Of a stretch of DNA of 38,290 nucleotides, positions 1-38,290 are shown one piece after another. Position 1 is the stretch's first letter, and each line of letters opens with the position of its first letter. The stretch spans positions 1-38,290 of IMG/VR virus record IMGVR_UViG_3300043399_000330, one strand, 5' to 3'. This DNA comes from a virus. The position numbers were made by a program, and so were the translations under genes. The notes beneath the pieces are model-generated. The model did no database searches. It had not been told where the DNA came from and worked only from the letters and a program-made list of their open reading frames with translations.

Positions 1-81
1 GGTCTGTCATTTCGTCGCATAGGTCTTCTAGGTCGTGCACCAGTTCCTCGTTAGGCTGGTCAGGAAAGTAGACGGCGTAGG
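1..81. repeat. Terminal direct repeat, left copy (contig overlap)
   Basis: Bases 1-81 are identical to 38210-38290. The repeat lies inside a reading frame that continues correctly when the ends are joined, so it marks a circular or circularly permuted molecule rather than a packaged end with its own function. An assembler overlap is the simplest reading. Confidence 0.95.
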
Positions 82-232
82 CGTACGGCTCATCCTGCTG
101 CACGGCCTCAAGGGCTTGGCGCAGGGCTGGGATAGCGCGGTTGATCCGCACCACATCGTCTATCTCGGTGACGCCTGTGATGGCCTCCAGAGCTTCCAGC
201 GCCTGCTCGGCGGCTTGTCGTAGTGTGGTCAT
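1..232 (-). CDS. Early-operon protein, N-terminal part (gene spans the contig junction)
   Basis: This is the first 77 codons of a 272-residue gene whose remainder is at 37623-38209. The ATG at 232 (minus strand) overlaps the stop of the upstream gene by four bases (ATGA). The N-terminus (MTTLRQAAEQALEALEAITG) is an Ala/Leu/Glu-rich helix, a start common in small early proteins of proteobacterial phages. Joining base 1 to base 38209 gives 819 bases, exactly 273 codons with no stop, which proves the molecule closes here. No catalytic motif is visible and the function is unknown. Confidence 0.85.
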   Translation of the reverse strand, partial: MTTLRQAAEQALEALEAITGVTEIDDVVRINRAIPALRQALEAVQQDEPYAYAVYFPDQPNEELVHDLEDLCDEMTD

Positions 233-549
233 TTCTTCGGCCTTTCTGCGGGCAGCCCGCACAGTTCAAACAGGTCGCAGGCGGCGAGCTGGGTGTGGTA
301 GCGGCCGCGGGCGGCGTGGAGCTTGTGCACGGCCTTGATCACGCCTTCGAGCTCCAGGATGCGGTCGAGTCGGATCCGGTCCATCGACTGAGTGCGGCCG
401 AGCTGGGCGCGCAGATTTTCGTTTTCGGCGTGCAGTCGGCGCAGTTCGGCCGCTGCTTGCATCTGGTTGTCGTAGTCGGGCCAGTTCATGTCGCAGTCGA
501 CTTCTAGGCACTTGGCCAGGCGCAGCGCCTCGGGTTGTTGGTTGGTCAT
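229..549 (-). CDS. Hypothetical early protein with coiled-coil segment (106 aa)
   Basis: The start at 549 (MTNQQPEALRLAK) is preferred over longer forms because it overlaps the upstream stop in an ATGA junction, the pattern throughout this operon. The middle of the protein (AAELRRLHAENENLRAQL) has heptad-like Leu spacing and should form a coiled coil; the C-terminus has two Cys. The stop overlaps the next start (232) by four bases, so translation is probably coupled. No known enzymatic family is recognised. A structural or adaptor role is possible but not shown. Confidence 0.75.
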   Translation of the reverse strand: MTNQQPEALRLAKCLEVDCDMNWPDYDNQMQAAAELRRLHAENENLRAQLGRTQSMDRIRLDRILELEGVIKAVHKLHAARGRYHTQLAACDLFELCGLPAERPKK

Positions 550-737
550 GTCTTGTCCTTGATGAACGATGCCGGCACATGCACGCATGCCGGGTCGCGC
601 TGGCTGCTGGTGTTGACGACGCGAGTGACCATTCCGATGACCTGCTCGGGATGGTCGACCCAGCGCCTGCAGTTGCGGCAGCTCGGGCCCGGGCTGGCCG
701 GGCGGCACAGGGTGTAGCCGAAGGGGAGCGGGGTCAT
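546..737 (-). CDS. Small cysteine-containing early protein (63 aa)
   Basis: A 63-residue frame starting at ATG 737 and ending at 546, overlapping both neighbours by four bases (ATGA). A cluster CRPASPGPSCRNCRRW near the N-terminus includes a CxxC pair and could bind zinc. The C-terminal half has no recognisable motif. It is called because it completes the gap-free chain of overlapping genes. Function unknown. Confidence 0.65.
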   Translation of the reverse strand: MTPLPFGYTLCRPASPGPSCRNCRRWVDHPEQVIGMVTRVVNTSSQRDPACVHVPASFIKDKT

Positions 738-1138
738 GCTGCGCCTTCTGCCTTGGCGATGGCGGCGCGGGCGGCGTCGCGGGCAGCGGCGTTCTCTACC
801 GATCCGAAGGGGTTGACATTAGCAGCCAGCCGAAGCGCATCCAGCAACTCGTCGCGCTGCTCGCAGACCTTCCCGAGTTCATCATGCAGGCGCTCGATCG
901 TGCGGAATGCCGCGCGGCGCTGGTCCTGGACGTCGTTCAGATCGGCGTGCAGCCGGTCGCGCTCGTGGATGGCGTGCGTGTGGCTGGCCGCCGACCATTC
1001 GGCCTGCTCCAGCAGCGCGCGCGGCTGCTTTGGGTGGGTGATCCGGTAGACGATGGTCAGATAGGCGGCCTGGCAGCTGCCGGCGCACTCGCCCTCGGGG
1101 TAGTTGCAGCCGCTGGCGGCGTGTTGGCAGTTCACCAT
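734..1138 (-). CDS. Hypothetical early protein, Cys-rich N-terminus and helical body (134 aa)
   Basis: The protein begins MVNCQHAASGCNYPEGECAG, with further Cys nearby giving a four-Cys knuckle in the first 25 residues that could bind metal. The rest is a long charged helix rich in Arg, Asp and Leu, ending in an Ala-rich tail (AARDAARAAIAKAEGAA), a signature repeated in other early genes of this genome. It overlaps the upstream gene by seven bases and the downstream one by four. Function unknown; a nucleic-acid or protein-binding adaptor is a guess. Confidence 0.75.
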   Translation of the reverse strand: MVNCQHAASGCNYPEGECAGSCQAAYLTIVYRITHPKQPRALLEQAEWSAASHTHAIHERDRLHADLNDVQDQRRAAFRTIERLHDELGKVCEQRDELLDALRLAANVNPFGSVENAAARDAARAAIAKAEGAA

Positions 1139-1281
1139 GGCGCCTCCCCGTTGACGGCGGTCAGGTCCTCGACCAGGTGCGCACGCTCCTGGGCCTGGGT
1201 GTAACTGCGGCGCTCGGGCTGCTGGGCCGGCACCGCGGCCAGGCGCACCAGCAGGTCGGCGTAGTCTTTATCGGTAGTCAT
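1132..1281 (-). CDS. Small hypothetical early protein (49 aa)
   Basis: Starting at ATG 1281 the product begins MTTDKDYADLLVRLAAVPAQ and ends EAPW. The start overlaps the upstream stop by four bases and the stop runs seven bases into the next gene, so it lies within a coupled chain. An acidic N-terminal helix is the only visible feature. A longer in-frame version starting at 1332 would overlap the previous gene heavily and is not favoured. Confidence 0.6.
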   Translation of the reverse strand: MTTDKDYADLLVRLAAVPAQQPERRSYTQAQERAHLVEDLTAVNGEAPW

Positions 1282-1439
1282 TTCCAAGTCCCCCAAAAGA
1301 AGCCTGCCATCGCAAGACCAGCGAGGCAGCACACCAGAATCACAGCAACGTAGGCGAGAGCCACGGTCAGTTCCTGCACGACATCACGGGCGGGGCAGTT
1401 ATCGCCCTGCTCGCAGTCTCCGTTACAGCATCTCTTCAT
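1278..1439 (-). CDS. Single-pass membrane peptide with N-terminal Cys cluster (53 aa)
   Basis: The short form starting at 1439 (MKRCCNGDCEQGDNCPARD) has a GAGG ribosome-binding site just upstream and an ATGA overlap with the preceding gene. Four Cys crowd residues 4-15. They are followed by a hydrophobic segment of about 23 residues (roughly 27-49) ending GFFWGTWK, a typical transmembrane helix. It is likely anchored in the inner membrane; whether the Cys cluster faces the cytoplasm or periplasm cannot be told. Role unknown; membrane-level superinfection control is one possibility. Confidence 0.7.
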   Translation of the reverse strand: MKRCCNGDCEQGDNCPARDVVQELTVALAYVAVILVCCLAGLAMAGFFWGTWK

Positions 1440-1888
1440 TTCCTCTTCCCTCCAACTGGATGCAGAATGACGCCAGCGTAAGGCACTCGGCCTTCTGCTC
1501 GCAGGCTCGGGCACTTCTCATGATCCAGTGCGCCGGGTCGCAGTGGAACGGCTTTACGCCAGTCGCCAGGGCGGTACGGCTGCGAGAAGTCGTGGACGAA
1601 CTGCGCTGGCGCTGGTTGCTGGCTGGCCTCGCGCAAAGGCAAGCCATCTGTCACGCCGTAGGGGTCACTGACCGCGTACCACTGGCCAAAGCCGGAGCGA
1701 TCGCCACGGCGCTCAATGTACCCTGCATGGCTCAGTGCGCCGATGGCGTTGCGCGCTGCCTTGTCCGTCACGCCTTCGAGATAGGTATGCACTATCTCGC
1801 TGCTGATGCCGGGCTTTCTGGCGATCACGCTGAACACGCGAGCGCGGGCGCTTGTCTTGTCGAATGGTTTTGATTTGGCGACGTTCAT
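1436..1888 (-). CDS. Putative winged-helix DNA-binding early protein (150 aa)
   Basis: Starting at ATG 1888 the first about 75 residues fit a winged-helix fold: a helix (TSARARVFSVIARKPG), a turn (ISSEIVHTYLEG), a recognition-like helix (KAARNAIGALSHAGYIERRG) and a wing ending FGQWYAV. The C-terminal half is Pro-rich with a single Cys and may be a flexible arm. Longer in-frame extensions to 2131 are Arg-rich shadow sequence and are rejected. The ATGA overlaps on both sides place it in the early operon. It may regulate early transcription; no target site is identified. Confidence 0.7.
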   Translation of the reverse strand: MNVAKSKPFDKTSARARVFSVIARKPGISSEIVHTYLEGVTDKAARNAIGALSHAGYIERRGDRSGFGQWYAVSDPYGVTDGLPLREASQQPAPAQFVHDFSQPYRPGDWRKAVPLRPGALDHEKCPSLRAEGRVPYAGVILHPVGGKRK

Positions 1889-2109
1889 TGCTCGGCTCCA
1901 AGGTCTTTGTACTTCGCCATCACCTCGATGGCGGTCAACTCTCGCTTGACTTCGCCGGACTGGCGCGCTGCTGCGGCCTTGGCGTCTTGCAGATCCGCTG
2001 CAACGGCTTCTGCCATCTCGGCCTCGCTGCGACCGTCCAGCAGGTGGGAGGCACCAAGCAGGGCGGCGATGCCCAGCGTGAGTACTGCGATGTTGAGCTT
2101 GTGGTTCAT
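1885..2109 (-). CDS. Exported or membrane-anchored small protein (74 aa)
   Basis: The chosen ATG at 2109 is seven bases from a GGAGA site; an ATG six bases upstream is too close to it. The protein starts MNHKLNIAVLTLGIAALLGA, a basic residue followed by a hydrophobic core, which is either a signal peptide or an N-terminal anchor. The rest is a charged helix (EAEMAEAVAADLQDAKAAAA). It is likely periplasmic or facing the periplasm. No Rz-type spanin motif or lipobox is seen and it is far from the lysis genes. Function unknown. Confidence 0.7.
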   Translation of the reverse strand: MNHKLNIAVLTLGIAALLGASHLLDGRSEAEMAEAVAADLQDAKAAAARQSGEVKRELTAIEVMAKYKDLGAEQ

Positions 2110-2111
2110 GT

Positions 2112-2273
2112 TCATTCTCCAATGGTGGCAAGGTTTCCGAAGTCGTCGATCACGGCCAGGTGCACGCGGCCTTCGCCTGCATAACTGATGCCCCAGCCGT
2201 TCCACCAGTAGCCGCGATGGCGGCACCAGAAAGCGGTGCTGTTAATGCCGCTGCTTGTGTCGTGATGCGTCAC
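2112..2273 (-). CDS. Small aromatic-rich hypothetical protein, GTG start (53 aa)
   Basis: The GTG at 2273 follows an AGGAG site by six bases and overlaps the upstream stop by four bases, which decides the start over a longer frame beginning at 2396. The sequence is rich in Trp, Tyr and Gly (FWCRHRGYWWNGWGISYAG) and ends in an acidic, beta-prone segment. No known family is recognised. Confidence 0.6.
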   Translation of the reverse strand: MTHHDTSSGINSTAFWCRHRGYWWNGWGISYAGEGRVHLAVIDDFGNLATIGE

Positions 2274-2506
2274 AGCAGACTCCTGAAGATAGCCATCTCG
2301 TCTTCTTCTTCCTTCATGGCCGCAGCGTGGCCAGGCACCAGCTTGTCGGAGATGTCGTCGAGTTGCTCCCATGTGAACACGCCGACGATGCTGCACGGCT
2401 GGCCAAGGACTCGCACGTCCTCGATGACAAACGGCCCGGTCTCGTCTTCGTAGTACGTCACGACTACGGGCACTTGGCCGTCTCCGATGTTGATGATCTG
2501 TTGCAT
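2270..2506 (-). CDS. Hypothetical acidic early protein (78 aa)
   Basis: The ATG at 2506 (MQQIINIGDGQVPVVVTYYE) has an AGGAG site eight bases upstream. The first half is predicted beta-rich, and the second half is strongly acidic (MKEEEDEMAIF), which recalls small acidic phage proteins that mimic DNA or inhibit host enzymes; that parallel is only compositional. It is the second gene of the leftward operon. Function unknown. Confidence 0.7.
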   Translation of the reverse strand: MQQIINIGDGQVPVVVTYYEDETGPFVIEDVRVLGQPCSIVGVFTWEQLDDISDKLVPGHAAAMKEEEDEMAIFRSLL

Positions 2507-2536
2507 GGTGTAGTGCTCCTTGTGTGTGTTGGTGAT

Positions 2537-2550
2537 GGGCCTTGCGGCCC
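2537..2550 (-). promoter_or_regulatory. Small hairpin in the early leader between two genes
   Basis: In the 49-base gap between the first two leftward genes the minus strand reads GGGCC-GCAA-GGCCC, a five-pair stem closed by a GNRA tetraloop. There is no U-run, so it is not an intrinsic terminator. It lies upstream of the ribosome-binding site of the gene starting at 2506 and could affect RNA processing or stability. Confidence 0.35.
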
Positions 2551-2555
2551 GGTGG

Positions 2556-2870
2556 TTAGATGGCTGCCAGCGTCTTGATGCTGACGCGTTCGCGGATTTG
2601 CTCTTGGCCGGTGCGAATCCACTCGCCTTCGGTGGCGCTGCGCAGAACCCATACGCCGTTGCGGGCGATTTCAAGGACTCGTGCGCGGGTCTTGCCGTTG
2701 ACCATCACGACCTTGCCAGGGCGGATGGCTGCGGTGCTGGCCTTGACCGGTGCGGAGGCTTCAAGCATTGCCTGGGCCAGTGCCTCGCCATATTCGCGGC
2801 TCAGGGGCTTGCTGATGGCCAGGGTGTGCAGCTTGACCAAAGTGGCGGCGGTGATGTTGGCGGTGTTCAT
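2556..2870 (-). CDS. First gene of the leftward early operon (104 aa)
   Basis: It starts at ATG 2870 with a GGAG site seven bases upstream. The N-terminal half is helical and Ala-rich (MNTANITAATLVKLHTLAIS). Residues about 52-70 form a beta-rich stretch (GKVVMVNGKTRARVLEIARN) resembling a small SH3/KOW-like barrel, which is inference from pattern only. As the promoter-proximal gene of the operon it would be made first and most abundantly. Function unknown. Confidence 0.75.
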   Translation of the reverse strand: MNTANITAATLVKLHTLAISKPLSREYGEALAQAMLEASAPVKASTAAIRPGKVVMVNGKTRARVLEIARNGVWVLRSATEGEWIRTGQEQIRERVSIKTLAAI

Positions 2871-2927
2871 GTTGTGGCTCCGTTGTGTGTTGCTGTGCCT
2901 ATATCTTAGATCAAAAAACGTCCATGT

Positions 2928-2972
2928 TGTAGATTTTTTTTCTCTTGCGTGTAGATTTTTTTGGACTACAAT
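2928..2972. promoter_or_regulatory. Divergent early promoter/operator region
   Basis: A 13-base direct repeat TGTAGATTTTTTT occurs at 2928-2940 and 2950-2962, 22 bases apart (two helical turns). TGTAG at 2950 also pairs as an inverted repeat with CTACA at 2966-2970. A rightward promoter is proposed as TTGCGT (2945-2950), 16 bases, TACAAT (2967-2972). This puts the transcription start at about 2979, the ATG of the Cro-like gene, so that message may be leaderless. A leftward promoter should lie around 2900-2930 (TAAGAT-like -10), but I cannot place it firmly. The Cro-like protein is the natural candidate to bind the repeats. Confidence 0.55.
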
Positions 2973-2978
2973 GCAAGC

Positions 2979-3188
2979 ATGAAAACCATCCTACATCACG
3001 CCATAGAGATCGAGGGCACGCAGCGCAAGCTGGCCGCAGCCATCGGTGTTGACTTCAGAACCGTCAGCCTGTGGGGCAAACGCGGTCTGCCAAAGGGTCG
3101 AGAGCAGCAACTCATCCGGCTCTACGGCAGGCGCAAGCTCAAGACCTGGACGGGCGGCGCCACTACCACCAAGGAGAATCATGAATGA
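2979..3188 (+). CDS. Cro-like helix-turn-helix regulator (69 aa)
   Basis: The N-terminal 50 residues form a Cro/YdaS-type helix-turn-helix: TQRKLAAAIGVDFRTVSLWG at residues 14-33 contains the Ala/Gly/Val turn positions, followed by RGLPKGREQQLIRLYG. The tail is short and basic. ATG 2979 lacks a ribosome-binding site and sits at the predicted transcription start, which points to leaderless translation. It is the first rightward gene opposite the early operon, the classic location for a Cro-type switch protein. No partner CI repressor is present, consistent with a lytic lifestyle. It probably represses one or both divergent promoters. Confidence 0.8.
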   Translation: MKTILHHAIEIEGTQRKLAAAIGVDFRTVSLWGKRGLPKGREQQLIRLYGRRKLKTWTGGATTTKENHE

Positions 3189-3264
3189 GCTTCATCTATT
3201 CGCAGGCGCTGGTGGAGGCATACTCGCCGGCCAGCCGCTCAAAGGTCAGGAGTGGCGCGCATGA
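3181..3264 (+). pseudogene. Remnant of cytosine-C5 DNA methyltransferase (motif I only, 27 codons)
   Basis: The peptide begins MNELHLFAGAGGGILAG, which matches the start and SAM-binding motif I (F-x-G-x-G-G) of phage DNA cytosine-C5 methyltransferases. The frame then ends after ten unrelated residues. A full enzyme needs about 300 or more residues with the catalytic Pro-Cys motif, and none follows in any frame here. An AAGGAG site five bases upstream is still intact, so the stub is probably translated. It overlaps the upstream gene by eight bases and the HNH gene by four. I infer a deletion or replacement that removed the enzyme but kept its start. Confidence 0.65.
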
Positions 3265-3803
3265 ACTGGGAGCCAGGACAGCCGCTCAACCGCTCTGGAC
3301 GATGGTGCCTGCTTACTACGCTGGAGACCATCCGCGAGCAGTGCCGCATGGCTGATGACTGTTGGGAGTGGTGCGGCGCATGCACGGGCGACGGTGAACC
3401 GTCTATGTTCTTTCGTGGCAAGAGCTGCACCGTCTCGCGCGCGGTCTACCTGCTGGCAACCGGCAAGACGCCGCGCGGTGACTGCTTTCTGATCCGCGCC
3501 TGCGGCAATCGGCAATGCGTCAATCCGGCGCACCTGGTGCAGCGCGGCAAGGGTAAGCATATGCGCGAACTCGGCGCTACGTCGTATGGCGGCGCGGTGC
3601 GCGCGGCCAAGATTGCCGCCACGATGCAAGCCAAGTGCAGTCCGCTCACGCGAGATCAAGCGCTGGAGATACGGCACAGCACCACGCCAGTCCGCAAGCT
3701 CGCGGAGGAGTACGGCTGCTCGCCTCGCACCGTCCAGCTCATCAAACAGAACAAGCGATGGGTGGATTTCTCCAGCCCGTTCGCGCAACTCATGAGGATG
3801 TAA
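3261..3803 (+). CDS. HNH homing-type endonuclease (180 aa)
   Basis: Residues about 30-100 resemble HNH endonucleases of the HNH_3 type: DCWEWCGA, then SRAVYLLATGKTPRG, then ACGNRQCVNPAHL with the Cys and the terminal N-P-x-H-L. The C-terminus (LTRDQALEIRHS...VRKLAEEYGCSPRTVQLI) is a helix-turn-helix found in homing HNH enzymes. The His often found before the first Cys is replaced (IRAC), so activity may be reduced. ATG 3261 follows AGGAG by eight bases; a GTG at 3252 is too close to it. It overlaps the methyltransferase remnant, suggesting it arrived as a mobile gene and displaced that enzyme. Confidence 0.75.
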   Translation: MNWEPGQPLNRSGRWCLLTTLETIREQCRMADDCWEWCGACTGDGEPSMFFRGKSCTVSRAVYLLATGKTPRGDCFLIRACGNRQCVNPAHLVQRGKGKHMRELGATSYGGAVRAAKIAATMQAKCSPLTRDQALEIRHSTTPVRKLAEEYGCSPRTVQLIKQNKRWVDFSSPFAQLMRM

Positions 3804-3805
3804 CC

Positions 3806-4318
3806 ATGCCAACCAGCAAGAAACCACGCAAGGCCTACCGCCCCAAGCCAGTGATCCGCGACACGATCAGCTATGCGATGGCCGGCGTCACGCCGATGAT
3901 GGATAGCAAAGATACGGCCATGCTCAAGCGCATTGCCAACAGCGACGCACTGGCCGCGCTGTGCCAAGGCCGCGCCACCGTCAGGGATATGGACGTGCTG
4001 GTGCACATGCACAACACCGTGGAGGCGCTGTGGCTGCAAGGCTTCGGAAAGGAGTACGCCGAGGTGCTGATTCGCGGCAAGGCGGCCCTGCTGGACGTGT
4101 GCAACCGTGGAGCGCAGTCCAAGCGCTTCCTGGTGAAGGCCGAGGAGCGCCAGGCGCTAAACGACTTGCTGGAGCTGCACGACGCTCAGATGGAGGTCGT
4201 CACCGTGCGTGACATGGTGAAGGCCGACGCAAAGGCCATCCACGAGATTGTCACTGGCAAGGCTATCGTGATCCGCGACAACGCCAAGATTGCCGTAGTC
4301 AAGGGGATGCGTGCATAA
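3806..4318 (+). CDS. Conserved hypothetical phage protein (170 aa)
   Basis: It begins MPTSKKPRKAYRPKPV, a Lys/Arg-rich N-terminus, and continues as a mostly helical protein with a segment LVHMHNTVEALWLQGFGKEY. I recall this basic N-terminus from uncharacterised proteins of related phages but cannot name a function. The start at 3806 follows GAGGATG, and the gene ends just before a rightward intrinsic terminator, so it is the last gene of the cluster. A role in host takeover or early replication is possible. Confidence 0.75.
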   Translation: MPTSKKPRKAYRPKPVIRDTISYAMAGVTPMMDSKDTAMLKRIANSDALAALCQGRATVRDMDVLVHMHNTVEALWLQGFGKEYAEVLIRGKAALLDVCNRGAQSKRFLVKAEERQALNDLLELHDAQMEVVTVRDMVKADAKAIHEIVTGKAIVIRDNAKIAVVKGMRA

Positions 4319-4369
4319 TGTGACGGCAGCGATCGGGAAGTCACTGCTAGATCTCCAATGACATCATTG

Positions 4370-4395
4370 CCCGGCCTTGTGCCGGGTCTTTTTTT
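4370..4395 (+). terminator. Rho-independent terminator after the rightward early cluster
   Basis: Stem CCCGGC (4370-4375), loop CTTGT, stem GCCGGG (4381-4386), followed by TCTTTTTTT. It lies 52 bases after the stop of the 170-residue gene. Confidence 0.9.
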
Positions 4396-4410
4396 GTGGG
4401 TAGAATGACA

Positions 4411-4632
4411 GCGTGACGGTAAAGCGACACACCGGCAATGCGCCGACACACCGCAGGGTTGGGGGAAACCTGGCCGCCGTCACGCATCACGCATGTGGAT
4501 TGGTTACAAGCGCCACGATGGCCGGTTCGCCGGCTTGGCTGTCGCGCCAGTCCGCAGCCGTGATGGTGGTGTGATAGGCCTTGGCGGGCGTGTCGACGCC
4601 ATCAGCAGGAAACCCGCTTCGGCGGGTTTTTT
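4411..4632 (+). ncRNA. Putative structured non-coding RNA
   Basis: No convincing gene occupies 4396-4632 but the rightward strand can fold strongly. GCGTGACGG (4411-4419) pairs perfectly with CCGTCACGC (4477-4485) and encloses two possible hairpins, one with a GGGGG loop near 4461. ATCACG (4486-4491) pairs with CGTGAT (4559-4564) and encloses GCCGG-TTCG-CCGGC (4521-4534) inside a GCCA/TGGC helix. GGCGT-GTCG-ACGCC (4587-4600) follows, then an intrinsic terminator (4611-4632). A promoter TTGTGC/18/TAGAAT with its -10 at 4401-4406 would start the RNA exactly at the first helix. It matches no RNA family that I recognise. Confidence 0.55.
4611..4632 (+). terminator. Rho-independent terminator ending the 4.4-4.6 kb transcript
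   Basis: Stem AACCCGC (4611-4617), TTCG tetraloop, GCGGGTT (4622-4628) running into a T-tract to 4632. It faces the 3' end of the leftward cassette and would also stop read-through toward it. Confidence 0.9.
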
Positions 4633-4636
4633 GTTG

Positions 4637-4831
4637 CTAGAACGGGATGTCGTTGTCCCAGTGTTCGCAGTCGTTGGGCTGGTACCGGTACTCTGGTGGG
4701 ATGGGTCCGAACTTCTCGCAGGTGTTGTTGGCAAACAACATGCACGTTGCACAGCGCGGCTTGCTGGTGAAGGCAATCAGGCGATCACGCTCGCGCACGG
4801 CGGCTTCGTAGTCTTGCTGGTCTTTGTTCAT
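4637..4831 (-). CDS. Small cysteine-motif protein (64 aa)
   Basis: The centre reads CATCMLFANNTCEKFG and a later DCEHW adds a fourth Cys; the C-x2-C, C, C arrangement is typical of small zinc-binding phage proteins. The N-terminus is a charged helix (MNKDQQDYEAAVRERDRLIA). It is the last gene of the leftward recombination cassette, overlapping the VRR-NUC gene by four bases, so it may assist nuclease or DNA binding. Function not established. Confidence 0.75.
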   Translation of the reverse strand: MNKDQQDYEAAVRERDRLIAFTSKPRCATCMLFANNTCEKFGPIPPEYRYQPNDCEHWDNDIPF

Positions 4832-5166
4832 TTGGTCATCACCTCAATGTGTGCAATGGCGTCGGCGCACCCGTGCGCGACGATCACCGTATCTTCAATC
4901 TCAGTCAGGTAGGCGATCACCTGGCGCTGCTCCTCGCTCAGTCTGCCGCCCTTCTGGCGCTTCATCTCAACCCAGACGCGCCACGCCGGGATGTAGAGGT
5001 CTGGGATGCCGCGAACGGCTCCGGTGGCCTTCAAACGCGTGGCCGTGGCAATGTGTCGGTGTCCACCGTTCGGGATGGCGAAGACCAGCACGCCAGGGTA
5101 TGTGCGGCGGAACCATGCCACGAAACGGGCCTGCTCCTGATCCTCCGATGGTACTTCTACGGTCAT
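4828..5166 (-). CDS. VRR-NUC family nuclease (112 aa)
   Basis: This is a stand-alone VRR-NUC (PD-(D/E)XK superfamily) nuclease. Visible motifs are a Glu/Gln-rich first helix (SEDQEQARFVAWFR), PNGG at 32-35, GIPD at 53-56, the ExK pair in VWVEMKR (E67, K69) and a conserved Gln at 80. Family members are small nucleases acting on branched or structured DNA, often beside helicases, as here. ATG 5166 follows AGGAG by six bases, so it is preferred to a TTG two codons upstream. It overlaps the helicase stop by four bases. Likely role: resolving replication or recombination intermediates. Confidence 0.9.
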   Translation of the reverse strand: MTVEVPSEDQEQARFVAWFRRTYPGVLVFAIPNGGHRHIATATRLKATGAVRGIPDLYIPAWRVWVEMKRQKGGRLSEEQRQVIAYLTEIEDTVIVAHGCADAIAHIEVMTK

Positions 5167-6770
5167 GCCCAACTCCTATTCAAAACGCGGTAGAACTTGC
5201 CTTCCTTGCGGTACTCGATGGACTCTGGAGGCTTGGCATGCGTCATCACCGTGGCGATGTGATCCAGGCCGTCAGCGCCTCCCAGGTCGGCAGCACCGGC
5301 CAGCGATGCGCCAGCAGATTCCGCCATGTCCAGCAGGACGCGCATTGACTTGGATCCAGCATAGCCGATGTTCAGCACGGGCAGGTATTCGGTGATGGGA
5401 CGATCCGACAGCGCGCCGTAGTACGTAACGGCCAACATTTCTTGTCCGCTGGTCTTGCTGGTGTGGCGACGCCAGGACCAATAGGTTAGCTCCATTGTGT
5501 GACCTTCCAGCCCCATGATGTCGTCGGCGCGCAGCTTCATTTCTTTTGGCGCTGGCGGCGGGAACTGGTGAAGGCACGCGGGGCACTCGCGCGTGGAAAT
5601 GGCCACCAACTCGCCGCAGTCAGGGCAGGCCTTCACTGGCGCTGTGCCATCTCCGCTGCCTTCCTTCTTGGGTGGCTGCACCGACGTGATAGGGCCATGC
5701 GTTTCCACTGCGCCGGCGAAGTCCAGCACCAGGCAGTCGGTCTTGCCTTCGGCGATGCGCAGGCCTCTTCCGGCCATCTGGACATATAGGCTTGCGCTCA
5801 TGGTGGGGCGAAGCATGGCGATCAGGTCGATGCCTGGATGGTCAAAACCCGTCGTCAGTACGTTGGCGTTAGTCAGGGCGCGGATGTTGCCGGCCTTGAA
5901 CTCGCGCAGGATGCGCTCGCGCTCGGCCTTTGGCGTGGCCCCAGTCACGCATTCGGCCGTGATGCCGTGCTCACGCAAGACCTCTGCGATGTGTTCGGAG
6001 TGCTGGACGCCGGAACAGAAGAATAGCCAGCTCTTGCGGTCACCAGCCAAGCGCAAGACCTCCTGCACCACGGCGCGGTTCTGGTCGTCGGTGTCCACTG
6101 CGGCTTGCAGCTCGGACTCGATGAACTCTCCACCTCGACGATGTACGCCATCCGTTGATAGCTTCGCGCCGGTGATCTTGCTGCGCAGCGTGGACAGGTA
6201 GCCGCCTGCGATCAACTCCGTGATGGTGACAGGCTCAATCAGGTCATCGAACAGCGCAGGCTTGTCGGTGATCAGACCATGCCCAAGGCGGTACGGCGTT
6301 GCAGTCAGGCCGATAACGCGCAGCGCCGGGTTGATGGCCTTCAGCGCGGCGATCAGCTTTCTGTAGCCGCCCTCGTCCTTGTGGCTGACAAGGTGGCACT
6401 CGTCAATCACGATCAGGTCAACGTGCCCTAGCAGCGCGGCCTTGTCACGCACCGACTGGATGCCGGCAAACGTGATCGGCTCGCCAAGCTGGCGCTTGCC
6501 GATGCTGGCGCTGTAGATGCCCATCGGTGCACCAGGCCAGTGCTGGCGCATCTTCTCGGCGTTCTGCTCGATCAGCTCCTTGACGTGTGTCAGCATCAGG
6601 ATGCGAGTCTCTGGCCACATCTGCAAGGCTTCCTTGCACAGCGCAGCGACGATGTGACTCTTGCCAGCCCCGGTCGGCAGGACCAGGCAAGGGTTGCCAT
6701 CGTTGCCAGCACGGAACCAGTCGTAAAGCCGGTCTATGCTTCGGCGTTGGTAGTCGCGCAGCATGGCCAT
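5163..6770 (-). CDS. Superfamily 2 DEAD/H-box DNA helicase (535 aa)
   Basis: The ATPase core is complete: Walker A PTGAGKS at 32-38, DECH box at 123-126, motif III TATPYR near 156-161, and a motif VI arginine finger in QMAGRGLR in the second RecA domain. A C-terminal zinc ribbon (CPDC ... CPAC) follows near residues 390-410, and the tail is unassigned. This is the SSL2/RadD-like layout common in phage replication cassettes. ATG 6770 overlaps the exonuclease stop by one base (TGATG). It probably unwinds or remodels DNA for the neighbouring nucleases in replication or recombination. Confidence 0.93.
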   Translation of the reverse strand: MAMLRDYQRRSIDRLYDWFRAGNDGNPCLVLPTGAGKSHIVAALCKEALQMWPETRILMLTHVKELIEQNAEKMRQHWPGAPMGIYSASIGKRQLGEPITFAGIQSVRDKAALLGHVDLIVIDECHLVSHKDEGGYRKLIAALKAINPALRVIGLTATPYRLGHGLITDKPALFDDLIEPVTITELIAGGYLSTLRSKITGAKLSTDGVHRRGGEFIESELQAAVDTDDQNRAVVQEVLRLAGDRKSWLFFCSGVQHSEHIAEVLREHGITAECVTGATPKAERERILREFKAGNIRALTNANVLTTGFDHPGIDLIAMLRPTMSASLYVQMAGRGLRIAEGKTDCLVLDFAGAVETHGPITSVQPPKKEGSGDGTAPVKACPDCGELVAISTRECPACLHQFPPPAPKEMKLRADDIMGLEGHTMELTYWSWRRHTSKTSGQEMLAVTYYGALSDRPITEYLPVLNIGYAGSKSMRVLLDMAESAGASLAGAADLGGADGLDHIATVMTHAKPPESIEYRKEGKFYRVLNRSWA

Positions 6771-7798
6771 CACCCGACTATCTTGCCGCCAAACTCGGCG
6801 CGCATAGAGGCCACAAACGCATCATCGCTGGCGCAGGCTTTCGGGTTTGCCAGTAGCTCTCGGCTGCTGAAGACGCCTTTGCCTGGTTGCCCGTTGCCCA
6901 CCGGGTAGCCGTCAATCAGGTAGACAGCCGTCCACTCGTCGCGGCCTTCCTGAAGTTGCCACGGCACCAGATCTGGGTGAAGCACATGAGAGTCACACCC
7001 GGCGCGCTGAAACTCGACTGGGATGCCGTCGGCCTTGTGGCGTTCGCAGCGCCAGGCAGAGTCTGGCTTGGCCGTGCTGTGCGAGCAGGTGCGGCAGTTG
7101 ACGTGCTGAGTGGTCAAGGTGTCATGGCAGAATCTGTGCGCGTCGCAGAACTTGCACTGGTACCAGGATGGGTCGGTGCTGATGGGCGGCGGCATGCGGT
7201 CCTCCAAAGCTAGACGCCGACCTCGCTCGATGTACCTCTCGGCCACATCCTTCTCGTAGCGCACGCGCTCGGTGTAGATGCGGTCGTCGTCCTTGCAGAC
7301 CGCCACATACAAGGCTCGGTCGATCTGCAGACCGTGCATGTAGAGTTGCATCTGTACAAAGTGCTCAGGCTTGGCGCTGGCCACAGACCCGGCCTTCTCA
7401 AGGGCAGCAAAGCTCTTGCTGCCATGCGTTTTGAACTCGGCCACGTGGCGTTTCTTGGGCGCTGCAGGCACGCCAGATTCGATGACGGCGTCGATGCTGC
7501 CGGACACGTGGGCACCGAAGTCCACGCGCGCCTGTTGCTTGCTGGTGCGCACATCCATGCCTATGGCGCGCAGGTCCGACACGATGGTGGCCTCTTCCAT
7601 CTGGCCCCTGCGGAACAGGCGCAGGATGCGGCCAGGGAATTTTGGCTGCACAGCCCAGCGAAAGGACAGCCACAGCCAGCGGTCGCATGGGTGGCCCAAC
7701 TGGCTGCAGCCCATGTGCGGCCTAGGCGGTTCGGCCTGGGCCTCGTGGTGTTTGTCGATCAGCCCTTGGATGCTATGCTCTGGCTCAGGAATCTTCAT
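6770..7798 (-). CDS. PD-(D/E)XK exonuclease, RecB/Cas4-like, with cysteine cluster (342 aa)
   Basis: Core catalytic residues are visible as D103 in SGSIDAV and the E121-x-K123 pair in HVAEFKT. Cys31 and Cys38 near the N-terminus, with C214, C217 and C223 (CKFCDAHRFC) after the nuclease core, suggest an AddB/Cas4-type iron-sulfur staple; C234, C237 and C250 may form a second metal site. ATG 7798 (MKIPEPEH) has AAGGAG seven bases upstream, better than the ATG at 7813. Together with the Sak4-like ATPase and DUF669 protein it forms a typical phage strand-annealing recombination set, supplying resected ends. Confidence 0.88.
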   Translation of the reverse strand: MKIPEPEHSIQGLIDKHHEAQAEPPRPHMGCSQLGHPCDRWLWLSFRWAVQPKFPGRILRLFRRGQMEEATIVSDLRAIGMDVRTSKQQARVDFGAHVSGSIDAVIESGVPAAPKKRHVAEFKTHGSKSFAALEKAGSVASAKPEHFVQMQLYMHGLQIDRALYVAVCKDDDRIYTERVRYEKDVAERYIERGRRLALEDRMPPPISTDPSWYQCKFCDAHRFCHDTLTTQHVNCRTCSHSTAKPDSAWRCERHKADGIPVEFQRAGCDSHVLHPDLVPWQLQEGRDEWTAVYLIDGYPVGNGQPGKGVFSSRELLANPKACASDDAFVASMRAEFGGKIVG

Positions 7799-7823
7799 CG
7801 GGCTCTCCTTCATGCAGTTGTCA

Positions 7824-7855
7824 GCCCGGTCCTCTTGCGAGGCCGGGCATTTTTT
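7824..7855 (+). terminator. Rightward-facing intrinsic terminator inside a leftward operon
   Basis: On the plus strand GCCCGGTCCTC (7824-7834), loop TTGC, GAGG and CCGGGC (to 7848), then ATTTTTT. The stem has one unpaired base. Both flanking genes run leftward and the minus strand has no U-tract, so it would stop only antisense transcription. Confidence 0.7.
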
Positions 7856-7859
7856 CGCC

Positions 7860-8366
7860 TTACTTCTTGGCCCAGGGCGGCGTGGCCTTGGCTGGAGCGG
7901 CAGGCGCGGAGGCCGCAGCCGGTGCGGAGGCTGCAGGTGCTGCGAAGGTCGGCGCGCTGCCGGTGATCGCTTTGAAGCCCTTGACCTCGTTCTGTGCCGA
8001 GTATTGCTCGGTTGCGGCGCGCACATCAAGTTTGATCTGCAGGTCACCACCGATCAGTTGGTCGGTGTCGGTGACCTTGGCCAGGCCAATGCTGCGCATC
8101 AACTCGCCAAGCTGCTGGCGACCGATCTCTTCGGCCTTGGCGCTGGCATTCTTGATGTTGAGGTTGCCGAACACCACGCGGCCCTGGTGCGAAGGCCCGG
8201 TGATGTCGTAGCGCACATTGATGTACCGGCCTGAGCGGTCCTTTGTCGGCTGCAAATCGGCCTTCGTGATCTTGGCCGTGTACCAGCCGGGCGGCAGCGG
8301 GTCGTAGTTGCCACCGTTGCCCTGGGGCAGTTCGTTTGCGTCAAAGGTTTGTCCGAGGAATGCCAT
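7860..8366 (-). CDS. DUF669 protein, probable single-stranded DNA-binding partner (168 aa)
   Basis: The N-terminal about 125 residues match the DUF669 pattern: MAFLGQTFDANELP, then PLPPGWYTAKITKADL and SGRYINVRYDITGP. This family sits next to phage recombination ATPases and is thought to bind single-stranded DNA. The C-terminus is a flexible Ala/Pro tail (about 135-160) ending PPWAKK. ATG 8366 follows AAGGAG by eight bases. Its position between the exonuclease and the Sak4-like gene supports an SSB-like or annealing-accessory role. The family assignment is firm, the biochemistry inferred. Confidence 0.88.
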   Translation of the reverse strand: MAFLGQTFDANELPQGNGGNYDPLPPGWYTAKITKADLQPTKDRSGRYINVRYDITGPSHQGRVVFGNLNIKNASAKAEEIGRQQLGELMRSIGLAKVTDTDQLIGGDLQIKLDVRAATEQYSAQNEVKGFKAITGSAPTFAAPAASAPAAASAPAAPAKATPPWAKK

Positions 8367-8368
8367 GG

Positions 8369-8767
8369 TTATTTCTCCTTGCGAGTGATGGTGAATGAAG
8401 GACGGCCAGGCTTGGCCGTGATTGCAGGCGCGAGAACTCGCGTGATGCTCGGGTCGGCATTCTTCCATGCCGTCATGTTGATCTCGGCCTTCCAGCGGAA
8501 AAGCTGCGCCAGATGGTCGGACAGGCCATGCTCGGCAGCGATCTCCTGCACCAGATCGGCATCCACCTTGCGATCAATGCGGCCCGTAACCTTGATGGTG
8601 AAGTGACCCGGGCTGGCAGTCTCGACGCCTTCCATCGTCTCGGAAATGCCGATCATGGACTTCAGGCGGTCTTCGATGGCGCGGCGATGCTCGACGGCTT
8701 CGCGTTCCTCGGCCTTGGCCGCCAGCCAAAGCTGGCTGAGTTGGTTGAGGTCATCTGGCAGGGTCAT
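8369..8767 (-). CDS. Recombination-cassette accessory protein, DUF7173-like (132 aa)
   Basis: From ATG 8767 (MTLPDDLNQLSQLWLAAKA) the protein has two N-terminal helices (EEREAVEHRRAIEDRLKSMI) followed by a small mixed region with FTIKVTGRIDRKVDADLV and a C-terminus KPGRPSFTITRKEK. I recall this pattern from uncharacterised genes near phage exonuclease and recombinase genes. It overlaps the Sak4-like gene by four bases, so it is translationally coupled to it. A DNA-end or nuclease-accessory role is inferred from context. Confidence 0.8.
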   Translation of the reverse strand: MTLPDDLNQLSQLWLAAKAEEREAVEHRRAIEDRLKSMIGISETMEGVETASPGHFTIKVTGRIDRKVDADLVQEIAAEHGLSDHLAQLFRWKAEINMTAWKNADPSITRVLAPAITAKPGRPSFTITRKEK

Positions 8768-9441
8768 GCTGCACCGCCAATCTTGGCAATGATTGCGCCC
8801 AGGTCTGGCGCTTCCCATGCGGACAGCTTGCCGCTGCGATCCTTGGCCAGCCAGAGGCCGTCTGAGTCGCACATCAGGGCGCGTTGCGTGTTGCCTTCGC
8901 CGTCCTTTTCGACTCTCAGCGCCAGCACCTCGTCAAAGAAATACGGCAGTTGCTGGCCGGTCTTGTTGCCTGGCATGGACGGGGCGTAGAGGACGCGGCC
9001 CATTTCGTCCTGCGTCTTTTCGAGCTTGGCGCTCATGTAGACATGGCGACCCGGCAGGTCACGGAATGCGCGGATGATGTCGGCCATCTGCTCCTGCATG
9101 GATCCGTATGCCTGGCGTGGGTCTTTGGTGGCCTTCTTCTCGGCATTGAGCACCACCTCAGCGATCTCGCTGACGGAGTCGAGCGCAACCGACTGGAACT
9201 CGCGCGCCTCGGCGGACTGCGCCAGCCACGAGTAAGCCTCTCGCAGCGTGGCCATGTCGCTGATCTCGATATAAGGCAAGTCGGCGTCTTGGATGGACAG
9301 CAGTCCGCCCTCGGCAGACAATACCACTGGGGCCGGCATCGTCTTGATAAGGCTGGTCTTGCCAGCGCCGGCTTGGCCGTAGACCAATAGCTTTACGCCC
9401 TCGGCGTGAAGTGCGCTAGTGCGCTTGAGAGAAATAGCCAT
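8764..9441 (-). CDS. Sak4-like RecA-fold ATPase (AAA_24), single-strand annealing recombinase (225 aa)
   Basis: A minimal RecA-type core: Walker A GQAGAGKT at 22-29, Walker B-like VALDS at 85-89 after hydrophobic residues, and PYIEISDMATLREAY between. Phage Sak4 proteins are short RecA-like ATPases that stimulate strand annealing with an SSB partner; here the DUF669 gene is two genes downstream. It is the first gene of the leftward cassette, reading from the divergent promoter at 9491-9525, with an AAGGAG site before ATG 9441. Likely role: homologous recombination and concatemer formation during replication. Confidence 0.88.
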   Translation of the reverse strand: MAISLKRTSALHAEGVKLLVYGQAGAGKTSLIKTMPAPVVLSAEGGLLSIQDADLPYIEISDMATLREAYSWLAQSAEAREFQSVALDSVSEIAEVVLNAEKKATKDPRQAYGSMQEQMADIIRAFRDLPGRHVYMSAKLEKTQDEMGRVLYAPSMPGNKTGQQLPYFFDEVLALRVEKDGEGNTQRALMCDSDGLWLAKDRSGKLSAWEAPDLGAIIAKIGGAA

Positions 9442-9490
9442 GTTGGCTCCTTGTGTGCTGCACCTTCAGGAAGTTCTGTTCGTGCAGTGG

Positions 9491-9525
9491 TTGCAACTGT
9501 ACCGGGTTTTCTGGTACAGTGCAAG
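9491..9525. promoter_or_regulatory. Palindromic divergent promoter/operator
   Basis: ACTGTACC (9496-9503) and GGTACAGT (9513-9520) form a perfect 8-base inverted repeat with a 9-base spacer, flanked by TTGC and GCAA. Rightward promoter: TTGCAA (9491-9496), 18 bases, TACAGT (9515-9520). Leftward promoter on the minus strand: TTGCAC (9525-9520), 18 bases, TACAGT (9501-9496). Because the element is symmetric the two promoters occupy the same DNA, so polymerase can hold only one direction at a time. A dimer of the HTH protein encoded just downstream is the obvious candidate ligand. Confidence 0.65.
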
Positions 9526-9559
9526 CACTCCCGCAAATAAAGTTTCAGAGGTGCGATTT

Positions 9560-9745
9560 ATGATGACTATTGAGCAGATCAAGGACAGGCTGAGGGATGC
9601 CAACCTCAAGCGGGTCGCTGAGAACGCTGGCATCCATCCGGCCACGGTCTACAGGTTCATGCAGGAGGATTCCAAGCCTCTGTACGAGACGGTCAAGGCG
9701 CTGTCGGACTACCTGACACGCAGGGAGGCCACGATCAATGGCTGA
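9560..9745 (+). CDS. Small helix-turn-helix regulator (61 aa)
   Basis: A compact protein, almost all of it HTH: MTIEQIKDRLRDANLKRVAE, then NAGIHPATVYRFMQE as turn and recognition helix, then a final helix LYETVKALSDYLTRRE. It resembles short Xre/Cro-type or MerR-like phage regulators. The ATG at 9560 is preceded by an AGAGGTG site. It lies 34 bases after a palindromic operator that covers promoters in both directions, so autoregulation and control of the recombination cassette are likely. Its end overlaps the primase start by eight bases, coupling it to replication. Confidence 0.85.
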   Translation: MMTIEQIKDRLRDANLKRVAENAGIHPATVYRFMQEDSKPLYETVKALSDYLTRREATING

Positions 9746-11792
9746 CTTGTCCCAGGTGCTCGGTGGGCCTTGGTCACCACCGCAAGAGAGGCGCATTGCC
9801 CCGCCAGAAGAACAACTCATCGATGCCATCAGGAATGCCGGGCTGGAGCCACCGGATCACGTGGTGCTCGACGGCAAGCTGCATCGGTTTCGATCGGGCA
9901 CCAAGGGCAGTGCCAAGGCAGGAGACAAGTCAGGTTGGTACGTGGTGTTCGGGGACGGCATCCCAGCAGGAAGATTCGGATGCTGGCGCATGGGGCTGGA
10001 GTCGCCCTGGCGTGCCGATGTTGGCAGGCAGTTCTCACCGGCAGAGGAAATGGCGCACGTGCGGCGCATGGCCGAGGCCAAGGCACTGCGCGATGCGGCC
10101 CTGGAGAAGCAGCACGAGGTGGCCGAAACCACAGTGGCGGCGATCTGGAGCCAGGCATCGACGGCCAATGCCGAGCACCCATACCTCAAGCGCAGGGGCG
10201 TACAACCACACGGCGCACGGATCACAGGCGACGGCCGCTTGATGCTTCCACTCTTCGGCCAGGACGGCACCCTGTGCTCGCTGCAGTACATCGACAACGA
10301 AGGTGGGAAGCTCTACCACCCAGGCGCAGAGGCCGGTGGGAAGTTTTGGATGGTCGGGACGATGGACGAACCCGGCACCATCTACGTGGCAGAGGGGTTC
10401 GCCACAGCGGCCACGATCCACGAGACAACAGGCAGGCCGTGCATTGTTTCTTACAGCGCCAGCAGCCTTGTCCCGGTGACCGCAAGCTTGCGTGAGATGT
10501 ACGGCAATGCGCAGGACATCGTCATCGTGGCCGACCACGACAAGCACGGCGTCGGCCAGAAGTATGCCGACCAGGCCAGTGCCAAGTATGGCGTGCGCGT
10601 GGTGATGCCTCCGATCGAAGGCATGGATGCGAATGATTATGCTCAGGCAGGCCACGACCTGACAAGCCTGCTGGTGCAGCCAACTGGCACGGCAGTGATC
10701 GACAAGCTGAAGGTGGTCTTCGGTGACCAGCTTGGCGAGGACTACGAGGCACCAGACGAACTGGTCGAAGGCCTAATGACAATCGGAAGCTCGGTGGTGG
10801 TCTACGGCGACAGCAACTCCGGCAAGACTTTCTGGGCGCTGTCAGTGGCCACAGCGATCGCCACCGGCAGCGACTGCTACGGCCGCAAGACAGACCCAGG
10901 CCTGGTGGTCTACCTGGCCAGCGAGGCACCGGCAAGCATCCGATCGCGCATGCAGGCCATCAAGAAGTTCTACGGCTGCAGCTTGGAGAACCTGGCCATG
11001 GTGCCGGTCCCGATGAACTTCTACGCTGGCGCACAAGACGCCCACGACGTCATCAAGATGGTCTGGGCGATTGAGCAGATCAAAGGCAAGCCAGTGCGCC
11101 TGATCATTGGCGACACGTTGGCCAGGATGAGCGCAGGAGCCAACGAGAACAGCGGCGAAGACATGGGGCCAGTCATGGCCAGATTCGACCAGGTGGCCAC
11201 CGCCACGGGCGCTGCCATGATGATTATCCACCACAACGGAAAAGACGCAGCCAGAGGTGCACGAGGCTGGTCCGGCATCCGTGCCCACATCGACACCGAG
11301 ATCGAGGTCAGTGAGAAAGACGGCGTGCGATCGGTCTCGGTGACCAAGCAGCGCGAGTTGCCTAGCAAGGGCGAGACGATCTACTTCCGGCTGGAGGTGA
11401 TCGAGATGGGGACAACCAAGTTCGGCGGCGCAGCCACCACCTGCGTGGCCGTTCCAGACGAGGAGGCAAGCACCACAAAACCACACAAAAAACCAACAAA
11501 GCACGACGAGAACGTGCGCACGGTTGAGCGTGCCTGGTGGGCATCCGGCGCTGAAGAGCGTGAGGGTTCACCATACATCAGTCGGTCGGCGCTGCGCGAT
11601 CTGCTGGTCAAGGACGGCATGTCGGAGCGCACAGCCAAGAACAAAACCGAGGCCAGCAGGCCGGACGGAATCATCGCGAAACTGCTCAATGCAGGCACGC
11701 TGGAGACGTTCGAGCACGGCTGGATCTTCGTCAACGAGACGCACGCGAGCGCACTTCTGATGCAGAAAAATGCCCCCAAAAATCGCCCCTAA
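9738..11792 (+). CDS. Bifunctional TOPRIM primase / RepA-type helicase (684 aa)
   Basis: The N-terminal region (1-200) is primase-like; I see no complete zinc finger. A TOPRIM domain follows with the acidic motif in IYVAEGFATAATIHE (about 212-226) and the DxD motif in DIVIVADHDKHG (about 259-270). The C-terminal helicase has Walker A GDSNSGKT (about 356-363), Walker B LIIGDTLAR (about 454-462) and a His/Gly motif HHNGKDAARGARG (about 497-509), as in RepA/AAA_25 helicases. Residues about 575-684 may form a winged helix. It overlaps the HTH gene by eight bases and its 3' end runs into the origin candidate, consistent with initiator or replicative helicase-primase function. Confidence 0.93.
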   Translation: MADLSQVLGGPWSPPQERRIAPPEEQLIDAIRNAGLEPPDHVVLDGKLHRFRSGTKGSAKAGDKSGWYVVFGDGIPAGRFGCWRMGLESPWRADVGRQFSPAEEMAHVRRMAEAKALRDAALEKQHEVAETTVAAIWSQASTANAEHPYLKRRGVQPHGARITGDGRLMLPLFGQDGTLCSLQYIDNEGGKLYHPGAEAGGKFWMVGTMDEPGTIYVAEGFATAATIHETTGRPCIVSYSASSLVPVTASLREMYGNAQDIVIVADHDKHGVGQKYADQASAKYGVRVVMPPIEGMDANDYAQAGHDLTSLLVQPTGTAVIDKLKVVFGDQLGEDYEAPDELVEGLMTIGSSVVVYGDSNSGKTFWALSVATAIATGSDCYGRKTDPGLVVYLASEAPASIRSRMQAIKKFYGCSLENLAMVPVPMNFYAGAQDAHDVIKMVWAIEQIKGKPVRLIIGDTLARMSAGANENSGEDMGPVMARFDQVATATGAAMMIIHHNGKDAARGARGWSGIRAHIDTEIEVSEKDGVRSVSVTKQRELPSKGETIYFRLEVIEMGTTKFGGAATTCVAVPDEEASTTKPHKKPTKHDENVRTVERAWWASGAEEREGSPYISRSALRDLLVKDGMSERTAKNKTEASRPDGIIAKLLNAGTLETFEHGWIFVNETHASALLMQKNAPKNRP

Positions 11793-11930
11793 ACGCCCCT
11801 GACTGCCCCTAGGGGTTTTTAGGGGTTAGGGGCAAAAGCCCGGAAAATCGCCCCGCCCCGCCCCTAAACCCTATAGGGTAGGGGCAGTAGGGGCACCGGG
11901 ATGCGGGAAAACAGGGAAAAGTTATCCACA
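11785..11930. other. Candidate replication origin: GCCCCT iterons, palindromes and DnaA box
   Basis: GCCCCT recurs at 11785, 11795 and 11805, exactly 10 bases apart. Inverted copies follow: AGGGG at 11821 and 11828, and a 9-base tandem GTAGGGGCA at 11878-11886 and 11887-11895. Two perfect palindromes are present, CCCCTAGGGG (11806-11815) and ACCCTATAGGGT (11868-11879). TTATCCACA at 11922-11930 is the consensus DnaA box. The block starts in the last codons of the primase-helicase gene and fills the gap before the next gene. This combination is typical of an iteron-type origin. No marked A+T-rich opening region is evident. Confidence 0.7.
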
Positions 11931-11951
11931 GGAAAGTTAGGAAGCACTGAC

Positions 11952-12266
11952 ATGAGCACTCAAATGCAAAGAGAATTTGACAGGCTTGAACATGCGATCG
12001 GAGATGGCGATCCAAACATGCTGCGCCAGGCTGCTGACGATCTGCGTTTGGCAGTCACAGCCAACGATGTTCAGATCGGCGGCCAGCACTACAAGGCCAA
12101 GACTATTCAGCCCTGGGACTTCATCGCAGCCAACCAACTTGGCTACTTCGAGGGCAACATCGTCAAGTACGTCAGCCGATGGCGTGACAAGGGGGGCGTC
12201 GACGACCTGCGCAAGGCCAGGCACTATTTGGACAAGCTCATCGAATTGGAGGAAAATGCAGCATGA
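11952..12266 (+). CDS. DUF3310 protein (104 aa)
   Basis: The C-terminal half carries the DUF3310 signature: VQIGGQHYKAKTIQPWDFI, then FEGNIVKYVSRWRDKGGVDD and LRKARHYLDKLIE. This family is widespread in phages, often near nucleotide-metabolism or replication genes, with no settled function. The start at 11952 has GGAAG seven bases upstream; an in-frame ATG at 11901 lies among the origin repeats and is less likely. The N-terminal helix (QREFDRLEHAIGDGD) is extra to the domain. It is the first gene after the origin candidate. Confidence 0.88.
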   Translation: MSTQMQREFDRLEHAIGDGDPNMLRQAADDLRLAVTANDVQIGGQHYKAKTIQPWDFIAANQLGYFEGNIVKYVSRWRDKGGVDDLRKARHYLDKLIELEENAA

Positions 12267-12298
12267 CCACAATTTCACACTTTTGCACGGGGGCAACC

Positions 12299-12421
12299 AT
12301 GAAAGCCATCATCGTCATCACAGCCGCTTTGCTGGCGTTTTCGGCCCAGGCCCAGACCACGCGCTGCTACAAAAACGCTGATGGAAGCATTACCTGCACT
12401 CGTGGCAGTGGAGGTTTTTGA
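12299..12421 (+). CDS. Secreted mini-protein with signal peptide (40 aa)
   Basis: MKAIIVITAALLAFSAQAQ is a complete Sec signal: a Lys, a hydrophobic core and an AQA cleavage site. The mature peptide is about 21 residues (TTRCYKNADGSITCTRGSGG) with two Cys that could form one disulfide in the periplasm. A 12-codon longer frame from 12263 overlaps the previous gene by four bases but would bury the signal. The stop TGA overlaps the next ATG by one base. It sits oddly between a replication-side gene and the terminase. Function unknown. Confidence 0.6.
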   Translation: MKAIIVITAALLAFSAQAQTTRCYKNADGSITCTRGSGGF

Positions 12422-12933
12422 TGGCAACCAAGAAACCCAAGAAAATTGGCCGACCCCCTGAGCCTGTGCCGTCAGACAAAGTCGATGACATCTGTCAGTG
12501 GATTTCGCAAGGTAAGACGCTGCGGCAATGGTGCCGAGACAACAAGATTCACTACTCGACCGTGTATCTGTGGATGGAGAAAGATCAAGAGTTCGCTCAA
12601 CGCTTCGCACGCGCGCGTGACATTGGCGCTGACTGCATTGCCGATGAGACGCTGGAGATCATCGACACGCAGCCTGACATGGCAGTCACGACCAGTGAGA
12701 ATAGTTCCAGCGAACGAATCGACTCTGCTCACGTGGCGTGGCTGAAGAATCGAGCCGAGCAGCGCATGAAGCTGTTGGCCAAGTGGAACCCCAAAAAGTA
12801 CGGCGACCGGCTGGCGCTGGCTGGCGACAAGGAAAACCCGCTGGAGGTCAAGCAGACAATTGACGCCAGCAAACTATCGACGGACGTGCTGGCGCAGATC
12901 ATGGCGGCCAAGGATGCAACTGACGCAGGCTGA
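12421..12933 (+). CDS. Terminase small subunit (170 aa)
   Basis: This is the DNA-recognition subunit of the packaging motor. The N-terminus is basic (MATKKPKKIGRPPEP), followed by a helix-turn-helix (CQWISQGKTLRQWCRDNKIH, then YSTVYLWMEKDQEFAQRFAR) typical of phage small terminases. A helical oligomerisation region and the segment RMKLLAKWNPKKYGDRLAL follow, which recurs in this family. It overlaps the large-subunit gene by 20 bases. In a P22-type phage it would bind a pac site and start headful packaging; the pac site itself is not identified and may lie in or near this gene, as in P22. Confidence 0.88.
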   Translation: MATKKPKKIGRPPEPVPSDKVDDICQWISQGKTLRQWCRDNKIHYSTVYLWMEKDQEFAQRFARARDIGADCIADETLEIIDTQPDMAVTTSENSSSERIDSAHVAWLKNRAEQRMKLLAKWNPKKYGDRLALAGDKENPLEVKQTIDASKLSTDVLAQIMAAKDATDAG

Positions 12934-14386
12934 CATCGACGCGGTTGAGCGCGAGCTTTGCCGGCGTAGTCTGGCAGAGTTCGCCAAGCGCGCCTGGCGC
13001 GTGCTGGAGCCTGCGGCAGAGCTGAAATGGGGATGGGCGCTTGATGCGATATGCCTGCACCTGGAGGCTGTCACAGATGGCCGCATCACGCGCCTGCTGA
13101 TGAACGTGCCCCCAGGCTCCATGAAGTCGCTGCTGACCGGCGTGATCTGGCCGGCGTGGGAATGGGGTCCGCGCAACATGCCTGAGATGCGCTTCATCGG
13201 CACGGCACACGAGGAAACGCTGGCCATCCGCGACAGCCGCAAATGCCGCGACCTGATCAAGTCAGAGTGGTATCAGCGATTGTGGCCGTTGGAGTTGGCG
13301 GCCGACCTTGACGGCAAGCGCGAGTTCGGCAACGTGCACAAGGGCGTGCGGCAGGCGCGCAGCTTCACCAGCATGACGGGCGTGCGCGGTGATCGAGTGA
13401 TTCTGGATGACCCGTCTAGCGCTGACGCGGCCAACAGCGAAGCGAAGCTGGAGGCCACGCGCATCGCCTTCACCGAGACGCTGCCGACGCGGATCAACTC
13501 CGAGAAGTCGGCCATTGTGGTGGTGATGCAGCGGCTCAACGAGAAGGACGTATCCGGCGTGATCCTGAGCATGGGCCTGCCTTACGTTCATCTGTGCATT
13601 CCGATGCGCTTCGAGCCTGACAGGCGCTGCACCACGGCCATCGGCTGGACCGATCCGCGCACGACTGAGGGCGAGCTGATGTTCCCTGAGCGCTTCGCCG
13701 AAGAACAGGTGCGTGAGCTGGAAAAGACACTGGGTAGCTATGGAACGGCAGGACAGTTGCAGCAGAGACCAGCACCGCGTGGTGGCGGCATCATCAACAC
13801 GGCCTGGTTCACCTACTGGCGCGGCATCGTTCCGCCTGCGCTGGACTTCCGATTCATCACAGCCGACACGGCACAAAAGACGGCCGAGCAAAACGACTTC
13901 AGCGTGGTGCAGTGCTGGGGAAGGTCAACGACTGGAAAGGCCGTGCTGCTGGATCAGTTGCGCGGCAAGTGGGAAGCGCCTGAGCTGCTGACGCAGGTTC
14001 GCGCCTTCTGGATCAAGCATCTAAACGACCCGCTGCCGGTCTACCGTGCAGCCACGTTGCGCGGCTTGTACGTCGAGGACAAGGTGAGCGGCACGGGCCT
14101 GATTCAGACCATGCGCCGCGAGGGAATCCCCGTGGTACCGGTGCAGCGCAACAAGGACAAGATCAGCCGGGGATACGACGCGGCCCCGTTTATCGAGTCA
14201 GGCAACGTCGCATTGCCAGAGGATGCGCCGTGGCTATCTGACCTGCTGGCCGAGGTGAGCGCGTTCCCGTCTGGAGCGCACGATGACCAGCTCGATCCGA
14301 TGTTCGACGCCATCAATCTGGCGCAACGCATGCCAGCACTGAAACAGGCCAATGTGACGCCATTGCCGACAGTGCGCCACTGGTGA
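12914..14386 (+). CDS. Terminase large subunit (490 aa)
   Basis: It has an N-terminal ATPase with a modified Walker A (NVPPGSMKS, about 75-83) and Walker B followed by a catalytic acid (VILDDPSS). The C-terminal RNase H-like nuclease shows the first Asp in FITADTAQKTAEQNDFS and a late DDQLD. Length and motif order fit phage large terminases (Terminase_6 type). ATG 12914 lies inside the small-subunit gene. It translocates DNA into the prohead through the portal encoded next and cuts the concatemer. Confidence 0.93.
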   Translation: MQLTQADIDAVERELCRRSLAEFAKRAWRVLEPAAELKWGWALDAICLHLEAVTDGRITRLLMNVPPGSMKSLLTGVIWPAWEWGPRNMPEMRFIGTAHEETLAIRDSRKCRDLIKSEWYQRLWPLELAADLDGKREFGNVHKGVRQARSFTSMTGVRGDRVILDDPSSADAANSEAKLEATRIAFTETLPTRINSEKSAIVVVMQRLNEKDVSGVILSMGLPYVHLCIPMRFEPDRRCTTAIGWTDPRTTEGELMFPERFAEEQVRELEKTLGSYGTAGQLQQRPAPRGGGIINTAWFTYWRGIVPPALDFRFITADTAQKTAEQNDFSVVQCWGRSTTGKAVLLDQLRGKWEAPELLTQVRAFWIKHLNDPLPVYRAATLRGLYVEDKVSGTGLIQTMRREGIPVVPVQRNKDKISRGYDAAPFIESGNVALPEDAPWLSDLLAEVSAFPSGAHDDQLDPMFDAINLAQRMPALKQANVTPLPTVRHW

Positions 14387-14415
14387 GACAATCGCGCCAA
14401 TCAACAGGAAAAGAC

Positions 14416-16485
14416 ATGGCCAGAATCAGCAAAGAGCAACGCCTAGCCAATATCCACGCCGAGGCACTGGCAGAATTTGACAACATCCAATCCGCGCTGC
14501 GAGATGAACGCTTGCAATGCCTGGCGGATCGCCGCTTCTATAGCTTGGCCGGCAGCCAATGGGAAGGTCCACTGGGGCAGCAATTCGAGAACAAGCCGCG
14601 CTTCGAGGTGAACAAGATTCACCTGTCCGTCATTCGCATCATCAACGAGTACCGACAGAACCGGATCACGGTTGATTTCACCAGCAAAGATGGCGACGAG
14701 TACGATAAGCTGGCCGATGCGTGCGACGGCCTCTATCGCGCCGATGAACAGGACAGCGTGGCCGATGAAGCCTACGACAACGCCTTCGAGGAGGCTGTGG
14801 GCGGCGGCTTTGGCGCGTGGCGTCTGCGCACCGTCTACGAGGACGACGAAGACCCGGACGACGACCGTCAGCGGATCAAGATCGAGCCGATCTACGACGC
14901 TGACAGCTCGGTGTTCTTTGATCTGGAAGCCAAGCGCCAGGACAAGTCCGACGCCAAACGCTGCTTCGTCATCACCAGCATGACGCGCGAGGCGTACAAG
15001 GACACATGGGGAGACGATCCGAGCGACTGGCCAAAGGTCATCTACCAAAACGAGTTTGACTGGTGCACGCCGGATGTCGTCTACGTCGCCGAGTATTACC
15101 GCGTCGAGGAAAAGTCCGAGCTGGTGCGCATCTTCCGCAACATCGCGGGCGAGGAAGAGCGTTACCGCCAGTCCGACTTCGAGGACGATGCAGAGCTGGA
15201 AGACGCGCTCGCTGCCGTCGGCACGATTGAGGTGCGCCAGAAGCGCTACAAGGTGCGCCGCGTTCACAAATACATCCTGAGCGGTGGCAAGGTGCTGGAG
15301 GACGCTGGCTACATCGCCGGCAAGTGCATCCCCATCGTGCCGGTGTACGGGAAGCGTTGGTTCGTGGACAACATCGAGCGGTGCATGGGCCATGTCAGGC
15401 TGGCGAAAGACGCGCAGCGCCTGAAGAACATGCAGCTCTCCAAGCTGGGAGAGATCAGCGCGCTGTCCAGCGTCGAGAAGCCGATCCTTACGCCTGAGCA
15501 GGTCGCCGGCCACCAGGTCATGTGGGCCGAGGACAACATCAAGGACTATCCGTATCTCCTGATCAACCCGATCACGGATGCCACTGGCCAGCAGCAAGTC
15601 GCCGGCCCCGTGGCATACACGCGCAGTGCAGCCATTCCGCCTGCACTGGCAGGCCTGCTGCAGATCACCGAGCAGGACATGCAAGACATCCTGGGCAATC
15701 CGGCCGGAGCGGACCAGGTGGTGAGCAACATCAGCGGCAAGGCCGTGGACATGATCCAGCAGCGCCTGGACATGCAGACCTTCATTTACATGTCCAACTT
15801 CAGCAAGGGCATGAAGCGCTGCGGCGAGATCTGGTTGAGCATGGCGCGCGAGGTCTACGGCGAGGAAGGCCGCAAGATGAAGACGATGGGAGACAATGGA
15901 GAAGTCGGCAGCATCGACCTCATGCGCCCGACCATTGACCCAGAGACCGGCGCAGTCGTGATCGAGAACGACCTGAGCGAGGCCAAGTTCGACGTTGCCG
16001 TGGAAGTCGGCCCGAGCAGCAGCAGCAAGCGTGCCGCCACTGTGCGCGCGCTGACCGGCATGCTCCAGATCAGCGACGATCCAGAGACAAAGCAAGTCCT
16101 GCAAGCGATGGCCATGATGAACATGGAAGGCGAAGGCATCGGCGACGTGCGCCAGTTCTTCCGCAAGCGACTGGTGAGCATGGGCGTCATCAAGCCGACC
16201 GAGGAAGAGGCCGCCATGATGGCAGCGCAGGATCAAAACCAGCCGCAAGACCCGAATGCGATATACCTGCAAGCCGCAGCAGAAGAAGCCGTGGCAAAGG
16301 CCGCACAGGCTCGCGCAAATACCGTCAAGACCGTGGCAGATGCCGAATTGAGCCGTGCCAAGACCGTCGAGACGCTGGCGAAAGTCGATATGGACTCTAC
16401 CGATCACGCGCTGAATATGGCGCGTGAGATTGGCGGCGCTGTGGCGAATCAATCGCAACAAATGCCACAATCGAATATGATATAA
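14416..16485 (+). CDS. P22-type portal protein (689 aa)
   Basis: The length (P22 portal is 725 residues) and conserved blocks identify the P22 portal family: an N-terminal domain with AGSQWEGPLGQQFENKPRFE and VNKIHLSVIRIINEYRQNRI, the clip/stem region around ILSGGKVLEDAGYIAGK, and IQQRLDMQTFIYMSNF before the crown. The C-terminal about 80 residues are a long Ala-rich helix (AAAEEAVAKAAQARANTVKT), comparable to the P22 barrel, then a Gln-rich end. A dodecamer at the capsid vertex would serve as DNA channel, headful gauge and platform for gp4. ATG 14416 follows an AGGAAAAG site. Confidence 0.95.
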   Translation: MARISKEQRLANIHAEALAEFDNIQSALRDERLQCLADRRFYSLAGSQWEGPLGQQFENKPRFEVNKIHLSVIRIINEYRQNRITVDFTSKDGDEYDKLADACDGLYRADEQDSVADEAYDNAFEEAVGGGFGAWRLRTVYEDDEDPDDDRQRIKIEPIYDADSSVFFDLEAKRQDKSDAKRCFVITSMTREAYKDTWGDDPSDWPKVIYQNEFDWCTPDVVYVAEYYRVEEKSELVRIFRNIAGEEERYRQSDFEDDAELEDALAAVGTIEVRQKRYKVRRVHKYILSGGKVLEDAGYIAGKCIPIVPVYGKRWFVDNIERCMGHVRLAKDAQRLKNMQLSKLGEISALSSVEKPILTPEQVAGHQVMWAEDNIKDYPYLLINPITDATGQQQVAGPVAYTRSAAIPPALAGLLQITEQDMQDILGNPAGADQVVSNISGKAVDMIQQRLDMQTFIYMSNFSKGMKRCGEIWLSMAREVYGEEGRKMKTMGDNGEVGSIDLMRPTIDPETGAVVIENDLSEAKFDVAVEVGPSSSSKRAATVRALTGMLQISDDPETKQVLQAMAMMNMEGEGIGDVRQFFRKRLVSMGVIKPTEEEAAMMAAQDQNQPQDPNAIYLQAAAEEAVAKAAQARANTVKTVADAELSRAKTVETLAKVDMDSTDHALNMAREIGGAVANQSQQMPQSNMI

Positions 16486-16538
16486 GCACCAACGGCCACC
16501 GCCCACCGTTTCAATGGGCGAGATGATGGGATGAAGAC

Positions 16539-17405
16539 ATGACGCAACAGGCAGAAAACGAGGACCAAATCGAATCGCCAGAGGTTGAGATCGTTGAGGA
16601 TGAGCAGCACGACGACGCAGCGGCACAAGCCGAGGCAGAGGATGCGGGCCAGACTGACGATCAGACCGATGACGAAGTGATCGTGTCCATCGGAGAGGAA
16701 TCGCCGCCTCAAGAGGAAAAGACTCATGCGCCGGAATGGGTGCGCGAGCTGCGAAAGGCCAACCGAGAGAAGGAAAAGCGCATTCGTGAACTGGAGCAGA
16801 AGTTGCAGTCCACTGCTCAGACTGAGAACAAGCCAGTTGAGCTAGGACGCAAGCCACGCCTGGAGGATCACGACTACGACTCCGACCGCTACGAGGCCGC
16901 GCTGGAGCAGTGGTACGAGCGCAAGCGCCAGACCGAGGCACAAGCCGAGCAGGCACGCCAAGCCGAACAGGCGCAGCGTGACGCATGGGCCGCCAGGCTG
17001 GATGCCTATGGCAAGGCGAAAGCCGAGCTGAAAGTACGCGACTTTGAGGACGCCGAGGCATTGGCCCAGGAAATCTTCGATGTCACGCAACAAGGCATCG
17101 TGGTGCAAGGCGCGGACAACCCTGCCCTGGTGATCTACGCGCTCGGCAAGAACCCTGCGAAAGCGAAAGAGATCGCGTCAATTAAAGATCCCGTGAAGTT
17201 TGCCTTTGCGGTTGCGAAGCTGGAGAAAGAATTGAAAGTGACCCAACGCAAGGCAGCACCGCCGCCCGAAAAGACCATCAGCGGAACCGCTCGCGTCTCT
17301 GGCGCAGTGGATTCGACGCTGGAACGACTACGCGCCGAAGCGCTGAAAACAGGCGACATGACGAAGGTCATGGCGTACAAGCGCCAAAAGCGTGACGCAT
17401 CTTGA
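16539..17405 (+). CDS. Scaffolding protein (288 aa)
   Basis: Lies exactly between portal and coat genes, as P22 gp8 (303 residues) does. The first 70 residues are very acidic (VEIVEDEQHDDAAAQAEAED). The centre is long coiled coil (RKANREKEKRIRELEQKLQS and RQTEAQAEQARQAEQAQRD). The C-terminus is basic (MTKVMAYKRQKRDAS), matching the coat-binding C-terminal helix pair of P22-like scaffolds. It would direct procapsid assembly and leave before packaging. Little sequence identity is expected in this family; composition and position carry the call. Confidence 0.9.
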   Translation: MTQQAENEDQIESPEVEIVEDEQHDDAAAQAEAEDAGQTDDQTDDEVIVSIGEESPPQEEKTHAPEWVRELRKANREKEKRIRELEQKLQSTAQTENKPVELGRKPRLEDHDYDSDRYEAALEQWYERKRQTEAQAEQARQAEQAQRDAWAARLDAYGKAKAELKVRDFEDAEALAQEIFDVTQQGIVVQGADNPALVIYALGKNPAKAKEIASIKDPVKFAFAVAKLEKELKVTQRKAAPPPEKTISGTARVSGAVDSTLERLRAEALKTGDMTKVMAYKRQKRDAS

Positions 17406-17425
17406 ACCATTGAAAGGAAACCATC

Positions 17426-18697
17426 ATGGCTAACGCCTTTTCCAAAGAAGAAATCGTCGCATTCGAGGACATCCTCGAAGGCTTCAACGACGCTCTCGTC
17501 CTGAGCCGCGCCGTCTCCGTCTACAACACCGACGCGCAAACGATGGAGCGCGCACGCGACACCATCTGGCGTCCGATGCCCTACATCGCTCAGTCTTTCA
17601 ACAGCACCGTCGGCAGCTCGATCGCATCGAACTACGACGACATGACGCAGCTTGCCGTCCCGGCCACCCTGGGCTTCAGCAAGACCAGCGCATGGAAGCT
17701 CAACGCCAAGGAACTGCGCGACGCGCTGCAAGAAGGCCGCCTGGGTGACGCCGCCAAGCAGAAGCTGGCCAGCGACATCAACGTCGCCGTCAACAACGTC
17801 GCCGCCCTGCAAGGCACCCTGGTTGTCGCCGTCTCCGGCGCTGCTGGCGACTATGACGATGTGGCCCTGTGCGACACCATCATGAACGAGCAAGGCGTCC
17901 CGAACTATGACCGCTACCTGGCGCTTTCCAGCCGCGATTACAACGGCCTGGCTGGCAACCTGGCCGCCGCGACCCGCAGCTTCGGCAACCAGAAGTCGGA
18001 TCGTGCTTACGAGCGCAGCTATGTCGGCATGGTGGCTGGTTTCGACACCTACAAGCTGGATTACGCAACCCGCCTGGCCGCGCAAGCCACTGCCGTGACC
18101 ATCGCCACCAACGGCGCTCAGGTCCGCTTCGTCCCGCGCGCCACCACCAGCTCGACCGCTGGCGTGCTGAACGTGGACAACCGCTATCAGCAAGTGACCG
18201 TCTCCACCACCACTGGCGTGGTCGCTGGCGATGCGTTCACCATCCCTGGTATCGAGGCCGTCCACCACATCACCAAGGTCTCCACCGGCCAGCCGAAAAC
18301 CTTCCGCGTGATCTCGGTTGATTCCGGCACCACCATGACCATCAGCCCTCCGATGATTGGCGCAAACTCCAGCCCGACCGACGCCGAGCTGCAGTACAAG
18401 AACATCGAAGTGGTTTCGACCTCTGCGACCGCCACCATCAACTGGCTCAACGACAACGCCTGCAACGTCAACCCGTTCTGGCAGCGCGACGCCATCGAAC
18501 TGCTGCCCGGCCGCTACTCCGTCCCGACCGACAGCGGCGCTGCCATCCTGCGCGCATCGACCGATCAGGGTGTGGAACTGGTGATGCAGAAGTTCTACGA
18601 CATCGACACCATGACCACCAAGTATCGCCTTGACACCCTGTTTGGCGTGGTGTGCAAGAACCCAGAAATGGCCGGTGTTCTGATCTTCGGCCAGTGA
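17426..18697 (+). CDS. Major coat protein, P22 gp5 family (423 aa)
   Basis: Close in length to P22 coat (430). The N-terminus (SKEEIVAFEDILEGFNDALV) and the following RARDTIWRPMPYIAQSF correspond to the P22 N-arm and its TIW motif. Residues about 230-340, rich in Thr, Val and Gly (VTVSTTTGVVAGDAFTIPGI), fit the inserted I-domain region. It ends FGVVCKNPEMAGVLIFGQ, a typical coat C-terminus. A GAAAGGA site precedes ATG 17426, and an efficient terminator follows, as expected for the most abundant virion protein. Confidence 0.95.
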   Translation: MANAFSKEEIVAFEDILEGFNDALVLSRAVSVYNTDAQTMERARDTIWRPMPYIAQSFNSTVGSSIASNYDDMTQLAVPATLGFSKTSAWKLNAKELRDALQEGRLGDAAKQKLASDINVAVNNVAALQGTLVVAVSGAAGDYDDVALCDTIMNEQGVPNYDRYLALSSRDYNGLAGNLAAATRSFGNQKSDRAYERSYVGMVAGFDTYKLDYATRLAAQATAVTIATNGAQVRFVPRATTSSTAGVLNVDNRYQQVTVSTTTGVVAGDAFTIPGIEAVHHITKVSTGQPKTFRVISVDSGTTMTISPPMIGANSSPTDAELQYKNIEVVSTSATATINWLNDNACNVNPFWQRDAIELLPGRYSVPTDSGAAILRASTDQGVELVMQKFYDIDTMTTKYRLDTLFGVVCKNPEMAGVLIFGQ

Positions 18698-18713
18698 TGA
18701 CCGAGTGAGCAGC

Positions 18714-18737
18714 AAAGGGGCTTTGGCCCCTTTTTTT
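18714..18737 (+). terminator. Rho-independent terminator after the coat gene
   Basis: AAAGGGGC (18714-18721), loop TTTG, GCCCCTTT (18726-18733), with T's to 18737. It lies between the coat gene and the next ribosome-binding site, so it is likely a partial terminator that lowers downstream expression relative to head genes. Confidence 0.9.
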
Positions 18738-18753
18738 CCATAGGAGAGCCACC

Positions 18754-18924
18754 ATGCCCCTGACCAAAGGCTACAGCCAGAAATCCATCAGCAAGAACAT
18801 CTCAAAAGAGATGAAAGCCGGCATGCCGCAAAAGCAAGCCGTGGCCGTGGCGCTGTCTACGGCGCGAACCGCCGCCAAAGCCGCTGGCAAGCCGTCCAAG
18901 GCACCGAAGAAGGCCAAGAAGTGA
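18754..18924 (+). CDS. Small basic protein, DUF6496-like (56 aa)
   Basis: MPLTKGYSQKSISKNISKEM, then KAGMPQKQAVAVALSTAR, then a Lys/Ala/Pro tail (KAPKKAKK). This K/S-rich start with the M-x-Q-K-Q-A-V-A-x-A-L motif matches the DUF6496 family found in structural regions of many phages and metagenomic viruses. It is strongly basic and could bind DNA or the inner capsid. A TAGGAGAG site precedes the ATG. Its stop overlaps the next GTG start by four bases. Confidence 0.85.
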   Translation: MPLTKGYSQKSISKNISKEMKAGMPQKQAVAVALSTARTAAKAAGKPSKAPKKAKK

Positions 18925-19280
18925 TCTACCCTTGCCACGTCTATTGCAGCCCTGGGCCGTACCAGACAACGGCCAGGGCCCCGACCTGGGGCTGCAAGAC
19001 CGTCCACGATGCAGCCGAGCATCACGCGGCGCTGTGCGATGGCTGGCACGACAGCAAGGCCGCCGCCATCGAGTCCGCCCGTCATCCAAAAGATAACCAC
19101 AAGCCGGCCGTTATCGGGCAAAATCAGGCACAGCCTGAGCCGGCGCAAGACAGCGACGATGCAGCACCTCCGACGCGCTCCGAGATGGAGTCAAAGGCCC
19201 GAGAGCTTGGCCTGAAGTTTGATGGCCGCACCGGCGACGCGCTACTGCTCAAGCGCATCGAGGCCGCACTGAAAGGATGA
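18921..19280 (+). CDS. Head-region protein with C-terminal HeH/LEM-like motif, GTG start (119 aa)
   Basis: Start GTG 18921 overlaps the previous stop (GTGA). The N-terminus holds paired Cys (YPCHVYCSPG, then WGCKTV), perhaps a metal site. After an acidic Pro/Gln linker (about 68-85), the C-terminal 35 residues (TRSEMESKARELGLKFDGRT then LLLKRIEAAL) form a helix-extended-helix similar to HeH/LEM-like motifs in phage structural proteins. It lies just before gp4, so it may be a minor head or connector protein. Function not established. Confidence 0.75.
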   Translation: MIYPCHVYCSPGPYQTTARAPTWGCKTVHDAAEHHAALCDGWHDSKAAAIESARHPKDNHKPAVIGQNQAQPEPAQDSDDAAPPTRSEMESKARELGLKFDGRTGDALLLKRIEAALKG

Positions 19281-19283
19281 CGT

Positions 19284-19766
19284 ATGGGCTACAGCAAACT
19301 GCAATTCGTGCAGGCCGCATTCGAGGAAATCGGCCTAGCCGCCTACGTCTTTGACCTGCAACCGCAGCAGATCGAATCCGCGCTGCGCCGACTTGACGCC
19401 ATGATGGCGGATTGGAACGGCAAAGGCATCCGACTGGCCTATCCGATCCCGAGCAGCCCAGAGAACAGCAACATCAACGCCGAGACCGGCGTTCCCGACA
19501 GCGCGAACGAGGCCATCATCACCAACCTAGCGATCCGCTTGGCCCCGAGCTACGGCAAACAAGTGATGCCGCAGACGCAGACCGTGGCGCGCAACGCCTA
19601 TCAAACGCTCCTGAGCCGCGCCACGACGCCGGCAGAGCAGCAGATGCCAGGCGCAATGCCGGCAGGCGCTGGCAACAAGCCGTGGAGGCTCTACGATAAC
19701 CCATTCCTGCGCAGGCCGGAAGAGGGCGTCTTGGCTGGCCAGGATGGCGACATCGAATACAACTGA
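19284..19766 (+). CDS. Head-completion / tail accessory factor, P22 gp4-like (160 aa)
   Basis: The length (P22 gp4 is 166) and N-terminal pattern SKLQFVQAAFEEIGLAAYVF, LESALRRLD-like helix (IESALRRLDAMMADWNGKGI) and IITNLAIRLAPSYGK match P22 gp4-type tail accessory factors. This protein docks around the portal after packaging and is the first ring of the tail hub; P22 gp4 also has muralytic activity, which I cannot judge here. The C-terminus is Pro/Gly-rich and extended. Its place after the coat and before gp10 agrees with P22 order. Confidence 0.9.
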   Translation: MGYSKLQFVQAAFEEIGLAAYVFDLQPQQIESALRRLDAMMADWNGKGIRLAYPIPSSPENSNINAETGVPDSANEAIITNLAIRLAPSYGKQVMPQTQTVARNAYQTLLSRATTPAEQQMPGAMPAGAGNKPWRLYDNPFLRRPEEGVLAGQDGDIEYN

Positions 19767-19777
19767 AGGATAAGACC

Positions 19778-20230
19778 ATGCCCACCATCAATCAACTGGC
19801 GCTGCTCGACACCGTAACCGGTGCAGACCAGCTGCCGGTCTACAACACCGTCAACGGCGACGCGCGACGCCTTCCGATCAACGCGCTGCTGGCCTACTTC
19901 GAGGACGAATTCGCCTCGCCCACGATGGCCACCAACCTCTACACGCCTGGCACTGGCTTCCACATCGCAGTTCCGACGCCGACCGCGTTTCAGTGGATGC
20001 TGCTAACGCCGGTTGGCACGCTGGCGACTGGCACCATCACGCTGCCGCTCAACACCAGCACTCCGGACGGAACCGAAATCCTAGTCACGACGACCCAGCA
20101 GATCACGGCATTCAGCATGAACGCCAACGGCGCTGCCAACCTGTACGGCATCCCGACCACGCTGGGCGCTGAGGACTTCTTCCGCATCCGCTACGTCCAG
20201 TCCACCAATGCGTGGTATCGCATCGCCTAA
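19778..20230 (+). CDS. Virion protein, fibre/decoration type (150 aa)
   Basis: The first about 45 residues (INQLALLDTVTGADQLPVYN and DARRLPINALLAYF) have the same layout as the N-terminal module of the 20714 gene: L-x-x-x-x-x-x-G-x-(E/D)-x-(L/V)-P-(V/L). The rest is Thr/Ala-rich and beta-structured (MLLTPVGTLATGTITLPLNT), ending in an aromatic tail (QSTNAWYRIA). It is probably a trimeric surface or head fibre, with the N-terminal module as anchor. The assignment rests on position and composition. Confidence 0.7.
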   Translation: MPTINQLALLDTVTGADQLPVYNTVNGDARRLPINALLAYFEDEFASPTMATNLYTPGTGFHIAVPTPTAFQWMLLTPVGTLATGTITLPLNTSTPDGTEILVTTTQQITAFSMNANGAANLYGIPTTLGAEDFFRIRYVQSTNAWYRIA

Positions 20231-20247
20231 GCAAAGGAAACAGCATC

Positions 20248-20553
20248 ATGGCATCTGACATCGAAACTTTCAACCCGGCTTACGGCCAAGGCGTGACCGT
20301 TGCGCCGGGAACCAGTTCGGCCAGTTCAACGATTGGCAAGGGCAGCGCCGCCATCGTCGTGACCAACCTAAGCGATACCGTGACGGCTTATGTGCGAGTC
20401 GGTACCGGAGCGCAAACGGCCACCACTGCCGACTATCCGGTAGTGCCTAGGTCGCAAGTGTCTCTGAGCAAGGCGCGAGATGACAACACTGTGGCCTACA
20501 TCACCGCATCCGGCACCGGCTCCATTCACATCATTCCTGGGCGGGGGATGTAA
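20248..20553 (+). CDS. Small beta-rich virion protein (101 aa)
   Basis: MASDIETFNPAYGQGVTVAP is followed by alternating beta-prone segments (AAIVVTNLSDTVTAYVRVGT, TADYPVVPRSQVSLSKA) and ends with a G-rich turn. It looks like a single beta-sandwich of the kind seen in phage decoration or head-stabilising proteins, including the N-P-A-Y-G-Q start often found in them. AAAGGAAA precedes ATG 20248. It lies in the fibre group between gp4 and gp10. Function is inferred from context. Confidence 0.7.
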   Translation: MASDIETFNPAYGQGVTVAPGTSSASSTIGKGSAAIVVTNLSDTVTAYVRVGTGAQTATTADYPVVPRSQVSLSKARDDNTVAYITASGTGSIHIIPGRGM

Positions 20554-20555
20554 CC

Positions 20556-20711
20556 ATGTTGCCGCTGACTCGCAGCCGTGATCGTGCTAGGTTTTTCAAG
20601 GCGCTTCCTAGTGAATCGCCTCCGCCACCCATCGACACTGACAACCTGCTGCTTGAAGACGGCAGCGCCCTGCTGCTTGAGAGTGGCGAACTGATCCTTC
20701 TGGAGTCCTGA
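20556..20711 (+). CDS. Short virion-region protein with LLLEDG/LLLESG repeats (51 aa)
   Basis: The C-terminal half is a repeated motif: NLLLEDGSALLLESGELILLES, three units of L-L-L-E-x-G type (quoted here as overlapping units NLLLEDG, ALLLESG, LILLES). Such units are common in very short phage proteins encoded next to fibre genes. The N-terminus is basic (MLPLTRSRDRARFF) with a Pro stretch (SPPPPID). It fits tightly between neighbours, with two bases before the next ATG region. Function unknown. Confidence 0.65.
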   Translation: MLPLTRSRDRARFFKALPSESPPPPIDTDNLLLEDGSALLLESGELILLES

Positions 20712-20713
20712 TA

Positions 20714-21001
20714 ATGGCTGACACCAAAATTTCCGCCCTGCCTAACGCTACGACCCCTCTGGCTGGCACCGAGCTGGTTCCTTTGGTCCAGTCCGGCGCT
20801 AACGCTAAGGCGACTATCACCGACGTTCGCAGCGGCCTGCAGACTACATTGGTTTCCGGAACTAGCATCAAGACTGTGAACAGCACGACCCTGTTAGGGA
20901 GCGGTGACTTGCCGCTCTTTAGTGGTGGACTTGTCAAGGTTTCCGTCGTGGCATCCCTGCCCGGTTCTCCAGACCCCAACACCCTCTATATCATCGCCTG
21001 A
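20714..21001 (+). CDS. Small fibre-anchor-type protein (95 aa)
   Basis: The start MADTKISALPNATTPLAGTE then LVPLVQSGANAKATITDV is the widespread module that begins many phage tail-fibre and head-fibre proteins. A G/S/T-rich middle (VNSTTLLGSGDLPLF) and a C-terminus ASLPGSPDPNTLYIIA follow. Here it stands as a short separate gene, so it may be an adaptor joining the large surface protein (21198-23294) to the capsid or tail. Confidence 0.7.
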   Translation: MADTKISALPNATTPLAGTELVPLVQSGANAKATITDVRSGLQTTLVSGTSIKTVNSTTLLGSGDLPLFSGGLVKVSVVASLPGSPDPNTLYIIA

Positions 21002-21003
21002 TC

Positions 21004-21195
21004 ATGCTGAAACTTGACTTTTCGTTCGACACTAAGTATGGTGTATTCCGCGATGCGCTGTATCTACCCGAATCGCATGGGTATACTCAAGACCAAATTG
21101 ATGCGATGCAGGCTGATAGGTTGAGCAATTGGCTGTCTATGGTAGAAAATCCCCCGGCTAACGATCCGGGAGCTAGCGAACCAGAGGGGGTATAA
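21004..21195 (+). CDS. Small hypothetical protein upstream of the large fibre gene (63 aa)
   Basis: MLKLDFSFDTKYGVFRDALY, then GYTQDQIDAMQADRLSNWLS and an acidic Pro-rich end. The second motif (Y-T-x-x-x-I-x-A-x-x-x-x-R-x-x-x-W) recurs in short phage proteins near tail genes. There are two bases between the previous stop and this ATG and two before the next gene, so it is in a tight operon. Codon use is less G+C-biased than the head genes. Function unknown. Confidence 0.7.
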   Translation: MLKLDFSFDTKYGVFRDALYLPESHGYTQDQIDAMQADRLSNWLSMVENPPANDPGASEPEGV

Positions 21196-21197
21196 CT

Positions 21198-23294
21198 ATG
21201 GCCGCAAGATATTGGGTTGGGGGTACGGCCTCATGGGACGGTACTGCTGGTACGAAATGGGCAGCTACGTCTGGCGGGGCTGGCGGTGCGCCTGTGCCGA
21301 CTACGGCGGATGACGTTTACTTTGATGGAGTTTCTACCGGCACAGTCACGATCGCTACGGGTAACACCGGTGCAAAGTCTATTACCTGCACGGGGTTTAC
21401 CGGGACTATTACGGGCACTGCTTCGATTTCAGTCGCTGGTAGCGTAACGCTATCTGCTGGTATGACGTATTCCCATAGTGGAACTGTCACAATCATTGGC
21501 ACGGGGACGCTCATCACAGCCGGTAAGACGTTCTCAGCACTCACTGTAAACGGCGTAGGTATTGTTCTAACGCTAGGGGATGCGCTAACTGCCACAAGTA
21601 GGGCGATCACCATTACCTCTGGCACTTTTGACACAGCAGGGTATGCTGTTTCCGCGCAGTCTCTAAACTCCAGCGGTTCTCTTCCGCGCACTATTCGACT
21701 TCAATCCAGTAGTGTAACGCTATCTAGTACGGGTGTGCCCGTAACTTTTGGAACACCCTCAAACCTGACATTTAACGCCGGGACGTCACAGATAACGCTG
21801 TCTGGGGCTGGCGCTTCACTGGTTGGAGGCGGGCGGACCTTCTACAATGTTGCGTTCTCCAACACCAGTACCACAACTAGGTCTATTTTCGACGGCGGGA
21901 ACACGTTCAACAATTTGTCTATTAACTTAGGGGCCGGACTATCTCTTTTCATATTTGGCGGCGCTCAGATTATCAATGGGACCCTAACCTGTGTAGGTAC
22001 TTCAATAGGCACTCGCTGCGGGCTATTTTCCGATCTTGTAGGCACTGCACGCACTATTATTGCTAATGCTATAAGCGCGGATTATTGTGATTTCAGAGAC
22101 ATAACGCTTTCTGGGGCGGCTGCTGGGGCCACCCCAGCCTACGCGGGCGATTGCGGAAACAACACAGGTATTAACTTCCCATCCCCAAAAACAGTATATA
22201 GGGTTGGCTCTGGAACGGTCTGGGGTTTTGGCGCAGCCGACTGGGCGCTTACTCCTGGCGGTACACCCAGCGCGCTCAACTTTCCGCTGGCGCAAGACAC
22301 CGCAATCGTAGACAATAACTGCACCCCGTCTGGCACGCTAAGCTTCGGCTTTTACAGCATGGGGCGGATAGACTTTTCTAACCGCACTAATGCGATAGCT
22401 ATCAGTATGAACGCCTGTACCATATACGCTAGCTTCTTCCTTAGCTCAAGCGTAACCGTCTCTGGTGCTGCGGCGGTGACATTCTCGGGGCGAGGGACGC
22501 AAACTTTTAGGCCTAACGGCGCGTCCACTACGTTCCCTATCGCCGTAGACAAGCCCCTAGGGACATTTCAGCTAGGCTCCGCGCTTTTGTCGTCAAACAG
22601 CCTTACGCTCACGCAAGGAACAATTGACGCTAAAAACTACAACGTAACTTGCAGTTCGTTTGCTTCAAGCGTAAGCGATACCAGAACCCTGCTTATGGGG
22701 TCTGGGTTATGGGCGCTCAGTGGGGTGGGGTCTATTTGGAACGTCTCAAGTACCGGACTTACCCTCAATAAAGGTACTGCGGACATACTTCTCAGCTACA
22801 CTGGAACTGCGGCAAGGGCGTTTACCGGCGGGGCCCAGTCCTACAACAAGCTCACTGTTGGTGGTAGCACAGGTACGTCTACAGTAACGATATCTGGAGC
22901 AAATACCTTTACGGAACTAGCGTCTACAAAGACTGTAGCGCACACTATCTCGCTCTCCTCAGATCAGACGGTGGGTACTTGGTCTATAACGGGTACCTCT
23001 GGCAACACAGTCACTGTTGTGAGTACCTTCGCAGGCACGCGGAGGACCATATCGCTCGCGAATCAAACCAGCGGAATCGACTACCTGAGCGTTAAGGATA
23101 TTGAAATCCCTACTACCAACAAGTTTTATGTAGGCGCAAACTCAGTTGACGGCGGAAACAACCTGAACGTGTATTTCACGGCAGCGCCAGCAGGATCATC
23201 TCAGGTGTATTACGGGAACATCAATGTCACCGCTGCCTATTATGGCTCTGCCCCCGTGTCGGCCATGTACTATGGTGCCGTGCAGGTGTTTTAA
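21198..23294 (+). CDS. Large beta-solenoid surface protein, probable head or side fibre (698 aa)
   Basis: The N-terminus MAARYWVGGTASWDGTAGTK is a motif seen at the start of large phage and bacterial surface proteins. Over 600 residues of Thr/Ser/Gly-rich repeats with regular V-T-I/L-T-L strands (TITLSGAG, TSTVTISGAN) predict a right-handed beta-solenoid. It ends with three Y-Y-G units (VYYGNINV, AYYGSAPV, MYYGAVQVF) at 10-residue spacing, a C-terminal pattern common in phage fibres. Base composition is visibly lower in G+C than flanking head genes, with different codon choice, suggesting transfer. It sits where P22-like phages carry variable decoration genes. Confidence 0.7.
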   Translation: MAARYWVGGTASWDGTAGTKWAATSGGAGGAPVPTTADDVYFDGVSTGTVTIATGNTGAKSITCTGFTGTITGTASISVAGSVTLSAGMTYSHSGTVTIIGTGTLITAGKTFSALTVNGVGIVLTLGDALTATSRAITITSGTFDTAGYAVSAQSLNSSGSLPRTIRLQSSSVTLSSTGVPVTFGTPSNLTFNAGTSQITLSGAGASLVGGGRTFYNVAFSNTSTTTRSIFDGGNTFNNLSINLGAGLSLFIFGGAQIINGTLTCVGTSIGTRCGLFSDLVGTARTIIANAISADYCDFRDITLSGAAAGATPAYAGDCGNNTGINFPSPKTVYRVGSGTVWGFGAADWALTPGGTPSALNFPLAQDTAIVDNNCTPSGTLSFGFYSMGRIDFSNRTNAIAISMNACTIYASFFLSSSVTVSGAAAVTFSGRGTQTFRPNGASTTFPIAVDKPLGTFQLGSALLSSNSLTLTQGTIDAKNYNVTCSSFASSVSDTRTLLMGSGLWALSGVGSIWNVSSTGLTLNKGTADILLSYTGTAARAFTGGAQSYNKLTVGGSTGTSTVTISGANTFTELASTKTVAHTISLSSDQTVGTWSITGTSGNTVTVVSTFAGTRRTISLANQTSGIDYLSVKDIEIPTTNKFYVGANSVDGGNNLNVYFTAAPAGSSQVYYGNINVTAAYYGSAPVSAMYYGAVQVF

Positions 23295-23307
23295 CTTAGG
23301 AGAACCA

Positions 23308-23584
23308 ATGTCATCTTCAACTTTCGCCACAGTCATCATCCAAGCAGCAGACCAAGCAGCAGCGCAGGCTGACTTCCCAGGTCTGTTCACTGCGGCCTAC
23401 GCGGACTTCGCGGATCGAACTGTCACCACCCACTACGTCAGTAGTGGCTTCTTCTTTGACGAGGAGCTTGACTAGATCCGTCAACGACGTGACATGGCCG
23501 CGCCTGGTGCGCTTTGGCGATGCGCAGGCGGCGCTGGAAAGCCTGGGTCTGAAGCTGATTAAACCGCCGATGGACTCCGCATGA
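23308..23584 (+). CDS. Small virion-region protein split by a +1 frameshift at an in-frame TAG
   Basis: Frame 1 runs from ATG 23308 (MSSSTFATVIIQAADQAAAQ) to TAG 23473-23475 after SGFFFDEELD, 55 residues. Skipping one base at 23473 continues with RSVNDVTWPRLVRFGDAQAA and LESLGLKLIKPPMDSA, stopping at TGA 23582-23584, which overlaps the next ATG by four bases. I recall single-frame phage homologues with a comparable WP...FGD continuation, so the two parts are probably one 91-residue gene. GAGGAG precedes CTT-GAC-TAG, the same spacing as the stimulator in prfB (RF2). It may be programmed frameshifting, a mutation or a read error. Confidence 0.6.
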
Positions 23585-23832
23585 AACGCCGCATGCTCAA
23601 CCTCCTGATCGCGCTCGACCAGCTCTCCTACGTCATCATCACGCTGGGCAATTGCTACCCGGATGAGACCTTGAGCAGCGCGGCCTATCGCCTTGAGCTG
23701 CGCGGCCATTTCTGGGGCAGATTCTGGCGTCCGATCATCGACTGGCTGTTCCGTCCGATTGAGAAGAACCACTGCCAGCAGGCGTACAATGCGGAGCGGC
23801 TCAGACTTCAGGCGCATCCAGATACCCGATAG
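23581..23832 (+). CDS. Conserved hypothetical phage protein (83 aa)
   Basis: MKRRMLNLLIALDQLSYVII then TLGNCYPDETLSSAAYRLEL and FWRPIIDWLF, ending in a charged helix. This pattern (basic start, ALDQL, TLG, P-D-E-T-L-S, R-P-x-I-D-W-L-F) is a recurrent small protein in proteobacterial phages, often near tail or lysis genes. The N-terminal hydrophobic stretch is short and interrupted, so a true membrane helix is doubtful. It overlaps the preceding gene by four bases (ATGA) and may be translationally coupled to the frameshifted product. Function unknown. Confidence 0.8.
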   Translation: MKRRMLNLLIALDQLSYVIITLGNCYPDETLSSAAYRLELRGHFWGRFWRPIIDWLFRPIEKNHCQQAYNAERLRLQAHPDTR

Positions 23833-23857
23833 GGCGGTTGATCCATACAATCACATT

Positions 23858-25255
23858 ATGCAAATCCCCATTCTTAACGGCATCTACACGGACAATGGGC
23901 CAGACCTTCGCACGTCTTACCCGGTCAATCTGATTCCAGTGCCGAAGCAGTCAGGCGTCAGTAATGGGTTTTTGAGACCCGCTGACGGGATTTTGCAAAA
24001 CGGCACCGGCCCAGGCATCGACAGGGGCGGCGTCAACTGGCAGGGCGTCTGCTATCGGGTCATGGGAACCAAACTCGTGACCGTGGCCAGCAATGGAGCC
24101 GTCACGGTTCTGGGTGACGTGGGCGGCTCTGGCCTGGTGACGTTTGACTACAGCTTTGACCGGCTGGCGATTGCGTCTGGCGGCAATCTGTTCTATTGGA
24201 ATGGAACCCTGACGCAAGTCACCGACCCTGACTTAGGCACGGTGCTGGACATGTGCTGGGTGGATGGCTACTTCATGACCACCGACGGCGAGTTCCTCGT
24301 GGTCACCGAGCTATCCGACCCGACGCAGGTCAATCCGCTCAAGTACGGTAGCTCGGAAGCCGATCCAGATCCCGTCGTGGCGCTGCTCAAGCTGCGCAAT
24401 GAGGTCTATGCGCTCAACCGCAACACCATCGAGGTGTTCGACAACGTGGGCGGCGACTTCTTCCCGTTCCAACGCATCGACGGCGCACAGATTCAAAAGG
24501 GCGTGGTGGGCACGTTCGCGTGCTGCGTCTACCTGGAGACCATCGCCTTCATCGGTAGTGGCCGCAACGAGGCTCCGGGTCTCTACCTGGGCGCGAACGC
24601 CACGGCGACCAAGATCAGCACGCAAGAGATCGACCAGATCCTGCTGGGCTACACCGAGCAGCAGCTTGCCGGCGTCAAGCTGGAAGCGCGCAACGACAAG
24701 TCGCATCAGCACCTGTACGTGCACTTGCCAGACCGCACGCTGGTCTACGATGCCGCCGCGAGCGAGGCCCTACAAACTCCCGTCTGGTTCATCCTGACCA
24801 CCAGCCAGTCCGGCTTCAGCCAGTACCGCGCGCGCAACTTCGTCTGGGCCTACGATAAGTGGCTGGTGGGAGACCCGCAGTCCAGCGCCATCGGCTACCT
24901 GGTGCAAGACACCGGTCACCATTGGGGCCAGATCGTGCGCTGGGAGTTTGGCACGCTGGTGATCTACAACGACAGCATGGGTGCACTGTTCAACGCGATT
25001 GAGCTGGTATCGCTTACGGGCCGCGTGGCACTGGGCCTGGACCCCATCATCACCACCAGCTACTCGACGGACGGCACCGCCTGGAGCCAAGATAGACCAA
25101 TCCGCACAGGCACCACTGGCGCGACCACCAAGCGCCTCGTCTGGTTCCAACAGGGCTGTATGCGCAACTGGCGCATACAGCGCTTCCGCGGTGACAGCCA
25201 GGCGCATCTGTCGTTTGCCCGTCTTGAGGCGCAACTGGAGCCTCTGGCGTACTGA
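23858..25255 (+). CDS. Tail hub / packaged-DNA stabilisation protein, P22 gp10-like (465 aa)
   Basis: The length (P22 gp10 is 472) and blocks match: MQIPILNGIYTDNGPDLRTS and YPVNLIPVPKQSGVSNGFLR at the N-terminus, a run of beta-propeller-like repeats (GDVGGSGLVTFDYSFDRLAI, TIEVFDNVGGDFFPFQRIDG, IAFIGSGRNEAPGLYLG), and HQHLYVHLPDRTLVYDAAAS near residue 290. It forms the tail hub above gp4 and seals DNA inside. ATG 23858 is preferred because the 55 codons upstream overlap the previous gene and are Arg/Ser-rich shadow. No strong ribosome-binding site precedes it. Confidence 0.93.
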   Translation: MQIPILNGIYTDNGPDLRTSYPVNLIPVPKQSGVSNGFLRPADGILQNGTGPGIDRGGVNWQGVCYRVMGTKLVTVASNGAVTVLGDVGGSGLVTFDYSFDRLAIASGGNLFYWNGTLTQVTDPDLGTVLDMCWVDGYFMTTDGEFLVVTELSDPTQVNPLKYGSSEADPDPVVALLKLRNEVYALNRNTIEVFDNVGGDFFPFQRIDGAQIQKGVVGTFACCVYLETIAFIGSGRNEAPGLYLGANATATKISTQEIDQILLGYTEQQLAGVKLEARNDKSHQHLYVHLPDRTLVYDAAASEALQTPVWFILTTSQSGFSQYRARNFVWAYDKWLVGDPQSSAIGYLVQDTGHHWGQIVRWEFGTLVIYNDSMGALFNAIELVSLTGRVALGLDPIITTSYSTDGTAWSQDRPIRTGTTGATTKRLVWFQQGCMRNWRIQRFRGDSQAHLSFARLEAQLEPLAY

Positions 25256-25257
25256 CT

Positions 25258-26556
25258 ATGGCAACGCAAAAACTCAACCTGACGCGCGATCAGCTTGCCT
25301 CGTTCCTGAAGGATCACGAGCAGATCAGGCAGTTTGAACGTCTGTTCCAAGTTGTCGACCAGGTTGCGCCTTCTAGCGACACCACCGGCATCAGCATTCA
25401 GGCAGGAAACGCGGATGCAGCAGCCACTGAAGCGCTGGCGCAGATTGTCAGGCTGGCGCAAGACGCTGCCATCAACAGCGGCAACGCAGACCAGAAGGCG
25501 GTGCAGGCGCTGGACGCACTCAACAGCATTGTCAACGCTCTGGAGATGCTGGCCACCGCGCCAGTAATCCAGAACAACAACTCGGCCGTGACGGACTACA
25601 TCGACTTTGATGCAAAAGCTCCGCATGTAGATCGCATCCGCAGGATGGCTTGGAATGGCGACGACCAAACCATCGAGATCGGCATGGAGTATGGCGTCAT
25701 CCAGCAGATCGGCATGGAGACTTACGCAAGGGTCGAAAACACCACAGGCGTGACCATTCCAAACGGCACGGTGGTCGGCTTTGTCGGTGTCGGTGCAAAC
25801 AATACGCTATCGGTCGCACCATACCTGGCTGATGGATCGACGCCAACGCTCTACATCTTGGGCGTGATGACGCACGACCTGCCAGACAGTGGCGAGGTGG
25901 GCTACTGCACAGTCTGGGGCCATGTGCGTGAGATGGACACCAGTGCATTCAGCATCGGTGATGTGCTTTATGCATCGCCTACTGTTGCTGGCGCATTCAC
26001 GGCCACCAAACCAACGGCGCCAGATAACGTGGTTCCGGTCGCTGCAGTGCTCAAAGTGGGCACAACTGACGGCGAGATTTTCGTGCGGCCGACCATTGAG
26101 CAGCAGAAATACTATGGTCAGTTCATCAAGACAACAGACCAGAGTCCGGCGGCTACCAACACGGCATACGCCATCACATTCGACAGCACACCGATTGCTA
26201 ACGGTATCAGTATTGGATCGCCTGCATCACGCATCGTCGTTTCAGAATCAGGCCTCTACAACTTTGCGGCCACTTACCAGCTCACATCGACAAGCAGCAG
26301 TACCAAGAACATCTGGCTCTGGTTTCGCATCAATGGAACTGACGTTGCGAACTCGTCAATCTTGATCACACTGAGCAGCAACAACGAATACAAGGCAGTT
26401 TGCCGCAGCGACTTTTTCACGCTGGATGCGAACCAGTACGTCGAATTGATGTGGGCGGCAGACTCAACAGCAGTCACGATTGACGCAGTGGCATCCACAG
26501 CATTTGCACCAGGGTCACCAGCTCTTATCCTGGCTGTAACACAAGTCCAACAGTAA
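25258..26556 (+). CDS. Candidate tail needle / plug with jelly-roll-like tip (432 aa)
   Basis: It follows gp10 directly, where P22 has the needle gene 26. The N-terminus (LTRDQLASFLKDHEQIRQFE, RLFQVVDQ) is helical, followed by an Ala-rich coiled-coil stretch (about 45-105). A middle beta domain follows (YARVENTTGVTIPNGTVVGF). The C-terminal about 140 residues (SGLYNFAATYQLTSTSSSTK, NIWLWFRINGTDVANS, VELMWAADS) look like a C1q/TNF-like jelly roll, as on the needle knob of phage Sf6. The role of plugging the channel and piercing the envelope is inferred from order and domain layout; P22 gp26 itself is shorter (233). Confidence 0.6.
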   Translation: MATQKLNLTRDQLASFLKDHEQIRQFERLFQVVDQVAPSSDTTGISIQAGNADAAATEALAQIVRLAQDAAINSGNADQKAVQALDALNSIVNALEMLATAPVIQNNNSAVTDYIDFDAKAPHVDRIRRMAWNGDDQTIEIGMEYGVIQQIGMETYARVENTTGVTIPNGTVVGFVGVGANNTLSVAPYLADGSTPTLYILGVMTHDLPDSGEVGYCTVWGHVREMDTSAFSIGDVLYASPTVAGAFTATKPTAPDNVVPVAAVLKVGTTDGEIFVRPTIEQQKYYGQFIKTTDQSPAATNTAYAITFDSTPIANGISIGSPASRIVVSESGLYNFAATYQLTSTSSSTKNIWLWFRINGTDVANSSILITLSSNNEYKAVCRSDFFTLDANQYVELMWAADSTAVTIDAVASTAFAPGSPALILAVTQVQQ

Positions 26557-26565
26557 GGAGAAATC

Positions 26566-26898
26566 ATGGCAGTCACAGCAAAACCCCTCATTGGCTCCAA
26601 GCAGATGGAGGCAGCGCAGACCACGCAATACACCGCCACGAACTGCACGGCCATCATCGATAAATTCACCGCCACCAACACCAGCTCTGCCAATGCTTTG
26701 ATCAGCGTGCACCTGGTGAGCAGCGGTGACAGCGCAGGCCCGACCAACCTGATCGTGGACAGCCGCGCCATTGCACCGGACGAGACCTACACTTTCCCAG
26801 AGCTGGTTGGCCAAGTACTGGCCAATGGTGGGTTCATCTCGACCACCGGCACGGCCACTGCCCTGACCATCCGCGCATCTGGCCGTGAAATCACTTAA
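26566..26898 (+). CDS. Conserved small virion-region protein (110 aa)
   Basis: A single beta-rich domain: KPLIGSKQMEAAQTTQYTAT, then NCTAIIDKFTATNTSSANAL, VDSRAIAPDETYTFPELVGQ and ALTIRASGREIT. The pattern resembles a beta-sandwich found repeatedly in phage structural blocks. An AAGGAG site precedes ATG 26566 and a second AAGGAG near its stop serves the next gene. It lies between the needle candidate and the ejection genes. Likely a minor structural protein. Confidence 0.75.
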   Translation: MAVTAKPLIGSKQMEAAQTTQYTATNCTAIIDKFTATNTSSANALISVHLVSSGDSAGPTNLIVDSRAIAPDETYTFPELVGQVLANGGFISTTGTATALTIRASGREIT

Positions 26899-26908
26899 GG
26901 AGACCACC

Positions 26909-27307
26909 ATGGAAATTCCAAAGATCATGATGGCTGGCTTCACCGGCCTGCCAGAGGCCATGCCGTTCATCACGGCGGCCGAGAACAAGAAGAACACCCA
27001 AGTGGTGATCGACGACTGGATGCTCGGCCCTGAGAACCCGTCCAACGAGCCTGGCGCGAACAAGCCGTACTGGATGAAGCTGGCCAAGGCCATGCAGGTC
27101 GATGAGAAAGAGGCGCGTCGTCGTCGCTGCTCGAACTGCGAGTACTACGACAACAGCACCATGATGCAGGCCAAGATGGAGCGCATCCCGCAAAACCAGT
27201 GGGACACTAATGCAGGATTCCGTGGCTACTGCCACAAGTTCGATTTCATCTGCCACGACCTTCGTTCCTGCCAAGCCTGGGAAGAGCGCGAGTTTGAGCA
27301 AGATTGA
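26909..27307 (+). CDS. Cysteine-motif phage protein (132 aa)
   Basis: The start at ATG 26909 follows AAGGAG by eight bases. The C-terminal half has six Cys in CSNC ... C ... C ... C arrangement (RRRCSNCEYYDN, GYCHKFDFICHDLRSCQAW). Regular spacing with His suggests a metal or iron-sulfur site of a HiPIP-like small-domain type, but I cannot assign it. The N-terminus holds GFTGLPEAMPFITAAENKKN. Similar proteins occur in structural regions of related phages; function unknown. Confidence 0.8.
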   Translation: MEIPKIMMAGFTGLPEAMPFITAAENKKNTQVVIDDWMLGPENPSNEPGANKPYWMKLAKAMQVDEKEARRRRCSNCEYYDNSTMMQAKMERIPQNQWDTNAGFRGYCHKFDFICHDLRSCQAWEEREFEQD

Positions 27308-27313
27308 CAGGCG

Positions 27314-27391
27314 ATGCAAATGTGGGAAAATACAGGTGCTGAGCCTATCGAGCCACCAGCAGCTCATCGCCACTTGGAGGGTAGAGCATGA
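27314..27391 (+). CDS. Possible 25-residue micro-ORF
   Basis: ATG 27314 encodes MQMWENTGAEPIEPPAAHRH and five further residues, stopping in an ATGA overlap with the next gene. It occupies the only gap between two virion-region genes. A weak GACAGGCG site precedes it. The coupling overlap is suggestive, but the length gives little proof; it may only ensure reinitiation for the next gene. Confidence 0.35.
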   Translation: MQMWENTGAEPIEPPAAHRHLEGRA

Positions 27392-27837
27392 CTGGTACAG
27401 ATAGCCTCAGACAGAACCTGCAACAGGTTCTGATGCTGCCTGCACCGGCCATTGAGTGGCTGATGATGCTGTGGAACGCGATCCAGGTCTTTGACGATGT
27501 GGCAGATGGCGATCCAGTCGAGCGCAGCGATCTGAATGCCGCCATCTGGAACACCCTGGTGGCGATGAATCAAAACATCTTCTTCCTGCAGAATTCTCCT
27601 GTCCTGGTGCCATGCGTGGCATCCATGATCTTGAAGTGGCAAGCATCCGACCGCGTCGAGCGTGCCGGGCTTGCCGATGCACGCTCCTACATGTGGCGTG
27701 CTGGGTACTATGACGTGGTCTTGATGGCCATGCAGCTTTGCCATGGCGCGAAGTTTGCCAATGAAAACGCCCACTTGGTCATGGAGCTATATGGCGAGAC
27801 ATTTGAAGAATACATGAAGGAGTTTGGCCATGCCTGA
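27388..27837 (+). CDS. Conserved virion-region protein, possibly analogous to P22 gp14 (149 aa)
   Basis: An all-helical protein: SLRQNLQQVLMLPAPAIEWL, MMLWNAIQVFDDVADGDPVE, RSDLNAAIWNTLVAMNQN, and a C-terminus YGETFEEYMKEFGHA. The motif F-D-D-V-A-D-G-D-P-V-E-R recurs in homologues encoded beside ejection-protein genes. It lies between the needle candidate and gp7, where P22 has gene 14, a protein needed for assembly of the ejection proteins. The analogy is positional only. Its stop overlaps the next gene by eight bases. Confidence 0.75.
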   Translation: MTGTDSLRQNLQQVLMLPAPAIEWLMMLWNAIQVFDDVADGDPVERSDLNAAIWNTLVAMNQNIFFLQNSPVLVPCVASMILKWQASDRVERAGLADARSYMWRAGYYDVVLMAMQLCHGAKFANENAHLVMELYGETFEEYMKEFGHA

Positions 27838-28486
27838 TCCAATTACCGGCCTAATCGTCGGCGGCACACAGCTCGTCGGAGGTTTGATGCAAGCCGACGC
27901 AGCAGGTGAAGCTGCTGGCGTCCAAGCTGCTGCCAGTCAAGCTGGCATAGAAGAGCAACGTCGCCAGTTCGACATGGTGCGCGAGCTGCTGAAACCCTAC
28001 GTCGAGGCCGGTGCTCCGGCACTTGCTGCGCAGCAGGCCATGCTTGGTCTGTCTACACCAGAAGCCGAGGCTGCCCAGATTGCAGCCGCTGAGCGTTCCC
28101 CGACATTCCAGGCCATGCTTCGCACCGGTGAGGAAGCCTTGCTGCAGCGTGCATCGGCCACTGGTGGACTGCGAGGCGGAAACGTTCAAGCTGCCCTTGC
28201 TCAGTTCCGTCCTCAGTTGCTTGCGCAAGAGCTCGAGCAGCGATACAGCCGCCTTGGTGGACTGACTTCACTTGGCCAGCAGTCTGCTGCCGGTGTCGGT
28301 ACGGCTGGCATGGAAACCGGCTCGGCCATTGCAAGACTTGAAGCCGAACGCGGCGCGGCGCTTGCCGGTGGCGAGCTTGGCCAGGCCAAAGCCTTCAGCG
28401 GACTGCTGAACCTCCCGGCCCAGGTGCTTGGCGCACAGTATGGCGCAGGCGGCAAACTTGGCCTTGGCTTCGGCAGCCTATTCTGA
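27830..28486 (+). CDS. DNA ejection protein, P22 gp7-like (218 aa)
   Basis: It begins MPDPITGLIVGGTQLVGGLM, a Gly-rich hydrophobic N-terminus, followed by an Ala/Gln helix. The block SPTFQAMLRTGEEALLQRAS, then ATGGLRGGNVQAALAQFRPQ and LEQRYSRLGGLTSLG is the hallmark of phage DNA-transfer proteins of the gp7/p32 type. It is packaged in the virion and ejected first to help build the trans-envelope conduit. AAGGAG lies eight bases upstream of ATG 27830. Confidence 0.9.
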   Translation: MPDPITGLIVGGTQLVGGLMQADAAGEAAGVQAAASQAGIEEQRRQFDMVRELLKPYVEAGAPALAAQQAMLGLSTPEAEAAQIAAAERSPTFQAMLRTGEEALLQRASATGGLRGGNVQAALAQFRPQLLAQELEQRYSRLGGLTSLGQQSAAGVGTAGMETGSAIARLEAERGAALAGGELGQAKAFSGLLNLPAQVLGAQYGAGGKLGLGFGSLF

Positions 28487-28496
28487 GGACAAGAAC

Positions 28497-29897
28497 ATGC
28501 CAGCACCCTACGACTACTCCATCAATGTCCAGAGCCCGTTCGAGGCTGCCGTCAGCGGCTTGAAGCTGGGCGCGACCATCGCAGACATTCGCACGCAGCA
28601 AGAAGCTGCCGCGAAGGCTGCCGAACGCCAGAACATGCTCACTCATGGCATGCAGGCGCTGATCAACAACCCGAACCCGACCGCACGCGACTTCACCAAC
28701 ATCGCCATGCTGCTGCCTGAAAAAGAGGCAGCCAGCATGCGTGCAAACTGGGACACGCTGAACAAAGACCAGCAGGACAACGAGCTGCGCTTCAGCGGCC
28801 AGGTTATGTCGGCATTCAGCTCCGGCGCACCGCAGATCGGCGTGAGCCTGCTCCGCCAGAAGGCCGATGCAGAGCGCAACTCTGGCCGTGAAGACCGCGC
28901 CAAGGCCTATGAGACCTATGCGCAGCTGGCTGAGACCAATCCCGGCGCTGCCCAGAAGACCATTGGCATCATGCTTGCCGGTGTTCCTGGTGGCGACAAG
29001 GTGCTGGAATCCTCGATCAAGGCACTCAAGGCCCCGGCCGAGGTTCGCACTGGCGAGGCTGGAGCGACAGAGAAAGAGCTGATCACGGCCAACACACCGA
29101 CGCGCTTGGCTTTGGAAAATGCCAACACAGGCGCACAGATTCGAAACATCGACAGCCAGATTGCAGACCGTTCTGGCCGCCTGGCGCTTGACCGCGACAG
29201 GCTGCAGACCGACGTCGAGATGAAGCTGTTTGAACTTGGCCAGGCTGGAACAAAGCTCGACCAAGACGCACGCAAGATCGTGAACGATGCCACCATCGCT
29301 TCGGTAGGCTCCGAGCAGTCTGCTGGTCGCATGCTTGACTTGGCTGGCCGCATCGAATCCGCTCAGGGCGGTAAGGGTGCACTGACCAAGGCCAGCGAGT
29401 GGTTCGCTGGTGCAACTGGCCGCCAAGATGAGTGGACGCAGATGCGCCAGGAATACACCCGCCTGCGCAACACACAGGCGATCAAGTCCCTCCCACCTGG
29501 CCCTGCAACCGACAAAGACATTCAGATGGCTCTTAAGGGTTTTCCCGAGGAGACTGCCAACGCGCAGACCATTGGGTCGTTCTTGCGTGGCATGGCCAAA
29601 CTGCAGCAATTTGAGGCTGCGGCAAAATCTGCCGAGGCCGAATGGGTCAACTCGACCGGCTCACTTGGCCGCGCCAAGACAGACATCAACATCGGCGGCA
29701 TCCAGGTGCCTGCTGGCACGACCTTCGTGGACTTCATGCGCCAGTACGGCGAGCAACGTGCCCAGGGCTTGGCTGCACAGCAGGCCAACGTGGTCACTGG
29801 CCAACGTGGCTACATGCGCTGGGCCAACCCGCAAACTGGCCAAGTTCCTGCACCCGGCACCATGGGCAGCGGCACCTTCCAAGTCCCTGGCCAATAA
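28497..29897 (+). CDS. DNA ejection protein, P22 gp20 position (466 aa)
   Basis: The length equals that of P22 gp20 (about 471) and it is encoded between the gp7-like and gp16-like genes. It is nearly all alpha-helical with long coiled coils (IADIRTQQEAAAKAAERQNM, NIDSQIADRSGRLALDRDRL) and a helical segment KNTQAIKSLPPG-like (RNTQAIKSLPPGPATDKDIQ). The C-terminus is Gly/Pro-rich and flexible (PQTGQVPAPGTMGSGTFQVP). It would be ejected into the periplasm as part of the DNA conduit. The call combines size, order and composition. Confidence 0.82.
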   Translation: MPAPYDYSINVQSPFEAAVSGLKLGATIADIRTQQEAAAKAAERQNMLTHGMQALINNPNPTARDFTNIAMLLPEKEAASMRANWDTLNKDQQDNELRFSGQVMSAFSSGAPQIGVSLLRQKADAERNSGREDRAKAYETYAQLAETNPGAAQKTIGIMLAGVPGGDKVLESSIKALKAPAEVRTGEAGATEKELITANTPTRLALENANTGAQIRNIDSQIADRSGRLALDRDRLQTDVEMKLFELGQAGTKLDQDARKIVNDATIASVGSEQSAGRMLDLAGRIESAQGGKGALTKASEWFAGATGRQDEWTQMRQEYTRLRNTQAIKSLPPGPATDKDIQMALKGFPEETANAQTIGSFLRGMAKLQQFEAAAKSAEAEWVNSTGSLGRAKTDINIGGIQVPAGTTFVDFMRQYGEQRAQGLAAQQANVVTGQRGYMRWANPQTGQVPAPGTMGSGTFQVPGQ

Positions 29898-29906
29898 GGA
29901 CAATAG

Positions 29907-32900
29907 ATGGCGACACAAGCCCCAAACAGCTACAAAGACCCGTTCTGGTCTGACCTGGCGTCCAGCACCGAGCAGAAGCTCGGCCTGCCGTCTGGTCTGC
30001 TCAAGTCGGTGCTGCTTTATGGCGAGCGCAGCAATGCTGACCAGGTGTCCGAGGCCAATGCCAAGACACCATTCCAGATCATCCCGGCCACCCGCAAGGC
30101 TGTGCTGGACAAGTATGGCGTGGACGCCTACCTCAGCCCACAGAACGCGGCCGAGGCTGCTGGCCTTCTGCTCAAGGAATCCCTGCAGCGCAACAAGGGC
30201 GACATCAAGCTGGCCGCTGCCGAGTATCACGGCGGAACAGACCCGAAAAACTGGGGGCCTCGCACGAAGTCATACATCGAGCGCGTGACCTCCGGTGTCG
30301 GTCAAGAACAAAAAGCCACACTCCCCGGAGGTGGTGAAAGCACGTTTCAGCGCGTCATGTCTGCCAGAGGTGGCGCTGATGCTGCTATGGCTCCTGGCTC
30401 GATCCAAAACATTTTTAACGCCTACAGCTCCGGCCAGATGACTGCCGAAGAAGCGGCAGAGTTCGAGGCCGACGTCAAGTCCGGTGCGGTTATGCTGCCC
30501 CGTGGCGCTGCCCTACGTGGCCAACAGCCTGCGCCAGCTCAAGGCACCAAACAAAGCACGCAAGTCGCTGAGCTGCCGCCTGCTGTGGTCGAGGCTTACA
30601 ACACCGGCCGCATGACCCGCCAGGAAATGATGGACTTGGAGTCAGACGTCAAGAACGGCATGGTGCGTGCACCGGCTGGCATGCAGCTCAAAGGCACAGA
30701 GGCCCTGGGCGTGCTTGGCGGCATCCGCGAGGCCATCACAGGCACTGAGCGACAGACACAGACAACTCAGGCACTGCCAGACTGGGCATCGATGCCTGAG
30801 CTCAACACTTTCAGCATGGCCAGCTTCAAGTCGGCCTTGGGCACGATGATGACCAACCCGCAGGAAACTGTGCAGGTCATCCAGTCCAACTTCCCAGGCG
30901 TGCAAGTCAGCCAGGACGAGAAGGGCAACTTCGTGCTGCAGTCGTCGATTGACGGCCAGCTGTATGCCATCAAGCCCGGCTTCCAGGTGAGCGACATTCC
31001 CCGCGCTGCTGGCGCTTTGGCTGCCTTCACCCCGGCTGGACGCGCAACCACGCTGCCTGGCATGGCCGCTGCTGCTGGAGGAACCCAGGCTGCCATCGAG
31101 GCCACGCAGGCTGCCACTGGAGGCAGATTCGACGCTGGCGAGGTGGCCACGACTGCTGCGCTGGCTCCAGTACTCCCGGCCGCTGTGCGCGGCGTGCAGG
31201 CCGTCCGTGCTGCCCGTGCTCCCGTTGCGCCTGCTGCTGGCCCTGCGGCCCCTGCTGGAGCTCCTATTGGCACGGCAATGGCTCCCGCTGCGCCTGCTGC
31301 ACCTGTCCGTGCTGCCACTGCTGCGCCTGAAGTCCAGCCTTCTGCCATGCAAGTCACGCCACCGGCTGCTCCGGCTGCCGCCATGACAACGCAAGAGCTG
31401 GCAACGACCGCACGCACGGCTGCCGAGGGCGGAATGGGCGCAACCCGTGCAACATCCGTGCTGGCTGGCCAGGCCGCACCCGACCCGAAAGTGCTGGATG
31501 CTGCTAGACGCCTTGGCATCGACGAATACCTGCAGCCCGACCACCTGACCTCAAACCAGGCCTACCGAGAGCTGGCCCAGGCCGTGAAGTCCATCCCTGG
31601 CAGCCAGACCCGCGCAGCCGAGATTCAGGGCCTCGAGCAAGTTGGCCAGCGTGCCGACCGCCTGATCAACGAGATCGGCGGCACGACCGACCTGAGCAAG
31701 CTCAACCAGGCCGTGCGCACGCAGCTCGACCAAACCGTGACCAACCTGTCCAACCAGGCCGACGACGCCTACAAGGCGCTGCGAACGCAGATTCCTTCGC
31801 AGACCCGTGGAGAGGCCACAAACGTGCTGGAATTCGTGCAGCGTCGTGCTGACGATCTGGACGGCGCTGAAAACCTGTCGGCCTTGGAAAAGATGGTGCG
31901 CAGCAAGCTGACGCCCAAGCCCATCAAGGACGAGGCTGGAAATGTGATCGGCACCCGTGCACCGACCTATGCCCTGATTGACGACGTCCGGCGCGATGTT
32001 GGCGCAGCCGCACGCCAGGCTGGCCCGTTCGCTGATGCTGACACCGGCCTTGCAAAGCAGCTCTACCGCCTGATTGACGACGACCAGTTTGCGCTGGCCC
32101 AAGGCGCTGGCCAAGGTGAAAGCTATCGCTTGGCCAAGAGCCTGGTGCAGATGCGCAAGGGCTTTGAGGACGACATGGTGTCCCTGTTCGGCCGCCAGCT
32201 CGACCAGAGCCTGGTGGGCAAGCTGGAATCTGCCACCATGTCTCTAACCAAGGGTGATGCCGATAAGCTGGCCAAGATTCTGACCGCAATCCCAAAGGAC
32301 ATGCGCCAGATGGTCACGGCTTCGGCCCTGAACACCGCATTCGGCAAGGCCACCCAGAATGGCGCTCTGAACTTCAACACCTACGCCAAGTGGTATGAAG
32401 GCCTGCTGGCCAACAAGCAGGCCTATGCCGCGCTGATGGCAAACCTGCCACAGCCTGCACGCAAGCAACTGTCCGACCTGTACCGCGTTGCCAGCAACGT
32501 GAGCAAGGCCACCCGTGAGCGCATCACCACCGGCCGCATCCAGGCCGTCCAGCAGGAGCTGCAAGGCGCTGACAACCTGCTGACCAACATCTACGGCGTG
32601 GCCAAGCGTGCTGCAGTCGGCCTGCCAATCGAGGCGGCCACATCGGCTGTTGGCCTGCCTGGTGCTGGCATTGCGTCTGGCCTGGCCGCTGCGCTGACCA
32701 AAACCAAGCCTGGCGCACTGAAAGCAGCCGATGAGTTGATCTCGTCGCCTGAGTTCCAGCGTCTGGCTGTCGAGACAGTTTCAACAGGCAACCAACCGTC
32801 CAAGGCTACCGTAAAGGCTGTCTTGATGTCACAATCTTTCCAGAAGTTTGCCGACGCGGTGAAACTCCCACGCGAAATGAGTGCGCGTGAGAAGTTCATC

Positions 32901-32948
32901 GTTCAATCGCTGCAAGCCCAGGAGCAATTCGACCAGGAGAACCAGTAA
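29907..32948 (+). CDS. DNA ejection protein with N-terminal lytic transglycosylase domain, P22 gp16 position (1013 aa)
   Basis: Residues about 20-125 form a transglycosylase-like domain: GLPSGLLKSVLLYGERSNAD with the probable catalytic Glu in YGERS, TPFQIIPATRKAVLDKYG, and KLAAAEYHGG near the end. A repeated module (NAYSSGQMTAEEAAEFEADV and NTGRMTRQEMMDLESDVK) occurs at about 168-255. Residues about 430-496 are an Ala/Pro linker, then a long helical C-terminus. P22 gp16 (609) aids passage through peptidoglycan and membrane; this one is larger and carries the cell-wall-cutting activity at its start. Confidence 0.85.
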   Translation: MATQAPNSYKDPFWSDLASSTEQKLGLPSGLLKSVLLYGERSNADQVSEANAKTPFQIIPATRKAVLDKYGVDAYLSPQNAAEAAGLLLKESLQRNKGDIKLAAAEYHGGTDPKNWGPRTKSYIERVTSGVGQEQKATLPGGGESTFQRVMSARGGADAAMAPGSIQNIFNAYSSGQMTAEEAAEFEADVKSGAVMLPRGAALRGQQPAPAQGTKQSTQVAELPPAVVEAYNTGRMTRQEMMDLESDVKNGMVRAPAGMQLKGTEALGVLGGIREAITGTERQTQTTQALPDWASMPELNTFSMASFKSALGTMMTNPQETVQVIQSNFPGVQVSQDEKGNFVLQSSIDGQLYAIKPGFQVSDIPRAAGALAAFTPAGRATTLPGMAAAAGGTQAAIEATQAATGGRFDAGEVATTAALAPVLPAAVRGVQAVRAARAPVAPAAGPAAPAGAPIGTAMAPAAPAAPVRAATAAPEVQPSAMQVTPPAAPAAAMTTQELATTARTAAEGGMGATRATSVLAGQAAPDPKVLDAARRLGIDEYLQPDHLTSNQAYRELAQAVKSIPGSQTRAAEIQGLEQVGQRADRLINEIGGTTDLSKLNQAVRTQLDQTVTNLSNQADDAYKALRTQIPSQTRGEATNVLEFVQRRADDLDGAENLSALEKMVRSKLTPKPIKDEAGNVIGTRAPTYALIDDVRRDVGAAARQAGPFADADTGLAKQLYRLIDDDQFALAQGAGQGESYRLAKSLVQMRKGFEDDMVSLFGRQLDQSLVGKLESATMSLTKGDADKLAKILTAIPKDMRQMVTASALNTAFGKATQNGALNFNTYAKWYEGLLANKQAYAALMANLPQPARKQLSDLYRVASNVSKATRERITTGRIQAVQQELQGADNLLTNIYGVAKRAAVGLPIEAATSAVGLPGAGIASGLAAALTKTKPGALKAADELISSPEFQRLAVETVSTGNQPSKATVKAVLMSQSFQKFADAVKLPREMSAREKFIVQSLQAQEQFDQENQ

Positions 32949-34966
32949 TGTCCGCACTCTCGATTCAACCAATTTATCCGATCTTCACGGACATTGATGG
33001 CCAGCCTCTTGAGGCAGGTTATGTCTGGATTGGCCAGGCAAATCTTGACCCACAGGTCAATCCGATTAACGTGTATTGGGATGCTGCTCTGAGCATTCCG
33101 GCGACACAGCCTATCCGCACGCTTGGTGGCTACCCTTCGCGCAACGGTACGCCTGCACGCCTGTACGTCAACAGCGACTACAGCATCCGCGTCATGAACA
33201 AGAACGGCAGCACGATCTACAGTGCGCCGGCTGCGACCGAACGCATCAACTCAGCGCTTATCAGCAACATCGACGCATCCCAAGTCGCCTACAACCCAGC
33301 AGGCACCGGCGCAGTTGCTACTACGGTGCAGGCCAAACTTCGGAATACGGTTAGCCGCGCGGAATACGCATCTGACAGCGACTACGACAGCGCCAGGGGC
33401 GCACTGAGCGATAGATTAGACCACGTTGTTAGAACTGAAGGCGGCGCGCAGGACCGACTTCTGTCTTACAAACTGAATGACAACATCAGTGTGAGAGACA
33501 GCGGGGCGCTTGGTAATAACAATGTAGATGATAGAAACGCAATTTCTGACGCTCCGTTTCCGAAGTACCTGCCGCGCGGCACGTACAGGATTGATTCATC
33601 CTTGAGGTATGGTCAGGATGAGCTTTTTCATGGTGCTGGCCGTGGCTTCAAAGGCACAATTATCAAGCCGTCCGGCAACTTTTCTGCATTTGTCAAAGAC
33701 GATTCGCAGGCTATAGATTACACGCGAAACGATTTTGCAAACTTCCAGATTGATGCGTCCAACATCACATCTGATTATGCGGTGAAACTCGAAAAAGTTT
33801 ACCTCACATCGTTTCAGAATATTTGGATTAGAAACTCTTACAACGGAATTTCCCTGCAAGAGAGTGACGCTGTTGAATTCAATAACGTAACTGTTATGGA
33901 GAACAGCAACAATATTGCTGTGCTCGTAGGAAATAACGCTAGGTCGATAAAGTTCCACAGTTCTAACTTTGAGAAGAACCCAGGAAACGCTAACCCTGGT
34001 GGAACCGTTCAGGTAGACGGCTCCGGTGTTACTGTCTCTAGCGGATATTTCTACGGCTGCCAGATCGAACGCGGCCAGCTTCTTGTCAACAAGGGCGTGG
34101 CGTACTGGTCCGGCGGGAAGCTTACAGACGCCAATATCCTGTTGAGCAAGCAGTCGCAGGGCAGTGTTATTGAGGCGCAGATGTACGGTAGCACGTGCGT
34201 CAGGGATTTCGGTTACGGAAACCGGATAAGAAACGCTGCCTGCGTAAACATGATGACGCCTCTACATCAGTGGCCAGAACTTTCCACGGCTGCTGGCGCT
34301 TCGACTTACGGAACTGGCGGGGATGAATACACCTATTTGGTAACAGCCGGTGTTGTGACAAACACTACCGCGTATTCATGCAGGATTGAAATTCAAGAAG
34401 GGGCGTCTGTTGTCGCCCTAAGTCCAAACTTTGATTTTGCTATTGCGCAAGGTAACGCTGTTGGACAGCAAGCAAAAGACAAATACACGTTCCTTACTAC
34501 TGTAAGAAATACAACTGTCGGTACAAACGTAGCTGTTGATAATGCAAGCCTAATTGGTACAAAAGGCGGTAAAAATCTTTTGACCAATGGCACATTCAAT
34601 GGCGGATCTGGTGCCGGGTGGACTGCCGTAAACGCAGGCATCAGCGCACTTGGCCAGGACATTGTTGTGATACCAGGTAGTGCTGGATGGGCTATTTATC
34701 AACCGATAAATACAGTCTTAAAGAAAGGTAAGCGATACATTGCAGTTGCAAAATTCTCCGGCGCTGCTTACCTGTGCCTTGGAAACGCGTGGGATGGCAC
34801 GGTTGGCTCAAGAGTTCTTATTGACGAAGGTGCTTCAGGAATTTACGACTATGACAATATTGCAATGTTGAGCTTTGAATACACTGGAACTGAACGAATC
34901 AGCCTAGGGAACATAAGTGCAGGTACACCAGTAGAAGTACGCTGGATTTCAGTTATTGAGTGCTGA
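32948..34966 (+). CDS. Tailspike with P22-type head-binding domain (672 aa)
   Basis: Residues 1-105 match the P22 tailspike N-terminal domain: SIQPIYPIFTDIDGQPLEAG, YVWIGQANLDPQVNPINVYW, PIRTLGGYPSRNG and YSIRVMNKNGSTIY. This part attaches trimers to the tail hub. After a linker, a pectate-lyase-like parallel beta-helix begins near ISVRDSGALGNNNVDDRNAI and continues to about 470. The C-terminal region (VTNTTAYSCRIEIQEGAS, WTAVNAGISAL, RISLGNISAG) is beta-sandwich-like. From about base 33400 composition drops markedly in G+C, so the receptor-binding part was probably acquired separately. It likely binds or cleaves O-antigen or capsule; no catalytic pair is assigned. Confidence 0.88.
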   Translation: MSALSIQPIYPIFTDIDGQPLEAGYVWIGQANLDPQVNPINVYWDAALSIPATQPIRTLGGYPSRNGTPARLYVNSDYSIRVMNKNGSTIYSAPAATERINSALISNIDASQVAYNPAGTGAVATTVQAKLRNTVSRAEYASDSDYDSARGALSDRLDHVVRTEGGAQDRLLSYKLNDNISVRDSGALGNNNVDDRNAISDAPFPKYLPRGTYRIDSSLRYGQDELFHGAGRGFKGTIIKPSGNFSAFVKDDSQAIDYTRNDFANFQIDASNITSDYAVKLEKVYLTSFQNIWIRNSYNGISLQESDAVEFNNVTVMENSNNIAVLVGNNARSIKFHSSNFEKNPGNANPGGTVQVDGSGVTVSSGYFYGCQIERGQLLVNKGVAYWSGGKLTDANILLSKQSQGSVIEAQMYGSTCVRDFGYGNRIRNAACVNMMTPLHQWPELSTAAGASTYGTGGDEYTYLVTAGVVTNTTAYSCRIEIQEGASVVALSPNFDFAIAQGNAVGQQAKDKYTFLTTVRNTTVGTNVAVDNASLIGTKGGKNLLTNGTFNGGSGAGWTAVNAGISALGQDIVVIPGSAGWAIYQPINTVLKKGKRYIAVAKFSGAAYLCLGNAWDGTVGSRVLIDEGASGIYDYDNIAMLSFEYTGTERISLGNISAGTPVEVRWISVIEC

Positions 34967-35009
34967 CATAAAGCCCACCCCGATCCTGGCCGACGAGGAG
35001 TAGCAGTGG

Positions 35010-35315
35010 GTGCGGCTTGCGATCCAGAAGGAAGCGCAGAGCATCAAGCTGCGCCAAGCACCACCATTGATCGCGTGGGCCATGCGCATGTGCGGCTTCT
35101 ACGGCTGTGCGTCATTCTGGCGCACGATATACATCATGCCCGGCCACGAGCACAACCAGCGCCTGCTTCGCCACGAGCGCAAGCCCCTGGAGCAGATCGA
35201 GCGCGACGGGCGGCTTGTGTTCTCCATCCAGTACCTGTGGTGGCTGTGCCGCTATGGGTACTACATGAATTTGTATGAGGTTGAGGCCAGAAAGGCTGAA
35301 AAGAGAGGATTATGA
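35010..35315 (+). CDS. Conserved lysis-region protein resembling a degenerate zinc peptidase, GTG start (101 aa)
   Basis: It starts at GTG 35010 with GAGGAG upstream and its stop overlaps the holin start by four bases. The sequence RHERKPLEQIERDGRLVFSI followed by YLWWLCRYGYYMNLYEVEAR recalls small phage proteins with HExxH-L-E-Q and N-x-Y-E-V-E-A, a minimal metallopeptidase pattern. Here the second His of HExxH is Pro (HERKP; codon CCC rather than CAC), so zinc binding is probably lost. Homologues commonly lie just upstream of holin and lysozyme genes. Function unproven. Confidence 0.75.
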   Translation: MRLAIQKEAQSIKLRQAPPLIAWAMRMCGFYGCASFWRTIYIMPGHEHNQRLLRHERKPLEQIERDGRLVFSIQYLWWLCRYGYYMNLYEVEARKAEKRGL

Positions 35316-35524
35316 GCGCGACTCAACAAACGTCCGAGACGGCCGGCGCGATGCTGGCCAAGGCGGCCCCACCGGCGAGTGTGTCGGTCGCCACGTTGCT
35401 AGGCATTCCGGTCTCTGAGCTGGTGCTGTGGGCCACGTTGCTCTACACCATGCTGATGATCGTTCACAAGACGATGGCGATCTACCGCGACATGCGTCCG
35501 TGTCGGGTAGACCTCAACGAATGA
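35312..35524 (+). CDS. Putative holin, single membrane span (70 aa)
   Basis: Residues 1-25 are hydrophilic and Ala-rich (MSATQQTSETAGAMLAKAAP), followed by VSVATLLGIPVSELVLWATL and LYTMLMIVHK, one strong transmembrane helix of about 22 residues preceded by an amphipathic stretch. The tail is basic (YRDMRPCRVDLNE). Size, layout and place directly before lysozyme fit small phage holins that permeabilise the inner membrane to release a cytoplasmic lysozyme. Confidence 0.82.
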   Translation: MSATQQTSETAGAMLAKAAPPASVSVATLLGIPVSELVLWATLLYTMLMIVHKTMAIYRDMRPCRVDLNE

Positions 35525-35583
35525 GCGTCCTTCTGTGGCTGATCTGGCCGCTGGTACTGTGGAGGATTTGGCGTGATTCCTGA
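35521..35583 (+). CDS. Possible hydrophobic mini-peptide bridging holin and lysozyme genes (20 aa)
   Basis: ATG 35521 overlaps the holin stop (ATGA) and encodes MSVLLWLIWPLVLWRIWRDS, ending inside the lysozyme start region. It is Trp/Leu-rich and could insert in a membrane. It may be a real micro-gene or only a coupling device that delivers ribosomes to the GTG of lysozyme. Evidence is limited to overlap and composition. Confidence 0.35.
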   Translation: MSVLLWLIWPLVLWRIWRDS

Positions 35584-36007
35584 GATCGTGCAACAACTCA
35601 AGGCCGACGAGGGCGTGCGCCCTACGGCCTACCGCGACCATTTGGGCTACCTGACCATCGGCGTCGGGAGACTGATCGACTCGGCCAAGCCTGGATCTGG
35701 CCTGCGCTCCAGCGAGATTGAGATGCTGCTGCGCAACGACGTGGAAGATCGCATCCAAGCGCTTGCCAAGGCGCTTCCGTGGTTCTGCGATCTGGACGAG
35801 GCGCGGCAGGGTGTGCTGGTGAATATGGCCTTCCAGATGGGCACAAACGGCCTGCTGGGCTTCAAGAACACGCTCAAGCTGGTGGAGGAAGGCAAGTACG
35901 CCGAAGCCTCGGCCAGGATGTTGGAGAGCGCCTGGGCGAAGCAAACGCCCGCCCGAGCTGCGCGGTTGTCGCAGCAGATGAAAACCGGAAAGTGGGTATT
36001 TCAATGA
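35573..36007 (+). CDS. T4-type lysozyme (GH24 endolysin), GTG start (144 aa)
   Basis: The glycoside hydrolase 24 active site is visible: Glu in LKADEGVRPTAYRD, then the Asp/Thr part in GYLTIGVGRL, giving the E-D-T triad spaced as in T4 lysozyme. Later conserved blocks are DLDEARQGVLVNMAFQMGTN and LESAWAKQTPARAARLSQQM. No signal peptide or SAR anchor is present, so it depends on holin to reach peptidoglycan. GTG 35573 follows GGAGGA by six bases. Its stop overlaps the next gene by four bases. Confidence 0.95.
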   Translation: MIPEIVQQLKADEGVRPTAYRDHLGYLTIGVGRLIDSAKPGSGLRSSEIEMLLRNDVEDRIQALAKALPWFCDLDEARQGVLVNMAFQMGTNGLLGFKNTLKLVEEGKYAEASARMLESAWAKQTPARAARLSQQMKTGKWVFQ

Positions 36008-36177
36008 TCCTGAATGCGCAAATCGTGGCCGCCATCGTGCGCCACATTCTGACTGGCGTGGCCGGCGGAATGGCCGTCAAGTACGGAGTGGACGGCGTGA
36101 CCGTTGATGCCATCGTAGGCGGCGCGGCTGCACTGGCCGGCGTCGGCTGGTCCCTGCTGGACAAGCGCAAACAATGA
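36004..36177 (+). CDS. Second holin-like membrane protein, Pam3_gp28-type (57 aa)
   Basis: MILNAQIVAAIVRHILTGVA, GGMAVKYGVDG, then AIVGGAAALAGVGWSLLDKR: two hydrophobic segments around a short polar turn and a Lys/Arg end. The pattern VRH-L-T-x-x-G-G and V-G-x-x-x-A-L-x-G-V-x-W-S matches the small Pam3_gp28-like putative holin family. It overlaps the lysozyme stop (ATGA). It could be a pinholin, an antiholin or a second holin. It is the last rightward gene. Confidence 0.75.
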   Translation: MILNAQIVAAIVRHILTGVAGGMAVKYGVDGVTVDAIVGGAAALAGVGWSLLDKRKQ

Positions 36178-36197
36178 AAACCCCGCACTAGGCGGGG
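36177..36197 (-). terminator. Terminator of the leftward early operon
   Basis: CCCCGC (36181-36186), loop ACTAG, GCGGGG (36192-36197). On the minus strand the stem is followed by TTTTC (36180 downward), so it ends leftward transcription; on the plus strand there is no U-tract, but the stem may slow rightward read-through from the lysis genes. Confidence 0.75.
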
Positions 36198-36203
36198 CTG
36201 AGG

Positions 36204-36455
36204 TTATTTGATGGTGGCTTCCTGTTCGGCTACGTATCGCTCACCGCTCCCGGCGCGAAAACACCCAGCACAGGCGTTGTCGTCAAGACTTCTGTCATAA
36301 CGGCACTCACGTGACATTCGAAATGGCCAGGATACAACACCCTGCCATCCTTCAGTGACCACGATTTCTTTGAATGGTGCCCTGTTATAACAGCCATATC
36401 GGTGTTCAACGTCACGAATTCCGTGTCTATGAACGGGGTGGTCAATCACTGGCAT
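36204..36455 (-). CDS. Last gene of the leftward operon, Cys-motif C-terminus (83 aa)
   Basis: ATG 36455 has a strong GGAGG seven bases upstream. The C-terminal 37 residues (MSRECRYDRSLDDNACAGCF, RAGSGERYVAEQ) carry a C...CxxC arrangement common in very short phage proteins and could stand alone from ATG 36317, but no good ribosome-binding site precedes that. A second frame (TTG 36445 to 36230, 70 codons, TTPFIDTEFVTLNTDMAVIT) is also open and protein-like, so the assignment of the first half is uncertain. Function unknown. Confidence 0.5.
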   Translation of the reverse strand: MPVIDHPVHRHGIRDVEHRYGCYNRAPFKEIVVTEGWQGVVSWPFRMSRECRYDRSLDDNACAGCFRAGSGERYVAEQEATIK

Positions 36456-36519
36456 ACGTTGCCTCCGTGTACCTACAGTGCTCGCTCGTGCTGTCCTTAA
36501 GCGACATGATCACTGATGT

Positions 36520-36642
36520 TCATGGACCCCACGTCTGACCGGGCAGCTTCGCCCAGCGAACGCACTGGGCGCAGAAAAAGTCGGGATGCTCTGGGTCGCA
36601 GCGCGAGTAGTCATAGGGTAGTGAGTTGGTCAGAGTCTGCAT
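36520..36642 (-). CDS. Short Cys-motif protein (40 aa)
   Basis: ATG 36642 encodes MQTLTNSLPYDYSRCDPEHP then DFFCAQCVRWAKLPGQTWGP. The C...CxxC-x2-W layout suggests a zinc knuckle. The start lies 13 bases inside the upstream gene, fitting coupled translation. Similar 35-45 residue proteins with C-x-P-...-C-x-x-C-x-R-W are frequent in phage early regions. Bases 36456-36519 between this gene and the next hold nothing I can assign. Confidence 0.65.
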   Translation of the reverse strand: MQTLTNSLPYDYSRCDPEHPDFFCAQCVRWAKLPGQTWGP

Positions 36643-36848
36643 AGCTCGCCCTCCAGCAGCCATTGGGCCTCGGCCTTGGGATCGAAGGCGTCATCATCGA
36701 CGCGGTAGATCGTGATGTACTCGAGCAGCACCGCGCGAAGCTTGGCGTTCTCGGCATGCAGGTCGCGGATGTGCCGGCGGCAGGCCACCTCGAAAGCGTC
36801 CTCGGGGTCGCACTGGTCAGCGACGAGTAGCGGGTTGTCGTAGGTCAT
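36630..36848 (-). CDS. Small acidic early protein (72 aa)
   Basis: From ATG 36848 (AAGGAG eight bases upstream): MTYDNPLLVADQCDPEDAFE, then RRHIRDLHAENAKLRAVLLE, a coiled-coil-like helix similar to the one in the 229-549 gene, and an acidic end. In-frame extension to 36929 is excluded by the ribosome-binding site and by the four-base overlap with the upstream gene. The H-A-E-N-x-x-L-R motif shared between two operon genes suggests related domains. Function unknown. Confidence 0.7.
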   Translation of the reverse strand: MTYDNPLLVADQCDPEDAFEVACRRHIRDLHAENAKLRAVLLEYITIYRVDDDAFDPKAEAQWLLEGELCRL

Positions 36849-37243
36849 GTGTTGCTCCTTGCGCGGATGGCGTTGATTGTCGCCACCGTGAGGCCGTGCT
36901 TTCCGATTGACTCGACGATCTTGATGCACGCATCACGCTCGGCTGCCGCTACTTCCTTGGCAATGAACACACAGCGCTTCTCGTGTGCCTCGCGCTCTTC
37001 TTCTCTAGCCTGCTTCACTGCATCTCGCATGATGCCGAGGTGGTGCTCGGCACAGGCTTTGCGCTCTTCCTCTCGTGCTCGGGCAATGGCTGCGCGACAA
37101 CCCGGAGGTCGGCTGGTGGCAATGCGTTCGCGCTCATGCTCTGCGACTAGGGCTGCGAAGCGATAGATCGCCTCGTCCTTTTCATCACAGTAGGAATAGA
37201 GTCCGGCCTCAACGCATAGGCGGATGATGTCGTCGCGGGTCAT
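36845..37243 (-). CDS. Hypothetical early protein of the MTRDDIIR type (132 aa)
   Basis: The start MTRDDIIRLCVEAGLYSYCD followed by IYRFAALVAEHERERI is a recurring pattern in phage early proteins. The middle is a long charged helix with two similar segments (AIARAREEERKACAEHHLGI and AVKQAREEEREAHEKRCVFI), an internal duplication of about 24 residues, then ERDACIKIVESIG. Four-base overlaps join it to both neighbours. Function unknown; a coiled-coil adaptor is plausible. Confidence 0.8.
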   Translation of the reverse strand: MTRDDIIRLCVEAGLYSYCDEKDEAIYRFAALVAEHERERIATSRPPGCRAAIARAREEERKACAEHHLGIMRDAVKQAREEEREAHEKRCVFIAKEVAAAERDACIKIVESIGKHGLTVATINAIRARSNT

Positions 37244-37626
37244 GCTTCACCTCCAGTTGCCTTGGCGATGGCGGCGCGGGCTGCAATCAGCCGCATCCTG
37301 TCTTCGTGGCGCTCGGCTTTGTTCAGCGGCGAGCCCGCTCTGCAATAGGCTTCGTCCAACTCCTGCAGCGCCTCCAGCAGATCCGGTGCGGCGGCGATCA
37401 GGCGGGCGTTGGCTTCTTGCATCGCGTCCCACTCAGCGCGTGGAAACTGAGTCCACAGCTCGTAGGCGATGGCCATCGTGCAGGCGTCATTGCCAAGGTG
37501 ATAAACAGGGCAGTCGTGGGAATAGCGCGGTCCTAGCGCCTTGCTCACATCAGCGTGAACGCTCAGACCAGCGCCTCTAGTGTGCTTGGCCGTCCACGGC
37601 CCCGGTGTGTGTTGTGTGTTGCTCAT
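37240..37626 (-). CDS. Conserved early protein of the HTPGPW type (128 aa)
   Basis: MSNTQHTPGPWTAKHTRGAG at the N-terminus and AMQEANARLIAAAPDLLEAL near residue 85 are the two hallmarks of a very common, uncharacterised phage family (HTPGPW ... NARLIAAAPDLLEAL). The end is Ala-rich (IAARAAIAKATGGEA). ATG 37626 overlaps the upstream stop by four bases. Presence in hundreds of phages without assigned function makes it a host-takeover or counter-defence candidate only by context. Confidence 0.85.
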   Translation of the reverse strand: MSNTQHTPGPWTAKHTRGAGLSVHADVSKALGPRYSHDCPVYHLGNDACTMAIAYELWTQFPRAEWDAMQEANARLIAAAPDLLEALQELDEAYCRAGSPLNKAERHEDRMRLIAARAAIAKATGGEA

Positions 37627-38290
37627 TTCGTTTCTCCTGTGATGAGATGGGCACGTTCTACTGACCTTACAATTGCTCGGATGGCGTCTTGGAACTCTTG
37701 GCTTCTACGAACCTGCTCATTAGTCCAGCCGGTTGGCGCACCACCGAAGTTCCTAGCAAAAAAGAACTGCGCACCAACGGCACAGTTTGCAATATCTTCA
37801 TCCGTCAGCGGCCTGGTCTTGAAAGTCCCATGCTCCTCCTCGATCCGGCGCACGATCTCGAAGATGTTGCCGTGGAAGACGCCTTCGTCGGCCAGCTCCT
37901 GGATGCGCTGCTGGGTCAGCGGCTGCTGCGCTGGCGCAAAGCCCCACAGGGTTGCCAAACGCTTCTGCGTGGATTTGCAGTTAAGATTCAGGCCCGTTAC
38001 CTGTACCTCCGGTGCTGCGGCGAGCATGGTGCGATACAGACTTTTACCAACACTCATTCGGTGCGCGCGAAATTCTTGCGCGTAGCCATTAACGGTAGCC
38101 TGAAGCATCTCCGATGTTGGCTCCACTGGCACCAGCTTCCAGCCTTGAGGTATGGCGGGGTGCTGCGCTGGCTGCGGGTGGGTGTAGAGGCTGACTACAC
38201 TGTGCTCGCGGTCTGTCATTTCGTCGCATAGGTCTTCTAGGTCGTGCACCAGTTCCTCGTTAGGCTGGTCAGGAAAGTAGACGGCGTAGG
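37623..38290 (-). CDS. Early-operon protein, C-terminal part (gene spans the contig junction)
   Basis: Continuation of the gene starting at 232; bases 38210-38290 duplicate 1-81. The joined product is 272 residues. After the helical N-terminus come HPAIPQGWKLVPVEPTSEML, a motif common in phage and prophage hypothetical proteins (P-x-G-W-K-L-V-P-x-x-P-T-x-E-M), then YRTMLAAAPEVQ and a C-terminal domain beginning PLTQQRIQELADEGVFHGNI with an acidic DEDIANCAVGAQFFFARNFG. The domain-like parts suggest a modular protein. Function unknown. Confidence 0.85.
   Translation of the reverse strand, partial: YAVYFPDQPNEELVHDLEDLCDEMTDREHSVVSLYTHPQPAQHPAIPQGWKLVPVEPTSEMLQATVNGYAQEFRAHRMSVGKSLYRTMLAAAPEVQVTGLNLNCKSTQKRLATLWGFAPAQQPLTQQRIQELADEGVFHGNIFEIVRRIEEEHGTFKTRPLTDEDIANCAVGAQFFFARNFGGAPTGWTNEQVRRSQEFQDAIRAIVRSVERAHLITGETK
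38210..38290. repeat. Terminal direct repeat, right copy
   Basis: Identical to bases 1-81. Removing one copy and joining the ends restores a single 819-base reading frame, so the unique length is 38,209 bases. Confidence 0.95.

Follow-up and report, generated by a model that had tools for sequence, protein, structure and literature searches.

A modular structured RNA with exchangeable payload loops is encoded by many unrelated phages

Our analysis shows that the window, a 38,290-base IMG/VR virus record within which all positions are counted, carries on its plus strand a noncoding structured phage RNA gene (4411-4634) made of three tandem modules and its own terminator (Table 1). The central hairpin of this RNA is a member of an RNA family that is widespread among phages and combines a conserved stem with a payload loop that can be exchanged; together with its neighboring modules, it represents a large family of mix-and-match RNAs, unrecognised until now, that occurs in many unrelated phages. 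The original prediction of a new phage-encoded structured RNA at this locus is borne out by the fold, the lack of coding signal, and covariation in relatives, and it was conservative. Beyond it, we find the RNA to be modular, to recur across many phages, and to be linked with their tRNA clusters and with late leaders.

Table 1. Parts of the RNA gene and the signals immediately upstream of it
Feature	Position	Strand	Description and basis
Upstream-operon intrinsic terminator	4369-4395	+	Ends the HNH/phrog_20828 operon; scan match
Candidate promoter	4378-4406	+	TTGTGC, 17 nt, TAGAAT, with weak -35; predicted from sequence
Module 1	4411-4485	+	Closing helix of 9-10 bp, GCGTGACGG(T)/(G)CCGTCACGC; MFE fold
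Module 2 (B hairpin)	4486-4564	+	Match to covariance model R1, and covariation
Hypervariable payload	4505-4545	+	Apical domain of the B hairpin; fold and family comparison
Module 3, short A-type	4561-4604	+	Helix TGATGGTG/CGCCATCA; fold and family covariation
Intrinsic terminator, RNA end	4604-4635	+	AAACCCGC-TTCG-GCGGGTTTTTT; MFE stem 4604-4617/4622-4635

The RNA gene sits between convergent operons. Upstream on the plus strand lie an HNH-like ORF (3252-3803) and a phrog_20828 ORF (3635-4318), whose operon terminator insulates the RNA gene. The right flank is a minus-strand replication/recombination operon ending at 4637, with a phrog_23504 ORF, a VRR-NUC-like gene, a helicase, a Cas4-type exonuclease, SSB, and Sak4. 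There is no same-strand gene 3' of the RNA, and the terminase is 8 kb off. A protein search found no relatives of the 64-aa and 227-aa flanking ORFs, and among the neighbors of the RNA there were no recognised defence or anti-defence genes, only generic helicase matches. The TAGAAT -10 box proposed to start transcription at the first helix is present at 4401-4406, but the TTGTGC -35 fits at 3 of 6 positions and a promoter scan of the window did not report the box; the start site therefore remains a candidate. Elsewhere in the window, the intergenic stretch 9442-9565, which separates the Sak4-type gene from a small HTH-like ORF, contains the dyad CTGTACCGGGTTTTCTGGTACAG, has strong fold scores on both strands, and is probably an operator.

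The RNA strand of 4411-4634 folds with an MFE of -123.2 kcal/mol, compared with -96.4 +/- 5.1 in dinucleotide shuffles (z = -5.3; 0/200), whereas the antisense strand folds less well (z = -3.1). In a fold scan over the record, the region ranks in the top 3 among 382 windows. ORFs overlapping the RNA have a GC3 of 0.55 to 0.62 versus 0.74 to 0.80 in the flanking real genes; coding in any frame was thus rejected, in agreement with the earlier reading that these roughly 235 bases hold no convincing gene.

Most of the structural elements first noticed in the sequence recur in the fold. The long-range helix 4411-4419/4477-4485 is real and reaches 10 bp (4411-4420 with 4476-4485). It is followed by UA, and a hairpin (CAGG..CCTG) lies close to its 3' strand, a layout in which alone module 1 appears tRNA-like. 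The second helix, ATCACG/CGTGAT (6 bp, 4486-4491 with 4559-4564), is the outer helix of the B hairpin and extends past a 2x2 internal loop (CA/GC) into an inner helix of 11 bp, TGTGGATTGG(T)/(G)CCAGTCCGCA (4494-4504 with 4546-4556). The nested GCCGG-TTCG-CCGGC hairpin was found as the payload tip CCGG-TTCG-CCGG (4520-4535). The GGCGT-GTCG-ACGCC hairpin, on the other hand, is absent from the MFE structure, in which its 3' arm pairs with GGTGGTGT (4565-4572/4596-4603). In the register of the family, TGATGGTG (4561-4568) pairs instead with CGCCATCA (4597-4604) with one G-U pair, at a cost of 7.5 kcal/mol relative to the MFE; the 5' strand of this helix has bases in common with the 3' strand of the outer B helix. 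The strong terminator expected at the 3' end is present with a U tract, and a matching stretch of Pseudomonas phage D3 is annotated as a terminator.

The hairpin at 4481-4569 carries the motif GCATGNGGATT..AGTCCNCAGCC, with 30 to 60 nt in between. The family search started from loci with the same helicase module as the window, among which two relatives, L061 and L009, have almost the same motif directly past VRR-NUC. The L061 stem, CACCAACACG-CA-TGAGGATTG..CAGTCCTCA-GC-CGTGTTGGTG, is the window stem with pairs changed on both sides. Scanning IMG/VR with the pattern GCATGNGGATTN{30,60}AGTCCNCAGCC gave matches in at least 119 viral contigs, against about 2 estimated by chance, whereas 257 Gb of bacterial genomes gave 12 matches, which is about the chance number. 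Eleven of these are chance matches, and one, in Variovorax (L213), is real, being the sole one with flanking features. The contrast between viral contigs and bacterial genomes indicates that the B element is virus-borne. Covariance model R1 matches window positions 4481-4569 with an E value of 3e-11, the window being one of its 40 training sequences.

Because the scan pattern fixes 20 bases, pairs among them are uninformative. The N/N pair, which is left free, is standard in 120/120 distinct elements and occurs as five pair types (G-C in 71, A-T in 30, C-G in 11, G-T in 7, and T-G in 1), never unpaired; the window, which has the conserved GCATGNGGATT/AGTCCNCAGCC stem, carries U-G here. The outer helix is also free in the pattern, and most of its 8 positions pair, with T-A/A-T exchanges. 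Across 40 sequences, 93.9% of the B-stem cells are paired, double-changed cells number 59 versus 17 after shuffling (0/500), and pairing is clearly lost when the alignment is slid. The apical 30 to 60 nt are hypervariable. Thus, the compensatory changes by which the original prediction could be judged are present in relatives, in the B stem, at the N/N pair, and in the module described next.

The B hairpin is followed by a second module (A) closed by TGWTGGTG/CACCWACA, a helix that in the window, too, shares the 3' strand of B. The strand past the B stem (TGTTGGTG or TGATGGTG) has its exact reverse complement 25 to 220 nt downstream in 45/115 cases, with 0.75 expected from shuffles. Many relatives have a tRNA-like version of this module. 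In the commonest A type, AATGC, the closing helix encloses two hairpins, one D-arm-like and one T-arm-like, separated by a variable middle; the T-arm-like hairpin directly adjoins the 3' strand, and the loops of both arms are complementary (GCTGA/TCAGC or ACTGA/TCAGT), as in a kissing interaction. In an alignment in which about 15 of 22 rows had been picked by closing-helix complementarity, and the arms and kissing helix had not, 97.5% of the A-module cells are paired and pairs with double changes number 9 versus 3.6 after shuffling (0/500). Pairing reaches 100% in the kissing helix, one pair of which covaries. The A-type modules of the window are of types other than AATGC, and the kissing loop was not found in them. 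Model R2 (tRNA-like A, AATGC type) gave no significant match at the window RNA, so that the window modules can be read as tRNA-like by layout only; neither ARAGORN nor Rfam found a tRNA in the window.

The strand common to B and A has a variable base at which a middle T is accompanied by A on both sides and a middle A by T on both sides (10/10 unambiguous cases). Because of this three-way covariation with the upstream and downstream strands, the shared strand must be held by two partners, and full pairing of either B or A shortens the other. This fits with strand exchange, although it is possible that B and A coexist with shortened helices, as in the MFE structure of the window.

Some modules are tRNA-derived. 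T-arms with the standard loop occur in the modules about 30 times above shuffles, eight A modules begin with a tRNA-like TA and D-arm sequence, and one B payload (L124) is called a tRNA by ARAGORN. In one array (L149) a tRNA-Met lies 4 nt 5' of the B element, and in another (L182) a tRNA-like insert is nested within the A module. In these three cases, real or partial tRNAs replace modules or lie within them, which suggests an exchange of tRNAs and modules inside one array.

The modules are shuffled among phages. We found 53 pairs of B payloads that are at least 80% identical, several of them 100%; most occur without flank homology, with different A modules, and in unrelated phages, and A modules likewise recur beside different B payloads. 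A second, gammaproteobacterial B family, AACAGGTAAG.GC..GC.CTT.CCGTTGTG, is present in at least 120 contigs, with 70 distinct payloads among 93 elements. A lambdoid E. coli prophage (L220) and the P1-like phage RCS47 have one payload in common. We also observed a sub-module, GTTACGGGGC..GTTAAGAAAGC, that aquatic phages share with E. coli phage swi2 (L009:3780-3890, L061:3268-3325, and L202 near 1600).

Each phage record has one or two B copies at one locus. In the isolated phages examined that have the A core, it mostly lies in unannotated gaps within or beside tRNA clusters, and tRNAs within 1 kb of elements are co-oriented with them in 53/53 cases. Wherever these genes were found in gammaproteobacterial phages, they lay on the strand of the element, with Q on its upstream side (30/30) and holin downstream of it (16/16). 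Terminase genes adjoin at least 20/120 of the beta-type elements, and downstream genes are co-oriented with the element in 81/114 cases. Relative to the helicase module, the element occurs in both orientations (a relative versus the window), and the L061 RNA resembles that of the window in having a strong terminator of its own. Downstream of the same helicase/VRR-NUC module we saw a further intergenic region, also conserved and structured, that contains the bidirectional terminator GCGCCT-AAAA-AGGCGC (L032:4820-5080 and L014:7350-7650, both on the minus strand).

The gammaproteobacterial form matches 1,116 of 5,426 complete E. coli genomes (about 20%), nearly all unannotated among the matches listed. 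In phage P1, two A modules occupy 69,818-70,200, without annotation in its record. In the same phage (L357, AF234172), plp, which overlaps tRNA-Thr, and upl are annotated at 69,472-70,041 on the strand opposite to tandem B-A modules and are possibly spurious, lying antisense to structured RNA. Among 300 Burkholderiales genomes, the B model matches 2 and the A model 7, and the A model matches 2/369 genomes in a sample of their class; judging from these sequence matches, the hosts of the window-type RNA are probably Burkholderiales.

An Rfam search assigned the window RNA to no family at threshold, as had been anticipated, and neither the window nor the relatives scanned gave a match to GOLLD or ROOL, large structured phage/prophage RNAs that occur partly near tRNAs and are much larger than the window RNA. 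Matches to rsmX, istR, and Trp_leader were far below threshold and all fell on the terminator half. An RsmX/CsrA sponge (RF02144), for which several GGA loops would also be expected, was rejected, since its match of 27 bits lies below the gathering score of 56 and covers the terminator half. Nucleotide BLAST matched the terminator only, and a literature search that reached few subscription papers found no description of this RNA family. An anti-CRISPR-repeat mimic was considered for GTGGATTG, which we take to resemble a type I-C CRISPR repeat end, and was rejected because the fold has no matching repeat hairpin. A GGGGG loop had been suggested to pair with ribosome-binding sites; the search for antisense targets within the phage genome gave no significant or long match, leaving this idea and self-antisense targeting unsupported.

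One of the closest known RNAs is STnc100 (RF02076), a gammaproteobacterial and also prophage-encoded sRNA, whose model matches a P1 module directly 3' of a B-gamma hairpin with 33.4 bits (gathering, 47). The STnc100 consensus has the layout of the A module: within a closing helix of 7 bp come one hairpin next to the helix, a middle that varies, and a 5-bp hairpin that adjoins the 3' strand. However, the P1-matching part of the model lacks the B-beta hairpin and an exchanged payload, the model misses the other A modules of P1 and lambdoid phages, and it matches neither the B family nor, at 47 bits or otherwise, the window RNA. STnc100_4 was verified by Northern blotting in EHEC (PMC5331693), and PasD, regarded as descending from the same ancestor as STnc100, has been found on Hfq (PMC13192938). 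Structured stable RNAs are also found in the tRNA clusters of T4 (rnaC and rnaD) and T5 (RNA1, RNA2, RNAI, RNAIII, RNAIV, and RNA2H) (PMC9697503), several of them annotated as tRNA-like. They do not share the B motif, and models R1 and R2 gave no matches in T4, T5, or P22, so the relation is one of niche and kind rather than demonstrated homology; the P22 sncRNAs (PMC13397905) were dropped as expression evidence for the same lack of matches. Phage tRNAs resemble A modules in the acceptor-like helix, the D- and T-arm positions, and the elbow contact, whereas A modules have a variable middle of about 20 to 100 nt and mostly no usual anticodon arm.

We propose that the RNA would be made during infection and act in trans as a stable scaffold displaying variable loops to host molecules. 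The payload loops could pair with host RNAs, as is thought for the sub-threshold relative STnc100/PasD, or the RNA could, as a tRNA-like bait, lure host proteins that handle RNA or serve in defence; the base-pairing and decoy versions are indistinguishable from sequence. The payload would be the specificity element, and its swapping between phages would re-target the RNA. Payload exchange, the single locus per phage, and the expression of STnc100/PasD favor such a trans-acting RNA. The structural and family part of this explanation is nearly certain; the scaffold mechanism itself has slightly less than an even chance, and the two taken together stand at about even. Because elements sit in late leaders, many of them in the Q-holin interval or immediately preceding terminase genes, a cis role also deserves weight: a leader or trailer might steer processing, stability, or read-through of late transcripts, as an RNase-processed spacer or by antitermination of the HK022 put kind, and the overlapping B and A strands look like a switch. 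This we consider unlikely, since the window and L061 RNAs end in their own strong terminators, the former without a same-strand gene downstream, the contexts are many, with the element facing either way with respect to the same helicase module, and such diverse payloads are hard to reconcile with a cis spacer.

The tight association with phage tRNA clusters, the tRNA-derived modules, and the payload exchange between unrelated phages would suit a tRNA-like decoy aimed specifically at host defence nucleases that target tRNAs, such as anticodon nucleases, with payloads tracking local defences. We rate this as quite improbable, given that most payloads lack an anticodon arm and that only generic helicase matches accompany the window RNA. 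A DNA element, either a cos/pac packaging site or an attC-like recombination cassette site recognised as a folded single strand, might account for the adjoining terminase genes and for conserved stems flanking exchanged payloads. It is very unlikely in view of the strand bias with tRNAs (53/53) and downstream genes (81/114), the tRNA-derived modules, the own terminators, the kissing-loop covariation, and the distance of the window terminase. The position between convergent operons would fit a mere spacer with two terminators and chance hairpins, an explanation contradicted by covariation and by recurrence in more than 100 viruses and therefore of negligible probability.

Returning to the trans-acting scaffold, it is conceivable, if somewhat doubtful, that phages share exchangeable RNA cassettes, each a conserved hairpin with a tRNA-like scaffold, whose hypervariable payload loops pass between unrelated phages and so re-target a host factor, with the stable cluster RNAs of T4 and T5 as functional counterparts. 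Tightly packed phage genomes keep a structured RNA of 200 to 300 nt with covarying stems, and they do so in many unrelated phages. The covariance models, the payload families, and P1 offer handles on the decades-old question of what purpose the additional stable, tRNA-like RNAs of phage tRNA clusters serve, and the shuffling of modules would be an unusual, cassette-like evolution acting on RNA domains.

Follow-up and report, generated by a model that had tools for sequence, protein, structure and literature searches.

A probable replication origin of repeats and a palindromic core behind the helicase-primase gene of a P22-like podovirus

That an initiator helicase reads iterons behind its own gene is already known from P4 and SaPI. 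From one lambdoid phage to another, the lambda O protein and its iterons vary together. For the P4 alpha protein, the winged helix is described as binding the origin repeats (PMC4234260). In the SaPI Rep helicases, the C-terminal domain recognises iterons located directly downstream of the gene, and the same is described for Cch2 (PMC7581432). For pRN1, an essential stem-loop of 100 nt was found directly downstream of the replication gene, with its structure conserved above its sequence (PMC4234260). In the V. cholerae PLE, origin and DNA-binding domain of RepA covary, and both have been swapped repeatedly (PMC8263062).

Here, a viral DNA record of 38,290 nucleotides (the window) was analyzed. 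The region from 11785 to 11930 is probably (probability about 0.8) the replication origin, or the initiator-binding core, of a P22-like podovirus, bound by the helicase-primase via a winged helix, with DnaA being optional. Its anatomy, its conservation in relatives, the fixed spacing of its elements and the covariation between repeat word and helix were observed. The features pointing to an origin are the location behind the helicase-primase gene, the opposed iteron groups, the palindrome core, the fused reader domain and the enrichment of DnaA boxes.

Literature searches turned up no paper dealing with the replication origins of these phages. The papers they retrieved also lack any account of a system of this scale, with another type of helicase and a core independent of the word, as described below. 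In the main text of the CGphi29 paper (PMC6518143) the term 'primase' is absent and 'replication' is used once. The terms 'iteron', 'primase' and 'origin of replication' are all absent from PMC12629253.

Genome context and anatomy of the repeat region

The first and last 81 bases of the record are identical, and the genome is therefore regarded as a circle of 38,209 bases or a permuted map. Pfam and PHROG-type profile matches to portal, coat and scaffold proteins assign it to the P22-like podovirus type. The genes relevant for the analysis are:

5163-6773, minus strand: helicase (replication block)
6770-8050, minus strand: Cas4-like exonuclease (replication block)
8764-9441, minus strand: Sak4-like annealing protein (replication block)
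9560-9745, plus strand: Cro/XRE-like HTH protein of 61 aa, sharing 8 nt with the start of the primase gene
9738-11792, plus strand: helicase-primase of 684 aa, stop codon at 11790-11792
11952-12266, plus strand: DUF3310 protein, after the repeat region
12418-12933: terminase small subunit, starting about 490 bases beyond the array
from 12860: terminase large subunit

The 61-aa HTH protein has a weak match to HTH_3, and a longer frame matches phrog_18104. A search of plasmid records with the 684-aa protein found none covering 80% of the protein.

The repeats, palindromes and DnaA box that had been listed for this region in an earlier note were all recovered at their positions. GCCCCT starts at 11785, 11795 and 11805, with a further copy at 11860, and AGGGG starts at 11811, 11821, 11828, 11880 and 11889. 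The tandem repeat GTAGGGGCA occupies 11878-11886 and 11887-11895, and the palindrome CCCCTAGGGG is located at 11806-11815. The first iteron overlaps the end of the primase gene, as the note had said. The region is composed of the following elements:

11785-11833, no strand assigned: left iteron block, GCCCCT at 11785, 11795 and 11805 with inverted AGGGG(C) at 11811, 11821 and 11828, kept in relatives
11829-11837, plus strand: word-independent G-element GGGGCAAAA, family form GGGGCRAA
11850-11865, plus strand: right block, tandem GCCCC three times at 5-base steps, seen also by alignment
11868-11879, no strand assigned: central palindrome ACCCTATAGGGT with covarying arms
11880-11894, minus strand: right block, inverted AGGGGC at 11880 and 11889
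11900-11906, plus strand: word-independent T-element GATGCGG
11922-11930, plus strand: consensus DnaA box TTATCCACA, exact match and the only one in the window on either strand

Three copies of GCCCCT at exact 10-base steps occur once within the window, and 3 of 1,000 dinucleotide shuffles of this region contain such a triplet. Counting the commonest 6-mer without regard to spacing is weak evidence by itself, since 83 of 1,000 shuffles reach the same count, the stretch being rich in C4 and G4. The local repeat statistics alone are modest, and the conservation among relatives is the stronger evidence. No clear AT-rich melting region was found around the array (GC 0.57-0.59).

The note had named the cumulative GC skew as a check. 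Its detrended minimum was found at 33,395, not at 11.8 kb, and its maximum at 17,240. This agrees in part with what the note had listed as refuting an origin here, but the skew is confounded by gene direction. In all four named relatives introduced below, no more than about 1-2.5 kb separates the minimum from the array, and a divergent switch of the gene strand is located nearby. Since the minimum on or near such a switch is not independent of it, GC skew was given no weight either way.

Conservation of the array and its word-independent core

A scan of IMG/VR with the primase of the window resulted in 80 loci, and four further IMG/VR scans together with phage records raised the number to 350 loci in addition to the window. 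Once duplicates and short flanks had been removed, 234 loci were left, 221 of them with a primase of at least 600 aa. An array was defined as a 6-mer (the word) occurring at least 5 times within 300 bases after the primase stop. Immediately behind the primase gene, 164 of the 221 full-length relatives have such an array, compared to 9 of 221 control windows placed at random in these loci; the 164 still include L064, which has an AT-rich word and no real array. At least 7 copies were present in 100 relatives and in none of the 221 control windows. Conservation of the array in relatives, a further check named in the note, is thus borne out. L064 is also among the 98 loci of the excess-identity scan and in one of the 32 disjoint pairs described below, and was left out of the word classes, the nearest-neighbour test and the bootstrap and largest-class-removed analysis. 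L065 and L079, whose word lies just below the threshold, were added by hand to the word classes and to the nearest-neighbour, bootstrap and disjoint-pair analyses.

In 57 of the 221 relatives, no array was detected within 300 nt of the primase stop. These include L065 and L079, three loci in which the repeat window starts within the primase gene (L175, L178, L187) and four in which a short stretch or a gene separates the array from the primase (L041, L044, L346, L347). Most of the others come from clades whose primase has another C-terminus, and no array or origin was found there.

Four named full-length relatives from the phage collection, with primase identities of 36-41%, carry arrays at the same place and in the same gene order. 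The array word is GGGACA in Salicola phage CGphi29, GGTACA in Idiomarinaceae phage 1N2-2 and GGTTCA in Alteromonas phages XX1924 and PB15. A fifth relative, ct76p945, had no array. In the window and in each of the four named genomes the array is the sole dense cluster of its word. Six of 32 loci on contigs from bacterial genomes were examined as well; four have an array behind the longest open frame (L353, CGGACC; L354, AGGGCG; L356, GGTACA; L373, GGGACA) and two have none (L355 and L378). A promoter-like segment was seen inside or behind the array in some relatives.

The named phages also bear on the idea that the array is a packaging site (pac or cos). This idea draws on the terminase genes, which in the window begin about 490 bases past the array. 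In XX1924 and PB15, however, the small terminase is located about 5-6 kb away, and the array is still found behind the primase. In addition, the word follows a helix of the primase (see below), which is not expected for pac. A packaging function is therefore considered extremely improbable.

Clustering of 91 non-redundant array loci resulted in 15 word classes, which are only partly corrected for kinship. Words differ between clades and include AGGGGC/GGGGGA, GGTAAC, GGTACA, GGTACC/G, GGGAAC/GGAACA, GGGACA and GGGTCA. The most common spacing between neighbours of the same orientation was 10 bases (68), followed by 9 bases (46), in line with the suggestion of the note that the iterons are presented on one face of the helix.

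Three elements recur independently of the word, on a single strand and in a fixed order. The first is the G-element. Outside two G4-rich word classes, GGGGCA was identified on the plus strand in 34 of 54 loci and on the minus strand in 1, compared to 8.1 in shuffles. The second is the palindrome, in which the central bases are, for example, TTTA or TATA. The distance between the G-element and the palindrome centre has a median of 45 nt, and is exactly 45 nt in 20 of 55 loci and 46 nt in 10. The third is the GATGCGG-like T-element, located at a median of 27 nt beyond the palindrome centre. With allowed spacings of 20-90 and 8-60 bases, 55 of 91 loci have G-element and palindrome in this order, compared to 5 of 91 when the reverse strand is read. 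All three elements follow each other in 31 of 91 loci, and in 0 of 91 on the reverse strand.

The palindrome arms compensate each other. In 22 aligned arrays of the word class of the window, 4 of 6 pairs are altered on both sides, with 17 both-side cells compared to 6.0 in shuffles; the flanking iteron pairs did not vary in these arrays. Such stem-like covariation, together with a z of −2.06 for single-strand DNA folding, would also suit a region that works as RNA, for example as a terminator, attenuator or small RNA ending the primase transcript. Against this, no terminator-like site was found in the region, Rfam gave no match in the window, and word changes hit direct and inverted copies together, tracking the predicted DNA-binding helix. 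A role as RNA is thus highly unlikely.

The DnaA box could indicate that host DnaA acts as the main initiator, with the iterons being accessory. In the window, the exact box lies about 30 nt beyond the last iteron, and tandem boxes occur in the GGTAAC/GGGAAC clade. Within 350 nt of the primase end, TTATCCACA had a density of 0.99 per kb, compared to 0.015 per kb in the remainder of these loci (about 70-fold), so the box is regarded as a real part of some regions. It was found in 53 of the 221 loci, but in only 22 of the 91 non-redundant array loci, and whole word classes lack it. Conserved boxes as in a DnaA-dependent origin are thus not present, the window itself having a single one. DnaA would therefore be a helper at most, and its role as main initiator is quite unlikely. 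The recruitment of host DnaA proposed in the note may apply to this phage but does not extend to the family.

Correspondence between the array word and a helix of the primase

The domains of the 684-aa protein are:

residues 215-304: Toprim_3 domain (Pfam)
residues 326-504: RSF1010-RepA-like AAA_25 domain (Pfam)
residues 588-678 approximately, codons 11499-11771, plus strand: predicted C-terminal winged-helix domain
residues 630-637, codons 11625-11648, plus strand: helix within the predicted winged helix

The family profile matches the RepA structure 1g8y with an E value of 9.6e-14. Judged from sequence, the helicase part belongs to the RSF1010 RepA family with a RecA-like hexameric RepA fold. 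The last 110 residues had no Pfam match. AlphaFold predicts the C-terminal part with good confidence as a winged helix (pLDDT 87, pTM 0.77), in the order helix, strand, helix 616-625, helix 630-637, helix 645-652 and a two-strand wing. Its VIA-align neighbours are general winged-helix proteins, with a best Z of 6.9; the P4 domain is not in this list, an absence that excludes nothing. Foldseek found no match to the domain at E of 0.001 or below, and the C-terminal profile, compared by sequence with solved structures, returned only an S-layer protein (E 0.66).

The word follows one stretch of 20 primase residues, 630-649, which contains the helix 630-637. In pairs with the same word, matched for core distance, the excess identity was large at residues 636, 641 and 635. 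It averaged 0.21 for residues 621-640, and there was none on average in residues 1-310. Residues 683-684, which are also high, were set aside because their codons overlap the first iteron.

With the comparison limited to relatives whose core differs by more than 35%, the nearest neighbour by residues 630-649 shares the word for 51.8 of 84 loci (0.62). The random expectation is 0.13, and every other window of 20 residues reached at most 0.41. After removal of the largest word class, the value was 0.48 for residues 630-649 compared to at most 0.17 among the seven other windows listed. By bootstrap, residues 630-649 exceeded the next best window by 0.20 (0.09-0.30). Ranked by divergence among all windows, residues 630-649 had a percentile of 0.886 in 32 close, disjoint pairs that differ in word, compared to 0.522 in 62 pairs with the same word (p 7e-9). 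Parsimony gave 42 word changes on the core tree and 35 on the winged-helix tree, a mild difference.

Individual pairs illustrate this relationship. L067 and L069 have primases that are 98% identical (core 1.7% different) and differ by Q to V in the helix and by two or three flanking changes, with SSPG becoming SATG behind it; GGTAAC is replaced by GGGAAC/GGAAC in most copies. V or I was found at the same helix position in the distant loci L274 and L112, where the word is GGAACA. L088 shares only 26% identity with the window in the helicase domain and 80% in the helix, and AGGGGC is the word in both.

Among 78 distinct combinations of helix and word, with counts that ignore kinship, R631 occurs with G at position 3 of the word (G3) in 29 of 31, Q635 with T3 in 12 of 12, K636 with G4 in 22 of 22, Y636 with A4 in 24 of 27 and E641 with C5 in 8 of 9 cases. 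Exceptions include L233 (R631 with GGTAAC) and L083 (Y636 with GGTTCA). In L195-L199 the GGTACA array is kept, yet the primase C-terminus fails to align to the winged helix.

The iterons are thus very probably bound by the helicase-primase itself, via its predicted C-terminal winged helix. The note had proposed as binder either this protein or a partner, and a partner could be sought in the HTH protein encoded directly upstream. Were the array an operator, this small HTH protein or another repressor would control the operon or the genes behind the array. The HTH gene directly adjoins or overlaps the start of the primase gene, shows synteny across the four named phages, and would fit the promoter-like segments observed in some relatives. 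As a predictor of word changes, however, HTH divergence gave AUC values of 0.66, 0.40, 0.53 and 0.65 in four distance bins, compared to 0.85, 0.81, 0.72 and 0.77 for the helix (65 array loci, 39 of them non-redundant, 617 pairs). By profile, the HTH protein was detected upstream of only 69 of the 221 primases. L063 and L065 have an identical HTH protein, as judged by a crude extraction of upstream ORFs, and different words. Furthermore, the HTH proteins match differing families (HTH_3, P22_Cro), whereas the architecture of the array is constant.

The upstream HTH protein was rejected as the main iteron binder, since it tracks the word worse than the helix in all four bins. An operator function of the array is very unlikely. 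The 61-aa protein is probably an autoregulator and probably not the iteron reader. Due to its poorer tracking of the word and the case of L063 and L065, the partner proposed in the note is not supported; the covariation of word and helix favours the primase itself.

A possible sequence of events at an origin read by the helicase-primase can be outlined. The winged helix would bind the GCCCCT/AGGGGC iterons and place several helicase-primase subunits on the two opposed groups. These groups flank a core in which GGGGCAAAA would be followed by the palindrome 45 nt on and then by GATGCGG. Binding would gather the RepA-type helicase ring around the palindrome; the strands may open there, perhaps as a hairpin, and the RepA-like ring would load after this opening. 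The fused Toprim primase would then make the first primer, perhaps at GGGGCRAA. The host DnaA box may aid opening in this phage and appears dispensable in most of the family. The covariation of word and helix argues for the binding step, which is inferred, as are melting, loading, priming and the start of replication at this region.

If correct, this predicts the replication start site and the site-choosing residues for a large, mostly uncultured phage group, and origin specificity would be addressable by exchanging a small number of residues together with a single base in each repeat. Pairs of initiator and origin that match each other and show no cross-reaction are desired as plasmid tools. 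The rapid turnover of the word also raises the question of what drives phages to alter the address of their origin.

A broader proposal, which we hold tentatively and rate slightly below an even chance, is that the loci form a large natural library of matched words and helices with a largely legible code from amino acid to base. Winged helix and array would be exchanged together, as one cassette, among primases and types of helicase, and the constant core (GGGGCRAA, 45 nt, palindrome, 27 nt, GATGCGG) would open and prime. The word turnover would be driven by conflict, for example exclusion between co-infecting replicons, or nucleases or satellites targeting origins.

Comparison with described origins

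The helicase part is similar to RSF1010 of the IncQ group, sharing the domain of the RepA family (1g8y, see above). The work of the single protein found here is done in RSF1010 by three separate polypeptides (PMC4234260).

The crenarchaeal pRN1 protein ORF904 is a replication protein with a C-terminal winged helix, as predicted here. pRN1 differs in its host domain and lacks iterons, and has a large stem-loop in place of the iterons and short palindrome of the phage.

Covariation of the initiator domain and the origin is shared with the PLE RepA. The PLE initiator is of the RepA_N type with an N-terminal domain, iterons of about 30 bp are semi-palindromic, and there is no fused helicase-primase.

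In SaPI Rep and SCCmec Cch2, a helicase C-terminal domain reads short iterons behind its own gene (PMC7581432), as is inferred here. These systems are staphylococcal islands with a separate primase and, for Cch2, an initiator helicase of 3'-to-5' direction. In the phage protein, by contrast, the primase is fused and the helicase comes from another family.

Several features are shared with the satellite phage P4. The Toprim primase part is homologous to that of P4 alpha (hhalign probability 99.6, E 7.8e-24, residues 46-306). Toprim_3 is present in both proteins, and the protein of the window has EGFATA, EGYATA being the name of the P4 primase motif. Primase, helicase and a C-terminal winged helix, the latter predicted here, are combined on a single protein in both cases. 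The crr of P4 also consists of short repeats in both orientations, located at 4291-4590 beside the alpha stop, compared to 11785-11895 for the array of the window. P4 crr is required in cis; the likeness of the array to it is one of position and repeats.

In contrast, the P4 alpha helicase is of the SF3 type (D5_N), whereas the window protein has AAA_25 only, and no zinc ribbon was found in the latter. P4 has an additional distant ori and another repeat word, and the fixed palindrome core is present only in the phage family described here. The locus was not filed as P4 because its helicase is of the AAA_25/RSF1010-RepA type and its C-terminal domain has no detectable sequence match to that of P4 alpha. 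By analogy, the best reading of the region is an origin similar to P4 alpha/crr, distinct from P4 itself, which would be bound by the helicase-primase.

Mosaic arrays and exchanged helicase domains

In nine relatives of the window (L009, L010, L015, L016, L017, L023, L025, L053 and L054) the repeat word and the left half of the array 3′ of the primase gene match the window's clade, whereas the right half is a different version, which points to an exchange point within the putative origin. The right half is followed by a promoter-like stretch, which contains CCTATAGG repeats in several of these loci. No DnaA box was found behind the primase in any of the nine.

Between the window and the related locus L088, identity is 75% in the Toprim domain but only 26% in the helicase domain (window positions 10713–11507). 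To judge from these identities, two helicase types have been swapped between similar primase and winged-helix parts.

Arrays and winged helices among the relatives

A strong GGTACA array was found in the relatives L195–L199, in which the primase C-terminus could not be aligned to the winged helix. Hence, this array may be read by a different domain or by another protein.

Among the 57 full-length relatives without an array within 300 nt, a large group (L128–L138, L146–L149, L152–L167, L208–L225 and similar loci), in which no array was found behind the primase, has a different winged-helix sequence, of the SRRNLI or KRAQIP type.

Composition and ends of the window

The GC content is low (0.48–0.51) at positions 33001–34500. 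This stretch, which includes the GC-skew minimum (33.4 kb), is part of a frame of 672 aa that matches no PHROG. The window ends (1–81 and 38210–38290) are identical over 81 bases, as is seen in assemblies that are circular or terminally redundant.

Salicola phage CGphi29

As far as seen, the array of Salicola phage CGphi29 (NC_020844; word GGGACA) is unrelated to the TIGR-Tas (TasH) RNA-guided locus, as a carrier of which this phage is cited in a passage of PMC12045711.
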